This document shows, piece after piece, positions 1 through 64,000 of a stretch of DNA of 64,000 nt; positions within the stretch are counted from its first letter, which is position 1; each line of letters starts with the position of its first letter. The notes under the pieces are model-generated. The model worked only from the letters and a program-made list of their open reading frames with translations. It did no database searches and was not told where the DNA came from. Source of the stretch: Pseudobutyrivibrio sp. YE44 (lineage in GTDB: Bacteria > Bacillota > Clostridia > Lachnospirales > Lachnospiraceae); the NCBI RefSeq assembly GCF_900104335.1, contig NZ_FMXT01000001.1:558001-622000 (forward strand), read 5' to 3'. A program made the translations under genes and the position numbers.

Positions 1-459
1 ACAATCACAAGACTCAGTGTTTCGATTCTTGCCACAGACTGGGCAAATACCCTTACAGTCATCCTGGCACAATATCTTTGCCGGGAAATTCACTAAGATC
101 TCGTTTAAAATAAGTTCATCTACGTCGATATCCTCACCATCAACAAAGGAGTAAGGACCTTCCTCTTCGTCTGAAACCACCTGCCCCTCAGAAACCTCAA
201 CAGTTTCGTCAACAGAAACAGGAACAACGAAGGATACAGGAGCTAAACATCTATCACATGCACCTGAAACCTCAGCCTCAGTAGAAAATGTGATATGTAG
301 CTTGCCTGAACCAATCATAGATAAAACTACATCAAATGGCTCTACGTGATTGATAGAAAACTCACTGCCAAGATAAGAAAACTCTTGTATATCACATACT
401 CCAGTAAACTTCTTACTTTGATCAGCTAATGAAGTAATATCTTTAATAGAAATCTTCAT
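1..459 (-). CDS. yceD: YceD/DUF177 family protein, partial at the left edge
   Basis: I translated this by hand: ATG at 459 opens 153 codons that stay open to base 1, so the C-terminus lies outside the window. The N-terminus reads MKISIKDITSLADQSKKF. A central CDRC pair (residues about 68-71) and a second cysteine group near the edge (CQDDCKGICPVCGKN) are typical of the DUF177/YceD family. YceD is usually encoded just before rpmF (ribosomal protein L32) and is linked to rRNA or ribosome metabolism; in bacteria its exact role is not settled. Its own consensus promoter lies between it and ackA, so it need not depend on ackA transcription. rpmF would be expected just beyond the left edge, but that is inference. 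Confidence 0.85.
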   Translation of the reverse strand, partial: MKISIKDITSLADQSKKFTGVCDIQEFSYLGSEFSINHVEPFDVVLSMIGSGKLHITFSTEAEVSGACDRCLAPVSFVVPVSVDETVEVSEGQVVSDEEEGPYSFVDGEDIDVDELILNEILVNFPAKILCQDDCKGICPVCGKNRNTESCDC

Positions 460-485
460 AAATATCTCCTATCCACACTTTGTCA

Positions 486-514
486 ATTATACATAGCAAA
501 AATATAGTTGTCAA
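486..514 (-). promoter_or_regulatory. Consensus sigma-A promoter for yceD
   Basis: On the minus strand TTGACA (509-514) and TATAAT (486-491) are separated by exactly 17 bp, a perfect match to the housekeeping consensus. It sits between the ackA stop and the yceD start and gives a short untranslated leader. Confidence 0.85.
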
Positions 515-538
515 ACATTTTCTTAAAATTTTAATAGA

Positions 539-1735
539 TTATTTACCAGAAACAATTTCTGCTGTATCTCTAGCAATCATAACCTCTTCGTTTGTAGGAA
601 TAACGAATACCTTAACCTTAGAGGCATCAGATGAAATAAGCTTGTCTTCGCTTGGTCCATCATTTCTAGAAGCATCGATTTCAACGCCCATAAATCCAAG
701 ATGATCACATACAGCCTGACGAAGGCCTGCGTTGTTCTCTCCAAGACCAGCTGTGAAGCAAATCATATCAACACCGTTCATAGCAGCTGCATAAGCACCA
801 ATATATTTAGCTACGCGGTATGCAAGCATATCCATAGCAAGCTGAGCTCTGTCATTGCCCTCTGCTGAAGCAGCAAGAAGGTCGCGGAAATCAGAAGAAA
901 CACCTGAAACACCAAGTACACCTGACTCCTTATTAAGAACATTCATAACACCTGCGAAATCAAGGCCATCTTTCTTTGCCATGTACTCAACAGCTGAAGG
1001 ATCAATATCACCTGAACGTGTACCCATAACAAGACCCTCAAGTGGAGAAAGACCCATTGAAGTATCTACAGACTTACCATTCATAACTGCACAACAAGAT
1101 GCACCGTTACCAATATGGCAAACAATAATCTTTGAGTTGTTAATATCAGCTCCTGCGAACTCGCATACACGCTTTGATACATAGCTGTGTGATGTGCCAT
1201 GGAAACCATAACGACGAACACCATACTGCTCATAATATTTATAAGGAACTGCGTACATATAAGCTTCCTTAGGCATTGTCTGATGGAAAGCTGTATCGAA
1301 CACACCTACCTGTGGCTTACCTGGCATAAGTTCTCGACATGCATTAATACCAATAATGTTTGCTGGGTTATGAAGTGGAGCAAGATCGTTACACTCCTCT
1401 ACAACCTTAATCATCTCATCTGTAATGAGTGCTGAAGCAGCAAACTTCTCGCCACCATGAACGACTCTGTGACCTACAGCATCGATTTCATCAAGTGATG
1501 CAATAGCGCCTGTCTTATCATTTGTAATAGCATTGATTACAGCAGCAACAGCCTCCTTGTGTGTAGGCATTGCAATGTCAGTAATTTCCTTATCAAGGCC
1601 TTCCTTCTGATATACGATACGTCCATCGATACCAATTCTCTCGCAAAGGCCCTTGCAAAGAACCTGCTCGCTCTCTGAATCAATAACCTGATACTTAAGA
1701 GATGAACTACCACAATTAATAACTAGAATCTTCAT
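539..1735 (-). CDS. ackA: Acetate kinase
   Basis: Acetate kinase interconverts acetyl phosphate plus ADP with acetate plus ATP, the substrate-level phosphorylation step of fermentative acetate formation. The ATG at 1735 gives 398 aa, the usual family length; the frame is open further upstream, but this start has an AAGGAAT-type site and the canonical N-terminus MKILVINCGSSSLKYQ. Other family motifs visible are GHRVVHGGEKF, FDTAFHQTMP, GFHGTSH, HIGNGAS, GTRSGDIDP and FTAGLGENN, covering the ASKHA nucleotide fold and the acetate and phosphate sites. Phosphotransacetylase (pta), often the upstream partner in Clostridia, is not adjacent: the upstream neighbour is the divergent tmcAL. A TATAAT-like hexamer lies about 30 bp upstream with a poor -35, so I do not call a promoter. 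Confidence 0.97.
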   Translation of the reverse strand: MKILVINCGSSSLKYQVIDSESEQVLCKGLCERIGIDGRIVYQKEGLDKEITDIAMPTHKEAVAAVINAITNDKTGAIASLDEIDAVGHRVVHGGEKFAASALITDEMIKVVEECNDLAPLHNPANIIGINACRELMPGKPQVGVFDTAFHQTMPKEAYMYAVPYKYYEQYGVRRYGFHGTSHSYVSKRVCEFAGADINNSKIIVCHIGNGASCCAVMNGKSVDTSMGLSPLEGLVMGTRSGDIDPSAVEYMAKKDGLDFAGVMNVLNKESGVLGVSGVSSDFRDLLAASAEGNDRAQLAMDMLAYRVAKYIGAYAAAMNGVDMICFTAGLGENNAGLRQAVCDHLGFMGVEIDASRNDGPSEDKLISSDASKVKVFVIPTNEEVMIARDTAEIVSGK

Positions 1736-1818
1736 ACTAAAATATTCCTTTCTTGATATTATATAAAATCTTTCTTTAATAATTGTTTCAAACAACCATT
1801 TAATTATAACACTTAAAT

Positions 1819-1849
1819 TTGTCATCTCAACCACATTTTAATGTATAAT
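1819..1849 (+). promoter_or_regulatory. Putative sigma-A promoter for tmcAL
   Basis: TTGTCA (1819-1824) and TATAAT (1844-1849) are separated by 19 bp, slightly longer than ideal. They lie about 33 bp before the tmcAL ATG, which has a GGAGGAA ribosome site at about 1870. Confidence 0.6.
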
Positions 1850-1881
1850 AAGTGAATAAAAGTATTTTCGGAGGAACATAA

Positions 1882-3051
1882 ATGGTTGTAGGAATAGTTG
1901 CAGAATATAATCCATTTCATAACGGCCACAAGCTACAATTAGATTACGCAAAAAATGTTTTGGGAGCTTCACAAATTGTAGTGGCAATGTCCGGCAGCTT
2001 TACCCAGCGCGGAGAGCTTGCTTGTTTTGACAAATATACCAGAGCCCATGCAGCCCTCAGTTGTGGTGCCGATATCATTCTTGAAATTCCTACGATTTTC
2101 GCCACATCATCAGCTAGAGAATTCGCATCGGCAGGCGTTCAGCTTTTAGCTAACACTGGTATTGTGGATACTCTCCTATTTTCAGCCGAGTGCAATGATA
2201 AAAACCTCTTCATAGAGGAAAGTAAAAAGCTTCTAGAATTGGAAAATTCCGGAAAAATAAATAATGAGATAAACACTCTAGTCACCAACGGAATTAGCTA
2301 TGCTACTGCAAGGGCTAAAGCTTTAAAAACTTTCTTATCTGAAGAAATCATTTCATCGCCAAACAATATTCTAGGCGTAGAATATTGCAGATATATATAT
2401 GCAAATAATATTAATATGGAAATAGCTGTAATGAAGCGCCAAGGTAATGAGTACAATGACCTAAGCTTGTCAGGTGAACTTAGTTCTGCCTCAGCTATCC
2501 GAGAGCATTATAAACTATCAGGCACTATAGAAGCAGTTCCAGAAGAAACTATTAATATATACAATTCAGGAATCTTCTTAGACTGTAACGACGTTTCCGA
2601 AATTCTCCACTACAAATTACTGACAGTTGATAGCTTCCAGCAATACTTAGATTGTACTGAAGATCTTTCCGAGCGAATTAAAAACAAGCTAAATGAATAT
2701 GAAAGCTTTACACAATTTTGCCAAGTGCTAAAGGCAAAAAACTTCGAATACTCTAGGATAAGTCGCGTACTATGTCACATCCTACTTGGTATCAAAAACC
2801 AAGAATTTAAAGCATCAAAAGAAAAAGGTTACATAAACTATATCCGTATGCTAGGTTTTAGTAAGAATGGTAAATCAATATTAGGGGACATGAAAAAAAG
2901 AGGCAAGGCTCCTATTATTACAGAACCTACTGAGATAATTGACAAATACGATATTAGGTCCTCTGATATTTTAAGAGCTATAACAACTTCAAAAATTAAA
3001 AAATCTCTTCCTAATGAATACACGAGAAAATTTGAACTGAATAACATATAA
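1882..3051 (+). CDS. tmcAL: tRNA(Met) cytidine acetate ligase
   Basis: This 389-aa protein belongs to the TmcAL/YlbM family, whose B. subtilis member activates acetate with ATP and forms N4-acetylcytidine at the wobble position of elongator tRNA-Met. The N-terminus MVVGIVAEYNPFHNGHKLQL holds the nucleotidyltransferase-type HNGH motif, and the PNNILGVEYC and SASAIREH segments match the family core. The start is supported by GGAGGAA eight bases upstream. It is the only plus-strand protein gene in the window and is divergent from ackA. It is interesting next to acetate kinase because the enzyme uses acetate, but this neighbourhood may simply reflect the ylbM-yceD-rpmF synteny of Firmicutes. A bidirectional terminator follows directly. 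Confidence 0.93.
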   Translation: MVVGIVAEYNPFHNGHKLQLDYAKNVLGASQIVVAMSGSFTQRGELACFDKYTRAHAALSCGADIILEIPTIFATSSAREFASAGVQLLANTGIVDTLLFSAECNDKNLFIEESKKLLELENSGKINNEINTLVTNGISYATARAKALKTFLSEEIISSPNNILGVEYCRYIYANNINMEIAVMKRQGNEYNDLSLSGELSSASAIREHYKLSGTIEAVPEETINIYNSGIFLDCNDVSEILHYKLLTVDSFQQYLDCTEDLSERIKNKLNEYESFTQFCQVLKAKNFEYSRISRVLCHILLGIKNQEFKASKEKGYINYIRMLGFSKNGKSILGDMKKRGKAPIITEPTEIIDKYDIRSSDILRAITTSKIKKSLPNEYTRKFELNNI

Positions 3052-3088
3052 AAAATAAAAGCCTTCTGAATAAATCAGAAGGCTTTTT
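3051..3088. terminator. Bidirectional intrinsic terminator between tmcAL and tRNA-Glu
   Basis: GCCTTCTGA (3061-3069) and TCAGAAGGC (3075-3083) form a 9-bp stem with loop ATAAA. TTTTT follows on the plus strand, and the A-rich run at 3051-3060 gives a U-tract on the minus strand, so it can end both tmcAL and the tRNA transcript. Confidence 0.88.
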
Positions 3089-3090
3089 AG

Positions 3091-3162
3091 CAGTTCCTAG
3101 CGGAATCGAACCGCTGTTTTCGCCGTGAGAGGGCGACGTCTTAACCGCTTGACCAAGGAACC
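3091..3162 (-). tRNA. tRNA-Glu (anticodon CTC)
   Basis: The minus strand folds as a 72-nt cloverleaf. It has acceptor GGTTCCT with AGGAACT (first pair G-U), a D arm with GTC/GAC, anticodon stem TCGCC/GGCGA with loop CTCTCAC (anticodon CTC), a 4-nt variable loop, and T stem AGCGG/CCGCT with loop TTCGATT. The discriminator is G and the CCA end is not encoded. It reads the GAG codon. A strong promoter sits just upstream, and the leader contains a small TCGC/GCGA hairpin before the mature 5' end. Confidence 0.93.
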
Positions 3163-3191
3163 ATATTCGTATCGCACTTGCGACGATGTTT

Positions 3192-3220
3192 ATAATACTA
3201 TGTATAACTTTATAAGTCAA
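3192..3220 (-). promoter_or_regulatory. Sigma-A promoter for tRNA-Glu
   Basis: TTGACT (3215-3220) and TATTAT (3192-3197) on the minus strand are spaced 17 bp apart. The tRNA 5' end is 30 bp downstream. Confidence 0.8.
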
Positions 3221-3255
3221 GTAAATTTATAAAATTATTTATTAAAATTATAATA

Positions 3256-3348
3256 GCCTCTAGTAGCTATCAAACTCTTAGTATTACTCAAGCGAAATAT
3301 TCTACATTGAGCGGAGTAATACTAAGGTTTGAGAGCGTAACTAGAGGC
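3256..3348 (-). repeat. Palindromic repeat, copy 1 of 3 (93 bp), downstream of galE
   Basis: Outer arms GCCTCTAGT (3256-3264) and ACTAGAGGC (3340-3348) pair perfectly. Inner arms pair through CTTAGTATTACTC and GAGTAATACTAAG and through CAAAC and GTTTG. Read on the minus strand, it aligns end to end with the copies at 17082 and 48752, sharing GTTAC after the first arm, CCTTA before the inner stem, CGCTCA and TTCGCT around the apex, and CTAAGAG after it. It starts 15 bp after the galE stop and could also end galE transcription. Its biological role is unknown. Confidence 0.85.
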
Positions 3349-3362
3349 ATCATATATTAAAA

Positions 3363-4379
3363 TTAGTCTTCGTATCCATTAGGATTGTTCTTCTGCCATC
3401 TCCAAGAATCAGCACACATCTCTTTGATGCCATACTCTGCTGTCCAGCCAAGTTCTTCCTTAGCCTTTGTAGCATCTGAGTAACATGTAGCAATATCACC
3501 TGCACGACGAGGCTTAATAGAATAAGGAATCTTAATATCGTTAGCTTCCTCAAAGTTCTTCACAATATCAAGAACTGAGTAACCAACGCCTGTACCAAGG
3601 TTATAAATCTTAAGACCAGCATTCTCCTCAATCTTCTTAAGAGCCTTTACATGACCCTTTGCAAGATCGACAACATGGATGTAATCACGTACACCAGTAC
3701 CATCTGGAGTATCATAATCATTACCAAATACACCAAGCTCTGGAAGCTTACCTACAGCAACCTGTGTAATGTAAGGCATAAGGTTGTTTGGAATACCGTT
3801 AGGATTCTCTCCCATTGTTCCTGATGGATGAGCTCCAATAGGATTGAAATAACGAAGAAGCACTACATTCCACTCTGGATCAGCCTTCTGCATATCTGAA
3901 AGAATCTGCTCAAGCATAGACTTTGTCCAACCATATGGGTTTGTACATGTTCCCTTAGGACAGTTTTCTGTAATAGGAATCTCAGCTGGGTCGCCGTAAA
4001 CTGTTGCTGATGATGAGAAGATAATGTTCTTACATCCGTTCTGTCTCATAACATCAACAAGTGTAAGGGTACCTGCAATATTGTTCTCATAGTATTCCCA
4101 TGGCTTCTGAACTGACTCACCAACTGCCTTAAGACCAGCAAAGTGAATACAAGAATCAAGCTTTTCATTTGCAAATACTTCATTGAGTCTTGCTCTGTCT
4201 AAGATATCTCCCTTATAAAACTTAACCTTCTTTCCTGTAAGAGCTTCTACTCTCTCAAGAGACTTTTCAGAAGCATTAGAAAGGTTATCGTAAACTACTA
4301 CGTCATATCCTGCATCAAGTAATTCTACACATGTGTGGCTACCAATAAAACCAGCACCACCTGTAACCAAAATTGCCAT
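3363..4379 (-). CDS. galE: UDP-glucose 4-epimerase
   Basis: GalE interconverts UDP-glucose and UDP-galactose with tightly bound NAD, in the Leloir pathway and in sugar nucleotide supply for surface polysaccharides. The 338-aa length is standard. The NAD-binding GGAGFIG loop lies at residues 7-13, the catalytic serine is in [13 protein letters not shown] (about 125), and the Tyr-Lys pair is in NPYGWTKSM (about 150). The sugar-binding C-terminal part is complete. The start has an AAGGAGG site. It stands apart from other galactose genes, as a monocistronic unit between the rplT terminator and repeat copy 1; I could not identify a convincing promoter in the 140 bp upstream. Confidence 0.97.
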
Positions 4380-4518
4380 AACAAATCCTCCTTATGAATA
4401 TCTAACAATTATTTTATTATGGAAACTAGATTAAAGGATAACAGAAATCACAAATATAATAAAGAGTTATTTTGTACATAATAGTGAGTAATTGTGTATA
4501 AACTTGTAGAAGATAAAC

Positions 4519-4552
4519 AAAAAAAGATCTAGTGCAATAACACTAGACCTTT
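4519..4552 (-). terminator. Intrinsic terminator of infC-rpmI-rplT
   Basis: On the minus strand AAAGGTCTAGTG pairs with CACTAGATCTTT (12 pairs, one G-U) around a TTATTG loop, followed by a run of seven T. It lies just past the rplT stop. Confidence 0.92.
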
Positions 4553-4564
4553 ATATTTTCCGAA

Positions 4565-4924
4565 CTAGGCTGCTACCTTTTCCTTAGCAACGTCAACGAG
4601 CTTTGCAAATCCTTCTGCATCGTTAACTGCCATCTCAGCAAGCATCTTTCTGTTCATCTCAACACCTGCAAGCTTAAGACCGTACATGAACTTAGAATAT
4701 GAAAGTCCATTGATACGAGCTGCAGCATTGATACGAGCGATCCAAAGCTGTCTGAACTGTCTCTTCTTCTGCTTTCTACCAGCATATGAAGATGTAAGGG
4801 CACGCATAACTGACTGCTTTGCAACACGATACTGCTTGCTTCTAGCGCCTCTGTAACCCTTTGCTAACTTTAATGTTCTATTATGTCTTTTCTTAGCGTT
4901 TAATCCGCCTTTAACTCTTGCCAT
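4565..4924 (-). CDS. rplT: 50S ribosomal protein L20
   Basis: L20 binds 23S rRNA early in large-subunit assembly. This 119-aa protein has the family signature: basic N-terminus [20 protein letters not shown], then [21 protein letters not shown] and [19 protein letters not shown], and the C-terminal globular part with YSKFMYGLK. It is the last gene of infC-rpmI-rplT and is followed by a strong terminator. In Firmicutes L20 represses its own operon by binding the infC leader, and a matching leader is seen here at 5696-5843. Confidence 0.98.
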
Positions 4925-4969
4925 TTTAAATTCCTCCTAACCAAATAAATAACTAATAACAACCAAATC

Positions 4970-5167
4970 TTAGAGATATGGAAGTACTTTCTTCATGTTC
5001 TTTACGTTTGTTGCATCAACGATTGCAGACTGACGAAGATTTCTCTTTCTCTTTGTAGTCTTCTTGGTTAAGATGTGGCTCTTGTATGCCTTATTTCTCT
5101 TAAGCTTTCCTGTTCCTGTTACCTTAAAGCGCTTTGCAGCTGCTCTTCTTGTCTTCATCTTTGGCAT
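4970..5167 (-). CDS. rpmI: 50S ribosomal protein L35
   Basis: L35 is a small, very basic large-subunit protein. The 65-aa sequence [20 protein letters not shown] followed by [13 protein letters not shown] and [12 protein letters not shown] matches the family in length and order. It lies between infC (18-bp gap) and rplT (45-bp gap) with a GGAGGAAATTT ribosome site, and is cotranscribed with both. Confidence 0.98.
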
Positions 5168-5185
5168 GATAAATTTCCTCCTGTA

Positions 5186-5695
5186 TTACGATTTCTTTTC
5201 TGTAAGCACCAGACTCATACTACGGCCTTCAATCTTTGGTGCCTTTTCCACTACTGCAACCTCAGCAAGCGCCTCAGCAAAATCATCAAGAATATGCTTT
5301 GAGGACTGCATATGTGCCATCTCACGGCCTCTAAAGCGAAGTGTAACCTTTACCTTATCACCCTTTGAGATAAACTTCTTAGCTGCATTTATCTTAGTAT
5401 TCATATCATTAGCATCGATGTTTGGAGACATACGAATCTCTTTAACCTCAACAACGTGCTGCTTTTTCTTGGCCTCTTTTTCCCTGCGTGCCTGCTCATA
5501 GCGGAATTTACCGTAGTCTACTATTTTGCACACTGGTGGATTAGCCTTTGGTGAAATCTTAACGAGATCTAAGCCCTCGTCGTCTGCAAGTTTCTGTGCT
5601 TCTCTCGCTGACATAATGCCAAGCTGTTCCCCATCTGAGCCAATTACACGAACTTCTTTGTCACGAATCTGCTCATTAATCATTAAATCGCTAAT
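5186..5695 (-). CDS. infC: Translation initiation factor IF-3, AUU start
   Basis: IF-3 binds the 30S subunit, blocks premature 50S joining and discriminates against non-AUG starts. The body reads MINEQIRDKEVRVIGSDGEQ in the N-domain, a lysine-rich linker (KEAKKKQ) and a C-domain with MSPNIDANDMNTKINAAKKF and LRFRGREM. The ATG at 5683 is 19 bases from GGAGG (5703-5707), too far. The ATT at 5695, giving an ISDLMINEQI start, has ideal 7-base spacing, so I choose it (169 aa). AUU initiation of infC is known in E. coli, where IF-3 represses its own mRNA through it. The longer upstream frame is ruled out because it would run through the attenuator and the ribosome site. Confidence 0.9.
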   Translation of the reverse strand: MSDLMINEQIRDKEVRVIGSDGEQLGIMSAREAQKLADDEGLDLVKISPKANPPVCKIVDYGKFRYEQARREKEAKKKQHVVEVKEIRMSPNIDANDMNTKINAAKKFISKGDKVKVTLRFRGREMAHMQSSKHILDDFAEALAEVAVVEKAPKIEGRSMSLVLTEKKS

Positions 5696-5843
5696 GGTAC
5701 TACCTCCAATAAATAAAAAAAATAGTGGATACAGAATATCCACCATAAATCATCACAAACAAGGTTTGTGTGAAATATAAGACCCGAGTCACTATTAATA
5801 AAGTGCTAAGGTGAGAGTGGATACTCTACTTTGTTTTCACAAC
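5696..5843 (-). promoter_or_regulatory. infC operon leader, L20-type autoregulatory attenuator
   Basis: About 148 nt separate the predicted transcription start from the infC start codon. The leader has an AGAGTATCCACTCTCACC segment followed by TTAGCAC and CGGGTC, which resembles the Firmicute L20 leader family, and ends in an intrinsic terminator before the ribosome site. TATCCAC occurs twice, once early in the leader and once in the 3' half of the terminator stem. The 5' half GTGGATA can therefore pair with either copy, a mutually exclusive switch. Assignment to the L20 leader is by position and resemblance; I did not run a covariance model. Confidence 0.75.
5711..5743 (-). terminator. infC leader attenuator terminator
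   Basis: GTGGATA (5725-5731) and TATCCAC (5737-5743) form the stem. On the minus strand it is followed by TATTTTTTTTATTT (5711-5724), and the infC ribosome site begins 4 bases further on. It acts inside the leader, before any coding sequence. Confidence 0.85.
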
Positions 5844-5849
5844 ATAGGT

Positions 5850-5878
5850 AATTTAACATACAAACCGTATATAGTCAA
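5850..5878 (-). promoter_or_regulatory. Sigma-A promoter of infC-rpmI-rplT
   Basis: TTGACT (5873-5878) and TAAATT (5850-5855) on the minus strand are separated by 17 bp. The predicted start is near 5843. It lies in the gap after the HAD gene. Confidence 0.75.
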
Positions 5879-5892
5879 CACTTTATTTAATA

Positions 5893-6708
5893 TTAAAGAA
5901 AAAATTTGTAAATTACCTCTGCTATACCAGAATTATTGTTGTCCTTTTCAGTGACATAATCTGCAACTTCTTTAAGCTCTTCTCTTCCATTTGACATCGC
6001 AACACCAACACCTGCAATATCAACCATACTAATATCGTTTCTCTCATCACCACAGGCAACTACATTAGTAAGAGGAATGTTAAGATACTCAGCAAGTTTC
6101 TTGATTCCATCACCCTTCCCTGTTCCTCTTTTAACAAACTCCAGGAACGCATAATGTGAAAAGAAACTTTCGAATCTGTCATCAAAGATATCAGCTGTAT
6201 CGTCCTTAAATGCCTGAAGATTTTCTGGATGATCATAATCTACAGCCATAATCTTTGTAATATGTTTATCTTTAAGCTCATCAATATCTGTTATATATAT
6301 AAGCTTTTCTCTAGAAACCTGTTTATAGCTTTCAACAAAATGATTGTCATTAAAGGTATAAATACAACCATTATCAAAAACAATACAAGTAAATCCTTTA
6401 TTTAAAATAGCCTGAACAAGCTCAAGGGCATTATCAATATCGATGTAATCTCCAAACAAGACGTCATCACTAAGCATACTTGTACCAACTACACCTTGAT
6501 AACCTAACATATATACATTATCACGTTTAAACTCATCATATATTGATAAAATCTTTTTAAGAGCGTTATTAGGTCTTCCCGTATCAAATGCAAATACATG
6601 GCCTGCATCAAGCAGTTTTGTAATAGCTTCTAAATTCTCCTTTGAAATATTCTTGTCATCATCAAAAAGTGTACCGTCCATATCAACGGCTAAAATCTTA
6701 CTGCTCAT
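5893..6708 (-). CDS. Cof-type HAD family phosphatase
   Basis: A 271-aa haloacid dehalogenase superfamily hydrolase of the Cof/YidA group, which generally removes phosphate from sugar phosphates or small metabolites; the substrate cannot be told from sequence. Motif I is DMDGTLFDDD (residues about 8-17), motif II is the FDTGRP region, and motif IV is VACGDERNDISMV near residue 220, followed by GVGVAMSNGREELKEVADYV as in Cof proteins. A C2-type cap lies between. I use the ATG at 6708, which has a GAGG site 6 bases upstream, rather than the TTG just before it. It overlaps the end of ppk by 11 bp, so the two are translationally coupled. Confidence 0.9.
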   Translation of the reverse strand: MSSKILAVDMDGTLFDDDKNISKENLEAITKLLDAGHVFAFDTGRPNNALKKILSIYDEFKRDNVYMLGYQGVVGTSMLSDDVLFGDYIDIDNALELVQAILNKGFTCIVFDNGCIYTFNDNHFVESYKQVSREKLIYITDIDELKDKHITKIMAVDYDHPENLQAFKDDTADIFDDRFESFFSHYAFLEFVKRGTGKGDGIKKLAEYLNIPLTNVVACGDERNDISMVDIAGVGVAMSNGREELKEVADYVTEKDNNNSGIAEVIYKFFL

Positions 6709-8869
6709 CAATTACCTCGTTAGCCAGAATAGGGATAAAGGTTCTTTTCTTTAAAAAATCTATTTCCGGCTCATTATTTTTCTTAGCTTCCTTACAGAAG
6801 GTATCCTGTGCTCCCACAGGCTTTTTCCCTCTCGAAGCCTTTATTCTAACATAGCTTCCATCATCTGTCATCTCATAAGACTTTAAAGTATCTCCCAATT
6901 GAACATCTAAAATATGTTTAACCTGGGACTTTATAAGCTCATCCTCAACAGGGAAAATAATTTCGACTCTTCTGTCAAGATTTCGAGGCATCCAATCAGC
7001 GCTGCCCATATAAATATCTTCTCTACCATTATTGTAAAAGTAGAAAATACGGGCATGTTCAAGATAGGTACCAACAATGGAGGAAACATGTATATTTTCG
7101 CTTACTCCTGGAATTCCAACACGAAGGCAACATATTCCTCTGATTATTAGGTATATCTTTACTCCGGCATTGCTGGCTTCATAAAGCTTTTCAATAATAC
7201 CTTTGTCACATAAGGAATTCATCTTTGCAATGATAACTGCATCCTTCCCCTCTGACGCATGCCTTATTTCCCTATCAATAAGGCTGGTAAAAGTATCTCT
7301 CAACCAAAGAGGTGCGCACACCAGCTTGTTCCAGCTTGGAGGCTCTGAGTAACCTGAAAGCATGTTAAAAACAGCTGTTGCATCTTCGCCGTAAGATTCA
7401 CGACATGTAAGCATTCCACAATCAGTATATAGCTTTGCTGTGGAGTCATTGTAGTTACCAGTTCCAAGATGAACATATCGTCTAATACCATCATCTTCTC
7501 TTCTAACAACAAGAGAAATCTTACAGTGAGTTTTTAAACCTACAAGGCCATATATAACGTGACAGCCTGCCTTTTCAAGCTTTTTCGCCCAAATAATGTT
7601 ATTTTCCTCATCAAATCTGGCTTTCAGCTCTACAAGAACGGTTACCTGCTTACCATTTTCTGCAGCATGGGCAAGACTTGCAATAATTGGAGAATTGCCG
7701 CTTACTCGATAAAGCGTTTGTTTTATAGCAAGAACCTGTGGATCAAAAGCAGCCTGGGCTATAAAATCAACAACGGGATCAAAAGTCTGATATGGATGAT
7801 GTAAAAGAATGTCACCTTTCTTTATCTCATCAAAAATCTTTTCGCCTGGGCGAAGTCTTGGATTGTCCTGTGGGATAAACTTAGGACTACGAAGCTGTTC
7901 GTGTCCCTCTATACCATAAAGCTTCATCAAATACGTTAAATCAATTGGTCCTTTTATTTTATATATATCAATCTCATTAACCCCAAGATTCTTTTTCAGA
8001 ATAGCAAGTAGTTTTTTATTAATGGTCGACTCTACTTCAAGGCGAATAACCTCGCCCCACTGTCGAGATTTAATTTGTTTTTCTATTTCTAGAAGCAAAT
8101 CCTCTGCACCTTCTTCATCAATAGAAAAATCTGCATTTCTCATAATACGATAAGGAGATGCTGCAACAACATTATAATTTAAAAACAGCTTATTCATATT
8201 GCGCTCTATAATCTGCTCAAGAAGAATAAAGCAATCATGATCTTTTGAATCAGAAGGCAACGACACAAATCTAGGTAACACTGAAGGAACCTGAACAGTG
8301 GCAAATTCCACATCTTCACTTTCATTCTTCGTACCAACACCAACTGTGTCTGTCTTTTTTTCAATAAGAGCAGCAATATTTAAAGACTTATTTCTTATAA
8401 GCGGAAACGGTCTAGATGCATCAAAAGCCATAGGTGTTAAAACTGGATAAACCTGGCTCATAAAGAAAGAATCTATAAACTTAAGCTGTTCTTCATTCAA
8501 ATCCTCATATTTTTCATAAACAATAATTCCAGACTCTCGTAAAATAGGGGTCAGGGATTTATTAAAGGTATTATATTGAAAATCCACCAATTCTCTTGTC
8601 TTTTCATTGATAGCGATGAGCTGTTCCGTAGGAGTCATACCAGCAATATCAGGTTTGGTGTAGCCTGCGTGCTCCATATCCTTCAACGATGCCACTCTAA
8701 CCATAAAAAACTCATCTAAGTTTGATGAGGTAATGGCCACAAACTTAATACGTTCCAAAATTGGCAAATCCTTAACAAGAGCTTCATTTAGTACTCGTCG
8801 TTCGAATTTAAGCCAACTAAGCTCACGATTATCATAATATTTTGAATCTGAAATATTAATCTGTGCCAT
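6698..8869 (-). CDS. ppk1: Polyphosphate kinase 1
   Basis: PPK1 reversibly transfers the gamma phosphate of ATP to inorganic polyphosphate. The 723-aa protein shows the N-terminal domain (YDNRELSWLKFERRVLNEAL), the head domain, and both phospholipase-D-like catalytic domains: NIIWAKKLEKAGCHVIYG, then LVGLKTHCKISLVVR with the phosphorylated histidine, VHLGTGNYND, and later YMGSADWMPRNLDRRVEI. The length is normal. The start has an AGGAGG site. The gene is 8 bp after the ppx-like gene and overlaps the HAD gene, so synthesis, degradation and a phosphatase form one phosphate-handling unit. Confidence 0.97.
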   Translation of the reverse strand: MAQINISDSKYYDNRELSWLKFERRVLNEALVKDLPILERIKFVAITSSNLDEFFMVRVASLKDMEHAGYTKPDIAGMTPTEQLIAINEKTRELVDFQYNTFNKSLTPILRESGIIVYEKYEDLNEEQLKFIDSFFMSQVYPVLTPMAFDASRPFPLIRNKSLNIAALIEKKTDTVGVGTKNESEDVEFATVQVPSVLPRFVSLPSDSKDHDCFILLEQIIERNMNKLFLNYNVVAASPYRIMRNADFSIDEEGAEDLLLEIEKQIKSRQWGEVIRLEVESTINKKLLAILKKNLGVNEIDIYKIKGPIDLTYLMKLYGIEGHEQLRSPKFIPQDNPRLRPGEKIFDEIKKGDILLHHPYQTFDPVVDFIAQAAFDPQVLAIKQTLYRVSGNSPIIASLAHAAENGKQVTVLVELKARFDEENNIIWAKKLEKAGCHVIYGLVGLKTHCKISLVVRREDDGIRRYVHLGTGNYNDSTAKLYTDCGMLTCRESYGEDATAVFNMLSGYSEPPSWNKLVCAPLWLRDTFTSLIDREIRHASEGKDAVIIAKMNSLCDKGIIEKLYEASNAGVKIYLIIRGICCLRVGIPGVSENIHVSSIVGTYLEHARIFYFYNNGREDIYMGSADWMPRNLDRRVEIIFPVEDELIKSQVKHILDVQLGDTLKSYEMTDDGSYVRIKASRGKKPVGAQDTFCKEAKKNNEPEIDFLKKRTFIPILANEVIDEQ

Positions 8870-8877
8870 AGTGCCTC

Positions 8878-10398
8878 CTAAAACTTGGAATTTTCTTTAA
8901 GAACAGGCTTAATAGAAAAAATCTGTTCGAAGAAATCCGCATTTTTCTTAAACAAACCCTTTTCTAGAGCCAATGAACTATTGGCTTCAATGGTTATCAA
9001 AAGCTCTCTATCCTTTACTCTCATAGAAACATTCTTTATCTTTTGTTTGTGAGAACGATCCAGAGCATTGGCAACCTTAAGAATTGCCAAGAGCTTTAAT
9101 ATCAAAAGATACTCTTCAACGCTAAATCTATCTGAAAGATTTTCATAAGGCTCAACAGGATTCCTATTAAATTCAACTGTTGTAGCAATTATTTCTCTTT
9201 CCTTATGACTAAGACCAAGTATTTCTGAAGTCATAATAATTGTATAAGAACAACGTGACGCGTCTGCTAATGAAATATATTTTCCGCAGTCGTGAAGTAT
9301 TGCTATACATTGCATTAGAACCCTGTGACGTTTAGTCATACCATGATATTTCTTCATGGCGTCAAAAACCTCAGAAGACAGTCTAAACAGTGCCTTTAAA
9401 TGTGGTTGATAGCTATCATAACGTTTGGCAATAGACCAAGCAGCTGTAATAATATCATTATCAAAATCGTGCCTTGCCTGTAGCCATTTTTTATTGTAGC
9501 AATGATTAAATGCCATACCTTCACATATAGAAACACCTGGAGCTACAACAGTTTTAGGACTAAGGGTTTCAGCCATAGTTTTATATAGCATAACCACAGG
9601 CTCTAATAGATAATCATTATCCAAATAAAGGTCATTTTCCTTTTGAAAATTCTTTATAAACTGTCTATCAATCTTATTCAAAAATTCAAGATAGTCCTCT
9701 ACCTTAACCCTTCTACTTGAAAAGGATGCAATTTTCTCAGCAATAGAACTAACATGAACCCCTAGCAAAATCATGTACTTAGGCTCAATATCTCTAAGGA
9801 ACATAGTTTTGAAAACCTCAAGTTCCTTGTACATCATCTCATAAATCTGTTCCATAGATGTTGCGCCAGTTCCAAGCTTACGAATACTTTCACTGACAGA
9901 AACAGTTCCCAAAGACAGATGTTGAGTTGTTATAATTTTTCCTTTAGAAAATAGGGTAAGTTGTAGCGAAACGCCACCAATATCAACAAGAACTGCTGAC
10001 TCACCTATAAGCTCTTCAAAATCATCTATAGAAGCCACAGCTTCATAGCCTAAAAAGCGTTGTTCAGAATTTGAAAGTACTTCAATAGAAAAATCTGTAC
10101 GCTGTTTAATCTGCTCTAAGACAATAAGTGCATTGTCTGCCTGGCGAATATTAGGACCAGCGGCAATGGAAAAACTATCAACCTTATAGCCTTCCATTGT
10201 TCTCTTCATATCATTTAAAACTCTACAAAGCTTATCCGTGGTTTCAGGCATAATACTGCCTGTATTTAATATATCCTTTATAATATCTGAAGGAGCTTTT
10301 ATTGTTTCGATATTTTTAATTTTCTTTTGTTTGCCTACCTCAAAGACCTTCATGGTAGTTTCGTAAGAACCCACATATATACTGGCAATAATTTTCAT
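8878..10398 (-). CDS. ppx: Ppx/GppA family phosphatase with C-terminal HD domain
   Basis: This 506-aa protein joins an N-terminal ASKHA-fold Ppx/GppA phosphatase (residues about 1-300) to an HD-type domain (about 310-500). The phosphate loop reads VDIGGVSLQL rather than the commoner DIGGGST, so the substrate is uncertain. The HD pair is seen in IAILHDCGKYISLAD near residue 350. Such proteins hydrolyse polyphosphate or the 5' phosphate of pppGpp. Lying directly upstream of ppk1 (8-bp gap), an exopolyphosphatase role is more likely. It also follows pheA by 16 bp, so it probably belongs to a longer transcript starting at or above polC. Confidence 0.85.
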   Translation of the reverse strand: MKIIASIYVGSYETTMKVFEVGKQKKIKNIETIKAPSDIIKDILNTGSIMPETTDKLCRVLNDMKRTMEGYKVDSFSIAAGPNIRQADNALIVLEQIKQRTDFSIEVLSNSEQRFLGYEAVASIDDFEELIGESAVLVDIGGVSLQLTLFSKGKIITTQHLSLGTVSVSESIRKLGTGATSMEQIYEMMYKELEVFKTMFLRDIEPKYMILLGVHVSSIAEKIASFSSRRVKVEDYLEFLNKIDRQFIKNFQKENDLYLDNDYLLEPVVMLYKTMAETLSPKTVVAPGVSICEGMAFNHCYNKKWLQARHDFDNDIITAAWSIAKRYDSYQPHLKALFRLSSEVFDAMKKYHGMTKRHRVLMQCIAILHDCGKYISLADASRCSYTIIMTSEILGLSHKEREIIATTVEFNRNPVEPYENLSDRFSVEEYLLILKLLAILKVANALDRSHKQKIKNVSMRVKDRELLITIEANSSLALEKGLFKKNADFFEQIFSIKPVLKENSKF

Positions 10399-10414
10399 AC
10401 TAACCCCTTTTTAA

Positions 10415-11551
10415 CTAGTAATTGCCTAAAACTCTAAGGCTAACACATTCTTCCTTTAAACCAGTCAACGCGTTTTGAACTGCTTCATCCTTTAAATTTC
10501 CATCAATATCAATAAAGAATCTATATTGCCAATTAACCCCCTTAATTGGTCTTGATTCAATTCTATTCATATTGATTCCATTAAACATCAGATTAGATAG
10601 TATCCTATAAAGACTACCTGGCTGATGAGCTATTTCAAGACATAGGCTAATCTTATCTGCATCTTTTCTATATTTTTTCTCCTTAGAAACAATCACAAAA
10701 CGAGTTTCGTTGTTTTTATCATCCTGAATTGATTCCTCAAGAATATCTAAATCATAAAGAGTTGCATTGTACTTGCTTCCAATAGCAGCCTGAGTGATAT
10801 CAGCATCATCTCTTATCTTCTGGGCACTCATGGCAGTGTTTCTTAGATTTTTCACGTCCCAATCAATATGCTTTGTGCGGATATATTCTTCACACTGAGC
10901 GATTGCCTTAGGATGAGAATAAACTGTTTTTATATCTGAGATCTTAGCTCCCTTAACTCCTAAAAGAGCATGATCAATCTTTAAAATTTGTTCTCCAATT
11001 ATGGCAACATTATATTCAGACAGTAAATCAAAGTTTTCTTCAATGGAACCAGCCAAGCTATTTTCAATTGGAAGTACTGCATAATCCGCTTTTCCAGAAT
11101 TTATAGCCTCCATAGCATCACGCCAAAGCTCCACATAAAAGCTATCCTTCATTTCGTCCCCAAAGAAGGCATCCATAGCAAGCTGTGAATACGCTCCCTG
11201 AACACCCTGGAAACATACTGTTGCTTCACTAAAGTCAAATTGATCAACTTCTCTAAAGTCTGAATTAAAAGAAATACCATTTTCTCTTAGAATAGAAAAC
11301 TGTTTTTTTCGACTTATAGACATTATCTGTGTGTAAAGTTCTTTTACAGCTTGACTGGAAAAACCATCATCAACATATGAGGCAAGCTTTTCTAACTTTT
11401 CATCCTCTCTAGCCTTATCATACACACACTTGCCAGTTGCTATTTTGTATTCTGCCACCTGACAAGCAAGCTCCATTCTTTTTGTAAATAATCCAAGAAT
11501 CTCCTTATCTACCTTGTCAATTTCAACTCGAATGTCTTTTAAGTCTCTCAT
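10415..11551 (-). CDS. pheA: Bifunctional chorismate mutase / prephenate dehydratase (P-protein)
   Basis: The 378-aa enzyme converts chorismate to prephenate and then to phenylpyruvate for phenylalanine synthesis. The AroQ-type mutase domain is N-terminal (RVEIDKVDKEILGLFTKRM, residues about 7-90). The dehydratase domain follows (FQGVQGAYSQLAMDAFFGD, then VLPIENSLAGSIEENFDLL and TRFVIVSKE). The C-terminal ACT domain binds phenylalanine, with GSLYRILSNLMFNGINMNRI and the ESRP motif. Feedback control is therefore likely at the protein level. The leader shows no tRNA-Phe T-box. It lies between the DUF5050 gene and ppx, both spaced under 20 bp; the neighbours are not metabolically related. Confidence 0.96.
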   Translation of the reverse strand: MRDLKDIRVEIDKVDKEILGLFTKRMELACQVAEYKIATGKCVYDKAREDEKLEKLASYVDDGFSSQAVKELYTQIMSISRKKQFSILRENGISFNSDFREVDQFDFSEATVCFQGVQGAYSQLAMDAFFGDEMKDSFYVELWRDAMEAINSGKADYAVLPIENSLAGSIEENFDLLSEYNVAIIGEQILKIDHALLGVKGAKISDIKTVYSHPKAIAQCEEYIRTKHIDWDVKNLRNTAMSAQKIRDDADITQAAIGSKYNATLYDLDILEESIQDDKNNETRFVIVSKEKKYRKDADKISLCLEIAHQPGSLYRILSNLMFNGINMNRIESRPIKGVNWQYRFFIDIDGNLKDEAVQNALTGLKEECVSLRVLGNY

Positions 11552-11569
11552 GCTACTCCTATCTAGTAA

Positions 11570-12589
11570 TTATTCGTCTAATGATTGTATTGGAGGATTG
11601 AAAATTCCTACCTGGTCACTTCCTTTTAGTACATGGAAGGTAGAGCCTGAAAAATAATCTGCAAAATATACGTATCTACTGGTTACATTAATACTGTTAA
11701 ATTCACCTTCAGCTAAAAGAACTTCACTTCCAGTGGTTAAATCAACGCGATATAAACCATCAGGATTGCCCTTTATACTCTGATAATAAAGGTAATTGCC
11801 ATCTATATTATAGCCTGAGGTGCCATAGGTAGTAATTCCTACCTTTTCACCACCGCCTAGAGGCATTTTATATACTCTCTCTTTATGGTCTAAATCCATA
11901 AAATAAACATCTGAACCAACTATAGTAGGCATCCAAAGATTTTCGTTAGAGGCAAAGCCAATATCCTTACTAACTATATTTAGAGTGTGAAGATTATGAT
12001 CTCCAACAACACCAGCAAAATACAGCTTATCTCCAACGAGGCAACGAGGGTCAATAGCGCTTTTATTTACCTCCTGGCCCTCTGTACCATCTATCTTCAC
12101 GGAATAAAGAGATATACCAGCAGTCTCATCATGTCGTTGATAAAGTATGGTATTACCAGCTAATGCACAGGTAGTACTATCAGCATCATCTAATATCATT
12201 ACCTTTTTATTTTTTCTGGTCATACGACAAAGACTGTTAAGGTTTACATTTAAGAAACCAAACTGTGAGTTATCTCTATTGGCTTGTCTACAGTAATAAA
12301 GATAGTAAGGATCAGCATTTATAAAATAAACACTGTCATTGGCAACAATTTGCACGTTTGTTTCATCAGGATTCATGCTGTAAATTCGATGATAATCATT
12401 GGGATTAGCAAAATAAACCACACCATCAATCTCGCAAAACAGACCATTGCCATAAAGATTTCCAATTGTATTACCGTTTACATTGGTTTCGTTGAAGTGA
12501 GTGACAGTATTAATGTATTTATAATATCCCGCACCACCAACAAAAGCTACAAAAGCTACAACAATTAAAACTCTTCTAACTATCTTCAT
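11570..12589 (-). CDS. Membrane-anchored DUF5050 beta-propeller-like protein
   Basis: The 339-aa protein has one N-terminal membrane segment (residues about 5-25, basic flank MKIVRR then a hydrophobic run) with no cysteine lipobox, so it is likely a signal anchor with an extracellular domain. The rest is a series of similar 40-50-residue units with patterns such as VVYFANPND, VYFINADPYYLYY, KLYFAGVVGD, DVYFMDLDHKERVYKM and NYLYYQSIKGNPDGLYRVDL. These aromatic YF/YYY strands are typical of DUF5050 repeats, predicted to fold as a beta-propeller. Function is unknown; ligand or wall binding is a guess. It sits 22 bp after polC in an apparent operon. Confidence 0.8.
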   Translation of the reverse strand: MKIVRRVLIVVAFVAFVGGAGYYKYINTVTHFNETNVNGNTIGNLYGNGLFCEIDGVVYFANPNDYHRIYSMNPDETNVQIVANDSVYFINADPYYLYYCRQANRDNSQFGFLNVNLNSLCRMTRKNKKVMILDDADSTTCALAGNTILYQRHDETAGISLYSVKIDGTEGQEVNKSAIDPRCLVGDKLYFAGVVGDHNLHTLNIVSKDIGFASNENLWMPTIVGSDVYFMDLDHKERVYKMPLGGGEKVGITTYGTSGYNIDGNYLYYQSIKGNPDGLYRVDLTTGSEVLLAEGEFNSINVTSRYVYFADYFSGSTFHVLKGSDQVGIFNPPIQSLDE

Positions 12590-12611
12590 TCTTCTGCCCT
12601 CCTATTAGGTA

Positions 12612-15600
12612 TTAGAAACTGAAAAAATCGGATAACGAAAGCTGGTTAGACTGTGGTAAATCTTTAATTATGTCTAGCTCTACCATTTTGTCTATTATTG
12701 TCTGTGAAACCTTACCTCTATCTTTTATATCGTCAAGTGAAAGGAATTTACCCTGTGCAGCAGCAATCTGTAATTGTTCTGCCGCCTTATCTCCCATTCC
12801 TGATATAACATTAAATGGAGGTAAAAGCTTCCCATCTACTATTTTAAAGTATCTTGAGTCAGATTGGTATAGGTCCATAGGTAAAAATTCAAAACCACGT
12901 GCATACATTTCCTGAACAAGTCTAAGAGCGATTAATGCATCCTTGTCTGTAGCCGATGGATTTGGCAAAGCCTTAAGGTTTTTAATCTCCTGTTCAGCTC
13001 TAGCTTTACCCTGACAACACTTTTCATAATCAAAGCCACCTGCTCTAATAGAGAAGAAAGCCGCATAATAGGCAAGAGGATAATTAATCTTACAATAGGC
13101 AACTCGCCAAGCCATCATTACATAAGCTGCAGCATGGGCCTTAGGGAACATATATTTAATTTTCTCACAAGAACCAATGTACCAATCAGGGACACCATGC
13201 TCCTGCATATGTTGTTTGTAGGTTGGCCATTCATCACACTTGCCCTTAGCAACTATACCCTTACGAACACGCTCCATAATTGTAAAGGATTCAGCAGGAT
13301 CAAGTCCCATATGAATAAGGTAAACCATAATATCATCACGGGTACAAATAGCCTCTGTGATTGTTGCAACGCCATTTAAGATAAGATCTTGAGCATTTCC
13401 AAGCCATACGTCGGTACCATGAGCAAGTCCAGCAATACGAACCAAATCTGTAAAGTACTGAGGCTTAGCCTCAACAAGCATCTGCATAGCAAAATCGGTA
13501 CCGAACTCAGGAATACCAAGGGTACCAAGTGGTGTACCCATAATATCATCTGGTGTAATTCCAAGCGCCTTTGTGCTTTGGAACAAGGACATAACATCCT
13601 TATCATCAAGTGGAATCTGAGTTGCATCAATTCCAGTTAAATCCTCCAAACGACGAATCATTGTAGGATCCAAGTGACCAAGGATATCAAGCTTAAGCAA
13701 GTTAGCATCAATTTTATGGTAATCGAAATGTGTGGTAACAATATCTGTATCTTTATTAGCAGGATGCTGAACCGGCGTAAAGGAATAAATATCCTCTCCA
13801 TTAGGAAGAACGACTACACCACCAGGATGCTGTCCTGTTGTAGATTTAACACCTTCAACGCCCTTTGCAATACGCTCATTTTCCGCACGACGCTTTCTAA
13901 CATCTCGCTTTTCAAAATATTTAAGAACATAACCTACAGCGTTCTTATCCGCCAAGGTGGAAACGGTTCCCGCCTTGAAGGTTTGACCTTCACCGAAAAT
14001 AACCTCTGTGTATTTATGAGCCTTTGACTGATACTCATTGGAGAAGTTAAGATCGATATCAGGCTCCTTATCTCCCTTAAATCCAAGGAAGGTCTCAAAG
14101 GGAATATCAAAGCCATCTTTTACAAGAGGTTGACCACATTTAGGACAAACCTTATCCGGCATATCTACTCCGGAAAGACCCATATTAACAATTTCCTGAA
14201 CCTCAGGGCCGTCAAAATCCACATAGAAACAATTCGGACATCTATAGTGTGGAGGCAGTGGATTAACCTCTGTGATACCAGCCATTGTGGCTGCAAAGGA
14301 AGAACCTACAGAACCACGTGAACCAACCAGGTAACCATCCTCGTTAGATTTCCAAACCAGCTTCTGAGCGATAATGTACATTACGGAGTAACCATTACCA
14401 ATGATAGAATTAAGCTCTCGCTCCAAGCGTGCCGCAACTATCTCAGGAAGCTCTGGTCCATATACCTCATGAGCCTTTGTCTCACAAATTCGTCGTAAAT
14501 CTTCCTCTGAATTTTCAATAACAGGAGGACATTTATCTGGACGTACCGGATGAATGTACTCACACATATCTGCTATTTTATTTGTATTTTCAATAACTAC
14601 TTCGTGAGCCTTTGCTAATCCAAGATAAGCAAACTCATCTAACATTTCATCAGTAGAATGTAGATACAGTGGTGCCTGTTGGTCAGCATCGTCAAAGCCT
14701 TTGTTTGCCATGATGATACGACGATAAACCTCATCCTCAGGATCAAGAAAATGAACATCGCAGGTTGCAACAACAGGCTTATGGAATTCCTCTCCAAGGG
14801 CAACAATTTGCTTGTTTACTTCCTGTAAATCTTTAATAGAATTAAATCTGTCATATCTAGGCTTATCAGAACGAATCATGAATTCGTTGTTACCAACAGG
14901 CTGAATTTCAAGGTAATCATAGAAATTAGCAATACGAGCAATTTCAGAATCATCTCTATCATCCACGATTGCATCATACAACTCACCTGCTTCACAAGCC
15001 GAACCAATAATCAGACCTTCACGGCACTCCATAAGAAGAGACTTTGGTACCTTAGGATTACGAGAAAAATAATAAAGGTGGGATTCAGAAACAAGTCTAT
15101 ATAAATTGATTCGTCCCAAATCATTTTTAGCAAGAACAATACAATGATGAGATTTCATCTTTTTTATTTGTTCAGGTGTTGGCTTAGCCTTTATATTAAG
15201 CTCTGTTAAATCATGTATATTTTCAGCTTCTAGTTTAGTGATAAACTTTTCAAAAATCTTAGCTGTTACCTCTGCATCTGCAACTGCTCTATGATGATGT
15301 TCATTAACCACATTTTCCAATTTACAAACGGCATCTAGATTAAATCGAGCATTATTTGGATGAAGATAACGAGCCACCTCAACAGTATCAACATGAGTGT
15401 AATCATAATCTAAGCCAAGCTTTTTACAATTGTATCTGATAAAGCTTGTATCGAAACCAGCATTATGGGCAACAAGCACTGTCCCCTGACAAAAATCCAT
15501 AAACTTAGGCAAGATAACATCAATTGTAGGCGCATCAATAACCATTTCGTCAGTTATAGAGGTAAGCTCTGTAATCTTGTATGGAATAGGAATTTCAGGA

Positions 15601-17054
15601 TTAACAAACTCAGAAAATCTGTCAATAATCTGACCATCCTTAAATTTAACGGCACCGATTTCGATAATCTTACAACTTTTAGGGTTAAAACCAGTTGTTT
15701 CAATATCAAATACTACATATTCATCGTGCAATGACTGCCCTTTGCCATTAGTTACAGGACGCTTTGTATCATCAACAAGATAAATCTCACAACCATATAT
15801 TACCTTGAAATCGCCAAGACCTTTCATATGATCAGCATCACAGAAAGCCTGAACTACACCATGGTCTGTAATAGCAAGAGCCTTGTGGCCCCATTCCTTG
15901 GCACGGCTAATTATTGTGGTGATTTCTGATACACCATCAAAGTCGGACATCTTTGTATGGCAATGAAGCTCTACACGCTTTTCAACAGCGGTGTCAGTTC
16001 TAACAACTCTGAAGTCCTTAATCTTCTGAACACTATTTATTCTTCCAACGGTTAGTTCTTTAGAGTAAATATCTTCATCCAACTTACCTGATATCTTGTA
16101 AAAGCCGCCATTCTTAAGAGCACTTTCAAATTCACGCCCCTGATCTGCATCAGAGAAGAAGAATTTAACAGAAATAGAATCTGTAAAATCTGTCATTGAA
16201 CCTGTACCAAAATAGCCGCCCTTCTTTGTCTCTCTAAACTCAAGAGCTGAAAGCTGACCTCTAATAACAATTGGCCCAAGTAACTCGCCGTTTATATCCT
16301 CCATAGGTGTAGCATTTTCAAGTATCTCGTTACCCATGATAATATCCGGGTCGTCAGATTTGGTAAGAGGTTTGATAAACTTCTTTTCAGGCTCCTCTTC
16401 CTTAGCTGTAGTCTTGTCAGACTTCTTTTCGCTTGTAGCATCTGAATTATCTGTTGTAGCTTCCTCAGAAGAAACATTTCTTGAATTAATAGCCTTTATT
16501 CTGTTTTCAATCTCAAGCTTAGCATTCTCTAAATATTTACTCTTTACTGGTTCTTTATAATCAAAAACAATAGAAACATTTAAATGACATCTTCTGCAAA
16601 TGATACTGTGCAAAAGATCATAAAGCTCATTTTCCTTCTCTCTTCCAATTACAGTGTCTTCAATAGTAACCTTTAGCTTACCATCATCTGTAATCTCTAC
16701 ATCAGCTTTTTTATATATGTTAAAAAGAAGAGCACTTCTATCTTCAAGCTCTTCTAAAATACTGTCGTTGTAAGAATTAATTAAATTTTCAGGAGTGTAC
16801 TGACTTGATAAATCAAAGTCCTCCAAAATGCGAATAGAAACTCCATTACCTGGAAAGAATTGTTTTTTAATAGACTTTTCCAAATGCCAGATGCGACGTT
16901 TTGGAATCAATGTATTGAAAGTAACGTATATACGAATATCATCTTTTGAACGACCTGTGCTGACCTTAGTGACTGTAGCATCACTAAGGGCAGTTTCCAA
17001 GTCATTTTCTGCATTCATATTGGGAAAAACTTCAAAAAATCCCATTTGATCCAT
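12612..17054 (-). CDS. polC: DNA polymerase III alpha subunit, PolC type
   Basis: PolC is the replicative polymerase of low-GC Gram-positives and carries its own 3'-5' exonuclease. The 1480-aa length is right. Domains in order: N-terminal region (1-220), OB fold (about 250-345, PIVIRGQLSALEFRETKKGG), PHP domain starting VELHCHTKMSDFDGV, an inserted DnaQ-like exonuclease (YVVFDIETTGFNP through HNAGFD and HHRAVADAE), the rest of PHP, then the polymerase core with a zinc motif (CPNC...CPKCG) and the catalytic KEPDIDLNFS segment, and a helix-hairpin-helix near the end. The start has a GGAG site about 10 bases upstream. It follows ispG; palindromic repeat copy 2 fills the gap between them. In B. 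subtilis polC follows rseP and proS. Confidence 0.98.
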   Translation of the reverse strand: MDQMGFFEVFPNMNAENDLETALSDATVTKVSTGRSKDDIRIYVTFNTLIPKRRIWHLEKSIKKQFFPGNGVSIRILEDFDLSSQYTPENLINSYNDSILEELEDRSALLFNIYKKADVEITDDGKLKVTIEDTVIGREKENELYDLLHSIICRRCHLNVSIVFDYKEPVKSKYLENAKLEIENRIKAINSRNVSSEEATTDNSDATSEKKSDKTTAKEEEPEKKFIKPLTKSDDPDIIMGNEILENATPMEDINGELLGPIVIRGQLSALEFRETKKGGYFGTGSMTDFTDSISVKFFFSDADQGREFESALKNGGFYKISGKLDEDIYSKELTVGRINSVQKIKDFRVVRTDTAVEKRVELHCHTKMSDFDGVSEITTIISRAKEWGHKALAITDHGVVQAFCDADHMKGLGDFKVIYGCEIYLVDDTKRPVTNGKGQSLHDEYVVFDIETTGFNPKSCKIIEIGAVKFKDGQIIDRFSEFVNPEIPIPYKITELTSITDEMVIDAPTIDVILPKFMDFCQGTVLVAHNAGFDTSFIRYNCKKLGLDYDYTHVDTVEVARYLHPNNARFNLDAVCKLENVVNEHHHRAVADAEVTAKIFEKFITKLEAENIHDLTELNIKAKPTPEQIKKMKSHHCIVLAKNDLGRINLYRLVSESHLYYFSRNPKVPKSLLMECREGLIIGSACEAGELYDAIVDDRDDSEIARIANFYDYLEIQPVGNNEFMIRSDKPRYDRFNSIKDLQEVNKQIVALGEEFHKPVVATCDVHFLDPEDEVYRRIIMANKGFDDADQQAPLYLHSTDEMLDEFAYLGLAKAHEVVIENTNKIADMCEYIHPVRPDKCPPVIENSEEDLRRICETKAHEVYGPELPEIVAARLERELNSIIGNGYSVMYIIAQKLVWKSNEDGYLVGSRGSVGSSFAATMAGITEVNPLPPHYRCPNCFYVDFDGPEVQEIVNMGLSGVDMPDKVCPKCGQPLVKDGFDIPFETFLGFKGDKEPDIDLNFSNEYQSKAHKYTEVIFGEGQTFKAGTVSTLADKNAVGYVLKYFEKRDVRKRRAENERIAKGVEGVKSTTGQHPGGVVVLPNGEDIYSFTPVQHPANKDTDIVTTHFDYHKIDANLLKLDILGHLDPTMIRRLEDLTGIDATQIPLDDKDVMSLFQSTKALGITPDDIMGTPLGTLGIPEFGTDFAMQMLVEAKPQYFTDLVRIAGLAHGTDVWLGNAQDLILNGVATITEAICTRDDIMVYLIHMGLDPAESFTIMERVRKGIVAKGKCDEWPTYKQHMQEHGVPDWYIGSCEKIKYMFPKAHAAAYVMMAWRVAYCKINYPLAYYAAFFSIRAGGFDYEKCCQGKARAEQEIKNLKALPNPSATDKDALIALRLVQEMYARGFEFLPMDLYQSDSRYFKIVDGKLLPPFNVISGMGDKAAEQLQIAAAQGKFLSLDDIKDRGKVSQTIIDKMVELDIIKDLPQSNQLSLSDFFSF

Positions 17055-17081
17055 AACTATAATTCTCCGAACAAAAAATCC

Positions 17082-17168
17082 GCTAGTTACATAAACAATC
17101 CTTAATATTTCTACGCTCAGCTGAAGAAAGCTTCGCTAAAGAAATCTAAGAGATTGTTTACTACTAGC
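17082..17168 (+). repeat. Palindromic repeat, copy 2 of 3 (87 bp), between ispG and polC
   Basis: The outer arms GCTAGT (17082-17087) and ACTAGC (17163-17168) are shorter than in the other copies. AAACAATC pairs with GATTGTTT, and TTTCT with AGAAA inside. The apex CGCTCAGCTGAAGAAAGC followed by TTCGCT is almost identical to copy 3. The gap 17055-17223 holds nothing else I recognise, and polC has no obvious promoter in it. Confidence 0.85.
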
Positions 17169-17223
17169 TCATCTAATATCTAAAAATATGAATAATTATA
17201 TTATTACTCAGATTGGTACCATG

Positions 17224-18273
17224 TTATCGAGGCCAGTTAATGAGTTCCTCGCGAAGTGCATCGAGAAGTTCTGTCTCTGGCATTTTGCGTACGATTTCGC
17301 CATGCTTGATAAGAAGACCTTCACCAATTCCGCCAGCTACACCAAGGTCAGCTTCTTTTGCTTCCCCAGGACCGTTAACAACACAACCCATAACAGCAAC
17401 CTTTATATTAAGGTCAGAGAACTCTTCTACCATAGTCTCTACCTTGTTAGCAAGACCAATCAAATCAATCTGAGTACGTCCACAGGTAGGACAAGATACT
17501 ACCTCGATACCGCCTGTTCTAAGGCCTAAGGTCTTAAGAATAAGCTTTGCAGTCTTAATCTCTTCGACAGGTGCTCCTGTAAGTGATACGCGAATTGTAT
17601 CACCTATTCCCTGAGAAAGAATCATAGCAAGACCACATGCGCTTTTAATATTTCCTGCTCTGAGAGTACCAGCCTCTGTAATACCCACATGAAGAGGATG
17701 ATTAGTCTTATCAGCAATAAGCTCATGTGCCTTAACACACATCATAACATTAGAAGACTTTATACTGATAACAAGGTTATCATAGCCTAAATCTTCGATT
17801 ATTTTCACCTTATCAAGAGCAGACTCAACCAAGCCTTCTGCTGTAACTCCACCATATTTCTCCACCAATTCCTTTTCAAGAGAACCAGAGTTAACGCCTA
17901 CACGAATAGGAATATTTTTAGCCTTTGCTGCATCAACAACAGCCTTGATTCTATCGGTGCTTCCGATGTTACCAGGATTGATACGAATCTTGTCTGCTCC
18001 ATTTTCGATTGCAGCAATTGCTAGTCTATAATCAAAATGAATATCTGCAACAAGAGGAATATTAATCTGCTTCTTAATCTCTGCAATAGCTTTTGCAGCT
18101 TCCATGTCAGGGCATGCAACACGGATAATATCACAGCCAGCCTTTTCGAGTTCTTTAATCTGAGCTACTGTTGCTGCAACATCCTGTGTCTTTGTATTAC
18201 ACATTGACTGGATAAGAATTGGATTACCTCCACCTATTACTTTATTTCCAATTTTAACTTCTTTTGTATTCAT
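17224..18273 (-). CDS. ispG: 4-hydroxy-3-methylbut-2-en-1-yl diphosphate synthase (IspG/GcpE)
   Basis: IspG is the iron-sulfur enzyme that converts MEcPP to HMBPP in the MEP isoprenoid pathway. The N-terminal TIM barrel shows [40 protein letters not shown] and [10 protein letters not shown]. The C-terminal cluster domain has [12 protein letters not shown] and [11 protein letters not shown], which supply the cysteines for the [4Fe-4S] cluster. I use the ATG at 18273 (349 aa) because GAGG is 5 bases upstream; the GTG two codons earlier overlaps that site. It belongs with dxr and uppS, giving three isoprenoid-carrier enzymes in one cluster, and sits where B. subtilis has proS. Two hairpins lie in its leader. 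Confidence 0.96.
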
Positions 18274-18286
18274 ACACACCTCATCA

Positions 18287-18323
18287 GTCAGCTAAAGCTG
18301 ACAGCTTCTCCTCAAGGAGAAGC
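18287..18323 (-). other. Twin hairpins in the rseP-ispG gap
   Basis: GTCAGC/GCTGAC (18287-18302, TAAA loop) and GCTTCTCC/GGAGAAGC (18304-18323, TCAA loop) stand back to back and occupy most of the 57-bp gap. Neither is followed by a U-tract on the minus strand, so they are not terminators. They could stabilise or process the mRNA. Role unknown. Confidence 0.6.
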
Positions 18324-18330
18324 CAATACT

Positions 18331-19377
18331 TTATATTAATTTCAAAATATCGTTGTACATTACTACAATCATTAAAAGCATAAGTAATGCAAAGCCAACA
18401 AGATTAATTCCATTTTCAATCTCAGGCTTCATCTTCTTACCTCGAATTGCCTCAATGATGATAAGGAAAATACGGCCTCCATCCAAAGCTGGGAATGGAA
18501 TCAAATTCATAACTCCAAGGTTTGCTGAAAGCAAAATAGCAATTGAAGTAAGATTAATAAATACGTAGAAAATGCCACTGGTAACGGATTCGTCATACAC
18601 TGTGGATATAGCTGATACCACTCCAACTGGTCCTGAAACATCATTAACAGAAATCTGACCTACAAAAAGTAATTTGATACTTGATATAGTCATATAAATC
18701 TGGGATTTAATCTCGTATGCAGCATATTCTAATACTCTCAAAGGCGACACTTTAACAAACTCGTTTGTCTTTGTAATACCAATAAGCTTACGACCAGATT
18801 CTTCTGAATATTTAGGTATAATGGTAGCTTTGTGTCGCTGCCCATCTCTCTCGTAAACCACATCAATGGATTCATCTTCAGAATGTAGGAATGTATAAAG
18901 GCTAATTTCACTATAAAAATGTACTCGATAACCGCCCAAGCTGATAATCTCATCTCCAGCCTGCATACCGGCTTCATCTGCAGCATAGCCTACAATCACA
19001 TCTGTGATTGTAGTGTCATTAACACCTATTGAAGCAATATAAACCACAGATAAAATGTAAGCCAAAATGAAATTAAATAATGGACCACCGAAAACAATTT
19101 GAAAACGCTGCCAAAGTGATTTGCTACTAAAAGCTCTATCACTATCAGACTCTTCATCCTCGCCTTCCATAACACAGCTTCCACCAAATGGAAGTAGCTT
19201 GATACAATACTTTGTTTCTCCTTTTCCCCAAGAAACAAGAGTCGGTCCTAAGCCAAGAGTAAATTCGTTAACCTTAACATCACATTTTTTTGCAAAAAGA
19301 AAATGTCCTAGCTCATGAAAAATAATAATAAAACTAAATATAAGTATAGCAAGTATTATCTTTATAATAACTACCAC
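18331..19377 (-). CDS. rseP: RIP zinc metalloprotease (RseP/RasP, site-2 protease)
   Basis: Intramembrane site-2 protease that cuts anti-sigma factors and remnant signal peptides in the membrane. The 348-aa protein has the zinc motif HELGHFLFAKK in the first membrane helix (His21, Glu22, His25), a single PDZ domain (VGYAADEAGMQAGDEIISLGG, about 125-185), and the second catalytic element NLIPFPALDGGRIF near residue 295. A last hydrophobic helix ends the protein. The start is GTG at 19377, overlapping the dxr stop by 7 bp, so translation is coupled. The dxr-rseP order is conserved across Firmicutes. Confidence 0.95.
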   Translation of the reverse strand: MVVIIKIILAILIFSFIIIFHELGHFLFAKKCDVKVNEFTLGLGPTLVSWGKGETKYCIKLLPFGGSCVMEGEDEESDSDRAFSSKSLWQRFQIVFGGPLFNFILAYILSVVYIASIGVNDTTITDVIVGYAADEAGMQAGDEIISLGGYRVHFYSEISLYTFLHSEDESIDVVYERDGQRHKATIIPKYSEESGRKLIGITKTNEFVKVSPLRVLEYAAYEIKSQIYMTISSIKLLFVGQISVNDVSGPVGVVSAISTVYDESVTSGIFYVFINLTSIAILLSANLGVMNLIPFPALDGGRIFLIIIEAIRGKKMKPEIENGINLVGFALLMLLMIVVMYNDILKLI

Positions 19378-20519
19378 CTGCTCTCTATGAAATCATAAGT
19401 CATTTGCTCAGTCTCAAGCACCTGCTCAATAGTAGGATTGTTAATGAAATCTACGTTAATCATAGCTTCAGAAACAATTTCTGGAATCTCTAAGAACTTA
19501 ATTTTGTTCTTAAGGAATTTAGCAACAGCTCTCTCATTTGCTGCATTGAAAACAGTTGGCATATTGCCGCCTGCATCCATAGCATCATATGCAAGAGATA
19601 AGCCGTAAAAGGTCTCCATATCTGGCTTTTCAAAGGTAAGAGTACCTACTTTAAACAAATCAAGAGGCTCAGCATATAAAGTCTTTCTGTTAGGATAGAA
19701 CAATGCATAAAGAATTGGTAGACGCATATCAGGTGTACCCATCTGTCCAATAACAGCTCCATCCATAAACTCAACAGCTGAATGTAAAATACTCTGAGGA
19801 TGAACAACAACTTCAACCTGTGCTAAATTAACGTCAAATAACCATTTAGCCTCCATAACCTCAAGACCTTTATTAATCATGGTAGCAGAATCAATTGTAA
19901 TCTTTGCTCCCATAGACCAGTTAGGATGCTTAAGGGCATCTTCAAGGGTAACCTTTTCAAGGTCTTCTAAAGTACGTCCTCTAAAAGGACCGCCTGAAGC
20001 TGTAAGTAAAATCTTAGAGATTTTGTTATGTCTTTCGCCATTTAGCGACTGAAAAATAGCACTGTGTTCGCTATCAACCGGAAGGATTGAAACACCCTTT
20101 TCTTTAGCTAACGGCATAATAATATGTCCAGCAGTAACTAGAGTTTCTTTATTTGCTAAAGCAATTGTCTTACCTGCATTTATAGCTGCAATTGTAGGCT
20201 GAACACCAATCATACCTACCACAGCAGTAACTACTGTATCAGCATCAGGGTAAGTTGCAACAGCAATAAGTCCCTCCATGCCAAACTTGATTTCTATTTT
20301 TAAATCTGAAAGTCTAAGCTTTAAATCCTTTGCAAGTTCTTCTGTTCCAACAGAAACAAGAGAAGGATTGTATTTTCTAATCTGTTTTTCAAAAAGCTCA
20401 ATATTGCTTCCACATGACATTGCAACAACTGATAAATCCTCAGGATTCTGTGAAACAATATCAAGTGTCTGTGTGCCGATTGAACCAGTTGAACCTAAAA
20501 TAGATAATTTTTGTGCCAT
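19371..20519 (-). CDS. dxr: 1-deoxy-D-xylulose 5-phosphate reductoisomerase
   Basis: DXR makes 2-C-methyl-D-erythritol 4-phosphate from DXP with NADPH, the committed step of the MEP pathway. The 382-aa protein has the dinucleotide loop LGSTGSIGTQTLDI at residues 7-20, IALANKETLVTAG, the metal and substrate segment LPVDSEHSAIFQ, the GPFRGRT loop, and the HPNWSMGAKITIDSATMINKG helix that precedes GLEVMEA. All are intact. It lies 11 bp after cdsA and overlaps rseP. Confidence 0.97.
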   Translation of the reverse strand: MAQKLSILGSTGSIGTQTLDIVSQNPEDLSVVAMSCGSNIELFEKQIRKYNPSLVSVGTEELAKDLKLRLSDLKIEIKFGMEGLIAVATYPDADTVVTAVVGMIGVQPTIAAINAGKTIALANKETLVTAGHIIMPLAKEKGVSILPVDSEHSAIFQSLNGERHNKISKILLTASGGPFRGRTLEDLEKVTLEDALKHPNWSMGAKITIDSATMINKGLEVMEAKWLFDVNLAQVEVVVHPQSILHSAVEFMDGAVIGQMGTPDMRLPILYALFYPNRKTLYAEPLDLFKVGTLTFEKPDMETFYGLSLAYDAMDAGGNMPTVFNAANERAVAKFLKNKIKFLEIPEIVSEAMINVDFINNPTIEQVLETEQMTYDFIESRW

Positions 20520-20529
20520 GTCCCTACCT

Positions 20530-21333
20530 CTATAGATAAATATAATAAGCTAAAAAATATACAAGGGGTGCAGTGATTATAATACTGTCGAATCTATCAA
20601 GTACACCACCATGACCAGGAATCAACTTTCCATAATCCTTAATATCAAAATTTCTCTTAATTGCAGATGCAGCCAAATCACCAACCATCGAGATAAGCGC
20701 ACCTACACCTGAAATACATACTAGTGGTAAAATTGCAAACTCTTCAATAGCAAACACCTTTGAAATAATCACACAGTAAAGTGCTGTAAGAAGCATTGCT
20801 CCAACCACACCACCTACTGCACCTTCAATAGATTTCTTAGGTGATAATAAAGGCGACATCTTGTGTTTACCAAACAAAACACCTACACAGTATGCACAGG
20901 TATCACAGCCCCAAGAACAAAGAAAAATGAGCCATACAATAAATTGTCCCATCTCAAGCATTCTTGTTTGATAAAGGAAAGAAAGCATTACTCCAACATA
21001 AAATAAGCCAAAGAATGCAGCCATTATCTGATGCGCATTGTACTTAGGATATGCAAATACATAAACAGCTAAAAGAGCAATTAAAAATGCAAGCATAATA
21101 ACCATTACATCATCAATATAATGGAACTTCAAATTGATGTAATAAGCACAACATGCAGCAGCTCCCAAGGCCATAAGAATTGTATTTTCCACCTTAAATA
21201 TACGATACAGTTCAAACATTCCAATCAAAGAAAGAACCAGCATCACATTTAACAATACCGTGCCACCTGTACAAATAAAAAACAACGCTAGTGCCACCAA
21301 TACAATTCCACTAATTAATCTTGTCTTAAACAT
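20530..21333 (-). CDS. cdsA: Phosphatidate cytidylyltransferase (CDP-diglyceride synthase)
   Basis: CdsA makes CDP-diacylglycerol from phosphatidate and CTP, the precursor of the anionic phospholipids. The 267-aa protein is almost wholly membrane helices. The family signature is at the C-terminus, SAIKRNFDIKDYGKLIPGHG followed by GVLDRFDSI, with the metal-binding aspartates. It lies between uppS (13-bp gap) and dxr, as in B. subtilis. Confidence 0.95.
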   Translation of the reverse strand: MFKTRLISGIVLVALALFFICTGGTVLLNVMLVLSLIGMFELYRIFKVENTILMALGAAACCAYYINLKFHYIDDVMVIMLAFLIALLAVYVFAYPKYNAHQIMAAFFGLFYVGVMLSFLYQTRMLEMGQFIVWLIFLCSWGCDTCAYCVGVLFGKHKMSPLLSPKKSIEGAVGGVVGAMLLTALYCVIISKVFAIEEFAILPLVCISGVGALISMVGDLAASAIKRNFDIKDYGKLIPGHGGVLDRFDSIIITAPLVYFLAYYIYL

Positions 21334-21346
21334 TTAAAATCCTCTC

Positions 21347-22045
21347 TTATATTCCACCAAAACGACGGTTTCTCTTGTCGTATTCTTCTATTGCTTTCTT
21401 TAATTCATCCGGTGTAAATTCTGGCCAAGCCACTGGAGTAAAGTAAAACTCAGCGTAGGCTAACTGCCATAATAAATAATTAGACAGCCTCTGTTCTCCA
21501 GAAGTTCTAATCATAAAGTCAGGATCAGGTATATCCTTTGTATCTAGATAAGATGAAAACAACTCTTCATTAATATCTTCTATCTCAAGCTTACCATCCT
21601 TTGCATCAGTGGCAACCTGTCTGATAGCTCGAGTCATTTCATCTCTACTTCCATAGTTAATAGCAATTGTAAGTGTAAGGCCTGTAAACTGTGATGAATA
21701 CTCAGTTAACTCGTTTATAGCTGATATTAACTTTGGATCAAGCTTAGTTAAATCACCAATAAATCTAACTCGAAGATTGTCTTTTTTAGCAGTTCTCATA
21801 CAGGTCTTAACATATTCGCCAAGAAGCTTCATCAAAGCCTTAACCTCATCTGCCGGTCTAGACCAATTTTCAGTAGAGAATGCATACATGGTTACATACT
21901 TAACACCCATTTCATTGGCAGCTCTACAAATTGTTTCAACATTCTTAGCTCCAACTGTATGTCCATAAGTACGTGGCATTCCTTTAGACTTAGCCCAACG
22001 GCCATTTCCGTCAAGAATTATCGCAATATGCTCTGGTACGTTCAT
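21347..22045 (-). CDS. uppS: Undecaprenyl diphosphate synthase (isoprenyl transferase)
   Basis: UppS extends farnesyl diphosphate with cis-isoprene units to make the lipid carrier used for peptidoglycan and other envelope polymers. The 232-aa length is normal. The catalytic aspartate lies in IILDGNGRWAKSKGMPRTYG (Asp12). Further motifs are YAFSTENWSRP and the C-terminal DFMIRTSGEQRLSNYLLWQL with the AYAEFYF segment. A strong hairpin in the 67-bp gap after frr may reduce readthrough into it. Confidence 0.97.
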   Translation of the reverse strand: MNVPEHIAIILDGNGRWAKSKGMPRTYGHTVGAKNVETICRAANEMGVKYVTMYAFSTENWSRPADEVKALMKLLGEYVKTCMRTAKKDNLRVRFIGDLTKLDPKLISAINELTEYSSQFTGLTLTIAINYGSRDEMTRAIRQVATDAKDGKLEIEDINEELFSSYLDTKDIPDPDFMIRTSGEQRLSNYLLWQLAYAEFYFTPVAWPEFTPDELKKAIEEYDKRNRRFGGI

Positions 22046-22073
22046 AATGCCTCCTAATAGTACAAAATAATGA

Positions 22074-22098
22074 AACAGGGCACATAAAGTGCCCTGTT
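22074..22098 (-). terminator. Strong hairpin between frr and uppS, possible partial terminator
   Basis: AACAGGGCAC (22074-22083) and GTGCCCTGTT (22089-22098) form a perfect 10-bp stem 14 bases after the frr stop. On the minus strand the tail reads TCATTATTTTG, a weak U-tract, so partial termination or mRNA stabilisation is more likely than a full stop. Confidence 0.55.
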
Positions 22099-22112
22099 GA
22101 ACGGTTATACTG

Positions 22113-22667
22113 TTAAACAGTCATAATCTCTTTTGTCTTAGCCTCAACAGCCTTGTCTACCTCACCGATAAACTTGTCTGTCATCTTCTGGCACTTATCT
22201 TCAAGATCCTTGATTTCATCCTCAGAAACACCCTCATCCTTTGAATGCTTCTTTAAAGCATCAATAGCATCTCTTCTGATATTTCTGATTGCAACCTTAG
22301 CATCCTCGCCGTGCTTCTTAACATCTTTTGCGATTTCCTTACGGCGTTCCTCTGTAAGCTCTGGGAAAACAAGACGAATAAGCTTTCCATCATTTGTAGG
22401 ATTGATTCCAATATCTGACATATTAATTGCCTTCTCAATTTCCTTAACTAATGATGCCTCCCATGGCTGAATCTGAATAAGTCTTGGCTCTGGAACTGAA
22501 ATATTTGCCACCTGCTGAAGTGGAGTTGGTGCTCCGTAATAATCAACAGTAATCTTATCTAAGATATGTGGGTTAGCACGTCCAGCTCTAATTGTTGTAA
22601 ACTCACTTTCAAGATTGTTGTAGCTCTTTGTCATTTTCTCTTCGTAAAGCGAAAGTATATTATCCAT
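22113..22667 (-). CDS. frr: Ribosome recycling factor
   Basis: RRF splits post-termination ribosomes together with EF-G. The 184-aa protein has the expected motifs: TTIRAGRANPHILDKITVDY near the N-terminus, YYGAPTPLQQVANISVPEPR, and a C-terminal helix pair with RRDAIDALKK and EDEIKDLEDKCQKMTDK. It follows pyrH by 9 bp and has an AGGAGG site. The pyrH-frr pair is conserved in nearly all bacteria. Confidence 0.98.
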   Translation of the reverse strand: MDNILSLYEEKMTKSYNNLESEFTTIRAGRANPHILDKITVDYYGAPTPLQQVANISVPEPRLIQIQPWEASLVKEIEKAINMSDIGINPTNDGKLIRLVFPELTEERRKEIAKDVKKHGEDAKVAIRNIRRDAIDALKKHSKDEGVSEDEIKDLEDKCQKMTDKFIGEVDKAVEAKTKEIMTV

Positions 22668-22676
22668 TGCTCCTCC

Positions 22677-23372
22677 TTATACTGTAACAACAGTACCATT
22701 AAATTTTCCTGAAATAGCCTTAATAATCGAATCCTCTTCGTTAAGAGAGAATACATACATTGGCATTTTCTGCTCCATAGCAATGATTGATGCTGTCATA
22801 TCAACAACCTGAAGCTTCTTATCAATAACCTCCTGAATGCTAATCTCATCATAGCGCTTAGCATCAGGGTTCTTAGCAGGATCGCTATCATATACACCGT
22901 CAATTGACTTTGCAAGAAGAATGCAATCAGCCTCAATTTCAACAGCTCTAAGAACTGTAGGTGTATCTGTAGAGAAATAAGGATGTCCTAAACCACCTGC
23001 GAAGAATACAACCATACCCTTTTCAAAGTACTTATTAGCTCTATCCTTAGAGTAAAGCTTAGAAACATTGCCACACTCAAATGGAGTAAGGACAGCTGTC
23101 TTCATGCCTTCTGTTCTGAAGATTTCAGAAACATAAATACAGTTCATAACTGTAGCAAGCATTCCAATCTGGTCAGCCTTAGTTCTATCAATCTTTTCAG
23201 ATGAACGACCTCTCCAGAAATTTCCGCCACCGATAACGACACCAACCTGGATACCATCATCAACAAGCTTCTTAACCTGCTTTGCTACCATTACGCATGT
23301 AGCTTCATCAAAACCAAAACCCTTATCCCCAGAAAGTGCTTCTCCGCTAAGTTTTAATACAACTCTTTTCAT
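22677..23372 (-). CDS. pyrH: Uridylate kinase
   Basis: UMP kinase of the amino acid kinase fold, forming UDP from UMP and ATP; usually a hexamer controlled by GTP and UTP. The 231-aa protein has KLSGEALSGDKGFGFD at residues 6-21, GVVIGGGNFWRGR with the glycine-rich nucleotide loop, DQIGMLATVMN and the C-terminal MYVFSLNEEDSI segment. It lies between the bactofilin and frr genes with a gap of 25 bp on the upstream side. Confidence 0.97.
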   Translation of the reverse strand: MKRVVLKLSGEALSGDKGFGFDEATCVMVAKQVKKLVDDGIQVGVVIGGGNFWRGRSSEKIDRTKADQIGMLATVMNCIYVSEIFRTEGMKTAVLTPFECGNVSKLYSKDRANKYFEKGMVVFFAGGLGHPYFSTDTPTVLRAVEIEADCILLAKSIDGVYDSDPAKNPDAKRYDEISIQEVIDKKLQVVDMTASIIAMEQKMPMYVFSLNEEDSIIKAISGKFNGTVVTV

Positions 23373-23397
23373 TTAATTAAAATCCTTTACTTGTTTA

Positions 23398-24180
23398 TTA
23401 GATAGCAAATACGCTGTTAACATCAACGTCAGAGTAGCTCTGTGAGCAGAAGCCCTCGATAACAGCACCATTGTTAATCTGAACTGAACGAGACTTAATA
23501 TTTCCCATTACGACAGCAGATGTATCAACAACAACAGGACCATTTACATCAATGTCACCCTTAACAGCGCCTGCAATAACTGCAGATGTAGCAGTGATGT
23601 TTCCGATGATTACAGAACCAACACCAACCTTTGCTGTACCAGTTGTAACAACCTCACCTTCAATCTTAGCTGCATCAGCAAAGAACTCGGCTGAAGATGA
23701 ATTACCATTAACCTTTCCAGCTACAACAAGCTTTCCATTACATGTAACATCACCAACAATCTCTCCCTGCACTTCGATTGAGCCAACTGACTCAACGTTA
23801 CCAGAAATCTTCATTCCGGCTGTGATAACTGCATTCTCATCTGAAGCAACTGACTTTGCCTCAGTAGCATTTCCCATAACATCCATTGTCTTTGGTGCCT
23901 CCATTTTGTTTTCTTTCTTTACATCTGAGAAGAAAGATTTCTTCTCTGGCTCAACTGCTTCCTTTGCAGCTGGCTGTACAGCCGGATTCGCAGCTGGTGT
24001 ATCTACCTTAGCAGATACCTGTTCAAGAAGACCATCAAGCTTTGTAAGCTCAGACTCTACGTCAATATCTCCATCAAGAGTATTAACCATAACCTCCTCA
24101 GCAGGTGCTTCTTCTCCACCTGGTACGAGCTCATTTACAGCATCGTTAAAATCCTCTTTAAAATCCTTGAAAAAGCCCAT
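23398..24180 (-). CDS. Bactofilin family cytoskeletal protein
   Basis: A 260-aa protein whose C-terminal 150 residues form the polymerising beta-helix of bactofilins (DUF583). Short hydrophobic repeats with glycine turns are visible, such as ISGNVESVGSIEVQGEIVGD, VTCNGKLVVAGKVNG, VIIGNITATSAVIAGAVKGD and VVMGNIKSRSVQI. The first 110 residues are acidic, low complexity and probably disordered, with an amphipathic N-terminal stretch MGFFKDFKEDFNDAVNEL that could touch the membrane. Bactofilins scaffold local envelope growth, stalks and, in Bacillus, flagellar hook assembly. Here it lies between a NodB-type deacetylase and pyrH, suggesting a wall-shaping pair; this is inference. Confidence 0.9.
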   Translation of the reverse strand: MGFFKDFKEDFNDAVNELVPGGEEAPAEEVMVNTLDGDIDVESELTKLDGLLEQVSAKVDTPAANPAVQPAAKEAVEPEKKSFFSDVKKENKMEAPKTMDVMGNATEAKSVASDENAVITAGMKISGNVESVGSIEVQGEIVGDVTCNGKLVVAGKVNGNSSSAEFFADAAKIEGEVVTTGTAKVGVGSVIIGNITATSAVIAGAVKGDIDVNGPVVVDTSAVVMGNIKSRSVQINNGAVIEGFCSQSYSDVDVNSVFAI

Positions 24181-24203
24181 TACAATTCCTCCATAACATT
24201 ATT

Positions 24204-25127
24204 TTATTGAACAACATTTACTGACTGTATCACTGTTGTATCATCCGTAATTGGTAAAATCATAGCTCCTGCTTCGTTTAATTTTTCAATTAATTTAGGC
24301 AGTGCTTCCACAGTTGCATCCTTATTTGATGCATCATGGAACAATACTACAGACGTCTTGTATTTTACCACATCGGACATTACATTATCAACAAGTTCAT
24401 CCGCTGTAAACGCCCTAGAAGTAGCATCTCCAGACACTACATTCCAGTCATAATATACTGTCCCTTTTTCGTTTAATGAATTGATAAATACAGACATGCT
24501 ACATTTTCCCACGATGTTGCTACTTCCACCAGGAAATCTGTAGTATTTAGTGTCCACTCCTGTGGTCTCAAGAATCAAATCATGAATCTTGTTATAGTCA
24601 GCTTCAAAGGATTCCTTTGAGCTATATATTTCCGAATACTTATGGCTGTAAGAATGCATACCAATAGTATGCCCTTCATCCACTATTCTACGATAGGCAT
24701 CACCATATTTTGAAGTATCCTGACCAACGACAAAAAAAGTTGCTTTTACGTTGTAATCATCAAGGATATCAAGAATTTTGTTTGTGTTGTCGCTAGGGCC
24801 ATCATCGAAGGTGAGATACACCATTGGAATATCCCCCTCTTTTGCCTCATTCTCAGCATTGTCAACCTTGTAAAGGTCGTCTAAATAGCTATCCTCAACC
24901 ATTTGTTCAGGATTATCTACCTCCTGTGAGGTTGCAACGTGAGAAGACAACTCATCAATTTGTCTTTGCAGCGATAATACCTCTACACATAAAAAGGTCA
25001 TAACACAAAGCGTTAGTATCATGAATCCAACTAAAGTGTAGATAATCATTTTTTTCATTCGGGCTACGCGTTTCCGCTTAGCGCGTTGCCTTTCTAGCCC
25101 TTCTCTTGCTATATCCAAGGCACTCAT
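24204..25127 (-). CDS. Membrane-anchored polysaccharide deacetylase (NodB domain, CE4)
   Basis: The 307-aa protein has a basic cytoplasmic tail, one membrane helix (residues about 27-50), a short coiled-coil (SLQRQIDELSSHV), and an extracellular NodB domain from about residue 100. The metal-dependent core is present: YLTFDDGPSDNTNKILDIL (catalytic and metal aspartates), HSYSHKYSEIY (metal histidines), YRFPGGSSN, and VVLFHDASNKD near the C-terminus. It most likely deacetylates peptidoglycan or a linked glycan; the substrate is not determined by sequence. The first ATG follows an AAGGGGG run by only 3 bases, which is tight, so translation may be weak. It has its own promoter after the tsf terminator and heads the unit with bactofilin, pyrH and frr. 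Confidence 0.92.
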   Translation of the reverse strand: MSALDIAREGLERQRAKRKRVARMKKMIIYTLVGFMILTLCVMTFLCVEVLSLQRQIDELSSHVATSQEVDNPEQMVEDSYLDDLYKVDNAENEAKEGDIPMVYLTFDDGPSDNTNKILDILDDYNVKATFFVVGQDTSKYGDAYRRIVDEGHTIGMHSYSHKYSEIYSSKESFEADYNKIHDLILETTGVDTKYYRFPGGSSNIVGKCSMSVFINSLNEKGTVYYDWNVVSGDATSRAFTADELVDNVMSDVVKYKTSVVLFHDASNKDATVEALPKLIEKLNEAGAMILPITDDTTVIQSVNVVQ

Positions 25128-25151
25128 CCTCCCCCTTAAAGTTTCTCTAAT

Positions 25152-25160
25152 ATTTTAGCA
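25152..25160 (-). promoter_or_regulatory. Extended -10 promoter for the deacetylase-bactofilin-pyrH unit
   Basis: On the minus strand TGC followed by TAAAAT (extended -10) lies between the tsf terminator and the deacetylase gene. The -35 at 17-bp spacing (TTTATC) is weak, which an extended -10 can offset. Confidence 0.5.
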
Positions 25161-25184
25161 CAATGAACTTACAAGATAAAGGGT

Positions 25185-25226
25185 AAAAAAATAAAGGATG
25201 CACAACATATATGTTGTACACCCTTT
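25185..25226 (-). terminator. Intrinsic terminator of rpsB-tsf
   Basis: A long near-perfect hairpin (25193-25226; AAAGGGTG...CATCCTTT with an inner CAACATA/TGTTGT stem) is followed by ATTTTTTTA on the minus strand. It starts 12 bases after the tsf stop. Confidence 0.92.
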
Positions 25227-25238
25227 ATATGAATCTAA

Positions 25239-26168
25239 TTAAGCATTCATCTGAGCTGCAACTTCAGCTGCAAAGTCTTCGTTCTTCTTTTCAAGACCTT
25301 CACCAGTCTCAAAACGAACAAAACGCTTTACTGTAAGGTTAGAACCTGTCTCCTTAGAAACCTGCTCTAAGTACTTAGCAACTGTCTGCTTTCCATCCTC
25401 AGCCTTAACGTATACCTGATCAAGTAAGCAGATTTCCTTAAGCTCCTTAGATACACGACCTTCGATCATGCCATTGATAACCTTCTCAGGCTTCTGTGAC
25501 TCCTTAGGATCGTTCATAATCTGAGCAAGAAGGATTTCCTTCTCGTGAGCAATGTAATCAGCTGATACTTCATCACGGCTAACATACTTAGGATTAAGTG
25601 CTGCAATCTGCATAGCAAGATTTGTAGCAGCTTCCTTAGCAGCATCGCTTTCAGCACCGTCCATATCAACGATAACGCCGATACGTCCGCCACCGTGAGT
25701 ATAAGATACTACGAAACCATCAGATGTAACCTTCTCAAATCTTCTAAGAGAAAGCTTCTCACCGATTGTAGCAACCATCTCTACGTGAACATCGTTAACT
25801 GTCTTTGATGAATCCTCTGCCCATGGCTGAGTTAATAACTCATCGATTGAGTTAACATCAGACTTAAGAATCTGGTTTGCAACCTGCTCTACATATGTCT
25901 GGAACTTATCGTTCTTAGCAACGAAGTCAGTCTCTGAGTTAACCTCAAGAACAACTGCTGTATTGCCTTCTACAACTACCTTGCAGATACCCTCTGCTGC
26001 GATACGAGATGCCTTCTTTTCAGCCTTAGCTGCACCATTCTTACGAAGGAGCTCGAAAGCTGCATCCATATCACCATCGCACTCAGCGAGTGCCTTCTTA
26101 CAATCCATCATACCTGCGCCAGACTGCTCGCGAAGGTCCTTTACCATTGCTGCTGTAATAGCTGCCAT
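25239..26168 (-). CDS. tsf: Elongation factor Ts
   Basis: EF-Ts is the guanine nucleotide exchange factor for EF-Tu. The 309-aa protein has the N-terminal UBA-like domain (VKDLREQSGAGMMDCKKALA), the conserved VLEVNSETDFVAKNDKF core segment, a dimerisation domain with SYTHGGGRIGVIVDMDG, and the C-terminal EGRVSKELKEICLLDQ segment. It is 4 bp after rpsB with a GGAGG site, and closed by a strong terminator. Confidence 0.98.
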   Translation of the reverse strand: MAAITAAMVKDLREQSGAGMMDCKKALAECDGDMDAAFELLRKNGAAKAEKKASRIAAEGICKVVVEGNTAVVLEVNSETDFVAKNDKFQTYVEQVANQILKSDVNSIDELLTQPWAEDSSKTVNDVHVEMVATIGEKLSLRRFEKVTSDGFVVSYTHGGGRIGVIVDMDGAESDAAKEAATNLAMQIAALNPKYVSRDEVSADYIAHEKEILLAQIMNDPKESQKPEKVINGMIEGRVSKELKEICLLDQVYVKAEDGKQTVAKYLEQVSKETGSNLTVKRFVRFETGEGLEKKNEDFAAEVAAQMNA

Positions 26169-26172
26169 AATC

Positions 26173-26904
26173 TTATGCCTCCTCTACTGCTTCTGCTGAA
26201 TCCTCAGCAACTTCGTTCATTTCACCCTGCTTTGCCTCGATAACAGCATCTGCCATCTTTGCAACGATAAGCTTTACTGCACGGATAGCGTCATCGTTAC
26301 CAGGGATTACATAATCAAGCTCATCTGGATCACAGTTAGTATCACAAACACCTACAAGTGGAATACCGAGTGCGTGTGCTTCTTGAACACAGATGTGCTC
26401 CTTCTTAGGATCAATAATGAAGATAGCGTCTGGAATTCTGTTCATCTCCTTGATTCCGCCGAGAACCTTTGTAAGCTTCTCCTGCTCCTTCTTAAGAAGA
26501 ATAACTTCCTTCTTTGGAAGCTGCTCAAATACTCCGTCTGCTTCCATCTTCTCGATTTCCTTAAGACGTGCAATTCTTGTCTGAACTGTCTTAAAGTTTG
26601 TAAGCATACCACCGAGCCATCTCTCGTTTACATAGTACATACCGCAACGCTCTGCCTCTGATGCGATAGCATCCTGAGCCTGCTTCTTTGTACCAACGAA
26701 AAGAATTGTACCGCCCTGCTGTGCGATATCAAAGATAACGTCATAAGCATCGTCTACCATACCTACAGACTTCTGAAGGTCGATAATGTGGATACCATTA
26801 CGCTCTGTGTAGATGTAAGGAGCCATCTTAGGGTTCCATCTACGTGTCTGATGTCCGAAGTGAACACCTGCCTCAAGTAACTGCTTCATTGAAATAACAC
26901 TCAT
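26173..26904 (-). CDS. rpsB: 30S ribosomal protein S2
   Basis: S2 joins late in small-subunit assembly, near the platform and S1-binding region. I take the ATG at 26904, preceded by AGGAGGT (26911-26917) with 6-base spacing, giving 243 aa starting [20 protein letters not shown]; the frame is open further upstream but that is leader. Motifs seen are [42 protein letters not shown] and [15 protein letters not shown] 91-nt folded leader precedes it, which suggests autoregulation by S2. Confidence 0.98.
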
Positions 26905-26995
26905 TTTAATACCTCCTGGTTTGTTCTTCCGCATAATTCTTCCCAACAAAAACCCGACCTACGATAGGCTAGGAACCATTGTCAGTCCTTATGCG
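26905..26995 (-). promoter_or_regulatory. Structured rpsB leader, candidate ribosomal-protein autoregulatory element
   Basis: On the minus strand CGCATAA (26989-26995) and TTATGCG (26930-26936) enclose almost the whole leader. Inside are a GGA/TCC hairpin and a CCTA/TAGG hairpin, then GTCGGG and a T-run. The 5' arm begins exactly where transcription should start from the -10 at 27002-27007. The ribosome site is just outside the closing stem. Position and fold suggest feedback by S2 or another operon product, but I cannot match it to a named family. Confidence 0.55.
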
Positions 26996-27001
26996 TGTAT
27001 A

Positions 27002-27031
27002 ATTATAAACAGCTCTTAGAATTTATCATAA
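27002..27031 (-). promoter_or_regulatory. Putative rpsB-tsf promoter
   Basis: A consensus TATAAT (27002-27007) lies 7 bases before the leader fold. The -35 is weak (TTATGA at 27026-27031, 18 bp spacing) and overlaps an AGAATTT/AAATTCT palindrome at 27019-27039. Confidence 0.5.
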
Positions 27032-27055
27032 AAATTCTAAAAAATCAACTATTAT

Positions 27056-27691
27056 TTATTCACCAGCCTTTGGAGTTTTAGGCTTTTCAGGGGCCTGCTC
27101 AGCTTCCTGTGCCTTAGGTGGTGTAGTTGTTCTAACTTTCTTGTTTACAAGTAAAGCAACTATATCGTCATAGCTGGCACCAGATTGAATGTAGAAGGTG
27201 CCTGTCTTTACAAGATTGTCTACCTTTAGAGAGTTTAGATATTTATTGAATTTATCAGCAGAGTCTACCAACCCCGCCTTTTCAAGATTCTTGCAAATTA
27301 CTTCAGAAGACTGTCCTGGTTTTACAGAAAAAGGAATGTAAGTAACAGATGTGTCTTCAGAAGATTCTGTAGCTGTTTCTGTAGCATTTTCCCCTGATGT
27401 AGGAACAGCTTCCTCTGCAATTTCAGTAGATGCCTCTTCAGAAGACTCCTCAAGGGAAACATCAGGCTCTTCTGTAGTCTCAATATCATTTTTATCTGAG
27501 CCCTTATCCTGAGAACTAATCTCTTCCTCAGGCATTGTCATACCAAGCTCTGTAGCTCTTTCAATAATTTCTTCATCTGAAATGGTATCCTTAAGTAAGG
27601 AATCTCTTCCAAAGTAAAAGCTTACTGTAAGAAGCAAGGTAGCAAAAGTAATACCAATTCCAATTCCTCTTAAATAGTACTTTAATCTCAT
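27056..27691 (-). CDS. MltG-like membrane protein lacking the catalytic domain
   Basis: The 211-aa protein has one N-terminal membrane helix (residues about 8-27), a long acidic serine/threonine/glutamate-rich linker (about 40-115), then a 65-residue domain (FSVKPGQSSEVICKNLEKAG through FYIQSGASYDDIVALLVNK) that resembles the LysM-like N-terminal module of the endolytic transglycosylase MltG/YceG. It ends in a proline/lysine-rich tail. The catalytic YceG domain is absent, so it is more likely a glycan-binding or regulatory protein than an enzyme. It is the last gene of the motility transcript, 4 bp after the SwrB-like gene. I find no U-tract terminator between it and rpsB. Confidence 0.65.
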   Translation of the reverse strand: MRLKYYLRGIGIGITFATLLLTVSFYFGRDSLLKDTISDEEIIERATELGMTMPEEEISSQDKGSDKNDIETTEEPDVSLEESSEEASTEIAEEAVPTSGENATETATESSEDTSVTYIPFSVKPGQSSEVICKNLEKAGLVDSADKFNKYLNSLKVDNLVKTGTFYIQSGASYDDIVALLVNKKVRTTTPPKAQEAEQAPEKPKTPKAGE

Positions 27692-27695
27692 AACA

Positions 27696-28415
27696 TTATC
27701 CCTCCTTATATAAACCTAGGACAAACTTAACCTCCCCTAAACCTCTACCAAGCTTTTTGGCAATTTCAACTTCTGAAAGCCCTGTATCCGCAAGTGCAAG
27801 GATTTCCATATTGTCATTAGCCTTGATAGGATGATTTTCTTCTGAAAACTTTTGAGCTAAGGCTTCTGTAAAAGGAACCTCTGGTTCCACAACCTTTTCA
27901 TTTTCAGCTGAAACCTGTGCTCTTTTCTCATCTAATTGTTTAAGCTCTTCTTCTATTTCAAGCTCTTTATCTTTTAATAAATCAAGCTTTCTTGTAACAG
28001 AAGCATCAAGAGCCACTAAGGTATCTTGAAGCTCCGCAAGCTTTTTAGTCATATCAACTGTAGCCTGATGCTTATCATTAAGCATGGAATACATAAAAGT
28101 AACCTCTTTATGTGATTTGTCCACGGCTTCAAGGACTGTATCGGAATACTGGGAAATCTCCATTATCTTTTCATTTGTTTCCTTATCAGTACGCCTATCA
28201 AGCTCCTCCATAGCCTCATCAATGGTAGCTGTAAGCTTATCTTCAGTTTCCACCTTGGCATCAGCCATTTTATCTTTTATTATTTCTTCAATTTGCTCTT
28301 TTGTAAGTTTGCTGAGATTTTCTCTATCTTTTTCAGATAATCTTTCAGACACAAAAAAACTCCCAATGCACAGGCAAAGCCCAATGATTAGGAGCACAAT
28401 TTCAAGTATACTCAT
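27696..28415 (-). CDS. DUF6115-type membrane coiled-coil protein in the SwrB position
   Basis: A 239-aa single-pass protein. The N-terminal membrane helix (residues about 3-21, LEIVLLIIGLCLCIGSFFV) is followed by a long charged coiled coil (about 25-180) and a small C-terminal helical domain (LALADTGLSEVEIAKKLGRG then LGEVKFVLGLY) that looks like a helix-turn-helix or resolvase-type bundle. In B. subtilis the gene between sigD and rpsB is swrB, a single-pass membrane protein that promotes activation of the flagellar type III export apparatus. Position and architecture suggest an equivalent here. Sequence identity to SwrB is not established. Confidence 0.7.
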   Translation of the reverse strand: MSILEIVLLIIGLCLCIGSFFVSERLSEKDRENLSKLTKEQIEEIIKDKMADAKVETEDKLTATIDEAMEELDRRTDKETNEKIMEISQYSDTVLEAVDKSHKEVTFMYSMLNDKHQATVDMTKKLAELQDTLVALDASVTRKLDLLKDKELEIEEELKQLDEKRAQVSAENEKVVEPEVPFTEALAQKFSEENHPIKANDNMEILALADTGLSEVEIAKKLGRGLGEVKFVLGLYKEG

Positions 28416-28428
28416 TATAGTCTCCCTC

Positions 28429-28755
28429 TTAGATTCTCATATCAAAGGATTGGGTATTTTTCTTTAAAACCGCACCGTCAGGATTCTTTTGATTTTCCTC
28501 CTTCTTTTGCTGTTTTTTTCGATTGCGATTACCTTCGTAACCCCTACCGTTTCCTTCTCTATCGTAGCGCTCGTCCTCTCTGTCAGCTTTGTATAAATCA
28601 TTCACCTGCTTAGCTTGCTGTTCCTGTTGTTTTTCAACAGTATGAGTGAGATGATCTTGCTGAAGCATAGGTTTTTGATCCTCGGTAGCCTTTGTATGGC
28701 TTACCTCATTAGTGTTTTGGATCATTCCATTAAAATTGATTGGACTGATTGACAT
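28429..28755 (-). CDS. Unknown hydrophilic protein of the motility operon (108 aa)
   Basis: A 108-aa, strongly charged protein with no membrane segment. The N-terminus MSISPINFNGMIQNTNEVSH resembles the exported, disordered N-termini of small flagellar-operon proteins. The middle is glutamine-rich (VEKQQEQQAKQ), and the end is rich in Arg, Asp, Gly and Lys (DREGNGRGYEGNRNRKKQQK). It lies 67 bp after sigD and 13 bp before the membrane coiled-coil gene, on the same strand. I do not recognise the family; a role in motility is inferred from position only. Confidence 0.7.
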   Translation of the reverse strand: MSISPINFNGMIQNTNEVSHTKATEDQKPMLQQDHLTHTVEKQQEQQAKQVNDLYKADREDERYDREGNGRGYEGNRNRKKQQKKEENQKNPDGAVLKKNTQSFDMRI

Positions 28756-28822
28756 ACCATTTCCCCCTTTTCAATCACCCTTTCGGATAACATTATATCA
28801 TCAATGAACAACCAATGTAACC

Positions 28823-29590
28823 TTAATTATCAGTAAGTATTCCCATGTATTCACCAAGAACATTACGCATTTTCTGTAATGCCTTTGTGTGAAGCTGAGA
28901 AACTCTTGATTCAGAAACCTCCAATGCAGCACTAATCTCTTTAAGAGTCATATCTTCATAATAATATAAAAGAATTACCTGCTTTTCTTTTTCAGTAAGT
29001 AAATCCAACGCTTCCTTTAGCTTTTGAGAAAGCTCTTGTTTGGATATATTATCCTCCGGCTGAATAAAATGAGAGTTATGTTCCGCCTCCATAACTGGCT
29101 CATTTCCCGCTTCTACAAATTCATTAAGAGAAACTACATTTGTAACATTCAGCTGAGATTGCCACTTTAAAAACTCATCTGAAGATATATTTAATTCCGC
29201 AGCTATATCTTCGTCACTTGCACTATGTCCAGTGCGAGCTTCTACAGCTTTAATTGCATCATCAATCATTCGCTGACGCTGGCGAATTGTACGTGGAATC
29301 CAATCCATCTTTCGAATCTGATCCAAAATTGAACCACGAATTCTAAGACTTGCATAGGTTTCGAATTTAACGTCCTTAGCTAAATCAAATTTATCGATAG
29401 CATCAATAAGACCAAAAATTCCATAGCTACACAAATCTTCATACTCTACAGTATTTCCTAAATACATGCAGAGTCTGCCAGCAACAATCTTAACAAGCGG
29501 CGCGTATTCAAGAATAAGTTGTTCTCTAAGCTCTTGCGTAGGATTAACTTTATACTTATCCCAAAGCTTTTCCCTGTCACTTGCCTTCAT
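28823..29590 (-). CDS. sigD: Flagellar sigma factor SigD/FliA
   Basis: Sigma-28 family factor directing late flagellar genes (flagellin, motility and chemotaxis). The 255-aa protein has region 2 (EYDLCSYGIFGLIDAIDKF-like core at about 50-85 and FETYASLRIRGSILDQIRKM), region 3 (RQRQRMIDDAIKAVEARTG) and region 4 with the helix-turn-helix MTLKEISAALEVSESRVSQL. The residues that contact the anti-sigma FlgM lie in regions 3 and 4, but flgM is not in this window. Placement near the end of a long operon, as in B. subtilis, ties its level to transcription through the whole unit. Confidence 0.96.
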   Translation of the reverse strand: MKASDREKLWDKYKVNPTQELREQLILEYAPLVKIVAGRLCMYLGNTVEYEDLCSYGIFGLIDAIDKFDLAKDVKFETYASLRIRGSILDQIRKMDWIPRTIRQRQRMIDDAIKAVEARTGHSASDEDIAAELNISSDEFLKWQSQLNVTNVVSLNEFVEAGNEPVMEAEHNSHFIQPEDNISKQELSQKLKEALDLLTEKEKQVILLYYYEDMTLKEISAALEVSESRVSQLHTKALQKMRNVLGEYMGILTDN

Positions 29591-29627
29591 TTATGCCCCC
29601 TTAAGACAATAAAGAATCAGCGCATAT

Positions 29628-29927
29628 TTAACCTTCCCCTGATTCACTTTCCCCAACTTGAGAAGCTTCTACGTCTTCCAAATTACCTTCTTCATCCTCC
29701 ATAGCATCTTCCTCTGATGGTTCACCATCAATAGAAACAGGCTCTAAAGTTCTGAAAGCATAATCTAAAATAAGTTTTATTACAGTCCCTAAAAACATAA
29801 ATATTAGGACTACAACAACTAATCTTCCAACAAAAACAGAAAAATCAACATCCTGTACAATGGACATAACACAAGAAATAAAAGCTGCAGCCAAGGTTAT
29901 AATAATTGGTATAGGCTTTGTGTTCAT
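29628..29927 (-). CDS. Unknown small membrane protein between cheD and sigD (99 aa)
   Basis: The ATG at 29927 has GGAGG five bases upstream and is preferred over an ATG four codons earlier that overlaps this site. The 99-aa product has two hydrophobic segments (residues about 5-23 and 30-52, the second VFVGRLVVVVLIFMFLGTV) and a very acidic C-terminal tail (SEEDAMEDEEGNLEDVEAS). I do not recognise the family. It is cotranscribed with the chemotaxis genes and sigD with short gaps, so a motility-linked role is plausible. Confidence 0.75.
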   Translation of the reverse strand: MNTKPIPIIITLAAAFISCVMSIVQDVDFSVFVGRLVVVVLIFMFLGTVIKLILDYAFRTLEPVSIDGEPSEEDAMEDEEGNLEDVEASQVGESESGEG

Positions 29928-29956
29928 GTGTGCCTCCATCTTTCATAGATATTATT

Positions 29957-30445
29957 CTAAATAATTTTAACTGGTTTGCCAACCGCCTTGATGTAATACT
30001 CCCCTGTCTCACTATACAGCTCAACAGTACGACCAAAGTTAAGGCCACAGTCTTCAGCCACTAGCTTAACTCCCAGCTTTTTTAACATAGCACGGCTTGC
30101 CTCAGCGTTTCGGTCACCAACATTGATACCTGATGCAGCTCCACCAGGCATTTCAAACATTTTGGCGCCTCCCGCAATTTTAGCAACCATTCTAGCCTTA
30201 TTAGCACCTGCCTTAATCATATCGTCATATAGCTTTTGAATGCCAGTATCTGCAAACTTAGCAATATTAGAATTATTTCTAATAGCAGTGCTATCTGGAA
30301 GCATAATATGAGCTAATCCACTGATTTTTGTGGATGGGTCATAGATGGCAATTCCAATGCATGATCCCAAACCAATAGTCGTCAGTGCATCAGGAGCTTT
30401 ACATATTTTAAGATCAGCCATGCCGACTTTAATCATCTGCCCCAT
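29957..30445 (-). CDS. cheD: Chemoreceptor glutamine deamidase CheD
   Basis: CheD deamidates receptor glutamines and, in B. subtilis, binds CheC and stimulates its CheY-P phosphatase activity. The 162-aa protein has the catalytic cysteine in IGLGSCIGIAIYD (Cys29) and the histidine in GLAHIMLPDS (His46), plus the conserved KIAGGAKMF and IGDRN-like VGDRNAE motifs. It lies 12 bp after cheC, as in Bacillus. Confidence 0.95.
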   Translation of the reverse strand: MGQMIKVGMADLKICKAPDALTTIGLGSCIGIAIYDPSTKISGLAHIMLPDSTAIRNNSNIAKFADTGIQKLYDDMIKAGANKARMVAKIAGGAKMFEMPGGAASGINVGDRNAEASRAMLKKLGVKLVAEDCGLNFGRTVELYSETGEYYIKAVGKPVKII

Positions 30446-30457
30446 TTTTCACTCTCC

Positions 30458-31072
30458 TTATACTGGTATACCAAGTGCTGTTAGAATCTTTGCATAGGAA
30501 TCTTCCTCTGGCATAAGAATAAAGTGACCCTTAATTCCTAAATCATCAGAAAACTCTGTATTAATCATAAGAGCATTATCACCAAAGATACCAAATTGAA
30601 CAGCTGGTACTGATAAAATAGCAGCTGCCATATCAACAGCAACAAAAGGAACAGATGGAGCTATTGTAAGGTTTGTCAATCCAGACAATGCTGAAAGGTA
30701 AGAACCTGCAATAATATTTCCAACTTCCTTGATTGCCGATAAATCCATTTCATCAAAAGGTTCCGAATAATCATCTGGTCTCATCATAAGCTTATTTACA
30801 ATGTGATGAGCAGATTGCATATCCATTAAGAACATCATGGAACCATCAATATCCTCTTCAACTCCAAGCATAATTCCAACGATTATTTCATCTTCTGCGC
30901 CAATAGCACCACCCAGTTCTTCTACTGGCAAAAAAGCAACCTCTGGAACGCTCATATCTATTCGAAGGCCAAGCATATTGGCGATGGCTGTTGTAGCATT
31001 ACCAGCGCCAATATTGCCTATTTCTTTGAGGACATCAAAATACTTTTCATTAACTTCGTTAAGTGTGAGCAT
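30458..31072 (-). CDS. cheC: CheY-P phosphatase CheC
   Basis: CheC removes phosphate from CheY-P and helps adaptation together with CheD. The 204-aa protein carries two pseudo-symmetric active sites, KEIGNIGAGNATTAIANML (Glu17 and Asn20) and KEVGNIIAGSYLSALSGL (around residue 117), both complete. It lies 13 bp after cheW. Confidence 0.95.
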   Translation of the reverse strand: MLTLNEVNEKYFDVLKEIGNIGAGNATTAIANMLGLRIDMSVPEVAFLPVEELGGAIGAEDEIIVGIMLGVEEDIDGSMMFLMDMQSAHHIVNKLMMRPDDYSEPFDEMDLSAIKEVGNIIAGSYLSALSGLTNLTIAPSVPFVAVDMAAAILSVPAVQFGIFGDNALMINTEFSDDLGIKGHFILMPEEDSYAKILTALGIPV

Positions 31073-31085
31073 TAAGTACCTCCCA

Positions 31086-31553
31086 TTATGAAGCTTCGCT
31101 CTCTCCTATAATTGAACTAATTTCAAAAATAGAAATAAGCTCATCTCCATTCTTTCCGACGCCATTAATAAATGAATTCTTACTCTTGAGTGTAGATGAA
31201 GGTGCCTCAATATCATCCTCTGAAAGAGAGAGAACTTCCTTTACTTCATCAACAATAACACCCATAAGTCCGCCCTGTTCAAGCTTAAGAATAATAATTC
31301 TTGAAGCTCCTGTGAATTCATCATCCTCAAGATTCATTCTACGGCGAAGACTCATAACTGGCACAACCTCACCACGAAGGTTGATAACACCACGATAATA
31401 TGATGGAGCCTTTGGTACACGTGTAATCTTGCTCATACGAACAATATTATCAATATAGGAAATGTCGATACCATAATGCTCGCCACCAATTTTAACTGCA
31501 ATGTATTGCTTTTTTTCTTTTTCAACAACATCATAGATAGCTAAATCAGACAT
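31086..31553 (-). CDS. cheW: Chemotaxis coupling protein CheW
   Basis: CheW couples receptors to CheA. The 155-aa protein is a single SH3-like CheW domain with the typical FGIDISYIDN-like start (YGIDISYIDNIVRMSKITRV), PSYYRGVINLRGEVVPVMSL with the conserved NLRG turn, and IIILKLEQGGLMGVIVDEV. It lies 14 bp after cheA. Confidence 0.96.
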   Translation of the reverse strand: MSDLAIYDVVEKEKKQYIAVKIGGEHYGIDISYIDNIVRMSKITRVPKAPSYYRGVINLRGEVVPVMSLRRRMNLEDDEFTGASRIIILKLEQGGLMGVIVDEVKEVLSLSEDDIEAPSSTLKSKNSFINGVGKNGDELISIFEISSIIGESEAS

Positions 31554-31567
31554 GGTCTCACCTCCTA

Positions 31568-33715
31568 CTAAATGACAGCGTTCACATCAAGAATCATAGC
31601 GATTTCACCATCACCAAGGATTGTAGCACCGCTGATGAGCTTGTTGTTGTCTAGCTTACCAAGTGACTTAATAACAATTTCCAGCTGACCAATAAGATTA
31701 TCAACTATGATACCGCCAAGAGTATCACCCTTCTTACAAATAACAACTGTCATTGTATCTTCTGTATTTTCCTGTGGTTCAAAATCAAGAATCTTATCAA
31801 GATGAATCAGAGGAATAACCTGACCTCTAAGGTGGATAACCTCCTTAGACTCTACATACTTGATATCCGAAACAGGAATATTTTCAATATTCATAATTGA
31901 AGCAAGGGCAATTGCATACTTCTCATCTCTGATTTCTACCATCAGAGCCTGAATAATAGCAAGTGTAAGTGGAAGTCTTACTGTGAAAGTAGAACCTTCA
32001 CCCATTACAGACTTAACTGTAACATCACCACCAAGGGCTTCAATATTACTCTTAACAACATCAAGACCAACGCCTCGACCTGAAATATCTGTAATCTGCT
32101 TTGCCATTGAGAAGGATGGCATAAACAAGAAGTCGATGATTTCCTTCTGGCTGAGATTTTCAGCTTCTTCAGGAGTTACAATACCTCTTTCGATGGCCTT
32201 TTCTCTAACCTTGTCAGTGTTAATACCGCCACCATCATCACCTACTTCGATGATGACATTGTTACCCTCTTGGAAAGCGTTAAGGAAAATAGTTCCCTTT
32301 TCTGGCTTGCCAGCAGCTTTTCTGTCTTCTGGAGACTCGATACCATGGTCAGCAGAATTTCTAAGCAAGTGCTGTAATGGATCACCTAACTGATCAACAA
32401 CAGTTCTATCAAGCTCGGTGTCCTCACCAGTCATTACAAGCTCCATTGGCTTATTGAGCTTTCTGTCAAGGTCACGAATCATACGAGGGAATTTAGCTAC
32501 AACTGATTCGATAGGAACCATTCGTACCTTCATAACTGATTCATGAAGGTTTGTTGTAATTCTCTCTAGGTATTCAATATTCTCATGTAAAGTCTGTCCA
32601 TCTATTTCGCCAGAGCTATTTGACTGTGAAGCCAAAGAGTTCTTAGCAATAATAAGCTCTGATACCTGATTCATTAAAGCGTCAAGCTTTTCGATATCTA
32701 CACGGATTGTACGTGAAGTAACAGGCTTATTAGCAGGCTGATTTGTCTTACCACCTGATGATTTTGCAGCTGGAGCAGGTGCTGCAGGCGCCTGGGCAGG
32801 TGCTGGAGCAGGTGCTGCTGCCGCTGGAGCAGGTGCTGGTGTAGGCGCTGCTGCCTCTGGTGCTGGCTCAGGAGCAGGTGCCTCTTCCTTCTTTTCATAC
32901 ATTTCAGGAGTTACCTTATCAGCTTCAACTGATTCTATTTCAGAAACAGCCTTAACTGCCTCTAAAATAGGAGCAAGCTCTGCCTCTGTTGAAAGGATAA
33001 ATGAAAAGTCAAACTCGAAATTCTCATCTTCAATATCACCTGAACTTGGATTGAAAGCCATAATCTGACCAAAGTCTTCTACAGCTTTAAATACAAGGAA
33101 AGCTCTAGCTGCCTTTAACAAGCACTCCTTATTGATATGAACAGTGAAGCCATAAAGCTGTTTTTCGCCTTTAAGCTTCTCGCAAAGTTCTGGATCCACA
33201 GGAATCTTTTTGTATAAAGGACCGTCTGAATCATCAGCAGCTGCCTCGCCACCGCCTTCTTCAGATGCAGGTGCTGCATCAGCTGCAGGAGCCTCTCCTC
33301 CTTCTGCAGGTGCGTCACCACCGCCACCTTCTGCGCCCTGAAGATAATCGTTTAAAAGCTTAATTAATGCTTCGTTTTCTTCTTCACCTTCATTTGATGT
33401 AGCTTTTACAGTGTCAAGATACCCCTCAATAGCATCCAAACACTTGAAAAGAATATCAATAAGGGCAGAATTAACATGAACATTATCATTACGAACTTCC
33501 TGGAATACGTTTTCCATATCATGAGTAAGACGTTGCATTCTCTTGAAGCCCATAGTACCAGCCATACCCTTTAGAGAGTGTGCTGCACGGAAGATTTCAT
33601 TAACAACATCCTTATTCTCAGGCTCTTTCTCCAACTCCATAATGTTGTCTGAAAGACTCTGAATATGACCACTTGTCTCATCGATAAAGATATCCAAATA
33701 TTGACTTACATCCAT
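31568..33715 (-). CDS. cheA: Chemotaxis histidine kinase CheA
   Basis: CheA autophosphorylates and passes phosphate to CheY and CheB. The 715-aa protein has P1 with the phosphorylated histidine in FRAAHSLKGMAGTMGF (His46), a P2-like response-regulator binding domain (about 165-275), a long alanine/proline/glutamate-rich linker (about 280-345), P3 dimerisation (RVDIEKLDALMNQVSELIIA), P4 ATPase (LLRNSADHGIESPEDRKAAG with the N-box, DDGGGIN, GRGVGLDVV) and the P5 CheW-like domain (PLTLAIIQALMVEI). Two further low-complexity linkers flank P2. It starts 5 bp after the cheB stop. Confidence 0.97.
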   Translation of the reverse strand: MDVSQYLDIFIDETSGHIQSLSDNIMELEKEPENKDVVNEIFRAAHSLKGMAGTMGFKRMQRLTHDMENVFQEVRNDNVHVNSALIDILFKCLDAIEGYLDTVKATSNEGEEENEALIKLLNDYLQGAEGGGGDAPAEGGEAPAADAAPASEEGGGEAAADDSDGPLYKKIPVDPELCEKLKGEKQLYGFTVHINKECLLKAARAFLVFKAVEDFGQIMAFNPSSGDIEDENFEFDFSFILSTEAELAPILEAVKAVSEIESVEADKVTPEMYEKKEEAPAPEPAPEAAAPTPAPAPAAAAPAPAPAQAPAAPAPAAKSSGGKTNQPANKPVTSRTIRVDIEKLDALMNQVSELIIAKNSLASQSNSSGEIDGQTLHENIEYLERITTNLHESVMKVRMVPIESVVAKFPRMIRDLDRKLNKPMELVMTGEDTELDRTVVDQLGDPLQHLLRNSADHGIESPEDRKAAGKPEKGTIFLNAFQEGNNVIIEVGDDGGGINTDKVREKAIERGIVTPEEAENLSQKEIIDFLFMPSFSMAKQITDISGRGVGLDVVKSNIEALGGDVTVKSVMGEGSTFTVRLPLTLAIIQALMVEIRDEKYAIALASIMNIENIPVSDIKYVESKEVIHLRGQVIPLIHLDKILDFEPQENTEDTMTVVICKKGDTLGGIIVDNLIGQLEIVIKSLGKLDNNKLISGATILGDGEIAMILDVNAVI

Positions 33716-33720
33716 ACCTA

Positions 33721-35055
33721 CTAACCTCCAAGTCTTTTAACAATTGAATTAGCAACTGATTTAAGTGGTGCCACCTCGTTGGCTAGACCACCTTGTTCCA
33801 CCGCTTTAGGCATACCATAAACAACGCAGGTAGATGCCTCTTGCGAAATAACGTAAGTCTTTTTGTATTGCTTCAAGTATTTTATTCCTTCTGAACCATC
33901 AGCTCCCATTCCTGTAAGTACCACACAAATAATCTCATCAAAGCTGGAATTCTTGAGGGATCTATACATTACATCCGCACAAGGTTTCAAGCTATTTACA
34001 GGAGGACTGTCATTCAGATGACAGTAAGCTGCATGACTTCCGTCTTCGCAGATTTCCATGTGCTTACCACCTGGAGTTACATAAACCCATCCAGGTTTAA
34101 AGAACTCTCCATCTTCTGCTTCCTTTACGTGAATAGCAGAAATTTGATCTAATCTCTGGGCCAATGAGGCTGTAAAACCTTCCGGCATATGCTGAACAAG
34201 CACCAATGGTACCGACAAATTTGCAGGTAACATTGGAACAAAGGTGTGTAAAGCCTGAGGCCCGCCTGTTGAACAGGCAAGTGCAATAAACTTCTTGGTT
34301 CTAACTCCGCTTCCTGATGGTTTAGAGGAAGATGGAGTTTTTCGTTCGCCGCTAGAAACATTACATGAAACTGATGCACCAGGAGACGATGTGCTTTGAG
34401 CACTTGGTCGAGGTGCTGAAGTCGTTTGACTTCTTGTAGCTGAAGAACCTGTAGAAGTCGTGGAAGAAGCTGGCCTTTGCACGCTGCTCGCAGGTCTTGA
34501 AGCAGGTGTCTCGGTATGCGCACTACCTGAGTTTGACCTGGCTTCCGCCAACTTGTTTCTAACGTTCTCCATTCTAGCCTGAGTAGATCTTCTAGATTCC
34601 TCAATAGCTCTGGTATTGTCACTTGAGCCACCTGGCCTACTAATGTTCTTAAAGCTTGAAAGCTTTGTAACATTATGTAGGGTGGTTTTCAACTGATTTC
34701 CAAACACATCTCTCGTGTCAGAACCAGATCTAATTGGCTTGACTACAAATTCAAGAGCCCCTAGCTCCATAGCCCTCACAGTTTCATCTGCGTCTTCTTT
34801 CAAAACAGAACTAATAAGGACTATATTGAATGGTATCCTTTCACTGGTTAAACGCTCAAGGAGCTGAAGTCCTGTAAGCTTAGGAAGGACCATATCAAGA
34901 ACCACGATGTCATATGGATTGTTCTTTATTTTGTTGTATGCATCTTCGCCGTCCGCACTAACGTCAACTACACGAAAATCATTATCTGCGTTGATAATAT
35001 CACAGATAATCCTTCGCATAAGTGCAGAGTCATCAACAACCAAAATCTTATACAT
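33721..35055 (-). CDS. cheB: Receptor methylesterase CheB
   Basis: CheB removes methyl groups from chemoreceptors when phosphorylated by CheA. The 444-aa protein has a receiver domain (VVDDSALMRRIICDII, phospho-acceptor Asp54 in VVLDMVLPKLTG, late KPIRSGSD) and a C-terminal methylesterase domain (about 250-444) with the serine in ALACSTGGPQALHTF, histidine in VQHMPEGFTASLAQRLD and aspartate in GMGADGSEG. The linker of about 100 residues (145-245) is Ser/Thr/Ala/Pro rich and far longer than usual; most CheB proteins total about 350 aa. The methyltransferase partner cheR is absent from this operon. Confidence 0.96.
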   Translation of the reverse strand: MYKILVVDDSALMRRIICDIINADNDFRVVDVSADGEDAYNKIKNNPYDIVVLDMVLPKLTGLQLLERLTSERIPFNIVLISSVLKEDADETVRAMELGALEFVVKPIRSGSDTRDVFGNQLKTTLHNVTKLSSFKNISRPGGSSDNTRAIEESRRSTQARMENVRNKLAEARSNSGSAHTETPASRPASSVQRPASSTTSTGSSATRSQTTSAPRPSAQSTSSPGASVSCNVSSGERKTPSSSKPSGSGVRTKKFIALACSTGGPQALHTFVPMLPANLSVPLVLVQHMPEGFTASLAQRLDQISAIHVKEAEDGEFFKPGWVYVTPGGKHMEICEDGSHAAYCHLNDSPPVNSLKPCADVMYRSLKNSSFDEIICVVLTGMGADGSEGIKYLKQYKKTYVISQEASTCVVYGMPKAVEQGGLANEVAPLKSVANSIVKRLGG

Positions 35056-35058
35056 TCT

Positions 35059-35802
35059 TTACCCTTGATCCTTCTTTCTTAAGCGTCTCTCTTCGTCAAA
35101 AATGTACTTTATTATAGTTTCTCTGTCCTCTGGCTCTTTAAATAAAAACTCTATTCTGTGTTCAAAAACTGTTAGTTCTTCTCTATACTCACTTCTAACT
35201 CTACGAGCTACAACATTAATCACCTGGTTAATGTTATGACTGACGAGTTTAAAGCTTACATACATATATCGGTCAGTTTCAACATCCTTGTTAGCGTAAA
35301 TCTTGGCTCCGCCGCCACTTATATCAACAATATTACCAGACACTGGTGAACCATATGTGTTTCCATATTTTTCCAAATCATCCTCTACCAAAGACATATT
35401 AGGTAAAATTGCAACATCCTCTGGTATTGGAAGAATTTTAACAGGTACCAAACATTGGAACCTATAGTAATCTCTTCTTTGAACCTTCATTAGTGAGGTT
35501 GAAGGTTCAAAAACGTATACAGGAAAGTTTTCAAGCTTTCCTCTTTTAGTAATTTCACCAGTAAGTTGGAACATTCCTCCTTTTGTATTAAAGATTGCAT
35601 TAAAAGGAACATTCATAGGAATCGTAACTATATGTCCCTTTCTGGTTGGAATATGTAATATTATTTCTTCTTTTTTAGTAACGCCAAAAACACTAGAGAT
35701 ATACACACTTCGATCTTCCTCTATGTTGTTTTCAACATCAGAATTCATGCTGGCAATTGTAAACTCTATAGGTGTGCCAGGTCTAAGATCAAATATTTCC
35801 AT
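35059..35802 (-). CDS. Flagellar brake protein, YcgR/PilZ family (c-di-GMP binding)
   Basis: The 247-aa protein has an N-terminal YcgR-like beta domain (about 1-95) and a C-terminal PilZ domain (about 97-225). The c-di-GMP motif is visible as QRRDYYRFQCLVPV (RxxxR form around residue 108) and the second half as DISGGGAKIYANK (D/NxSxxG form). Such proteins bind c-di-GMP and slow the motor or alter stator or switch function. It lies between flhG and cheB, 3 bp from each neighbour, so it is made along with the flagellum. Confidence 0.9.
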   Translation of the reverse strand: MEIFDLRPGTPIEFTIASMNSDVENNIEEDRSVYISSVFGVTKKEEIILHIPTRKGHIVTIPMNVPFNAIFNTKGGMFQLTGEITKRGKLENFPVYVFEPSTSLMKVQRRDYYRFQCLVPVKILPIPEDVAILPNMSLVEDDLEKYGNTYGSPVSGNIVDISGGGAKIYANKDVETDRYMYVSFKLVSHNINQVINVVARRVRSEYREELTVFEHRIEFLFKEPEDRETIIKYIFDEERRLRKKDQG

Positions 35803-35805
35803 ATG

Positions 35806-36681
35806 CTATGCCCTGTCCCTTAACAATGCACTAAATATATGAGAAACACCCCATTTGAAATGAGTAGACTCGTCCTTCTGAAGCAATTTTGCAGCTATAG
35901 ACTCGAAACTCTTAGACGATTTACTCATAGGGTATTCCAAGGATACAACCTTTTGATTTCTAACAGCCTTCTCTAAGGAGGCATCATAAGGCACATAGCC
36001 TAAATAATCTAAATCTCCACCTAGAAATTTCTTCACCACTGATTGCATCTTCTGATAAACAGCCAAGCCTTCCGATTCGCTTGTTACCTTATTTGCTATC
36101 AAGTGTACATTTGTCCCATCCTTAAGATATTTCGAGCTTTTACACATAGCCTTCATAAGAGAATAGGAATCTGTGAGCGAGCTTGGTTCAGGAGTTGAAA
36201 CCAGCAGCACCTCAGGTGAGGCCAGTACAAACTCCAAAACCTGGTCCGAAACGCCCGCACCAGTATCTATTATAAGAATATCACATAAGTCATTTAAAAG
36301 TGATAGATTATGCACTAAAAACGTAATTTGTTCACGATTTAGATTATTTAAGCCCACAACTCCAGAACCACCAGATATAAATCCTATTCCCATAGGTCCG
36401 GTAGTAATAATATCTCTAAGGCTTCTACCATTAAAAATTACATCAGACAAATTGTAGTTTGGCAGTGTTCCAAACATAACCTCTACATTCGCAAGGCCAA
36501 AATCAGCATCTAAAATAATAACTTTCTTACCCATATTGGTGAATTGAACCGCTAGGTTAACCGCCATATTAGATTTTCCAACTCCACCTTTTCCCGAGGT
36601 AATTGTTATAACCTTAGTGTTTTCTATATTCTTGATGTTTTGAGCTTTTATAACATTACGTAAATTCTGGGCTTGGTCCAT
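35806..36681 (-). CDS. flhG: MinD/ParA-type ATPase FlhG (flagellar number regulator)
   Basis: FlhG (YlxH, FleN) controls flagellar number and position with FlhF. The 291-aa protein opens with DQAQNLRNVIK, matching the DQAxxLR helix that stimulates FlhF GTPase activity. The deviant Walker A is ITSGKGGVGKSNMAVNLA (about 28-45), Walker B is LIIDTGAGVSD, and switch segments are present. A C-terminal amphipathic stretch may bind membrane. It lies adjacent to flhF with no gap (36681/36682). Confidence 0.95.
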   Translation of the reverse strand: MDQAQNLRNVIKAQNIKNIENTKVITITSGKGGVGKSNMAVNLAVQFTNMGKKVIILDADFGLANVEVMFGTLPNYNLSDVIFNGRSLRDIITTGPMGIGFISGGSGVVGLNNLNREQITFLVHNLSLLNDLCDILIIDTGAGVSDQVLEFVLASPEVLLVSTPEPSSLTDSYSLMKAMCKSSKYLKDGTNVHLIANKVTSESEGLAVYQKMQSVVKKFLGGDLDYLGYVPYDASLEKAVRNQKVVSLEYPMSKSSKSFESIAAKLLQKDESTHFKWGVSHIFSALLRDRA

Positions 36682-38073
36682 TTAGTTTCCTCCCAACAAT
36701 TGCTTTACCAGCTTCTGGGCATTAACAATCTCAATATCATCAGGAACGTTCTGTCCAGTGGTGATATAAGAAAGAGGTGCCCCGGTATAAAGCTTCATGT
36801 TGAAAATATTTCCAAGACTTTTTGTTTCATCAAGCTTAGTAAAAATCATATTAAACTCTGTAAATTCCATGTAGGAATTTGCTATATCAAATAAATCCTT
36901 TTGCTTTGTAGTTGCAGAAAGCACTAAATATACTTCGCTTTCATAATATCCGGTAAGGGCTGTCACAAGCTTTTTAGTGTCGGCCTTTTGCTCTTCATTT
37001 CTATGTGAAAAGCCAATAGTATCCACTAAAATAACATCTAAATCCTGGTACTCTCTCATCTGTTTTTTTACTGTGTCCAAAAGCTCCTCCGCAGAATAAA
37101 TAACATTCAAAGGAACACCTAGGATATTGGCATAGGTTTGAAGCTGATTTGCAGCAGCCATTCTGTAAGTGTCAGCTGTAATAAGCCCAACCTTCTTCCC
37201 TTCCTCAACCTTAAATTTAGAAGCAATTTTAGCTATTGTAGTTGTTTTTCCAACTCCAGTAGGTCCAATAAAGAAAACCACCTTAGGTTTCTTTTCACCA
37301 GTTTGAATTCTAGTAGGAGTTCCTAGCTTCAATACCATTTTTTGATAAACCGAAGACAATAAATTATCCAGAGAATGGCTGGTACGAAGAACCTTATCCA
37401 TATCACCCAAAACCTGATTTATATATTTTTCCTGAACTTCATTGTCGAGCAGCACGTTGTAAAGCATCTTTACAAACATGTGATTATCATTATCTATAGA
37501 AAGTTTTTCTGTAGACGCTGCCTCTACTGGTAATACTACAGGCTCTTTCGTATCAGGAATCACATTTTCCTTGTTTTCCTTAGGAACAGGCTTTACAGAG
37601 GTAGGCTTTGAATATATAGGCTCTAAAATCTTTGCTCTAGGGACTGAGCCTGAAAGTGGTTCAAAATCAACATTTGACTTGGTCATATCGTTTTGCACCT
37701 CCTCTGTATTATTCTCCTTTGGCTGTTCTAAAACCTGGTTTGCCTCCTTATCAGAGGATGTAGGTACTTGCTTTTCAAGCACCTCATTAACCGCAGAAAA
37801 AGCATCCTTTAAAATAATTGCATCATCTGCAACGGCATCAAAGGTACTTGTTTTTTCTTCACGGGCAGGAACAGCGAAATCCAACGCATCCTTAGAGAAA
37901 CCTTCATCCTCCACAGCAGCAGTTACCTCGTAAGTATTTCCCCTAAAAATACCCCTTATACCCTTAGGTTTAATTACCTTAACATTCATAATAACCGCGG
38001 CACCGCCTAATTCCTCACGAACCTTAGACATAGCCTCTTCTTCAGTTTTTCCAGTATACTTGTTAATAGTCAT
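36682..38073 (-). CDS. flhF: Flagellar SRP-type GTPase FlhF
   Basis: FlhF is the third SRP GTPase and recruits early flagellar parts to the assembly site. The 463-aa protein has a basic N-terminal B domain (MTINKYTGKTEEEAMSKVRE) followed by an acidic, variable linker, then the NG core: P-loop FFIGPTGVGKTTTIAKIASK (about 268-287), LITADTYRMAAANQLQTYA, DTIGFSHRNEEQ and TKLDETKSLGNIFNM. It follows flhA by 5 bp. Confidence 0.96.
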   Translation of the reverse strand: MTINKYTGKTEEEAMSKVREELGGAAVIMNVKVIKPKGIRGIFRGNTYEVTAAVEDEGFSKDALDFAVPAREEKTSTFDAVADDAIILKDAFSAVNEVLEKQVPTSSDKEANQVLEQPKENNTEEVQNDMTKSNVDFEPLSGSVPRAKILEPIYSKPTSVKPVPKENKENVIPDTKEPVVLPVEAASTEKLSIDNDNHMFVKMLYNVLLDNEVQEKYINQVLGDMDKVLRTSHSLDNLLSSVYQKMVLKLGTPTRIQTGEKKPKVVFFIGPTGVGKTTTIAKIASKFKVEEGKKVGLITADTYRMAAANQLQTYANILGVPLNVIYSAEELLDTVKKQMREYQDLDVILVDTIGFSHRNEEQKADTKKLVTALTGYYESEVYLVLSATTKQKDLFDIANSYMEFTEFNMIFTKLDETKSLGNIFNMKLYTGAPLSYITTGQNVPDDIEIVNAQKLVKQLLGGN

Positions 38074-38078
38074 TTAAT

Positions 38079-40127
38079 TCACCCTGTAACCATTCCTACT
38101 GATGAAAGTTCAACATTTGAATCAATTTCGTTGTAAGAAACAACAATTAAGTCCTTAAAGTAATCTTGTATCATGCTCTTAAAGTACATTCGTACTATAG
38201 GAGACGTTACTACAATTGGAGTTCGACCAAGTTCCTCAAGCTTCTTAATTTCATCCTCTAAAGAAGCAACAATGGCTTTGATTCTTTCAGGATCAAGTGT
38301 TAAGTATGCCCCCTGTTCAGTCTGCTTAATAGAAGCCATAATATCTTGCTCAACCTTAGGGTCTACAGTTATAACCTGAGTTACCTCATTGGCTGGGAAG
38401 TAGCGTCCTGAGATTGCTCGTTTCAAGCCTTGTCTTACATACTCTGTAAGTACATCTGTATCATGGGTTGTTGTGGCATGATCTGCCAACACTTCAAATA
38501 TCGAAAGCAAGTCTCTGATAGAAACTCCCTCTGATAGTAAATTCTGTAATACCTTTTGAACATCGCCAAGTCCCATAAGTTTTGGAACAAGCTCTTCAAC
38601 AATAACAGGATTAGATTCCTTAAGATTATCAATAAGATTTTGAACATCCTGCCTTGTAAGAAGCTCAGCAATATGAGATCTAATAATCTCTGTAAGATGG
38701 GTTGCTATAATTGATGGAGGATCCACAACCGTATAGCCAAGAGATTCTGCTCTCTCTCGCTGACTTTCTGTAATCCAAAGAGCTGGAAGATGGAAGGATG
38801 GTTCAAAGGTAGGAATACCTGTTATTTCTTCTTCAACATAGCCTGGATTCATAGCCATATAATGGTCAAAAAGAATTTCTCCTTCAGTAACCTGTATGCC
38901 CTTAATTTTAATAATATATTGATTAGGATTAAGCTGAATATTATCTCTAAGTCTAATGATTGGAACTACAGTACCAAGCTCAAGAGCAATCTGCCTTCGA
39001 ATCATTACAACTCTATCTAACAAATCACCGCCTTGATTAACATCTGCAAGAGGAATAATTCCATAACCAAACTCAAGCTCAATTGGATCAACCTGAAGTA
39101 GGGATACAACATTTTCTGGCTTTCTGATTTCCTCAGCTTCGGTTTCTTCTGCAGCAACCTCCTGCTCAATTTCCTCTTCGCCTATAGTCTTAGACATTGA
39201 ATAACCAGTAGCGATAAAAGCTGCCGCAAAGCCAAGGAATAATACTGTGTTAAGAGGTGTAAAGGCAAGTACAGCCATTGAAGCACCAACGATATATAAA
39301 ACCTTTGGTATTCCAAAAAGCTGACGAATAAGTACGCCTGAAAAATCAGCGGCTTTAGATCCCTTAGTAACAAGAATACCTGTTGATAACGAAATCAAAA
39401 GGGATGGAATCTGGGATACAAGGCCATCACCTATTGTAAGAATACCAAACTGTTGAATAGCCTCTGCAAAAGGCAAGCCTTGATTAATCATTCCCATGGC
39501 AGAGCCGCCAGCTAAGTTAATAACAGTAATAATAAGACCTGCTGTTGCATCTCCTTTTACATACTTAGTAGCACCATCCATAGCTCCGAAGAAAGCTGAT
39601 TCTTCTTGAATCTTATCTCTTCGTCTTTTAGCCTCAGCATCATCTATGGCACCAGTATTTAAATCTGCATCAATTGCCATCTGCTTACCAGGCATAGCGT
39701 CCAAGGTGAAACGAGCTGAAACTTCAGCTACACGCTCAGAACCTTTATTGATAACCATAAACTGAATAATAATCAGAACCAGGAAAATGATTGCGCCGAT
39801 AATAAGGTCATTTCCACCGACGAAGGTACCGAAGGTAGAAACAACATTACCAGGATTTCCTGTTGAAAGAATAAGTCTTGTGGAACTTACATTAAGTGAA
39901 ATTCTAAAAATAGTCGTAAAAAGTAAAAGTGTAGGGAAGAAGGACATGTCCAATACTTCCTGCACAAAAAGAACGTTCATTAAAACAATAAGTGCTATGG
40001 ATATATTGAAGGCAATCATTATATCCAAAACAAAATTTGGGATAGGAATAACGAAGAATGCCACTGCAGCCAATAAGTATAAAGCTACACCCACATCCGA
40101 TTTCTTGACAGATGCTGCTAAATCCAT
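38079..40127 (-). CDS. flhA: Flagellar export gate protein FlhA
   Basis: FlhA forms the nonameric ring of the flagellar type III export gate. The 682-aa protein has about eight N-terminal membrane helices, the FHIPEP-region loop (RFTLDAMPGKQMAIDADLNT, GAIDDAEAKRRRDKIQEE), an acidic linker (about 325-340) and the large cytoplasmic domain that docks chaperone-substrate complexes. The length is normal. It follows flhB by 35 bp. Confidence 0.98.
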   Translation of the reverse strand: MDLAASVKKSDVGVALYLLAAVAFFVIPIPNFVLDIMIAFNISIALIVLMNVLFVQEVLDMSFFPTLLLFTTIFRISLNVSSTRLILSTGNPGNVVSTFGTFVGGNDLIIGAIIFLVLIIIQFMVINKGSERVAEVSARFTLDAMPGKQMAIDADLNTGAIDDAEAKRRRDKIQEESAFFGAMDGATKYVKGDATAGLIITVINLAGGSAMGMINQGLPFAEAIQQFGILTIGDGLVSQIPSLLISLSTGILVTKGSKAADFSGVLIRQLFGIPKVLYIVGASMAVLAFTPLNTVLFLGFAAAFIATGYSMSKTIGEEEIEQEVAAEETEAEEIRKPENVVSLLQVDPIELEFGYGIIPLADVNQGGDLLDRVVMIRRQIALELGTVVPIIRLRDNIQLNPNQYIIKIKGIQVTEGEILFDHYMAMNPGYVEEEITGIPTFEPSFHLPALWITESQRERAESLGYTVVDPPSIIATHLTEIIRSHIAELLTRQDVQNLIDNLKESNPVIVEELVPKLMGLGDVQKVLQNLLSEGVSIRDLLSIFEVLADHATTTHDTDVLTEYVRQGLKRAISGRYFPANEVTQVITVDPKVEQDIMASIKQTEQGAYLTLDPERIKAIVASLEDEIKKLEELGRTPIVVTSPIVRMYFKSMIQDYFKDLIVVSYNEIDSNVELSSVGMVTG

Positions 40128-40162
40128 TCTCTCCTCCCCCTTTCAATTATTTAATCGAAAAA

Positions 40163-41296
40163 TTAAACTGCCTTATTCCTTTCTGTATATACTACTGCAA
40201 GGATTTCTGCCACAGCTTGATATAATTCAGGCGGAATAGTTTCATCCACATCAACAGTTGCATATAAGGCTCTCGCTAAAGGTTTGTCCTCAACAATAGG
40301 AACATTAGCCTCTTTAGCAGTCTCTTTAATTCGATTAGCCAGATAATCCTCGCCCTTCGCCACAACTCTTGGGGCCTCATCCTTTGTGTTGTCATATAGA
40401 ATTGCAACAGCAATATGCGTAGGGTTTGTAATAACCACATCAGCCTGAGGAACATTTTTCATCATACGACGCTGAGAGCTTTCCATCATTCGCTGACGCT
40501 GTTTTCCCTTAATTTGAGGATCTCCTTCTGTATTTTTATATTCGTCCTTAACCTCTTGCTTTGTCATTTTCATATCATCTGTGAATTTCCATTTTTGATA
40601 TACATAATCAGCAAGACCAAGGATTATATAAACAATACTAATCTTCATTCCGATGTTTACAATAATTTGAAAAATCAAGCTTAAAGCAGCTTTAAAGCCT
40701 ATGTCATATAGAAGGAACAAGTGATTTGCCTGATCCTTAATACTATTGTAAGCAATAATACAAACCAAGGATATTTTAGCAATGGCTAATATCAGGTTAA
40801 CAATTGAATCCTTGGAAAAAATACGCTTAAATCCACTTATAGGATTAAACTTACTTAGCTTAGGCTGAAGAGGCTTCATGGTTGGTTTCCATCCCACCTG
40901 AATAAGATTCCCTACAAAGCCCGTAACAAAGCCTATAAGCAAAAATGGTAAAAGAATTATCAGCATCTTCACCACTAAAATTCGAAATATACCAGTGGCG
41001 GTCTGTATAGTAAAACCATCACCATTCATTTTAATGATGTCAGGTATAATGGCGTATATCCATGCAAATATCTCTTCAAAACGAACACCTGCAAAGCCCA
41101 AAAAGATTCTAAGTGATAAGAAAAAGCCAAGAAGGGCAACTCCGTTTACCACCTCTTTACTCTTAGCAACCTTACCTTCCTTTCTGGCATCAGAAAGCTT
41201 TTTACTGGTAGGCTGTTCAGTTTTCTCACCACCCTCACCGTCTTTAGCAAAGAACTGAAGATTGAGGGGAATCAAAACTTGGTACTTTTCTTCCAT
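40163..41296 (-). CDS. flhB: Flagellar export switch protein FlhB
   Basis: FlhB switches export from rod/hook to filament substrates after autocleavage and response to FliK. Four N-terminal membrane helices precede a cytoplasmic domain whose NPTH cleavage site is seen in VVITNPTHIAVAI (about residue 291). I choose the ATG at 41296, which shares one base with the fliR stop (TGATG), rather than the TTG one codon earlier; this gives 377 aa. The first 20 residues (LIPLNLQFFAKDGEGGEKTE) are a common Clostridial form. Confidence 0.97.
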   Translation of the reverse strand: MEEKYQVLIPLNLQFFAKDGEGGEKTEQPTSKKLSDARKEGKVAKSKEVVNGVALLGFFLSLRIFLGFAGVRFEEIFAWIYAIIPDIIKMNGDGFTIQTATGIFRILVVKMLIILLPFLLIGFVTGFVGNLIQVGWKPTMKPLQPKLSKFNPISGFKRIFSKDSIVNLILAIAKISLVCIIAYNSIKDQANHLFLLYDIGFKAALSLIFQIIVNIGMKISIVYIILGLADYVYQKWKFTDDMKMTKQEVKDEYKNTEGDPQIKGKQRQRMMESSQRRMMKNVPQADVVITNPTHIAVAILYDNTKDEAPRVVAKGEDYLANRIKETAKEANVPIVEDKPLARALYATVDVDETIPPELYQAVAEILAVVYTERNKAV

Positions 41297-42075
41297 CAAT
41301 ACAACCCCTGAATATACGAAGCCATCATCTCCTTCATTTCCTTGAAAATAAAGGCTGCTATATCTGGTAAAAGAAATACAGTTAAGAATAATACTGTAAA
41401 TCCAACTATAATCTTGAGCTGAGCACCAACAGAAAACATGTGAATCTGTGGTGCGACCTTAACCATAACTCCAAGTATCGCATTGAGAATCATTATTACA
41501 GCAAATACAGGAAGAGTTATTCTAAAGGCAATAACAAAAACATCTCCAATAAATTTTATCGTGGTGTTTAAAAGAGAATCCCACTGAAAGATGGTTCCTC
41601 CAATTGGAATCAGAGAAAATGCATCACAGAAGCTTCTAAAAATATATCTGTGCATCCCTGATAAAACCAATAATATCATAATAAAGTTGTTATATAAGGT
41701 ACCTGTTACACTCGCCTCCGTTCTAAGGGTCGGATCATATTCTTGAGCCATGGAAAGACCAGTATTCATATCAATCATATTTCCAGCCAAAAGAATAATA
41801 AAATTACAGCAATAGGTTGAGAACCCAATAATAAGTCCTGTAATCGCTTCCCTTACAACTAAAAAAGCATATCCAATAACCGTAGAATAATTTAGCGCAC
41901 TAAAATCAACAACAAAATATAAAAGCAGTGAAACTAAGGCAGAAAATCCCACCTTAACCCTAGCAGGCGTGTTGCTGGTGTTAAAAAATGGTGCTACTAC
42001 TACAAACATGGATATGCGGGTAAGTATCAACAAGAAATATTCAAAATTTTGTAAGGTAAAATGTATACTAAACAT
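41296..42075 (-). CDS. fliR: Flagellar export gate protein FliR
   Basis: FliR is one of the three proteins of the export gate core complex, with FliP and FliQ. The 259-aa protein is almost entirely hydrophobic helices; the family pattern is visible in LILTRISMFVVVAPFFN, REAITGLIIGFSTYCC and PVFAVIMILNAILGVMVKVAPQ-type segments. It lies 6 bp after fliQ and overlaps flhB by one base. Confidence 0.95.
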   Translation of the reverse strand: MFSIHFTLQNFEYFLLILTRISMFVVVAPFFNTSNTPARVKVGFSALVSLLLYFVVDFSALNYSTVIGYAFLVVREAITGLIIGFSTYCCNFIILLAGNMIDMNTGLSMAQEYDPTLRTEASVTGTLYNNFIMILLVLSGMHRYIFRSFCDAFSLIPIGGTIFQWDSLLNTTIKFIGDVFVIAFRITLPVFAVIMILNAILGVMVKVAPQIHMFSVGAQLKIIVGFTVLFLTVFLLPDIAAFIFKEMKEMMASYIQGLY

Positions 42076-42081
42076 CCTATT

Positions 42082-42351
42082 CTAGCCCAGGTAAATACTG
42101 AAATTTTGCCATAAGTCAGTAATGTATTCTTGTAACACTGTAAGCATCCATGGACCAAAAAACATAAGAGCGGCAAACACCCCTACAATCTTTGGAATAA
42201 AGGTAAGTGTCTGCTCTTGAATAGATGTGACGGTTTGAAAAATACTGATAATCAAACCGATGATAAGAGATACTAGCAAAAGTGGCAAAGATGTCATTAG
42301 AAGTGTATATATCGCATCTCTGATAATGTCTAATACCTGCCCCTCAGTCAT
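42082..42351 (-). CDS. fliQ: Flagellar export gate protein FliQ
   Basis: The 89-aa protein has the two membrane helices of FliQ, which assemble around the FliP-FliR core. Typical segments are LLVSLIIGLIISIFQTVTSI and QEQTLTFIPKIVGVFAAL. It lies 30 bp after fliP. Confidence 0.96.
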   Translation of the reverse strand: MTEGQVLDIIRDAIYTLLMTSLPLLLVSLIIGLIISIFQTVTSIQEQTLTFIPKIVGVFAALMFFGPWMLTVLQEYITDLWQNFSIYLG

Positions 42352-42381
42352 AACCTATCCTCTCCTCGTCTCGTGTAAGCG

Positions 42382-43233
42382 TCAGTAAAAAGTTTTCACC
42401 AATCCACCAATACACAGGTCCCAACCATCTACTATGATAAAAAGCAATATCTTAAATGGTAAAGATATTGTAGTAGGTGGAAGCATCATCATACCCATTG
42501 ACATAAGTACCGATGCAACAACCATGTCTATAACAATAAATGGTACATAAATCAAAAAGCCTATAATAAAGGCTGTTCTAAGTTCCGACAAGATAAATGC
42601 TGGAACTACAACTGTAAATGGAACATCATCAAACTCTTCATAGGTGATACCTGCAATCTCACAAAAGAGATTTAAATCCTTTGTCTGAGTCTGTCCATAC
42701 ATAAACTCCCTTATAGGAGTAATAGCAGCATCAATTGCCTGCTCTTGAGTAATCTCTCCTGCATCAAAGGGGTCAATAGCTTCAGTCTTAACCTGTGTAA
42801 TTACAGGTGACATAATGAATAATGTTAAAAACAACGCCAAACCAATCAATACCTGATTTGGAGGCGCCGTGTTTGTTCCAATAGCAGCGCGAATAAAGTG
42901 TAACACTATAACGCATCTGGTAAAGGATGTTAACATTATAAGAATTGAAGGCGACAGTGTAAGAATGGTAAGAATTACAAGCATTCTAAGGGTGGAAGTA
43001 AAATTTCCATCCTCACCATTGAAAGTCAATGTGAACCCACCATCACCTACCACTTCATCAGAAGCATTTGGTGCGTTTTCAGTTGCACCATAGGTTCCAT
43101 TGTTTGCCCCATATGTAGTGTTGTCATACTCACTGGCCTTAACTGTAATACCTGTATGGTAAAGAGTAAAGCCAGCTACCATCATCGCGAAAAAGAAACT
43201 TACGATTAAATAAGCTTTTTTAAATTTATTCAT
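42382..43233 (-). CDS. fliP: Flagellar export gate protein FliP
   Basis: FliP forms the pentameric heart of the export gate. The 283-aa protein has an N-terminal signal peptide (residues 1 to about 33), a short Asn/Gly/Thr-rich segment, then the canonical core: LTILTLSPSILIMLTSFTRC, APPNQVLIGLALFLTLFIM, VVPAFILSELRTAFIIGFLI and MSMGMMMLPPTTISLPFKIL. The length is slightly above average because of the N-terminal spacer. Confidence 0.97.
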   Translation of the reverse strand: MNKFKKAYLIVSFFFAMMVAGFTLYHTGITVKASEYDNTTYGANNGTYGATENAPNASDEVVGDGGFTLTFNGEDGNFTSTLRMLVILTILTLSPSILIMLTSFTRCVIVLHFIRAAIGTNTAPPNQVLIGLALFLTLFIMSPVITQVKTEAIDPFDAGEITQEQAIDAAITPIREFMYGQTQTKDLNLFCEIAGITYEEFDDVPFTVVVPAFILSELRTAFIIGFLIYVPFIVIDMVVASVLMSMGMMMLPPTTISLPFKILLFIIVDGWDLCIGGLVKTFY

Positions 43234-43259
43234 AACATATTTTGCCCTAACGATTGAAG

Positions 43260-43622
43260 TTATTTCTTCTTGGAAATTTTGTCCAGAATACTCTTGAAAT
43301 CTACAGTCTTTATTTGACTGCTATCATACTCCCCGATTTCAATAAGCTGATCGGCAGATATTTCACCCAGAGGCACAACCTCATCCTTGCCAATGGCAAC
43401 CACGAAATATCTGTCCGAACCAGCTCTAATTATCTGAACATATTTATTGCTGGAGATTCTAATTGCCTCAATAATTTCAAGGTTTTTATTAAGGCCTTGA
43501 GTCTTTTGATAACCTGCTATCCACTTAGTAACGTAATAAGTCAATGCAAGAACACCAACAAATACAACTAATATAAATATCAGCTGAAAAAAACTCTCGC
43601 CAGCAGAAGAAAGCAAAGCCAC
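43260..43622 (-). CDS. fliO: Flagellar biosynthesis protein FliO (FliZ in Bacillus)
   Basis: FliO helps assemble FliP into the export gate. The 120-aa protein has one membrane helix (about 12-32, LIFILVVFVGVLALTYYV) and a small cytoplasmic domain with the pattern NKYVQIIRAGSDRYFVVAIG. The start is GTG at 43622, overlapping the cheY stop by one base (TAGTG), so it is translationally coupled to cheY. Confidence 0.9.
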   Translation of the reverse strand: MALLSSAGESFFQLIFILVVFVGVLALTYYVTKWIAGYQKTQGLNKNLEIIEAIRISSNKYVQIIRAGSDRYFVVAIGKDEVVPLGEISADQLIEIGEYDSSQIKTVDFKSILDKISKKK

Positions 43623-43984
43623 TATCCGATAACCTTCTTTACAGCTTCTAGTACTCTTTCAGCCTGGAATGGTTTTACAATGAAATCCTTAGCTCCTGAC
43701 TGAATAGCCTCAATAACCATAGCCTGCTGTCCCATAGCAGAGCACATGATTACGCATGCGTTAGGGTCTTTTTCTTTAATAGCTTTTAAGGCTCCAATAC
43801 CATCCATCTCAGGCATTGTGATGTCGAGAAGAACAAGATCTGGGCTAAGCTCAGCATACTTATCAACGGCAATCTTGCCATTTTCAGCTTCGCCTACAAC
43901 ATTGTAGCCATTCTTGGTGAGAATGTCCTTGATCATCATTCTCATAAATGCAGCATCGTCACAGATTAAAATGTTTTTTGCCAT
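43622..43984 (-). CDS. cheY: Chemotaxis response regulator CheY
   Basis: CheY-P binds the FliM and FliY switch proteins to set motor bias. The 120-aa single receiver domain has the acidic pair ICDDAAFMRMMIKDIL (Asp9, Asp10), phospho-acceptor Asp54 in LVLLDITMPEMDG, a conserved Ser/Thr in MCSAMGQQ and Lys in FIVKPFQAERV. It lies 24 bp after fliY, as in B. subtilis. Confidence 0.97.
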   Translation of the reverse strand: MAKNILICDDAAFMRMMIKDILTKNGYNVVGEAENGKIAVDKYAELSPDLVLLDITMPEMDGIGALKAIKEKDPNACVIMCSAMGQQAMVIEAIQSGAKDFIVKPFQAERVLEAVKKVIG

Positions 43985-44008
43985 GTCTTCATCTCCTTAA
44001 ATATGTAT

Positions 44009-45193
44009 TTATTCTTTGATGATTTCTGTTATACGTACTCCAAAGGATTCTTCGATAACTACTACCTCTCCTTTGGCCACGTACTTGCCGTTAACAAGCA
44101 CATCTATTGGTTCACCGGCTATTTTATTTAGCTCGATGATAGTACCGGGAGCAAAATCCAAAATATCTTGGATTGTTTTGTTGGTACGTCCTAATTCTAC
44201 TGTAACCTCCAAAGGTACGTCAAGAATCAGGTCGATATTTTCTTGTGCAAACTGAGCAGCAAATCCAGGACCAAACGGTGTGAATTGTGCAGGTTGCACA
44301 TTTATTTGAGGTCCAGGAGCATACATGTAAGGTGGTGCCATCATTGGCTGTCCTTGCATCATGTTTGGATCCATCTGCGGTGCAGCAGGTGGTGGTGCTG
44401 CAGCTGCCTGAGGAGCTGCCTCAGGAGGTGGAGCCGGTGCAGGAGCAGGTGCTGGTTCAGGAGCGCCACCGCCACCATCATCAACGGTGGATTGTGCATC
44501 TCCTTCCATGTTGCTAAGCACTGCTGCGCACATTTCCTTGGCAAGAGAGATTGGATACAACTGCATCATCTCTGAATTAACCAAGTCTCCTATTTCCATC
44601 TTGAAAGCAATTCTAACGAAGTTACCTTCAAGGAAGGCATCGATTTCACCTGGACTGATTGATGTCATATCCGTAAGTGTTGCATTAGGTGGTGAAATAT
44701 CAACCATCTTATTAAGCATGGATGATATTGATGTTGCCGAGGCACCCATCATCTGATTCATTGCCTCTGATATAGCGGAAAGATGTAATTCTGAAATCTC
44801 TGCATCAGTATTGGTTCCATCACCACCCATCATCAAGTCAGTGATAACCTTTACATCGTTTTCCTTTAAAACAAGAACGTTACTACCATCAATACCCTTG
44901 GTATAACCAATTCTAACTACAACACAATTATCCGTGTATTGGGAAGATAAATCATCCCAGTTAGTTTCTGTAACTACAGGAGTAGAAATCTCAACTTTAA
45001 TATTTACCAGTGCAAACAATGATGTTGCTGCACTACCCATACTAATATTGGCAACCTCGCCAATAGTGTCGATTTCCTGGCTAGTAAGCTCTCCGCCTCC
45101 ACCACCAGAAGAATCATCTGCTGGTGCAGCATCTGGAATTCCACCACTAAGTAGTGCATTTATCTCATCCTGTGATAATACACCGTCGCCCAT
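44009..45193 (-). CDS. fliY: Flagellar switch phosphatase FliY (FliN-type C-terminus)
   Basis: FliY joins a CheY-P phosphatase to the FliN part of the C-ring. The 394-aa protein has an N-terminal CheY-binding peptide (LSQDEINALLSGG), a glycine-rich spacer, a CheC-like domain with two active-site patterns (GEVANISMGSAATSLFALV and SEAMNQMMGASATSISSML, each with Glu/Asn), a long Pro/Ala/Met/Gln linker (about 240-305), and a C-terminal SpoA (FliN) domain (VPLEVTVELGRTNKTIQDIL). The 5' end lies 1 bp after fliM. With CheC this gives two CheY-P phosphatases. Confidence 0.96.
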   Translation of the reverse strand: MGDGVLSQDEINALLSGGIPDAAPADDSSGGGGGELTSQEIDTIGEVANISMGSAATSLFALVNIKVEISTPVVTETNWDDLSSQYTDNCVVVRIGYTKGIDGSNVLVLKENDVKVITDLMMGGDGTNTDAEISELHLSAISEAMNQMMGASATSISSMLNKMVDISPPNATLTDMTSISPGEIDAFLEGNFVRIAFKMEIGDLVNSEMMQLYPISLAKEMCAAVLSNMEGDAQSTVDDGGGGAPEPAPAPAPAPPPEAAPQAAAAPPPAAPQMDPNMMQGQPMMAPPYMYAPGPQINVQPAQFTPFGPGFAAQFAQENIDLILDVPLEVTVELGRTNKTIQDILDFAPGTIIELNKIAGEPIDVLVNGKYVAKGEVVVIEESFGVRITEIIKE

Positions 45194-45194
45194 T

Positions 45195-46175
45195 CTACTG
45201 CTCCTCCCTTATGATTTCTGTCACTCTGACTGCATAGTCTTTTCCTGACGCACCTGGTAGGGCAGCGAATTTCCTAATGTCGCCCACAAAAACATCCAGT
45301 TCTTCGTCAACCTTTCTGTTAAGTCTGACAATATCGCCCACCTGGAGTTGAGAGAAATCTGCTACTGTAATAGTACTATTGCCCAATACAGCTGTAACTG
45401 GGATTTTAGCCCTACTAATAAGAGCTTCAACAGTATCTGAATAGCTTTCCCCTGCCTTCTCCTTTTGACTACTATACCAGAACTTTGTGTTCAATTTGTC
45501 CATAACTGGTTCTAAAGTTATGAACGGAAGACAAATATTCATAAGTCCTTCCACATCACCTATCTTAATATTCAAGGTGACAATCGCTATCATTTCTGAT
45601 GGCGATATAATCTGTGCGAACTGAGAGTTTGTCTCGATTCGCTCTAATCTAGGATGTAAATCCAAAACGTTTTCCCATGGTTCTCTCAACAAATCAATAC
45701 AAGAACTCATGACACGTTCGATTAGCAAAAGCTCAATTTCGGAGAAATCTCTAACCTTATCAAGAGGTTCACCAATTCCTCCAAGCATTCTATCAACCAT
45801 GGCGAATCCAAGGTTTGATGCCATTTCTACGATAATGTTCCCCTCTAAGGGAGCAAAATCAACAACTCCAAGAAGTACAGGATTTGAAAGAGAATTTGAA
45901 AACTCCATGTAGGTAACAGCCTCAGAGTTCATTACCTCTACCTGTATATTCTTTCTAAGAAAAATCGGCAGGTTCGTAGATAACAATCTACCATAGTGCT
46001 CGAAGATGATTTCCATTGTTCGAAGGTGTTCTTTTGAAAACTTCGATGGACGGGCAAAGTCGTAATTCTTTACAGGCTTTTCCTTATTGTTTTTCATCTC
46101 CTCTGCATCAACTTCACCTGAAGTAAGAGCGTGCAGCAGGTTATCTATTTCGTTTTGTGAAAGAACATCACCCAA
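45195..46175 (-). CDS. fliM: Flagellar motor switch protein FliM
   Basis: FliM is the C-ring protein that binds CheY-P and FliG. The 326-aa protein starts at TTG (46175) with GGTGGTGAG upstream. The N-terminal peptide LSQNEIDNLLHAL is the CheY-binding EIDALL motif and resembles the FliY start. The middle domain has FGxMDRML-like GFAMVDRMLGGIGEP, and the C-terminal SpoA domain has AVLGNSTITVADFSQLQVGD. Confidence 0.97.
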   Translation of the reverse strand: MGDVLSQNEIDNLLHALTSGEVDAEEMKNNKEKPVKNYDFARPSKFSKEHLRTMEIIFEHYGRLLSTNLPIFLRKNIQVEVMNSEAVTYMEFSNSLSNPVLLGVVDFAPLEGNIIVEMASNLGFAMVDRMLGGIGEPLDKVRDFSEIELLLIERVMSSCIDLLREPWENVLDLHPRLERIETNSQFAQIISPSEMIAIVTLNIKIGDVEGLMNICLPFITLEPVMDKLNTKFWYSSQKEKAGESYSDTVEALISRAKIPVTAVLGNSTITVADFSQLQVGDIVRLNRKVDEELDVFVGDIRKFAALPGASGKDYAVRVTEIIREEQ

Positions 46176-46216
46176 GCTTTCTCACCACCATTCGTCCCAA
46201 AAATTTCACGTCAGCG

Positions 46217-46741
46217 CTATTGGTAGGTAGCGCTTGAAAAATTAACTCGAACTATGAAGGATGATTTAAACAGCCCCTGAAGAGCTTCAAGGATTTCTTC
46301 CTTAACATCATCTTCCTTTGTTCTCATATCTTCGATTGTATGATTAGCTACAACTGTCTTGATGGTATCAGTAATAATGCTGTCGTAGGTTGATAAATCT
46401 CCTGAAGAGTACTTTTCAGTGTAATCTGCATTTGTACTATCCTGAGAAAGAGAAATACCAAGAACTGCGTAATGCATTTCACCATCTCCACTATCCTTTA
46501 GGTTGATAGTCATTGTAGCTCCGCCATTAACAGCGTAATTAACCATATCTGACACATCAACAGATAGTGAACCAGCTGTATCGCCAGCCACCAAATCCAA
46601 ATCAATAGCTGAACAAACCTTTGTAATAAGCTCGTTAGCCTTTTTTGTCTCTGGCACTATTGAAATTGTAAGAACCGCTGTAAGAACAAGATTAACTACG
46701 ACAAGCGCAAGTATTACAACTGTAATCAAATTCTTCTTCAT
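46217..46741 (-). CDS. fliL: Flagellar basal body-associated protein FliL
   Basis: FliL is a stator-associated membrane protein. The 174-aa sequence has one N-terminal helix (residues about 7-28, ITVVILALVVVNLVLTAVLT) and a periplasmic-side domain with the C-terminal pattern SYDSIITDTIKTVVANHTIE-like segment and KSSFIVRVNFSSATYQ. Sequence conservation is low, as usual, and the call also rests on its place between motB and fliM. Confidence 0.88.
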   Translation of the reverse strand: MKKNLITVVILALVVVNLVLTAVLTISIVPETKKANELITKVCSAIDLDLVAGDTAGSLSVDVSDMVNYAVNGGATMTINLKDSGDGEMHYAVLGISLSQDSTNADYTEKYSSGDLSTYDSIITDTIKTVVANHTIEDMRTKEDDVKEEILEALQGLFKSSFIVRVNFSSATYQ

Positions 46742-46761
46742 AGCTTATCCTTTCTTTCCTA

Positions 46762-47691
46762 CTATTCCGCAACATCAGAAGAATAAGAATTGAAAATCTT
46801 AATTTCTACTCTTCGGTTTCTAGCTCGACCTTCTGCAGTACTGTTATCTGCTATAGGAACATATTCGCCTCTACCGGCAGATTTTATATATGCAGGATTC
46901 AGATTAGTTACACTTCTAATTCTTTCAGCAACATACAAAGCTCTATACATAGAAAGTACATCGTTATTAGCATATGTTCCTGAAGACATTGGTACGTTAT
47001 CTGTATGCCCCTCAACCTCTATGATGTTGTGATCATACTCTGCAAGAATCTGCGCCAGGTTATCTACAATACCTAGTGCATCCTCCGTAAGAGTTGCCTT
47101 ACCTGAATTAAATAACAACGCACCATTGATGGTTATCATTACATAATTTGCATTGAAATCCACCTCTACCTGGTCTTGAAGACCAAAGGCCTTAAGTTTC
47201 TCTTCAATGGATTCAGCAATGGATTCGCTTTCTGAAGCACCAGCCTCTTTCAAGGCTTCCTTAGCTTCTTCTACAGATACATCTGACTTGGAAGCCTCAT
47301 CAGGATTTTCGCCTTCGTTGCCTCCTTCATTTACCCCTTCTGCTTGTCCATTCTCTTGAATTTCAGATTCACTCTGACTGTCTGTTGCACCTTCTTTTTC
47401 AAACTGTTCATCATCGCCATCGTGAACACTGTTAAAATAATCGTCAAACATCTCTAATTGGCTAATACCAGATGAAATCATGTGGCCTTCACCAATGGAG
47501 GTTCCTCCTGATGAAAAAATACTAAAGCTTGATTGAATACTTGCGATAACCTCCTCGAATTTAGCGGTATCGGTACTACTCATTGAAAACAGCAATACGA
47601 AGAAGCAAAGTAGCAAGTTCATCAAGTCGGAGAAAGTGGCCATCCACGCAGGCGACCCAGCAGGAGCCTCTTCCGGCTTCTTCTTTGCCAT
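46762..47691 (-). CDS. motB: Flagellar stator protein MotB
   Basis: MotB anchors the stator to peptidoglycan and supplies the ion-binding aspartate. The 309-aa protein has the helix AWMATFSDLMNLLLCFFVLL with Asp22, a long acidic and Ser/Glu-rich periplasmic spacer (about 85-150), and an OmpA-type domain (VEGHTDNVPMSSGTYANNDV, later SAGRGEYVPIADN and RARNRRVEI). Whether it uses H+ or Na+ is not decided by these residues alone. It overlaps the motA stop by one base (TAATG). Confidence 0.96.
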   Translation of the reverse strand: MAKKKPEEAPAGSPAWMATFSDLMNLLLCFFVLLFSMSSTDTAKFEEVIASIQSSFSIFSSGGTSIGEGHMISSGISQLEMFDDYFNSVHDGDDEQFEKEGATDSQSESEIQENGQAEGVNEGGNEGENPDEASKSDVSVEEAKEALKEAGASESESIAESIEEKLKAFGLQDQVEVDFNANYVMITINGALLFNSGKATLTEDALGIVDNLAQILAEYDHNIIEVEGHTDNVPMSSGTYANNDVLSMYRALYVAERIRSVTNLNPAYIKSAGRGEYVPIADNSTAEGRARNRRVEIKIFNSYSSDVAE

Positions 47692-48488
47692 TAGCCCTCA
47701 CCTCCTCCGCCGTCACCGCCGATGCCTTCTCTAGCTGAAGGTGGAAGGAATGATTTAAGTTTTTCTTCAATAACTCTAGGGTTTTCACCTGCCTGAATAG
47801 AAAGAAGGCCTTCTACAGTGATGCTCCTAGACATTACTTCCAAATTATCATTAACCGCAAGCTTTGCACTGATAGGACCAGTCATCCAGTTAGCAATCAA
47901 AGAACCATAAAGTGTTGTAAGTAACGCAACCGCCATTGATGGTCCGATGGTGGATGCATCAGAAAGGTTCTTTAACATATTAACAAGTCCAACAAGGGTA
48001 CCAATCATTCCCCAAGCAGGTCCCATCTCACCCCATTTATCCCAGAATTTTTTACGAACACCATGTCTGTCTGACATGTTTGCCAGGTCTGTTTCCAAAA
48101 TCGCTCTAACCAATTCAGGATCAGTACCATCTACTACCAGGTTAATTCCCTTTTTTAAGAAATCATCCTCGATGCTGTGAGCAGCTTCTTCAAGAGCAAG
48201 GATACCTTCCTTTCGGGAAATATTAGCTAAGTTTATAATCTGTCCAATACTATCAGCAGCATTTGGAATAGCTGGTTCCTTCATGGCAACGCCAAAGGCC
48301 TTTAGTCCACCAACGAAATCAGGCATCTTATTACTAACCATAACCGATGAAATGGAACCACCAATTGTGATGATAACAGATGGAACATCTATGAAGTTGG
48401 CCATAGCCGCAACGCCACCGGATGATACGATACCGAAAACGACCATTACGACACCCAATACCATTCCTACTAAAGACGCTAAATCCAA
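47691..48488 (-). CDS. motA: Flagellar stator protein MotA
   Basis: MotA is the four-helix stator subunit that pushes FliG. The 265-aa protein has the N-terminal helix pair (LASLVGMVLGVVMVVFGIV, VPSVIITIGGSISSVMVSN), a cytoplasmic loop with the conserved charged helix (KEGILALEEAAHSIEDDFLK), and the last two helices with GPAWGMIGTLVGLVNMLKNL and MAVALLTTLYGSLIANWM. The start is TTG at 48488 with a GGTGGTGAG site. A good promoter lies about 100 bp upstream, so stator and downstream genes can be transcribed separately from the hook genes. Confidence 0.96.
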   Translation of the reverse strand: MDLASLVGMVLGVVMVVFGIVSSGGVAAMANFIDVPSVIITIGGSISSVMVSNKMPDFVGGLKAFGVAMKEPAIPNAADSIGQIINLANISRKEGILALEEAAHSIEDDFLKKGINLVVDGTDPELVRAILETDLANMSDRHGVRKKFWDKWGEMGPAWGMIGTLVGLVNMLKNLSDASTIGPSMAVALLTTLYGSLIANWMTGPISAKLAVNDNLEVMSRSITVEGLLSIQAGENPRVIEEKLKSFLPPSAREGIGGDGGGGEG

Positions 48489-48587
48489 ACCTTCTCACCA
48501 CCCCGTTAATTATTCTTGATTAATAGTCCCCAATCTATAAATCCAGAAAAATAATGTATAGTATTACACGTCTCCACTTTTGTGTTT

Positions 48588-48616
48588 ATTTTACTAGATT
48601 TATATACTATTGTCTA
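48588..48616 (-). promoter_or_regulatory. Internal sigma-A type promoter before motA
   Basis: TAGACA (48611-48616) and TAAAAT (48588-48593) on the minus strand are separated by 17 bp. It is too unlike the TAAA-N15-GCCGATAA sigma-D consensus to be a late flagellar promoter. Confidence 0.7.
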
Positions 48617-48751
48617 CTTTTCTCAGTAAAATGGTCGCATATTATTGTGTAATTTTTATGTCCAAACCACTATATATTGAGTATTCACAAAATTTTTAGG
48701 AATTATTCGAAAATTATACACACCCGCGTCCTTTACGACAGAGCATGACAA

Positions 48752-48846
48752 AGCCCCTGGTTACGTCTACAAGCCTTAGTATCTCTCGACTCAGCTGAAA
48801 AAAGCTTCGCTTGAGAGATCTAAGAGCTTGATGCCTACCAGGGGCT
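48752..48846 (+). repeat. Palindromic repeat, copy 3 of 3 (95 bp), between flgE and motA
   Basis: Outer arms AGCCCCTGGT (48752-48761) and ACCAGGGGCT (48837-48846) pair perfectly over 10 bp. Inside, CAAGC pairs with GCTTG, and ATCTCTC with GAGAGAT, flanking an apex nearly identical to copy 2. Every changed arm relative to copies 1 and 2 is changed on both sides. Confidence 0.85.
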
Positions 48847-48865
48847 ATCTCTACACCTAATATAG

Positions 48866-49002
48866 AACGCGGTTGCAAATATTACGCAAGCGCGAGCAGG
48901 GAAGTATCATGCCGAGCTAGGAGGGAGCCGCGCAGCGGAAAGTTGCCTAGCGAAGGTATGAGGGTTGCCCTGCGGGAGCATGAAAACCTAGGATACCGCG
49001 TT
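48866..49002. ncRNA. Candidate structured RNA, GC-rich and possibly pseudoknotted
   Basis: In AT-rich surroundings this 137-bp segment is markedly GC-rich. AACGCGGT (48866-48873) and ACCGCGTT (48995-49002) close it. Inside, GCTAGG/CCTAGC (48916-48921, 48946-48951) encloses CCGC/GCGG (48928-48931, 48935-48938). GCAGGG/CCCTGC (48896-48901, 48968-48973) and TCATGC/GCATGA (48907-48912, 48978-48983) cross each other, which would be a pseudoknot. Strand of action is unknown. It is transcribed on the minus strand at least as part of the motility operon. No known family recognised. Confidence 0.45.
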
Positions 49003-49008
49003 ACTTAA

Positions 49009-50673
49009 TTAACGCTTAAGGTTGATGAGTTCCTCGAGCATGGTGTCTGATACTGTGATGATACGTGAGTTAGCCTGGAATCCACGCTGTGTGGTAATCA
49101 TATCTGTGAACTCGCTAGAAAGGTCTACATTAGCCATTTCCAGCTGTCCTGTGTTCATAGAAGAACCATCAGCAGAAATATCCATACCGATTCCATCAAA
49201 CTCACCAGAGTTAAGGGTTGTATCGTAACAGTTATCGCCCTTCTCCTCAAGACCTGATGCATTTGCAAACTGAGCAACAGCAATCTGTCCTAAGAGAACG
49301 GTATTACCATTTGAGTATGAACCATAAATCTTACCATCTGTCTGGATAGAAAGACCTGTCATTGTACCAAGCTTCTTACCTTCACCTATTAGTGAATTAC
49401 CATCTGGCCAACCTCTATCTGCCACTGCAGTAGATGTTCCACCATTATCGTAGTTCAATAATCTTGAAAAATCGATTTCGATATCAGAAAGAGCTGGGTC
49501 ATCCTCGTTAGGTCCAAGCTTGAAGGACTTCATAAGGAGAGTCTTGCTACCAGGAGCACCAGCATAGTTCAAGAAACCTTCGCTGGTATCAAAATTAATA
49601 TATTCACCAATAGTGGTAATATTAACTGTTAAAGTATTATCATCCTTTACTGTTACACCAGTAACACTGTCAATCTTATCCGCAGCTACTCCACAAACCT
49701 CTGAAAGAGACTTTGTATCACTGCTATCTGCATTATTAACAAATGTAGTACCGTTCAAAGTATATGTTTTTGCATCTGCACCCTCTCCAACAGTAAGTGA
49801 AACAACAGGTGGCGTCTCATCGTTTTGAGAGAACTTGTAGTTCTGTGCTGTTGCATCATAATCTGTTGGTACAGTGATAGACTGTCCAAATACATCAGCC
49901 TTAGAACGAGTTTCACCTTCTGGAGCATTTGCAATATACTCAGCTAATTTATCATTGTTATCTGCATCATAAATGTTTGTCAATTCAATTGAATAGTCGC
50001 CCTTTGTTCCATCAACCTTCTTGATAGAAAACTTCGCTGTGTATGAATAACCTAAGTTATCGTACAAAGTGAAGGAACGAACATAACCATTTGTAGAGTT
50101 GAACTGACTATCATTCTTATCGATAACGCCATGGAAGTAAGCTTTTGTTGTAGCCTCTGGTGCTGAAGTAAGGTTTTCAGTCTTCATAATACGAAGTGCA
50201 GAAACTGTATCCTTGATAATGTTTGCATTATTCTCAGGATCAACCTGCCAGCCCATTACTAAATAACCTGTTGTTGTCATAGCAAGGTTACCCATTCCAT
50301 CAATGTAGAAGGAGCCTGCTCTTGTAAACAGGTTCTTAGAACCATTATTAACGATAAAGAAATTAGTTGAGTTTGCATCTGTAAGTCGAATATCAAGTGC
50401 ATCGCCTGTTGATTGTGCAGCACCAGCTGAAGTAATAGAAACCTTGGTTGCACCATTAGTAACACCAAGACCTATCTGCTTAGCATTTGTACCACCTCGA
50501 GTTGCAGTTGCACCTGAAGCCTGTTGAGTTGTCTGATACATAATATCAGAGAAAGTTGTTGCGGAAGATTTGAACGCAACTGTGTTAACGTTCGCGATGT
50601 TATTACCGATAACATCCATCTTTGTCTGGTGAGTTTTAAGACCTGCCACACCAGAGAAAAGTGATCTCATCAT
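49009..50673 (-). CDS. flgE: Flagellar hook protein FlgE
   Basis: FlgE polymerises into the hook. I use the ATG at 50673, 8 bases from AGGAGGT (50682-50688), giving 554 aa; a frame six codons longer includes the ribosome site. The N-terminal rod/hook motif MRSLFSGVAGLKTHQTKMDV then GNNIANVNTVAFKSS and the C-terminal ANVDLSSEFTDMITTQRGFQ then ANSRIITVSDTMLEELINL are canonical. The centre is a long variable surface domain (about 150-420), including a Val/Thr-rich bacterial Ig-like stretch, making it larger than the Salmonella protein (about 400 aa). Confidence 0.95.
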   Translation of the reverse strand: MMRSLFSGVAGLKTHQTKMDVIGNNIANVNTVAFKSSATTFSDIMYQTTQQASGATATRGGTNAKQIGLGVTNGATKVSITSAGAAQSTGDALDIRLTDANSTNFFIVNNGSKNLFTRAGSFYIDGMGNLAMTTTGYLVMGWQVDPENNANIIKDTVSALRIMKTENLTSAPEATTKAYFHGVIDKNDSQFNSTNGYVRSFTLYDNLGYSYTAKFSIKKVDGTKGDYSIELTNIYDADNNDKLAEYIANAPEGETRSKADVFGQSITVPTDYDATAQNYKFSQNDETPPVVSLTVGEGADAKTYTLNGTTFVNNADSSDTKSLSEVCGVAADKIDSVTGVTVKDDNTLTVNITTIGEYINFDTSEGFLNYAGAPGSKTLLMKSFKLGPNEDDPALSDIEIDFSRLLNYDNGGTSTAVADRGWPDGNSLIGEGKKLGTMTGLSIQTDGKIYGSYSNGNTVLLGQIAVAQFANASGLEEKGDNCYDTTLNSGEFDGIGMDISADGSSMNTGQLEMANVDLSSEFTDMITTQRGFQANSRIITVSDTMLEELINLKR

Positions 50674-50760
50674 AATGAATGACCTCCTCAATACCTATAA
50701 TTGAGGGTGAACTGTTTGCCGCTTCTGTCAGTCCACGGCTTAGCTTCCATTAAGGTCCAG

Positions 50761-51162
50761 CTATACTATTACAGCACCATCAATATTTGTAAAAATGTTC
50801 TCTTCTGATTCTGTTTGGTCCATAGCTGTAACTACGGTCTGATTAGGTACGTTTACTATAAAAGCAAGTGTATCTACCAATACCAAAGAATCAGTAATCC
50901 CCTTTGCAGACGCCTTCATAACGCCTTCCTCTAGCCTTTGGGACTGTTCATCGGTCAATTCGATATTTCTATCATCAAGCCTTTGTGTAGCATGCTTAGA
51001 GAACTTAAGTGCAGAGGTAGAATCTAACTTCTGCTTAAAAATCTCTTCAAAGCTTGCTCCCTTGTAATTACCGAGTGGCTTGGACTCAGCTGCTGGATTT
51101 AAATAAGTACCAGCGACTTTTTCAATGGAGGTAAAATTTGGATTAATGTTTAAATTACTCAT
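50761..51162 (-). CDS. Flagellar operon protein, TIGR02530 family
   Basis: A 133-aa protein with the family pattern: a short N-terminus, then FEEIFKQKLDSTSALKFSKH, AxQRLDDRNIELTDEQSQRL, and the end DSLVLVDTLAFIVNVPNQTV then VTAMD. The family occurs only in flagellar operons of Gram-positives and spirochaete-like groups, between flgD and flgE. Its role is not established; links to hook assembly are suspected from position. Confidence 0.88.
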   Translation of the reverse strand: MSNLNINPNFTSIEKVAGTYLNPAAESKPLGNYKGASFEEIFKQKLDSTSALKFSKHATQRLDDRNIELTDEQSQRLEEGVMKASAKGITDSLVLVDTLAFIVNVPNQTVVTAMDQTESEENIFTNIDGAVIV

Positions 51163-51171
51163 ATCTTCCTC

Positions 51172-52080
51172 CTACACTTCCTGTGCTGGGATCTCCGAAA
51201 GTCCATTATCCTCTGAATCAGATTCCTCTGAGTTATCAACCTCAGCTGGCTTTTCCTCATCTAAAATGACATTTTCGGAAGCTTCCTTGCTACCTTCTGG
51301 CACTGGATTTTCATCAACTGGAGTCGTTGACTCAGCGCCTTGTTCTTCAGTCCCTGCCGTTACCTCCTCTGATGGAGCAACAGTAGGTTCCTTCTCTTTT
51401 TCTTTATCGGCTGTTTCCATTGCTTCCATTAACTTCGTAAGCTGCGTCAATACCTCTTGATACTTCTTAAGAAGATCTTCACTAACGAAGCTTCTATCGT
51501 AATCATTCATTGCATTGTATACACCAGCTGCCTGTCTAATAAGCTCTTGATCTCTGATAGTAACCTGTTCAGCATCTGGAAGCTTTTTGATTGCATCTGT
51601 AAGAAGACTAGCCATGTATTTTGCGTTGTAGTATTCTTCATCGATTACAGATATCATTTTTGACATTTCGTAAAGCTCACCGTCGATAGAAAGCATTGTG
51701 CCTTTCTTATCGTCCTTGGTTACGAAATCTACCTTGCCAGTTAATTCCTGGCCATTAATGTTAAGTGCCACAACCTTGCCAACAATGCTGTTACTCTGTA
51801 TAGTTTCCATGTTGTCTTGAACTGACTGCATAGCCTCTATCTGAGTAAAGGATGCTAGCTGTGCTACGTACTGGCTATTATCGCTTGGTTCCAATGGATC
51901 CTGATATTGCATTTCAGCTACAAGGAGCTGTAAAAACATATCTTTGTTGTATCCAGTATCACGTTTAGCTTCTGATTTAGAGGTTGTGGTAGTTTCATTA
52001 GCTTTAGTTGTTTCCTGTGACGCCTTAGTCTTTGTATATTCACCATTTGTTACAGCTCCAACTAAGAGAGGTTCTGCCAT
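51172..52080 (-). CDS. flgD: Hook capping protein FlgD with long acidic tail
   Basis: FlgD caps the growing hook. The 302-aa protein has the signature KDMFLQLLVAEMQYQDPLEP then SDNSQYVAQLASFTQIEAMQ (residues about 45-90) and VGKVVALNINGQELTGKVDF. Family members then carry a tudor/Ig-like pair. Here the rest seems different: a helical stretch (about 150-215) and a very acidic, disordered tail of about 85 residues (EKEKEPTVAPSEEVTAGTEE onward, ending SDSEDNGLSEIPAQEV). It lies between fliK and the TIGR02530 gene. Confidence 0.9.
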   Translation of the reverse strand: MAEPLLVGAVTNGEYTKTKASQETTKANETTTTSKSEAKRDTGYNKDMFLQLLVAEMQYQDPLEPSDNSQYVAQLASFTQIEAMQSVQDNMETIQSNSIVGKVVALNINGQELTGKVDFVTKDDKKGTMLSIDGELYEMSKMISVIDEEYYNAKYMASLLTDAIKKLPDAEQVTIRDQELIRQAAGVYNAMNDYDRSFVSEDLLKKYQEVLTQLTKLMEAMETADKEKEKEPTVAPSEEVTAGTEEQGAESTTPVDENPVPEGSKEASENVILDEEKPAEVDNSEESDSEDNGLSEIPAQEV

Positions 52081-52101
52081 ACAACTTCTCCTTTCCTGTT
52101 A

Positions 52102-53565
52102 TTACGCCATAAAATCTAGGGTTCCACCATTGTCCTGCATCATCTGAGCAATAAGAATGTCTTCTTCGGACATCATACCTGTCAATCCATCTAAGCTATT
52201 TAAATCGATTCGATTACTTCTCTTAGAGGACTGTTCCCTTGATTGCTCCTCACGTCTTGAATCATTTCTTTGGTTATCTTCGAGATTTCTTTCAAACTCA
52301 TGTGTTCCAACAGAAACTTCAATGGAAGTGACCTTTGTAGAGCTTTGATTCATCTCTGTTCTAAGGTTTGCCATCTGTGATTCAAGTGCAGTTTTTACTG
52401 CATCATTCTCTGTAAAGATTTTTGCAGTAATTTCGTTACCCTTCTGAGTAACTTCAAGGAAAATCTTTCCTAATCCTTCTGGATTTAAAGTTAATTCCAT
52501 TGTTGTACTTTCTGTACTTGTAAGAACTCTTGCCTGTTCAATAAACTGATTTGCAATATCCTCTGCAGTAACTGTTTCTCCTGTTGGAAGATAAACAATC
52601 TTCTGTTCAGGTACAAATTGAGGAGCTTCACTTTGAGTCATTGGAACCGTAGCGTCTGCTCTTACCTCTGTTTCTTTAACAGTCTTGTGTTCCCGGTTAA
52701 AATCAAAGGAATTCTCTTTTTTATCCTGTGGCTGTTCAAAAGACTCTTTATTTTCCTGTTTTATAACTACTTGAGGTTCATTCTTAGCTTCAACAACTGT
52801 CTTTTCAACAGGAGTCTCAACCTTTTCGATAGGTTCATTCTTTTTAATAACCTCAACTGTTACAGGCGAAGCAGCTTCTTCCTTTGGAACTGTAATCTCT
52901 GGAGTTTCCTCTTCAACTACCTTCTCTTTTGGAACTTCAATATCCTCAAAAGGAATATTTTCAGTTTCTAGCTGTGTAACTGCAGTCTCATAAAGATCTT
53001 TGATTTCCACGAAGGATTGTAAATTTTCGTCAAACAACTGATTTGTAAGATCCGTTACCTTCTCCAATATCCCTGCAAACTGATCATCCATAATAAGGGA
53101 AATAGAATCAGTTTCGCCTGTAATCTCAGCTACGACCTGAGCCAGACTCTGAGGATTAAGTAAATCAATAAAGGTAAGCCCTAGATTTTCCATTGCAAGC
53201 TTAATATCTTCCTCGGTCACATCAAGCTCTTCTTTAATCACTTCTACGACTTCCTCTATCACCTCATCTACTTTCTCAATAATTTCCTCAGGATTATTCT
53301 TATCCTCCACTGAATTATCTGTGGTTATCTCTCTTTTTTGAGAGGATACCTTCAGGGAAGAATCCTTAGAATCCTGCTTCTCGCTGGAAACCTGCTTAAC
53401 AGTAGAATCAGTATTACTGTCTGCCTTAGGGACATTGTCAGCAACGTTCTTCAAAGCCTTTTCAAATAATCCAGTGGAGTTGGCTGCGGCTGCTTTATCA
53501 GCGGCAACAGTAACATCAATCTGTTTTACCTGAACCAGCAAGTTTGACACATTGCTACTTGTCAT
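52102..53565 (-). CDS. fliK: Flagellar hook-length control protein FliK
   Basis: FliK measures hook length and triggers the FlhB specificity switch. The 487-aa protein has a long hydrophilic Glu/Lys/Val-rich N-terminal ruler region (about 50-310) with many charged clusters and a C-terminal Flg_hook domain (about 340-430): TTMELTLNPEGLGKIFLEVT, GNEITAKIFTENDAVKTALE and ESQMANLRTEM. The sequence ends with a charged linker and a LDGLTGMMSEEDILIAQMMQ tail. Its place between motE-like and flgD genes is normal. Confidence 0.92.
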   Translation of the reverse strand: MTSSNVSNLLVQVKQIDVTVAADKAAAANSTGLFEKALKNVADNVPKADSNTDSTVKQVSSEKQDSKDSSLKVSSQKREITTDNSVEDKNNPEEIIEKVDEVIEEVVEVIKEELDVTEEDIKLAMENLGLTFIDLLNPQSLAQVVAEITGETDSISLIMDDQFAGILEKVTDLTNQLFDENLQSFVEIKDLYETAVTQLETENIPFEDIEVPKEKVVEEETPEITVPKEEAASPVTVEVIKKNEPIEKVETPVEKTVVEAKNEPQVVIKQENKESFEQPQDKKENSFDFNREHKTVKETEVRADATVPMTQSEAPQFVPEQKIVYLPTGETVTAEDIANQFIEQARVLTSTESTTMELTLNPEGLGKIFLEVTQKGNEITAKIFTENDAVKTALESQMANLRTEMNQSSTKVTSIEVSVGTHEFERNLEDNQRNDSRREEQSREQSSKRSNRIDLNSLDGLTGMMSEEDILIAQMMQDNGGTLDFMA

Positions 53566-53628
53566 GTAATCCCTCCTTTCACATATTCTGTTTTCAAGCT
53601 ACTATAAGACTTATGCTTCCATTGGAAC

Positions 53629-54519
53629 TTATGGTTCCATCATCTTTGTAAGTGTTGCAGCATTTTCCGTACTCATTGCTGCTAGAATATTTGATCGTGT
53701 ACTTGCATCCATTGCCTGAAGGATTTGAGCTACCAAATCAAAATCATCAGTCATCTCATCAAAAATTGCGGCTGCATTTTTTGCCTTCATGCTAGTGTAG
53801 GTTTTTACGTAATCCTCAATCTCTTTGTCAGTTTGAAGCTGTGTAACAACCTGCTTATAGATTGCTGCTGCGTTTTCCGCATCAATGGACTCATAATATG
53901 TCTTATATTCATTTATATCGGGTGCATTTTCAGAAAAAACAACCTCTTCATAAAATTTTTCTTTGGTCTGTTCAAAGGCAGCTTCGTTGGCCTTATATTC
54001 CGCCAGTTCAGCTGCAGCTGTTTCTAATTCCTTAACATAATCAGCATTTTCTGTATTTGCATTCTTCAGCTCTTCCAATTCTTTTTCAAGCTCTTTAATC
54101 CTATCCACTGCATCTTCAACGGTGCTATATTGTGCATAAGGATCATCTACAACTTCCTCAGGTAAATATTCCTCAATACCTGGAAGAATTCTATTAACAT
54201 ATGGTACATCCTTTAAAACAGGAAAAAGAACAGTAGACCCAAATCCGCCTACATCCATCTTTACCAGGAACGCAAATATAACGAGCCAAATAAGAATTAT
54301 AAGCAACACAACAAAGGCCATAATAATGCCACCACCAATACCTAGGCGTTCCTCATCCTCTGGTAGCGTTTCACCGTTGGCCTTTGCTTCTTTACGTCTT
54401 TCCTTTAAAGCCGCCTTTTCCGCCTTTTTTGCTTCTTTTTCAGCCTTTTTAGCCGCCTTTTTTGCTTCCTTATCGTCTGCTGCTGGTGCTGTGCTCTGAG
54501 TTTCTGCTACATCTGCCAT
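53629..54519 (-). CDS. MotE/YlxF family membrane protein with MgtE_N-like C-terminus
   Basis: The 296-aa protein starts with a Lys/Ala/Glu-rich helical segment (about 12-55), has one membrane helix (IIMAFVVLLIILIWLVIFAF, about 66-88), a coiled coil (VEDAVDRIKELEKELEELKN onward) and a C-terminal helical repeat domain like the MgtE intracellular N-domain (MKAKNAAAIFDEMTDDFDLV, ILQAMDASTRSNILAAM). Such proteins occur between fliJ and fliK in Firmicutes (YlxF) and as MotE in alpha-proteobacteria, where they support stators. The ribosome site is normal. Confidence 0.88.
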   Translation of the reverse strand: MADVAETQSTAPAADDKEAKKAAKKAEKEAKKAEKAALKERRKEAKANGETLPEDEERLGIGGGIIMAFVVLLIILIWLVIFAFLVKMDVGGFGSTVLFPVLKDVPYVNRILPGIEEYLPEEVVDDPYAQYSTVEDAVDRIKELEKELEELKNANTENADYVKELETAAAELAEYKANEAAFEQTKEKFYEEVVFSENAPDINEYKTYYESIDAENAAAIYKQVVTQLQTDKEIEDYVKTYTSMKAKNAAAIFDEMTDDFDLVAQILQAMDASTRSNILAAMSTENAATLTKMMEP

Positions 54520-54521
54520 AT

Positions 54522-54977
54522 CTACTCTCCCTCTTCCTCTGGATTAAAAAACCTTGAACTAACTAATTCATCTGTTATCTTATTTTCTTCATAATCAAGC
54601 TCTGCCACGAATTCCTCGAAGGCATGCTCTCTTAGTTTTTCATGCATCTTTCTTTCCATCATTACCGTATTAAGTCGTTTTCTCGCATTTTCCAAGGCCT
54701 TCTGAGCCTTGGAAACCTCAATCATCTGATCGCGTAGGGCAACCTTTATGGAGGTAATAGCACTTTTACAGGTTTTAATTTGTTTTATATCGATATTACC
54801 AACAGAAAGTTCCTTAAGTTGACGCTCATAGCCTGCCTGTCTAATCATTAAGTCTCGAAGCTTTTGCTGTTCTTCATTAAACCTGGCAGTAGCCATACCA
54901 AAATTGGCTTTTTCCTGTTCTTCTAATTTCTGTTTCAATTCAAGAATATTTTGCATTCGATAAACAAACTTAGCCAA
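54522..54977 (-). CDS. fliJ: Flagellar export chaperone FliJ
   Basis: FliJ is the central stalk of the FliHI ATPase. The 151-aa protein is a two-helix coiled coil with little other signature: FVYRMQNILELKQKLEEQEK at the N-terminus and AQKALENARKRLNTVMMERK in the return helix, followed by a HEKLREHAFEEFVAELDYEE end that is typical of FliJ. It lies 13 bp after fliI. Confidence 0.9.
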   Translation of the reverse strand: MAKFVYRMQNILELKQKLEEQEKANFGMATARFNEEQQKLRDLMIRQAGYERQLKELSVGNIDIKQIKTCKSAITSIKVALRDQMIEVSKAQKALENARKRLNTVMMERKMHEKLREHAFEEFVAELDYEENKITDELVSSRFFNPEEEGE

Positions 54978-54990
54978 AATGCATCACCCC

Positions 54991-56301
54991 TTATTCCTGA
55001 AAGATATCAGTCATCATCTGAATAATTTCATCAAACTCAAACTTGTCATGAGTCTGCTGTAAAAGGAAATCATTAACAGCATCTATCTTTTGAATAGCAT
55101 AATCTATAGATTTATTAGAACCATTTTTATAGGCACCAATATTAATCAAATCCTCTGCCTCCTGATAGGTAGCAAGGACGTTTTTCAGCTTACCAGCAAC
55201 AGCCTTATGCTCCGGAGTTGCCACAGCAGACATAACTCTGGAAATAGACTGCAGCACATCAATTGCAGGATAATGATTCTTCTGGGCCAGCTTTCTGTTT
55301 AACATAATATGTCCATCAAGAATAGATCGAGCTGTATCAGTAATTGGTTCATTAAAATCATCACCATCTACAAGAACCGTATAAAGCCCCGTTATTGAAC
55401 CCACATTTGAATTTCCTGCACGTTCGAGAAGACGAGGCATCTCTGAATAAACCGAAGGTGGGTAACCCCTTGTTACAGGCGGCTCACCTGACGCCAGACC
55501 TATCTCTCTTTGTGCCATAGAAAAACGTGTAAGTGAGTCCATCATAAGAAGAACATCCTTACCTTGATCTCTGAAATATTCTGCTATCGCTGTAGCTGTA
55601 AGGGCAGCCTTTTTTCTTATAAGAGCTGGTTTATCAGAGGTTGCGCAAACCACAACAGAACGAGCCATACCCTCAGGGCCTAAGTCATTTTCTACAAACT
55701 CTCTAACCTCACGACCACGCTCTCCAATTAAAGCAATAACATTTATCTGAGCCTTGGTGTTTCTTGCAAACATGCCCATCAAAGTAGATTTACCAACGCC
55801 TGAGCCTGCAAATATACCAATTCTTTGGCCCTTTCCAACAGTTATAAGACCATCTACAGCCTTAACTCCCAGAGACAAATGCTCCTTAATAATTACTCTA
55901 GACATAGGATCAGGTGGGTCTGCTTCTGCAGGATATTCCTTTAGATTATCAAACTCCGTCAAATCATCTACGTCCGATGGAACGCCAAGACCGTCGACGA
56001 GATGCCCCAACAACTGGTCGCCTACAGCAACCCCGAGAGGATGTCCTGTATTTTCCACCATGCATCCAACACCAATACCTTCAACATTCTCATAAGGCAT
56101 CAAAAGCAGACGTTTGTCTTTAAATCCGACAACCTCTGCTTTTATTCTCTGATCAGAGCCCTCTACGATAATTTCACATAAATCACGAAGCTTAGCCTCT
56201 GGTCCTACTGATTCAATTGTAAGTCCTACTACCTTTACAACCTTGCCAAGAGATTTAAAGTAATCTTTCTCTGTCAGCTGCATCAATAATCCCTGATCCA
56301 C
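54991..56301 (-). CDS. fliI: Flagellum-specific ATPase FliI
   Basis: FliI is the export ATPase, related to F1-beta. The 436-aa protein has Walker A GIFAGSGVGKSTLMGMFARN (about 166-185), the GERGREVREFVE segment, Walker B KDVLLMMDSLTRFSMAQREI, and GEPPVTRGYPPSVYSEMPRL. The start is GTG at 56301; AGGAGG lies 4 bases upstream, slightly close. It follows fliH by 8 bp. Confidence 0.97.
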   Translation of the reverse strand: MDQGLLMQLTEKDYFKSLGKVVKVVGLTIESVGPEAKLRDLCEIIVEGSDQRIKAEVVGFKDKRLLLMPYENVEGIGVGCMVENTGHPLGVAVGDQLLGHLVDGLGVPSDVDDLTEFDNLKEYPAEADPPDPMSRVIIKEHLSLGVKAVDGLITVGKGQRIGIFAGSGVGKSTLMGMFARNTKAQINVIALIGERGREVREFVENDLGPEGMARSVVVCATSDKPALIRKKAALTATAIAEYFRDQGKDVLLMMDSLTRFSMAQREIGLASGEPPVTRGYPPSVYSEMPRLLERAGNSNVGSITGLYTVLVDGDDFNEPITDTARSILDGHIMLNRKLAQKNHYPAIDVLQSISRVMSAVATPEHKAVAGKLKNVLATYQEAEDLINIGAYKNGSNKSIDYAIQKIDAVNDFLLQQTHDKFEFDEIIQMMTDIFQE

Positions 56302-56309
56302 TTTGCCTC

Positions 56310-57212
56310 CTAGCTTAGAGCTTTAATTTCTCTTATAAGATTATCTAATTCCGTGTCTATACTACAATCAAATATTCCACCATCAGTCTCTATAATACAT
56401 TGGCTGTCGTTCAAAAGAGGATCAGCAATTACATCCAATCCAACCTCTGCTCCAACTTTTCCTTGAATCTCATCCTTTTTGCTTTTAATAAATTCTGCAT
56501 TTGCGTCACTAACCTTGATTTGCATCTGGCCGGTGCGTTCAATTTTCATAATACAGTGGTCTAAAAGATGATAAATAACATCTTTCTTTCCAGAAAGCTC
56601 CGCAGAAAATACCCTTTCAAAAACAGGAAGACACATTTCAACGATTTCTCGTTCCATCTCAATCTGCTTTTGCATATATTCATTTTCAATACGATCCACT
56701 TCCGCCTGCATATTATCTCTGGCATTTGCCAGTTCTAAAGCAGCTCTCTGGGTACCTTCGTTATAGCCTTCCTTTTCGCCATCCTGTCTGGCTAAATTTT
56801 TCATAGCATCAGCATTTAGCTGAGCTGCATTTAAAATCTCCTCAGCCTGAGCATTTGCGTCAGCGATAATTCGCGCTGCCTCTTCATTAGCCTCATCAAT
56901 AATTGCTTGAGTATCCACAGAAGGTATAACCTCAGGCTCCTCCTGTTGCATAATTGTATCCGCCAAGCCTAAAAACTCATCTGGGTCCATTCCTTCAGGA
57001 ATCTCCTCACCAGACTCTCTCATAGCCTCAAGCCTTCGCTCGCGCTCAAGTTCTAAAAGACGGGCCTTATAAGCCTTTTCTTGTTTTAAAATCAGTTCTC
57101 TAGCTTTATCGTTCGAGTCAATAACAAGTTCATTAGTCTCCCCATCCTCAGTTGCTTCGTTAGGAGCAACCAAGAAACCATAAACCACATTGTGACTAGA
57201 CAACGAGCTCAT
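56310..57212 (-). CDS. fliH: Flagellar export regulator FliH
   Basis: FliH binds FliI and connects it to the C-ring. The 300-aa protein has a variable N-terminus, then a charged helix (EARELILKQEKAYKARLLEL), an Ala/Glu-rich coiled coil (EANEEAARIIADANAQAEEI) and a C-terminal domain with MKIERTGQMQIKVSDANAEF and CIIETDGGIFDCSIDTELDN, the most conserved FliH motif. It overlaps the end of fliG by 17 bp. Confidence 0.92.
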   Translation of the reverse strand: MSSLSSHNVVYGFLVAPNEATEDGETNELVIDSNDKARELILKQEKAYKARLLELERERRLEAMRESGEEIPEGMDPDEFLGLADTIMQQEEPEVIPSVDTQAIIDEANEEAARIIADANAQAEEILNAAQLNADAMKNLARQDGEKEGYNEGTQRAALELANARDNMQAEVDRIENEYMQKQIEMEREIVEMCLPVFERVFSAELSGKKDVIYHLLDHCIMKIERTGQMQIKVSDANAEFIKSKKDEIQGKVGAEVGLDVIADPLLNDSQCIIETDGGIFDCSIDTELDNLIREIKALS

Positions 57213-58203
57213 CCGAACCTCCTCTTGAAATTACGATTTCTGCAGAATCCTCAAGCTTTCTGATAATACCAACAATCTTCTGCTGAGCCTCTTCAACATC
57301 CTTCATACGTACAGGACCCATGAATTCCATATCTTCCTTAATCATAGCTGCAAGACGAGAAGAAAGGTTCTTAAAGATTGCAGCCTGAACCTCATCATTA
57401 GCTCCCTTAAGTGCCACGCCAAGATCTGAATTATCAACATCTCTAAGCACACGCTGAATAGCTCTGTCGTCCAGAAGAAGAATATCCTCGAATACGAACA
57501 TCTTCTTTCTGATTTCTTCAGCAAGCTCTGGCTCTTCAATTTCAAGAGACTCCATGATACGTTTTTCTGTACCACGGTCTACTGTGTTCAAGATATTTAC
57601 TACCGCATCTACGCCGCCGGCGATAGTGTAATCCTGATTAATAAGAGATGAAAGCTTACGTTCAAGTACACGTTCAACCTCTTTAATAACTTCTGGGCTG
57701 GTTCTATCCATAAGTGCTATACGTCTAGCAACATCAGCCTGTTTTTCCGGAGGAAGAGCACCGATAATCAACGACGCCTGTCCAGCAGACAAATATGACA
57801 AAATCATAGCAATTGTCTGAGGATGCTCCTCCTGTATAAAGTTCAGCACCTGAGAAGGTTCTGTCTTTCTGATAAACTCGAAAGGACGAACCTGTAGTGA
57901 TGCAGTAAGCTTGGTAATAACATCCTGGGCACGGTCGTCTCCAAGAGCCTTCTCCAAAAGCTCTTTGGCATAACCAATACCACCTTCTGCGATGTATTGC
58001 TGAGCCAAGCATACCTGATAAAATTCTTCGATAACCTCTTCCTTGAGCGCAGGAGAAATACTTCTCGTATTAGCAATCTCCAGAGTCAATTCTTCAATTT
58101 CCTCTTCCTTGAGATGTTTAAAAATCTGAGCTGATTTCTCTGGTCCTAGGGCGATTAAAAGTATTGCGGCTTTTTGTACGCCATTCATGTCTTCTGCAGC
58201 CAT
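57196..58203 (-). CDS. fliG: Flagellar motor switch protein FliG
   Basis: FliG transmits stator torque to the rotor. The 335-aa protein has the N-terminal FliF-binding domain (GVQKAAILLIALGPEKSAQI), the middle domain with EEHPQTIAMILSYLSAGQAS (EHPQ motif for FliM binding), and the C-terminal torque domain with MFVFEDILLLDDRAIQRVLR and DVDNSDLGVALKGAN, including the charged torque residues. It lies 4 bp after fliF. Confidence 0.98.
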   Translation of the reverse strand: MAAEDMNGVQKAAILLIALGPEKSAQIFKHLKEEEIEELTLEIANTRSISPALKEEVIEEFYQVCLAQQYIAEGGIGYAKELLEKALGDDRAQDVITKLTASLQVRPFEFIRKTEPSQVLNFIQEEHPQTIAMILSYLSAGQASLIIGALPPEKQADVARRIALMDRTSPEVIKEVERVLERKLSSLINQDYTIAGGVDAVVNILNTVDRGTEKRIMESLEIEEPELAEEIRKKMFVFEDILLLDDRAIQRVLRDVDNSDLGVALKGANDEVQAAIFKNLSSRLAAMIKEDMEFMGPVRMKDVEEAQQKIVGIIRKLEDSAEIVISRGGSDELVV

Positions 58204-58207
58204 AACC

Positions 58208-59821
58208 TTATCCCCAATCCTCGTTTAGCCAATTTCTCAAAAGCTGAGCAACAGCTTCTGGTTTCTCATCCACAAACTTTTCAATAAGTAAGCGGGCTTC
58301 AGATTTCTCTGTATAACCAATATCTTCAAGCTCCTCCTCCTCTTCCTGAGCAGTAGAAGCAATAAGATCATCAATAGTAAGTTCTTCTTCAACAGGCTCC
58401 TCTTCCTCAACCTTAAGACTTCTAAATACAACGAAGCCAAGCATTGCAAAGATAAGTAAAGCAAGTATAATCTGAAGAATATCTGTAAGCTCGATTCCAG
58501 AGCCTTCAGAATACTGGAACATAGGAATTTCGTATGCTACTACCTTTACGTTGGCAGTTGGGAAGCCTGTAGTCCTTGCAACCACTTCAACGATGTCGTC
58601 GGATACTTCCTGCTGAACAGGATTTGAGTTGGCCTTAACGAATTCATCAAAGGTCTGTCCAGCCTCCTCAAGAGTACCATCCTTTTCCATCTTGTCTTGA
58701 TTATAAATCGCGAACTTCTTGCAGGTTACAGATATTGACGAATCCTCTAATACCTGTTTACCCATTTCATCCTTGTGAGTGGTTATTGTCTCACTTGGTA
58801 AATAATCCTTTTCAAACTCCTCTGTAGAGGTTGAAGTCTTATTCTCATCTTCTATTACATAAGTGGTATCATCATCGTTTGAATCTGTACCCGGAACACC
58901 ACCGGCACCACTTGTAGATGTAGAGCTAGAACCCGATTCACTATCAAGATAACCTTCTGTACGTCCTTCATCTACGTAGTACTTATAGTCAGTGTAAGCA
59001 TGCTCATCAAAATTCATTGAAAGATTTACACCAACAGAAACAGTATCATAAAGATTCGTGCCCTCAAGTACTGTTTGAACTCTTGATGAAATCTCGTTTC
59101 TAGCTTTATCCCTTACATCCTGATTTGCCGACGCAGCTCCAGCTGCTGTACCAGTATTAGCGTTAGGATATAAGAGGTTTCCATCTGTATCCATGATAGT
59201 AATATTGTCATCTGTCAAATTACCAAGGTTCGTAGATAGTAACTTGGCAATGCCTGCAACTGTAGCATCTGGTATAGGCTCAGAAAGTGTAAGCATGACA
59301 GTTGCGTAGCCATCTTCATTTTTAGCAATAATAGTTCCGTCATCCTCAGGAATATTTAAGGTAACATCTGCCTTTTCAACCATGTTAAGACTAGATATTG
59401 TTTTTCCAAATTTTTGTTCCAAAAGAACCTTGTATCTCTTTTGTTTATCTGCCTCTGTAGTTGAGAAGCTGCCATCTATAACATTGTCAATTGTGTAGTC
59501 TGATGTAGGGATTTCATTAGAGCCAAGAAGAATATTTGCAGCAGACAAATCCTTCTCGTTAATGTAGAAGGTAAAACCATCCTCACTAAGCTCATACTTA
59601 ATATTATTATCCTCTAAGAGAGTCTTAACAGTAGATGCTTGTTTTCCATCCTCACAAGCAATAAGTTGAACCATAGTAGGGCGTGTTATAACCACTGCCA
59701 AAATGATAAAAGACACAATAACAACAGCAGTAATTGACACAATCAATACCTGCTGCCGTCTTGTAAACTTTCTCCACCATTCTAGAAACCTATTCAGTAA
59801 AGCCTGAATTTGTTCTGGCAT
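58208..59821 (-). CDS. fliF: Flagellar MS-ring protein FliF
   Basis: FliF builds the MS-ring in the membrane. The 537-aa protein has two membrane helices (about 26-47 VLIVSITAVVIVSFIILAVV, and about 448-468 LTDILQIILALLIFAMLGFV), the YscJ-like periplasmic domain (KTLLEDNNIKYELSEDGFTF, VLLEQKFGKTISSLNMVEKA), a ring-building motif domain and an acidic low-complexity insert (about 295-330), and a C-terminal FliG-binding tail (KPEAVAQLLRNWLNED). The ATG has a GGGGGA site. It is separated from fliE by the unusual structured gap. Confidence 0.97.
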   Translation of the reverse strand: MPEQIQALLNRFLEWWRKFTRRQQVLIVSITAVVIVSFIILAVVITRPTMVQLIACEDGKQASTVKTLLEDNNIKYELSEDGFTFYINEKDLSAANILLGSNEIPTSDYTIDNVIDGSFSTTEADKQKRYKVLLEQKFGKTISSLNMVEKADVTLNIPEDDGTIIAKNEDGYATVMLTLSEPIPDATVAGIAKLLSTNLGNLTDDNITIMDTDGNLLYPNANTGTAAGAASANQDVRDKARNEISSRVQTVLEGTNLYDTVSVGVNLSMNFDEHAYTDYKYYVDEGRTEGYLDSESGSSSTSTSGAGGVPGTDSNDDDTTYVIEDENKTSTSTEEFEKDYLPSETITTHKDEMGKQVLEDSSISVTCKKFAIYNQDKMEKDGTLEEAGQTFDEFVKANSNPVQQEVSDDIVEVVARTTGFPTANVKVVAYEIPMFQYSEGSGIELTDILQIILALLIFAMLGFVVFRSLKVEEEEPVEEELTIDDLIASTAQEEEEELEDIGYTEKSEARLLIEKFVDEKPEAVAQLLRNWLNEDWG

Positions 59822-59891
59822 TTAGATTCCCCCTTTATTGTAGACTTTTTCTCGGTGCTAAAGCACCTACTTGGCTAAGGAACATTATCCT

Positions 59892-60085
59892 TGTTACTAT
59901 TCAAACTGACTTCACAAGCATTCATAATGGAAAGCTTTCAGCTTTCTTTCCCGGTGCTTTGCACCTAACATTATTCATGCTTGAGAAGTCACTGATTCCA
60001 GTTATGAAATATTTAATTAGCATTCTTTTATAAGCAAGCTTAACAAGAATTGCTCCTTAAATATTTCAAACTTTGAATAGTAACA
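59892..60085 (-). ncRNA. Cloverleaf-like structured element between fliE and fliF
   Basis: TGTTACTATTCAAA (59892-59905) and TTTGAATAGTAACA (60072-60085) form a perfect 14-bp closing stem. Arm A pairs 59908-59929 with 59969-59990 (19 of 22 match) and carries two tip hairpins, GAAAGCT/AGCTTTC and GGTGC/GCACC. Arm C is a small ACTG/CAGT hairpin (59991-60002). Arm B pairs TGAAATATTTAA (60005-60016) with TTAAATATTTCA (60057-60068), perfect over 12 bp, with inner stems. All 194 bases are used. The stem touches the fliE stop. A further GGTGC/GCACC hairpin (59854-59867) lies nearer fliF. Function unknown. Confidence 0.6.
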
Positions 60086-60388
60086 TTAGACCTGCATCTG
60101 CATGATCTGCTGATATGCATCGAGAATTCTATCTCTTACTGCAACTGTATACTGCAGTGCAATATTTGCCTTCTTTTCAGCAATCATCAAATCATGAGTG
60201 TTATCTGTCTCACCCAATGCAAAGGCAACCTGTTCCTGATTCGCCTTTTTAATCTGAGCATTGGTATCATCCATAAGGTTCATAACAGAATCAAGCATGC
60301 TCTGAAAACCTTTTTTAGGATCAACCTTTGTATCCTCATTAGTGATAGGTGTTGTACCATACAATCCATGAATAGCAGAAATACTCAT
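60086..60388 (-). CDS. fliE: Flagellar hook-basal body protein FliE
   Basis: FliE joins the MS-ring to the rod and is the first exported rod substrate. The 100-aa protein has the family C-terminus ANIALQYTVAVRDRILDAYQ then QIMQMQV, and a middle NQEQVAFALGETDNTHDLMI. It lies 47 bp after flgC. The cloverleaf-like element starts exactly at its stop codon. Confidence 0.97.
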   Translation of the reverse strand: MSISAIHGLYGTTPITNEDTKVDPKKGFQSMLDSVMNLMDDTNAQIKKANQEQVAFALGETDNTHDLMIAEKKANIALQYTVAVRDRILDAYQQIMQMQV

Positions 60389-60435
60389 TTAGTTTCCCCC
60401 ATAAATACCTTCAAAACTCAAAACTAATAACTGTA

Positions 60436-60891
60436 TTAACTCTGTCCCAACTGAATTCCAGATTGGGCCATGGATTTTATAGCATCAAAAGCAGTTACAT
60501 TAGCCTCGTAAGAACGACTGGCACTTATCAAATTAGTCATTTCTGTAACTGTATTGACATTAGGGTATCTAACGTAACCATTCTCATCTGCATCTGGATG
60601 AGATGGATCATATTCCATAATGAAATCTGTTTCGGTATCCTCAGAGACCTTAGAAACCTTCACACCATTTCCGTAGTAAGCTTTGCTTGCATCCTTTAAA
60701 ATATTCTTAAAATTTGGAATACCTGCATTAAGCTTCTTTTCCTGGAAGGTTACAATCTTTCTTCTGTAAGGTCCACCGTTTTCAGTACGTGTAGTGCTGA
60801 CATTAGCAATATTTTCAGCAATAATGTCCATTCTAAAGCGTTGAGCTGTCATTCCTGTAGCTGCAATATCAAAAGGTTGAAATAGTCCCAT
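60436..60891 (-). CDS. flgC: Flagellar proximal rod protein FlgC
   Basis: FlgC is a rod protein. The 151-aa sequence has the N-terminal motif FDIAATGMTAQRFRMDIIAE with NIANVSTTRTENGGPYRRK and the C-terminal NTVTEMTNLISASRSYEANV then TAFDAIKSM. Both ends that form the coiled-coil are intact. It lies 32 bp after flgB with AGGAGG. Confidence 0.98.
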   Translation of the reverse strand: MGLFQPFDIAATGMTAQRFRMDIIAENIANVSTTRTENGGPYRRKIVTFQEKKLNAGIPNFKNILKDASKAYYGNGVKVSKVSEDTETDFIMEYDPSHPDADENGYVRYPNVNTVTEMTNLISASRSYEANVTAFDAIKSMAQSGIQLGQS

Positions 60892-60923
60892 AGCAAACCT
60901 CCTATTCTACCCTAATACACCAA

Positions 60924-61322
60924 TTACTTAGAACATACCATAGCGAACCTACTAAACTCATTTTGTAGGCTGGTCATAACTTCCTGATACCTAAGGGTTT
61001 CAGAAGCCAACTCTACCTGTTCTGTGTCAGGGTCTGAATTGTTACCATCAAGTCTGTATGAATAATGCTCGTAATCTGTAAATTCTATACCATCTACATG
61101 ATTACCATCATCATCTAAAACATCTACAGCCTTATCTAAGGTCTTCTCATGAGTGCTAAGGAGCTCTCGTCTAAGGACACTCTGAAATTCCAGTTCTTGT
61201 CGCTTATATCCAGGAGTATCGCCATTAGCAATATTGTTCATAATAAGGGTCTGCCTTTGCCAGCTGGCATCAGCAGTGCAATCCAACAAATTAACATAAG
61301 AGAAAGCATCTGAACTAAGCAT
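60924..61322 (-). CDS. flgB: Flagellar proximal rod protein FlgB
   Basis: FlgB is a rod protein and the first gene of the motility superoperon. The 132-aa protein shows NNIANGDTPGYKRQELEFQS near the N-terminus and TSLQNEFSRFAMVCSK at the C-terminus, with the usual glycine-rich middle. It has an AGGAGG site and a sigma-A type promoter 31 bp upstream, next to a perfect palindrome. codY lies directly upstream, as in B. subtilis. Confidence 0.96.
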   Translation of the reverse strand: MLSSDAFSYVNLLDCTADASWQRQTLIMNNIANGDTPGYKRQELEFQSVLRRELLSTHEKTLDKAVDVLDDDGNHVDGIEFTDYEHYSYRLDGNNSDPDTEQVELASETLRYQEVMTSLQNEFSRFAMVCSK

Positions 61323-61352
61323 ACCTACAATCCTCCTAGATTACTTAAATAA

Positions 61353-61380
61353 ATTATATTAAAAGTTGTCTAAAAAACAA
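61353..61380 (-). promoter_or_regulatory. Putative sigma-A promoter of the flgB motility superoperon
   Basis: TTGTTT (61375-61380) and TATAAT (61353-61358) on the minus strand are separated by 16 bp. The flgB ATG is at 61322. The -10 is consensus, the -35 moderate, which fits a promoter that depends on an activator. Confidence 0.65.
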
Positions 61381-61387
61381 AGTACTT

Positions 61388-61407
61388 TTTACACTATATA
61401 GTGTAAA
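61388..61407. promoter_or_regulatory. Perfect 20-bp palindrome upstream of the flgB promoter (candidate operator)
   Basis: TTTACACTATATAGTGTAAA is a perfect inverted repeat, 7 bp upstream of the flgB -35. That is the usual place for an activator site, although a repressor is possible. Two weaker palindromes lie further up (TTGTTA/TAACAA at 61441-61456, and GGGTTATTA/TAATAATCC in 61457-61486). The regulator is unknown; it does not match the CodY box. Confidence 0.6.
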
Positions 61408-61525
61408 TTGTAAACAATAGATACAATAAGTAGTATCATATTGTTAGTATTAACAAGGGTTATTAGAATATTATCTATAATAATCCAATAATGTGTAAAA
61501 GTTATGAAAAATAACCTAAAAATAC

Positions 61526-61557
61526 AAAAAAGGACTTAAGATACCCTAAGTCCTTTT
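61526..61557 (-). terminator. Intrinsic terminator of codY
   Basis: On the minus strand AAAGGACTTA (61547-61556) pairs with TAAGTCCTTT (61529-61538) over 10 bp with an 8-base loop, followed by a T-run. It isolates codY from the flgB operon. Confidence 0.9.
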
Positions 61558-61582
61558 ACTGCATAAATCCATTAATATCAAA

Positions 61583-62359
61583 TTATTTGTTCTTCTTAAT
61601 CTCTTCAAGCTCATCGAATACCACATCATTTAATACCTTAATGTAAGTACCCTTCATACCTGAAGAACGAGACTCAATAACACCTGCTGATTCAAACTTA
61701 CGAAGAGCATTTACGATAACTGATCTTGTTATACCTACTCTATCGGCAATTTTTGATGCAACCAACACCCCTTCGTTACCATCTAATTCATCAAAGATGT
61801 GAATGATTGCTTCAAGCTCTGAGTAAGAAAGTGTAGAAATAGCACTTTTTACTACCTGAAGCTTACGATTTTCTTCAGCAGACTCCTCATTTACTGAACG
61901 CATCATTTCAAGACCAACTACTGTTGTACCATACTCAGTAAGAATAATATCATCAATATCGTACTGCTTATCGAATCTATATACGAAAAGTGTTCCAAGA
62001 CGCTCACCAGCAATATCGATTGGAGCAATAATAGCTGAATACATATCGATATCAGACTTTTCAAAACCGAGAGTCTTAAGATTTACATTTTCCTTTGTAG
62101 AAAGAATTGAAAGTAATCTCTCGTTAAGAAGTGGATCGATAAAGCCACCAACCTCATCAACAATAAGCTCACCAATTTCTGTTGTATTTGGAAGATGTGA
62201 AAGTCCAAGAACCTTACCCTTCTTAGAAATAACAAGTACTGATGAATCAAGAATTTCTGTTAAAACAGAACAAATATCATTAAATACTACCTTTGAAGAG
62301 TTATTATTGTGAAGAAGCTTTCCTATCTTTCTTGTCTTATCTAATAACTGTACACTCAT
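61583..62359 (-). CDS. codY: GTP-sensing pleiotropic transcription repressor CodY
   Basis: CodY represses genes for amino acid supply, and often motility and virulence, when branched-chain amino acids and GTP are plentiful. The 258-aa protein has the N-terminal GAF domain that binds branched-chain amino acids (about 1-155) and a winged helix-turn-helix (ASKIADRVGITRSVIVNALR then KFESAGVIESRSSGMKGTYI) that is almost identical to the Bacillus DNA-binding helix. The start has an AGGAGGA site with long, 11-base spacing. It has its own promoter and terminator and sits between topA and the flagellar operon. Confidence 0.97.
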   Translation of the reverse strand: MSVQLLDKTRKIGKLLHNNNSSKVVFNDICSVLTEILDSSVLVISKKGKVLGLSHLPNTTEIGELIVDEVGGFIDPLLNERLLSILSTKENVNLKTLGFEKSDIDMYSAIIAPIDIAGERLGTLFVYRFDKQYDIDDIILTEYGTTVVGLEMMRSVNEESAEENRKLQVVKSAISTLSYSELEAIIHIFDELDGNEGVLVASKIADRVGITRSVIVNALRKFESAGVIESRSSGMKGTYIKVLNDVVFDELEEIKKNK

Positions 62360-62443
62360 TTAAACTATATTCCTCCTAAATCTAAACAAAAAATAACATA
62401 TTTCATAGCATCAGCTTCCCCTAGGTTTAACAACCCTTTTGTC

Positions 62444-62468
62444 TTCAAAAACCTCAAGTGTTTTTGAA
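62444..62468. promoter_or_regulatory. 9-bp inverted repeat in the codY leader
   Basis: TTCAAAAAC (62444-62452) and GTTTTTGAA (62460-62468) form a perfect stem 9 bp after the codY -10, so right at the predicted transcription start. It has no U-tract on the minus strand. It may be an operator or a 5' mRNA stabilising hairpin. Confidence 0.45.
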
Positions 62469-62476
62469 TAGTTCAA

Positions 62477-62505
62477 ATTATAGCACCGATTCAAACAAAT
62501 AGCAA
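62477..62505 (-). promoter_or_regulatory. Sigma-A promoter of codY with extended -10
   Basis: TTGCTA (62500-62505) and TATAAT (62477-62482) on the minus strand are separated by 17 bp, with TGC directly before the -10. It lies in the gap after topA. Confidence 0.78.
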
Positions 62506-62544
62506 TAAAATTCAGAATATTATAACCATTTCAAACAGTTGTTG

Positions 62545-64000
62545 CTAATTTTGACTCTGAACAAATCTGCACTCATCATTAGCGCATACAAGCTTATTTC
62601 CCTTTTCCACCATGTAGCTTCCACACTTTGGACATTTTTCAGTGGTTGGCTTTGACCAGCTGATAAAATCACAATCAGGGTGATTAGCACAGCCAAAGAA
62701 TTTTCTACCCTTCTGAGACTTTCTAATAACCACGTCTCCGCCACATTTTGGACAAGGCACACCAATCTTTTCTAAGAAAGGCTTTGTGTTACGGCACTCT
62801 GGGAAGCCAGGACATGCCAAGAACTTTCCATGAGGACCAAACTTAATGACCATGTTACGTCCGCATTCTTCACAGATAACATCAGTAACCTCATCATGTA
62901 TTTCTATCTTTGCTAACTCTTCCTGAGCCACCTTAACAGCTTTATCAAGGTCTGGATAGAAGTTTCTAACAACTGACTTCCATTCAACAGTTCCCTCTTC
63001 AACTCCATCAAGTAGCAGCTCTAGATTAGCAGTAAATTTATCATCAACAATGATTGGGAATGAATCAACCATAATTGAATTAACAACTTCACCAAGCTCA
63101 GTTACAAAGATATTCTTAGCTTCTTTGGTGATGTAATGTCTCTTAAGAAGAGTTGTGATTGTTGGCGAATAAGTACTTGGACGACCAATACCAAGCTCTT
63201 CAAGAGTCTTAACCAATGAAGCTTCAGTAAAGTGAGGTGATGGCTGCGTAAAATGCTGCTTTTCCTCAAAACTATTAAACTTGAGCTTTGTATCCTCTGT
63301 AAGCTTTGAAAGTGGATGAGTTTTTGAATCCTCCTCATCATCAGCGGCTGTATAAATCATCATAAAGCCGTCGAAGTTAACAGCTGACTCTGATGCAGTA
63401 AAGCGCTGATCTTTGGCTTTTACAGTAAGCGATATTGTATCATAGATTGCATTTGCCATCTGGCTAGCTACAAAACGCTTCCAAACAAGCTGATACAATC
63501 TGAATTGATCACGAGTAAGACTTTCTTTTATTTCTGATGGAACAAGCTCTATATTTGCAGGACGAATAGCTTCATGTGCATCCTGAACCTTACCAGAATT
63601 CTTCTTTCCTGAATTTACTGGTGCAGAAAGATATTTCTCTCCATAATTTTCAGTAATAAAGCTCTCTGCATTAGCTCTAGCTTCATCTGATACACGAGTA
63701 GAATCAGTACGAAGGTAAGTAATAAGACCGATTGTTCCATGGCCCTTCACACTAACGCCTTCATAAAGCTGCTGTGCAACGCTCATTGTCTTTTGAATTG
63801 AGAAATTCAAAGCCTTTGAAGCTTCCTGTTGCATAGTAGATGTAGTAAAAGGTAGTGGAGCCTTCTTTTCACGAGTGCCCTTTTTGATAGTATCAATTGA
63901 AAAATCAGCACCCTTAAGTTCAGCCATAATTCTATCAAGACTAACTTTATCTGAGATATCCTTCTTGCCAGAAGCATCACCATAATACTTTGCAATAATA
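62545..64000 (-). CDS. topA: DNA topoisomerase I, partial at the right edge (C-terminal part)
   Basis: Type IA topoisomerase relaxing negative supercoils. The frame stays open to base 64000, so the N-terminal TOPRIM domain is outside; about 485 codons are present. The active-site tyrosine is in GLITYLRTDSTRVSDEA. LPFTTSTMQQEASKALNF and GIGRPSTYSPTI are further core motifs. Three C-terminal zinc-ribbon units follow: CEECGRNMVIKFGPHGKFLA with CPGFPEC, CPKCGGDVVIRKSQKGRKFF with CANHPDC, and CPKCGSYM with CANDEC. topA near codY is conserved in Firmicutes. Confidence 0.97.
   Translation of the reverse strand, partial: IIAKYYGDASGKKDISDKVSLDRIMAELKGADFSIDTIKKGTREKKAPLPFTTSTMQQEASKALNFSIQKTMSVAQQLYEGVSVKGHGTIGLITYLRTDSTRVSDEARANAESFITENYGEKYLSAPVNSGKKNSGKVQDAHEAIRPANIELVPSEIKESLTRDQFRLYQLVWKRFVASQMANAIYDTISLTVKAKDQRFTASESAVNFDGFMMIYTAADDEEDSKTHPLSKLTEDTKLKFNSFEEKQHFTQPSPHFTEASLVKTLEELGIGRPSTYSPTITTLLKRHYITKEAKNIFVTELGEVVNSIMVDSFPIIVDDKFTANLELLLDGVEEGTVEWKSVVRNFYPDLDKAVKVAQEELAKIEIHDEVTDVICEECGRNMVIKFGPHGKFLACPGFPECRNTKPFLEKIGVPCPKCGGDVVIRKSQKGRKFFGCANHPDCDFISWSKPTTEKCPKCGSYMVEKGNKLVCANDECRFVQSQN

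Follow-up and report, generated by a model that had tools for sequence, protein, structure and literature searches.

The flagellar genes fliE and fliF of Pseudobutyrivibrio sp. YE44 are set apart by a 194-bp element with an extensive predicted fold, raising the question of whether this element serves the flagellar operon or reached its site as a mobile sequence. It lies within the stretch of DNA analyzed here, a window of 64,000 nucleotides. In the following, genomes are labeled G and loci L, with G000 being the genome that carries the window copy.

We determined the fold of the region 59880–60097 and compared it with 200 dinucleotide shuffles, obtaining z-scores of −9.43 for the minus strand and −10.61 for the plus strand, with no shuffle reaching an equal value. 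The view taken in a sequence-only reading, that this region is more organized than a random spacer, thus holds. Folding of the minus strand, which that reading had put forward as a check, recovered a four-way cloverleaf, in which 150 of the 194 bases of the element form 75 pairs, all of them Watson–Crick and none G-U. The predicted perfect 14-bp closing stem (59892–59905 / 60072–60085) was confirmed, as were inner stems of 12 bp (outer stem of arm A) and 4 bp (arm B), while the third stem, given as 22 bp, must correspond to arm C including its internal loops (Table 1). The exact element has a minus-strand fold energy of −77.2 kcal/mol, whereas 194-nt stretches drawn at random from the window plus strand (n = 397) averaged −35.4 (sd 8.3, minimum −69.1). 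This energy is not unique in the window, as a plus-strand scan in 50-nt steps reached down to −89.8 kcal/mol per 194 nt at 44301, within 44251–44544, the strongest plus-strand fold of the window. A further inverted repeat of 14–15 bp in 36001–36350 was dropped, being located inside a coding gene. The ORF list contained no reading frame of at least 60 aa in the element, and neither the element nor 11 related loci matched an Rfam family at gathering score, the sub-threshold matches being weak.

Table 1 Features of the fliE–fliF region of the window
Feature	Position	Strand	Details
fliE	60086–60388	−	PF02049, E 9.3e-26; stop codon adjoins the element
Whole cloverleaf MITE copy	59892–60085	−	194 bp; orientation of the family model
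Closing stem, 5′ half (terminal inverted repeat)	60072–60085	−	one paired change relative to the family GTTACTATTCACAG, C-G to A-T
Closing stem, 3′ half (terminal inverted repeat)	59892–59905	−	perfect 14 bp with 60072–60085
Arm A	60005–60068	−	12-bp outer stem (60057–60068 / 60005–60016), inner helices of 4 and 5 bp, 4-bp tip hairpin in TTAAGCTTGCTTAT
Arm B	59991–60002	−	4-bp hairpin ACTG/CAGT (59999–60002 / 59991–59994)
Arm C	59908–59990	−	6+7+6-bp stem with small internal loops, two tip hairpins (59953–59965 and 59930–59946; 5 and 7 bp)
Probable remnant of a different hairpin block, outside the cloverleaf	59843–59885	−	likeness by eye to the same gap in other species
fliF	58208–59821	−	PF01514, E 5.9e-42; next operon gene

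The closing stem begins directly at the fliE stop codon (60086–60088), as the sequence-only reading had stated. Its gap of 194 bp has to be enlarged, since the distance from the fliE stop to the fliF start at 59821 amounts to 264 nt, of which the element takes 194; the other 70 nt contain the fliF ribosome-binding site and what looks like a piece of a further hairpin block. Of the 29 genomes of the genus, 27 gave a FliE match, and the fliE–fliF gap was readable in 26. The cloverleaf occupies this gap only in G000 and G027 (2/26); G025, whose FliE is the most similar (96%), lacks it and has a gap of 53 nt. Gap lengths of 19–66 nt were observed in 15 of the 26 cases. A conserved role for FliE and FliF is therefore unsupported. 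The tree does not resolve the fliE copies of G000 and G027, whose common tip variant is also present in L019 of G001.

Nine of the 26 gaps contain other inserts, which begin at the fliE stop or just past it. Two of these are ended by TTCTATTCA (L193 in G001 and L174 in G012), six have a GTGCC/GGCAC hairpin or likeness to it, and one is partly masked. The G001 insert has a z of −9.4 and resembles a cloverleaf in its fold, with arm B missing. A second hairpin block, CATGCTTTTT..., with GTGCC/GGCAC and GGTGC/GCACC hairpins, resides in the gap of about six species (L177, L180, L189–L192), and window positions 59843–59885 seem to retain a piece of it. With one copy of this block as query, 8 of the 29 genus genomes searched gave a match, G000 not among them, and its fold yielded a z of −3.7. 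The simplest reading of these inserts is that the first bases past the fliE stop are the sole free room before the fliF ribosome-binding site.

The element is one member of a dispersed family. G000 itself holds six full-length copies together with fragments, as identified by DNA search, with one of the six being full-length by the model only. The other copies share 72–80% identity with the window copy and have like folds, L002 having been folded without its left end, which leaves the closing stem incomplete there. Among the six, 30 of 78 consensus pairs contain a sequence altered on both sides. Within the genus, 21 of the 29 genomes, G000 counted, gave a DNA match, confined to 31 nt in G004 and G023. 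A model built on the six own copies (R1) matched 42 of 299 sampled family genomes at E 1e-3, with up to eight matches per genome, and a model of 37 diverse copies (R2) matched 12 of 391 genomes sampled across the class at E 1e-4, eight inside the family and four outside.

Independently of any structure, we scanned a public genome collection for two terminal repeats 148–178 bases apart and nothing else, yielding at least 115 stretches, 80 of which were listed. The titles of these 80 name Lachnospiraceae, Clostridia, Clostridiales, Clostridiaceae, Eubacteriales, Clostridium sp., Eubacterium sp., "bacterium" or further genera, the last of which we take to be members of the Lachnospiraceae. At E 0.01, R1 matched 74 of the 80 listed stretches, L268 weakly, and left L198, L203, L213, L231, L241 and L264 unmatched. 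Outside predicted long ORFs lay 78 of the 80. Shorter forms also occur, measuring 97 bp with a single arm or 46 bp with nothing but the ends, and in one nested case an element lies within another, flanked by CATTTTC. Adjoining copies, some with a common end, were observed at L076 (G267:C267), L075 (G140:C7), L078 and L079. At L071 (G009:C33, 2806–3497), these terminal repeats belong to a near-palindrome of 692 bp interrupted mid-way by an N run, which could reflect either a large foldback or a joint in the assembly. A plasmid search with the window element and a phage search with the L043 element gave no match. In a search of full-text literature, we recognized no description of this element family.

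The sequence-only reading had also suggested that the termini could be the inverted repeats of a small non-autonomous mobile element, and this view is well supported. Among the 78 listed structure-blind stretches with enough flank, 43 displayed an 8-bp target duplication with 7 or 8 of 8 bases identical, 32 of them exact, compared to a mean of 0.9 and a maximum of 4 for shuffled partners; no exact duplication of another length between 5 and 12 was found in these stretches. The model-found set comprised 95 copies, of which 12 were left out due to unclear ends or short flanks, and 19 of the remaining 83 had the 8-bp duplication (shuffles: mean 0.4, maximum 3). The window copy has no target duplication at its own flanks. 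Its further properties are those of a MITE, as it is short, carries terminal inverted repeats of 14 bp that are perfect in this copy, encodes no transposase and belongs to a set of dispersed copies, whereas the duplication of fixed length is a property of the family. Elements of the IS4 family with matching ends were identified in G028 and G095. Based on the dispersed copies, the 8-bp duplication and these insertion sequences, whose ends are identical or almost so, we conclude that the element is a non-autonomous transposable element (MITE).

The candidate autonomous partner emerged from 40 regions beside unpaired ends, in which a second end was sought within 3.4 kb and the genes were read at L134 and L135, so that further autonomous elements may have escaped detection. 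These two loci in G028 represent one 1.7-kb insertion sequence that carries a single long ORF. At its left end, L135 is identical to the MITE over 14 bp, and at its right end it agrees at 13 of 14 positions, while the right end of L134 is damaged; neither locus has a visible target duplication. The encoded protein of 430–440 aa matches PF01609 (E 2.4e-28) and NF033592 (194.6 bits, cut-off 115), assigning it to the IS4 family. Among 30 loci of relatives examined, L323 in G095 has both ends identical to the MITE over 14 bp and a 7/8 target duplication, and several more have related ends. A partner whose ends match exactly or almost exactly was seen in two genomes only. The commonality is limited to the outer 14 bp, since the gene-less cloverleaf lacks the inner end motif CAATGTCATTWAGWTAA found in these insertion sequences. 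No IS4 relative was detected in G000 at E 1e-20, and across 299 genomes the MITE and this IS4 branch were not associated (9/42 versus 33/257, p 0.15). The link between the two is thus drawn from the ends and the duplication, and co-occurrence does not contribute to it. The arm-A tip was searched for in seven IS4 loci, giving nothing beyond two partial matches. IS66 was rejected as mobilizer, as PF03050 was present in 5 of 12 genomes and none of the 11 of 12 loci inspected had a matching end pair. A 4.7-kb end pair at L070 (G140) was likewise discarded, no transposase being recognized by eye in its ORF list.

To describe the surroundings of the family, we analyzed 20 neighbor genes of 12 other copies; each could be assigned to a Pfam family (E 1e-5), with no flagellar gene among them (0/20). 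They include genes for phenylalanyl-tRNA synthetase, a queuosine enzyme, thiolase, 3-hydroxyacyl-CoA dehydrogenase and UvrA. Another copy of G000 directly follows a flagellar rod gene by Pfam, the protein encoded before L080 being of the FlgE/F/G type; the rod-gene site is also occupied in G011, G008 and G014, as judged by the likeness of 60-nt flanks. In the tree, three of the four copies at this site cluster, with L080, L026 and L027 forming a supported clade and L022 outside, indicating that these three changed in place. The 88 copies with both neighbors, same-site copies counted apart, exhibit no preferred orientation (++ 23, −− 35, −+ 23, +− 7; sense 23, antisense 35), and neither does a set of 62 (++ 17, −− 21, −+ 17, +− 7). 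A distance of at most 10 nt was found for 12 of 58 stop-side and 5 of 84 start-side neighbors.

The fold is maintained by paired changes. In the 37 diverse copies, 72 of the 78 pairs had changed on both sides, nearly always from one Watson–Crick pair to another, and 93.5% of cells were paired compared to 31–42% in slid controls, a figure favored by the fitting of this alignment to the structure. For helix 1, formed by the terminal repeats, paired changes were present in 10 of 16 pairs. Within single sites we counted paired changes, changes to or from G-U and broken pairs, taking the structure from the first copy of each comparison. The fliE site (L001/L037) gave 12/2/8, and the rod-gene site gave 7/3/3 for L080/L026, 11/3/6 for L026/L022, 3/2/5 for L026/L027 and 7/5/15 for L080/L022; nothing is drawn from L080/L027 (2/5/14), which is misregistered by an alignment indel. 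Other sites yielded 3/0/4 (L012/L005), 4/1/3 (L078/L079), 0/1/2 (L079/L032), 0/0/1 (L018/L021) and 0/0/1 (L020/L034). The closest same-site copies thus differ solely by one-sided changes and distant ones by many paired changes. Loops changed about as fast as stems within a site (L080/L026, 6/33 versus 20/157; L026/L027, 8/36 versus 14/154; L001/L037, 7/44 versus 35/150), a pace that argues against the loops being strongly selected while a copy stays at its site.

Covarying pairs usually count as proof that an RNA is functional, and a conserved structured RNA would show frequent G-U on one strand. We compared pair types, using a strict fold with Watson–Crick pairs only that had to agree on both strands. 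In 95 copies this gave 6588 Watson–Crick pairs, 46 G-T and 31 A-C mismatches (p 0.11; by copies 31 versus 16, p 0.04), and in 74 copies from the listed structure-blind stretches, a set overlapping in part with the former, 40 G-T and 24 A-C (p 0.06). The acceptor and T stems of 45 tRNAs, left from 55 in the fetched loci and the window after removal of duplicates and poor stems, had 442 Watson–Crick, 54 G-U and 4 A-C pairs, with stem ends being counted here, unlike for the element. The strand bias of the element stems (46 versus 31) is hence weaker than that of tRNA stems (54 versus 4). In an ordinary fold of 159 distinct copies, G-U made up 411 of 11904 pairs on the modeled strand and 285 of 11796 on the other, with 88 copies leaning to the modeled strand versus 36 (p 3e-6, inflated by shared ancestry). 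We read these data as a fold kept mainly by upkeep at the DNA level, either by selection on a folded strand or by arms corrected on each other, possibly with a weaker constraint on one strand besides. Such upkeep by near-perfect paired changes is unusual among small mobile elements.

In our assessment, with a probability of about 80%, the element is a MITE that was moved in trans by an IS4-family transposase and is tolerated after fliE, its cloverleaf being maintained mainly at the DNA level. The family has dispersed copies with common ends and a target duplication, insertion sequences share these ends exactly or nearly so, and the fold extends family-wide with paired changes between as well as within sites. 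A gene-less MITE of about 130–205 bp, bounded by 14-bp inverted repeats (GTTACTATTCACAG), would be mobilized by the DDE transposase of the IS4 family under duplication of 8 bp of target, and one copy would have landed in the short gap past fliE in this Pseudobutyrivibrio lineage. There it was presumably tolerated because its position is past the fliE stop yet ahead of the fliF ribosome-binding site, and because no T-run is present at its end. The pairing would be preserved through a folded single strand during replication or transposition, through templated correction of arm on arm, or both, and probably not via selection on the mRNA of this operon.

The sequence-only reading had considered that the element sets the ratio of FliE to FliF, acts as a processing site or binds a ligand, and had pointed to the conservation of the gap as the check. 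A cis-acting RNA of this kind, which might set FliE and FliF output or mark a cleavage site, could draw on the co-directional position between the two genes, the strong RNA fold and the copies adjoining a rod-family gene, but its presence in 2 of 26 gaps, its absence even from G025, the varied and non-flagellar neighbors elsewhere, the unbiased orientation and a window copy without any G-U pair render it very improbable. Less remote, yet still unlikely, would be a mobile structured RNA whose transcript is under selection, for example because it shields or insulates the host operon or binds a protein at its tips. The modest G-U excess on the modeled strand, the nearness to stop codons and the CTTG loop at the arm-A tip (159 copies scanned, a 4-bp tip recognized in 88, CTTG in 64 of these) would fit such an RNA, but G-U is far rarer than in tRNA stems, no orientation is preferred and Rfam holds no counterpart at gathering score.

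A more serious competitor, which we nevertheless consider somewhat doubtful, is that the fold is a functionless, neutral by-product of foldback arms that are corrected on each other by template switching or exchanged as a whole among copies. That hairpins can arise and be repaired through template switching has been published (PMC8794818). This origin agrees with the nearly exclusive Watson–Crick pairing and the fairly even G-T and A-C mismatches, with the one-sided changes of the closest same-site copies beside the many paired ones of distant copies, and with the similar pace of loops and stems, as expected without selection on the tips. It is harder to reconcile with the four-arm model still matching 74 of the 80 listed structure-blind elements (a match may lack an arm), with the paired changes in the terminal repeats themselves and with the CTTG tip loop, which is common across genera. 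The arm-A tip TCAAGCTTGCTTG moreover reappears in L356 (G654) and L357 (G481), two elements that lie outside the family and have different terminal repeats. Neither templated correction nor end recognition explains this recurrence, which is the chief ground for a further proposal. In it, the cloverleaf might be a working part of the mobile element: transposition or its control would require it, either as a single DNA strand in folded form or as the transcript, its tips perhaps binding protein, and it would move as a module between elements with unrelated ends; the loops changing about as fast as the stems weaken this proposal, and we regard it as unlikely.

Folded repeats able to alter host transcripts include ERIC, Correia and REP/BIME, which we liken to the MITE by description only. 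The RUP and BOX repeats of pneumococcus resemble it as short interspersed repeats with terminal inverted repeats that pair in the fold, with target duplications and with a proposed mobilization via an insertion sequence with similar ends (PMC3049150). The present element differs in its four-way cloverleaf, which paired changes preserve in many genera, and in having an IS4 candidate partner and 8-bp duplications. For BrickBuilt, a MITE of Porphyromonas gingivalis, PMC4596501 reports long predicted stem-loops and mentions possible compensatory mutations in passing; unlike the cloverleaf, its structure is predicted from internal direct repeats.

Taken as a MITE with a fold kept mainly at the DNA level, the element provides, through covariation in mobile DNA with very few G-U pairs, a testable case for hairpin upkeep at the DNA level, and it calls for caution in covariation-based RNA discovery. 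The Lachnospiraceae gain a widely distributed MITE, for which transposition can be assayed with its candidate IS4 partner, and the element occurs in many gut and rumen bacteria.
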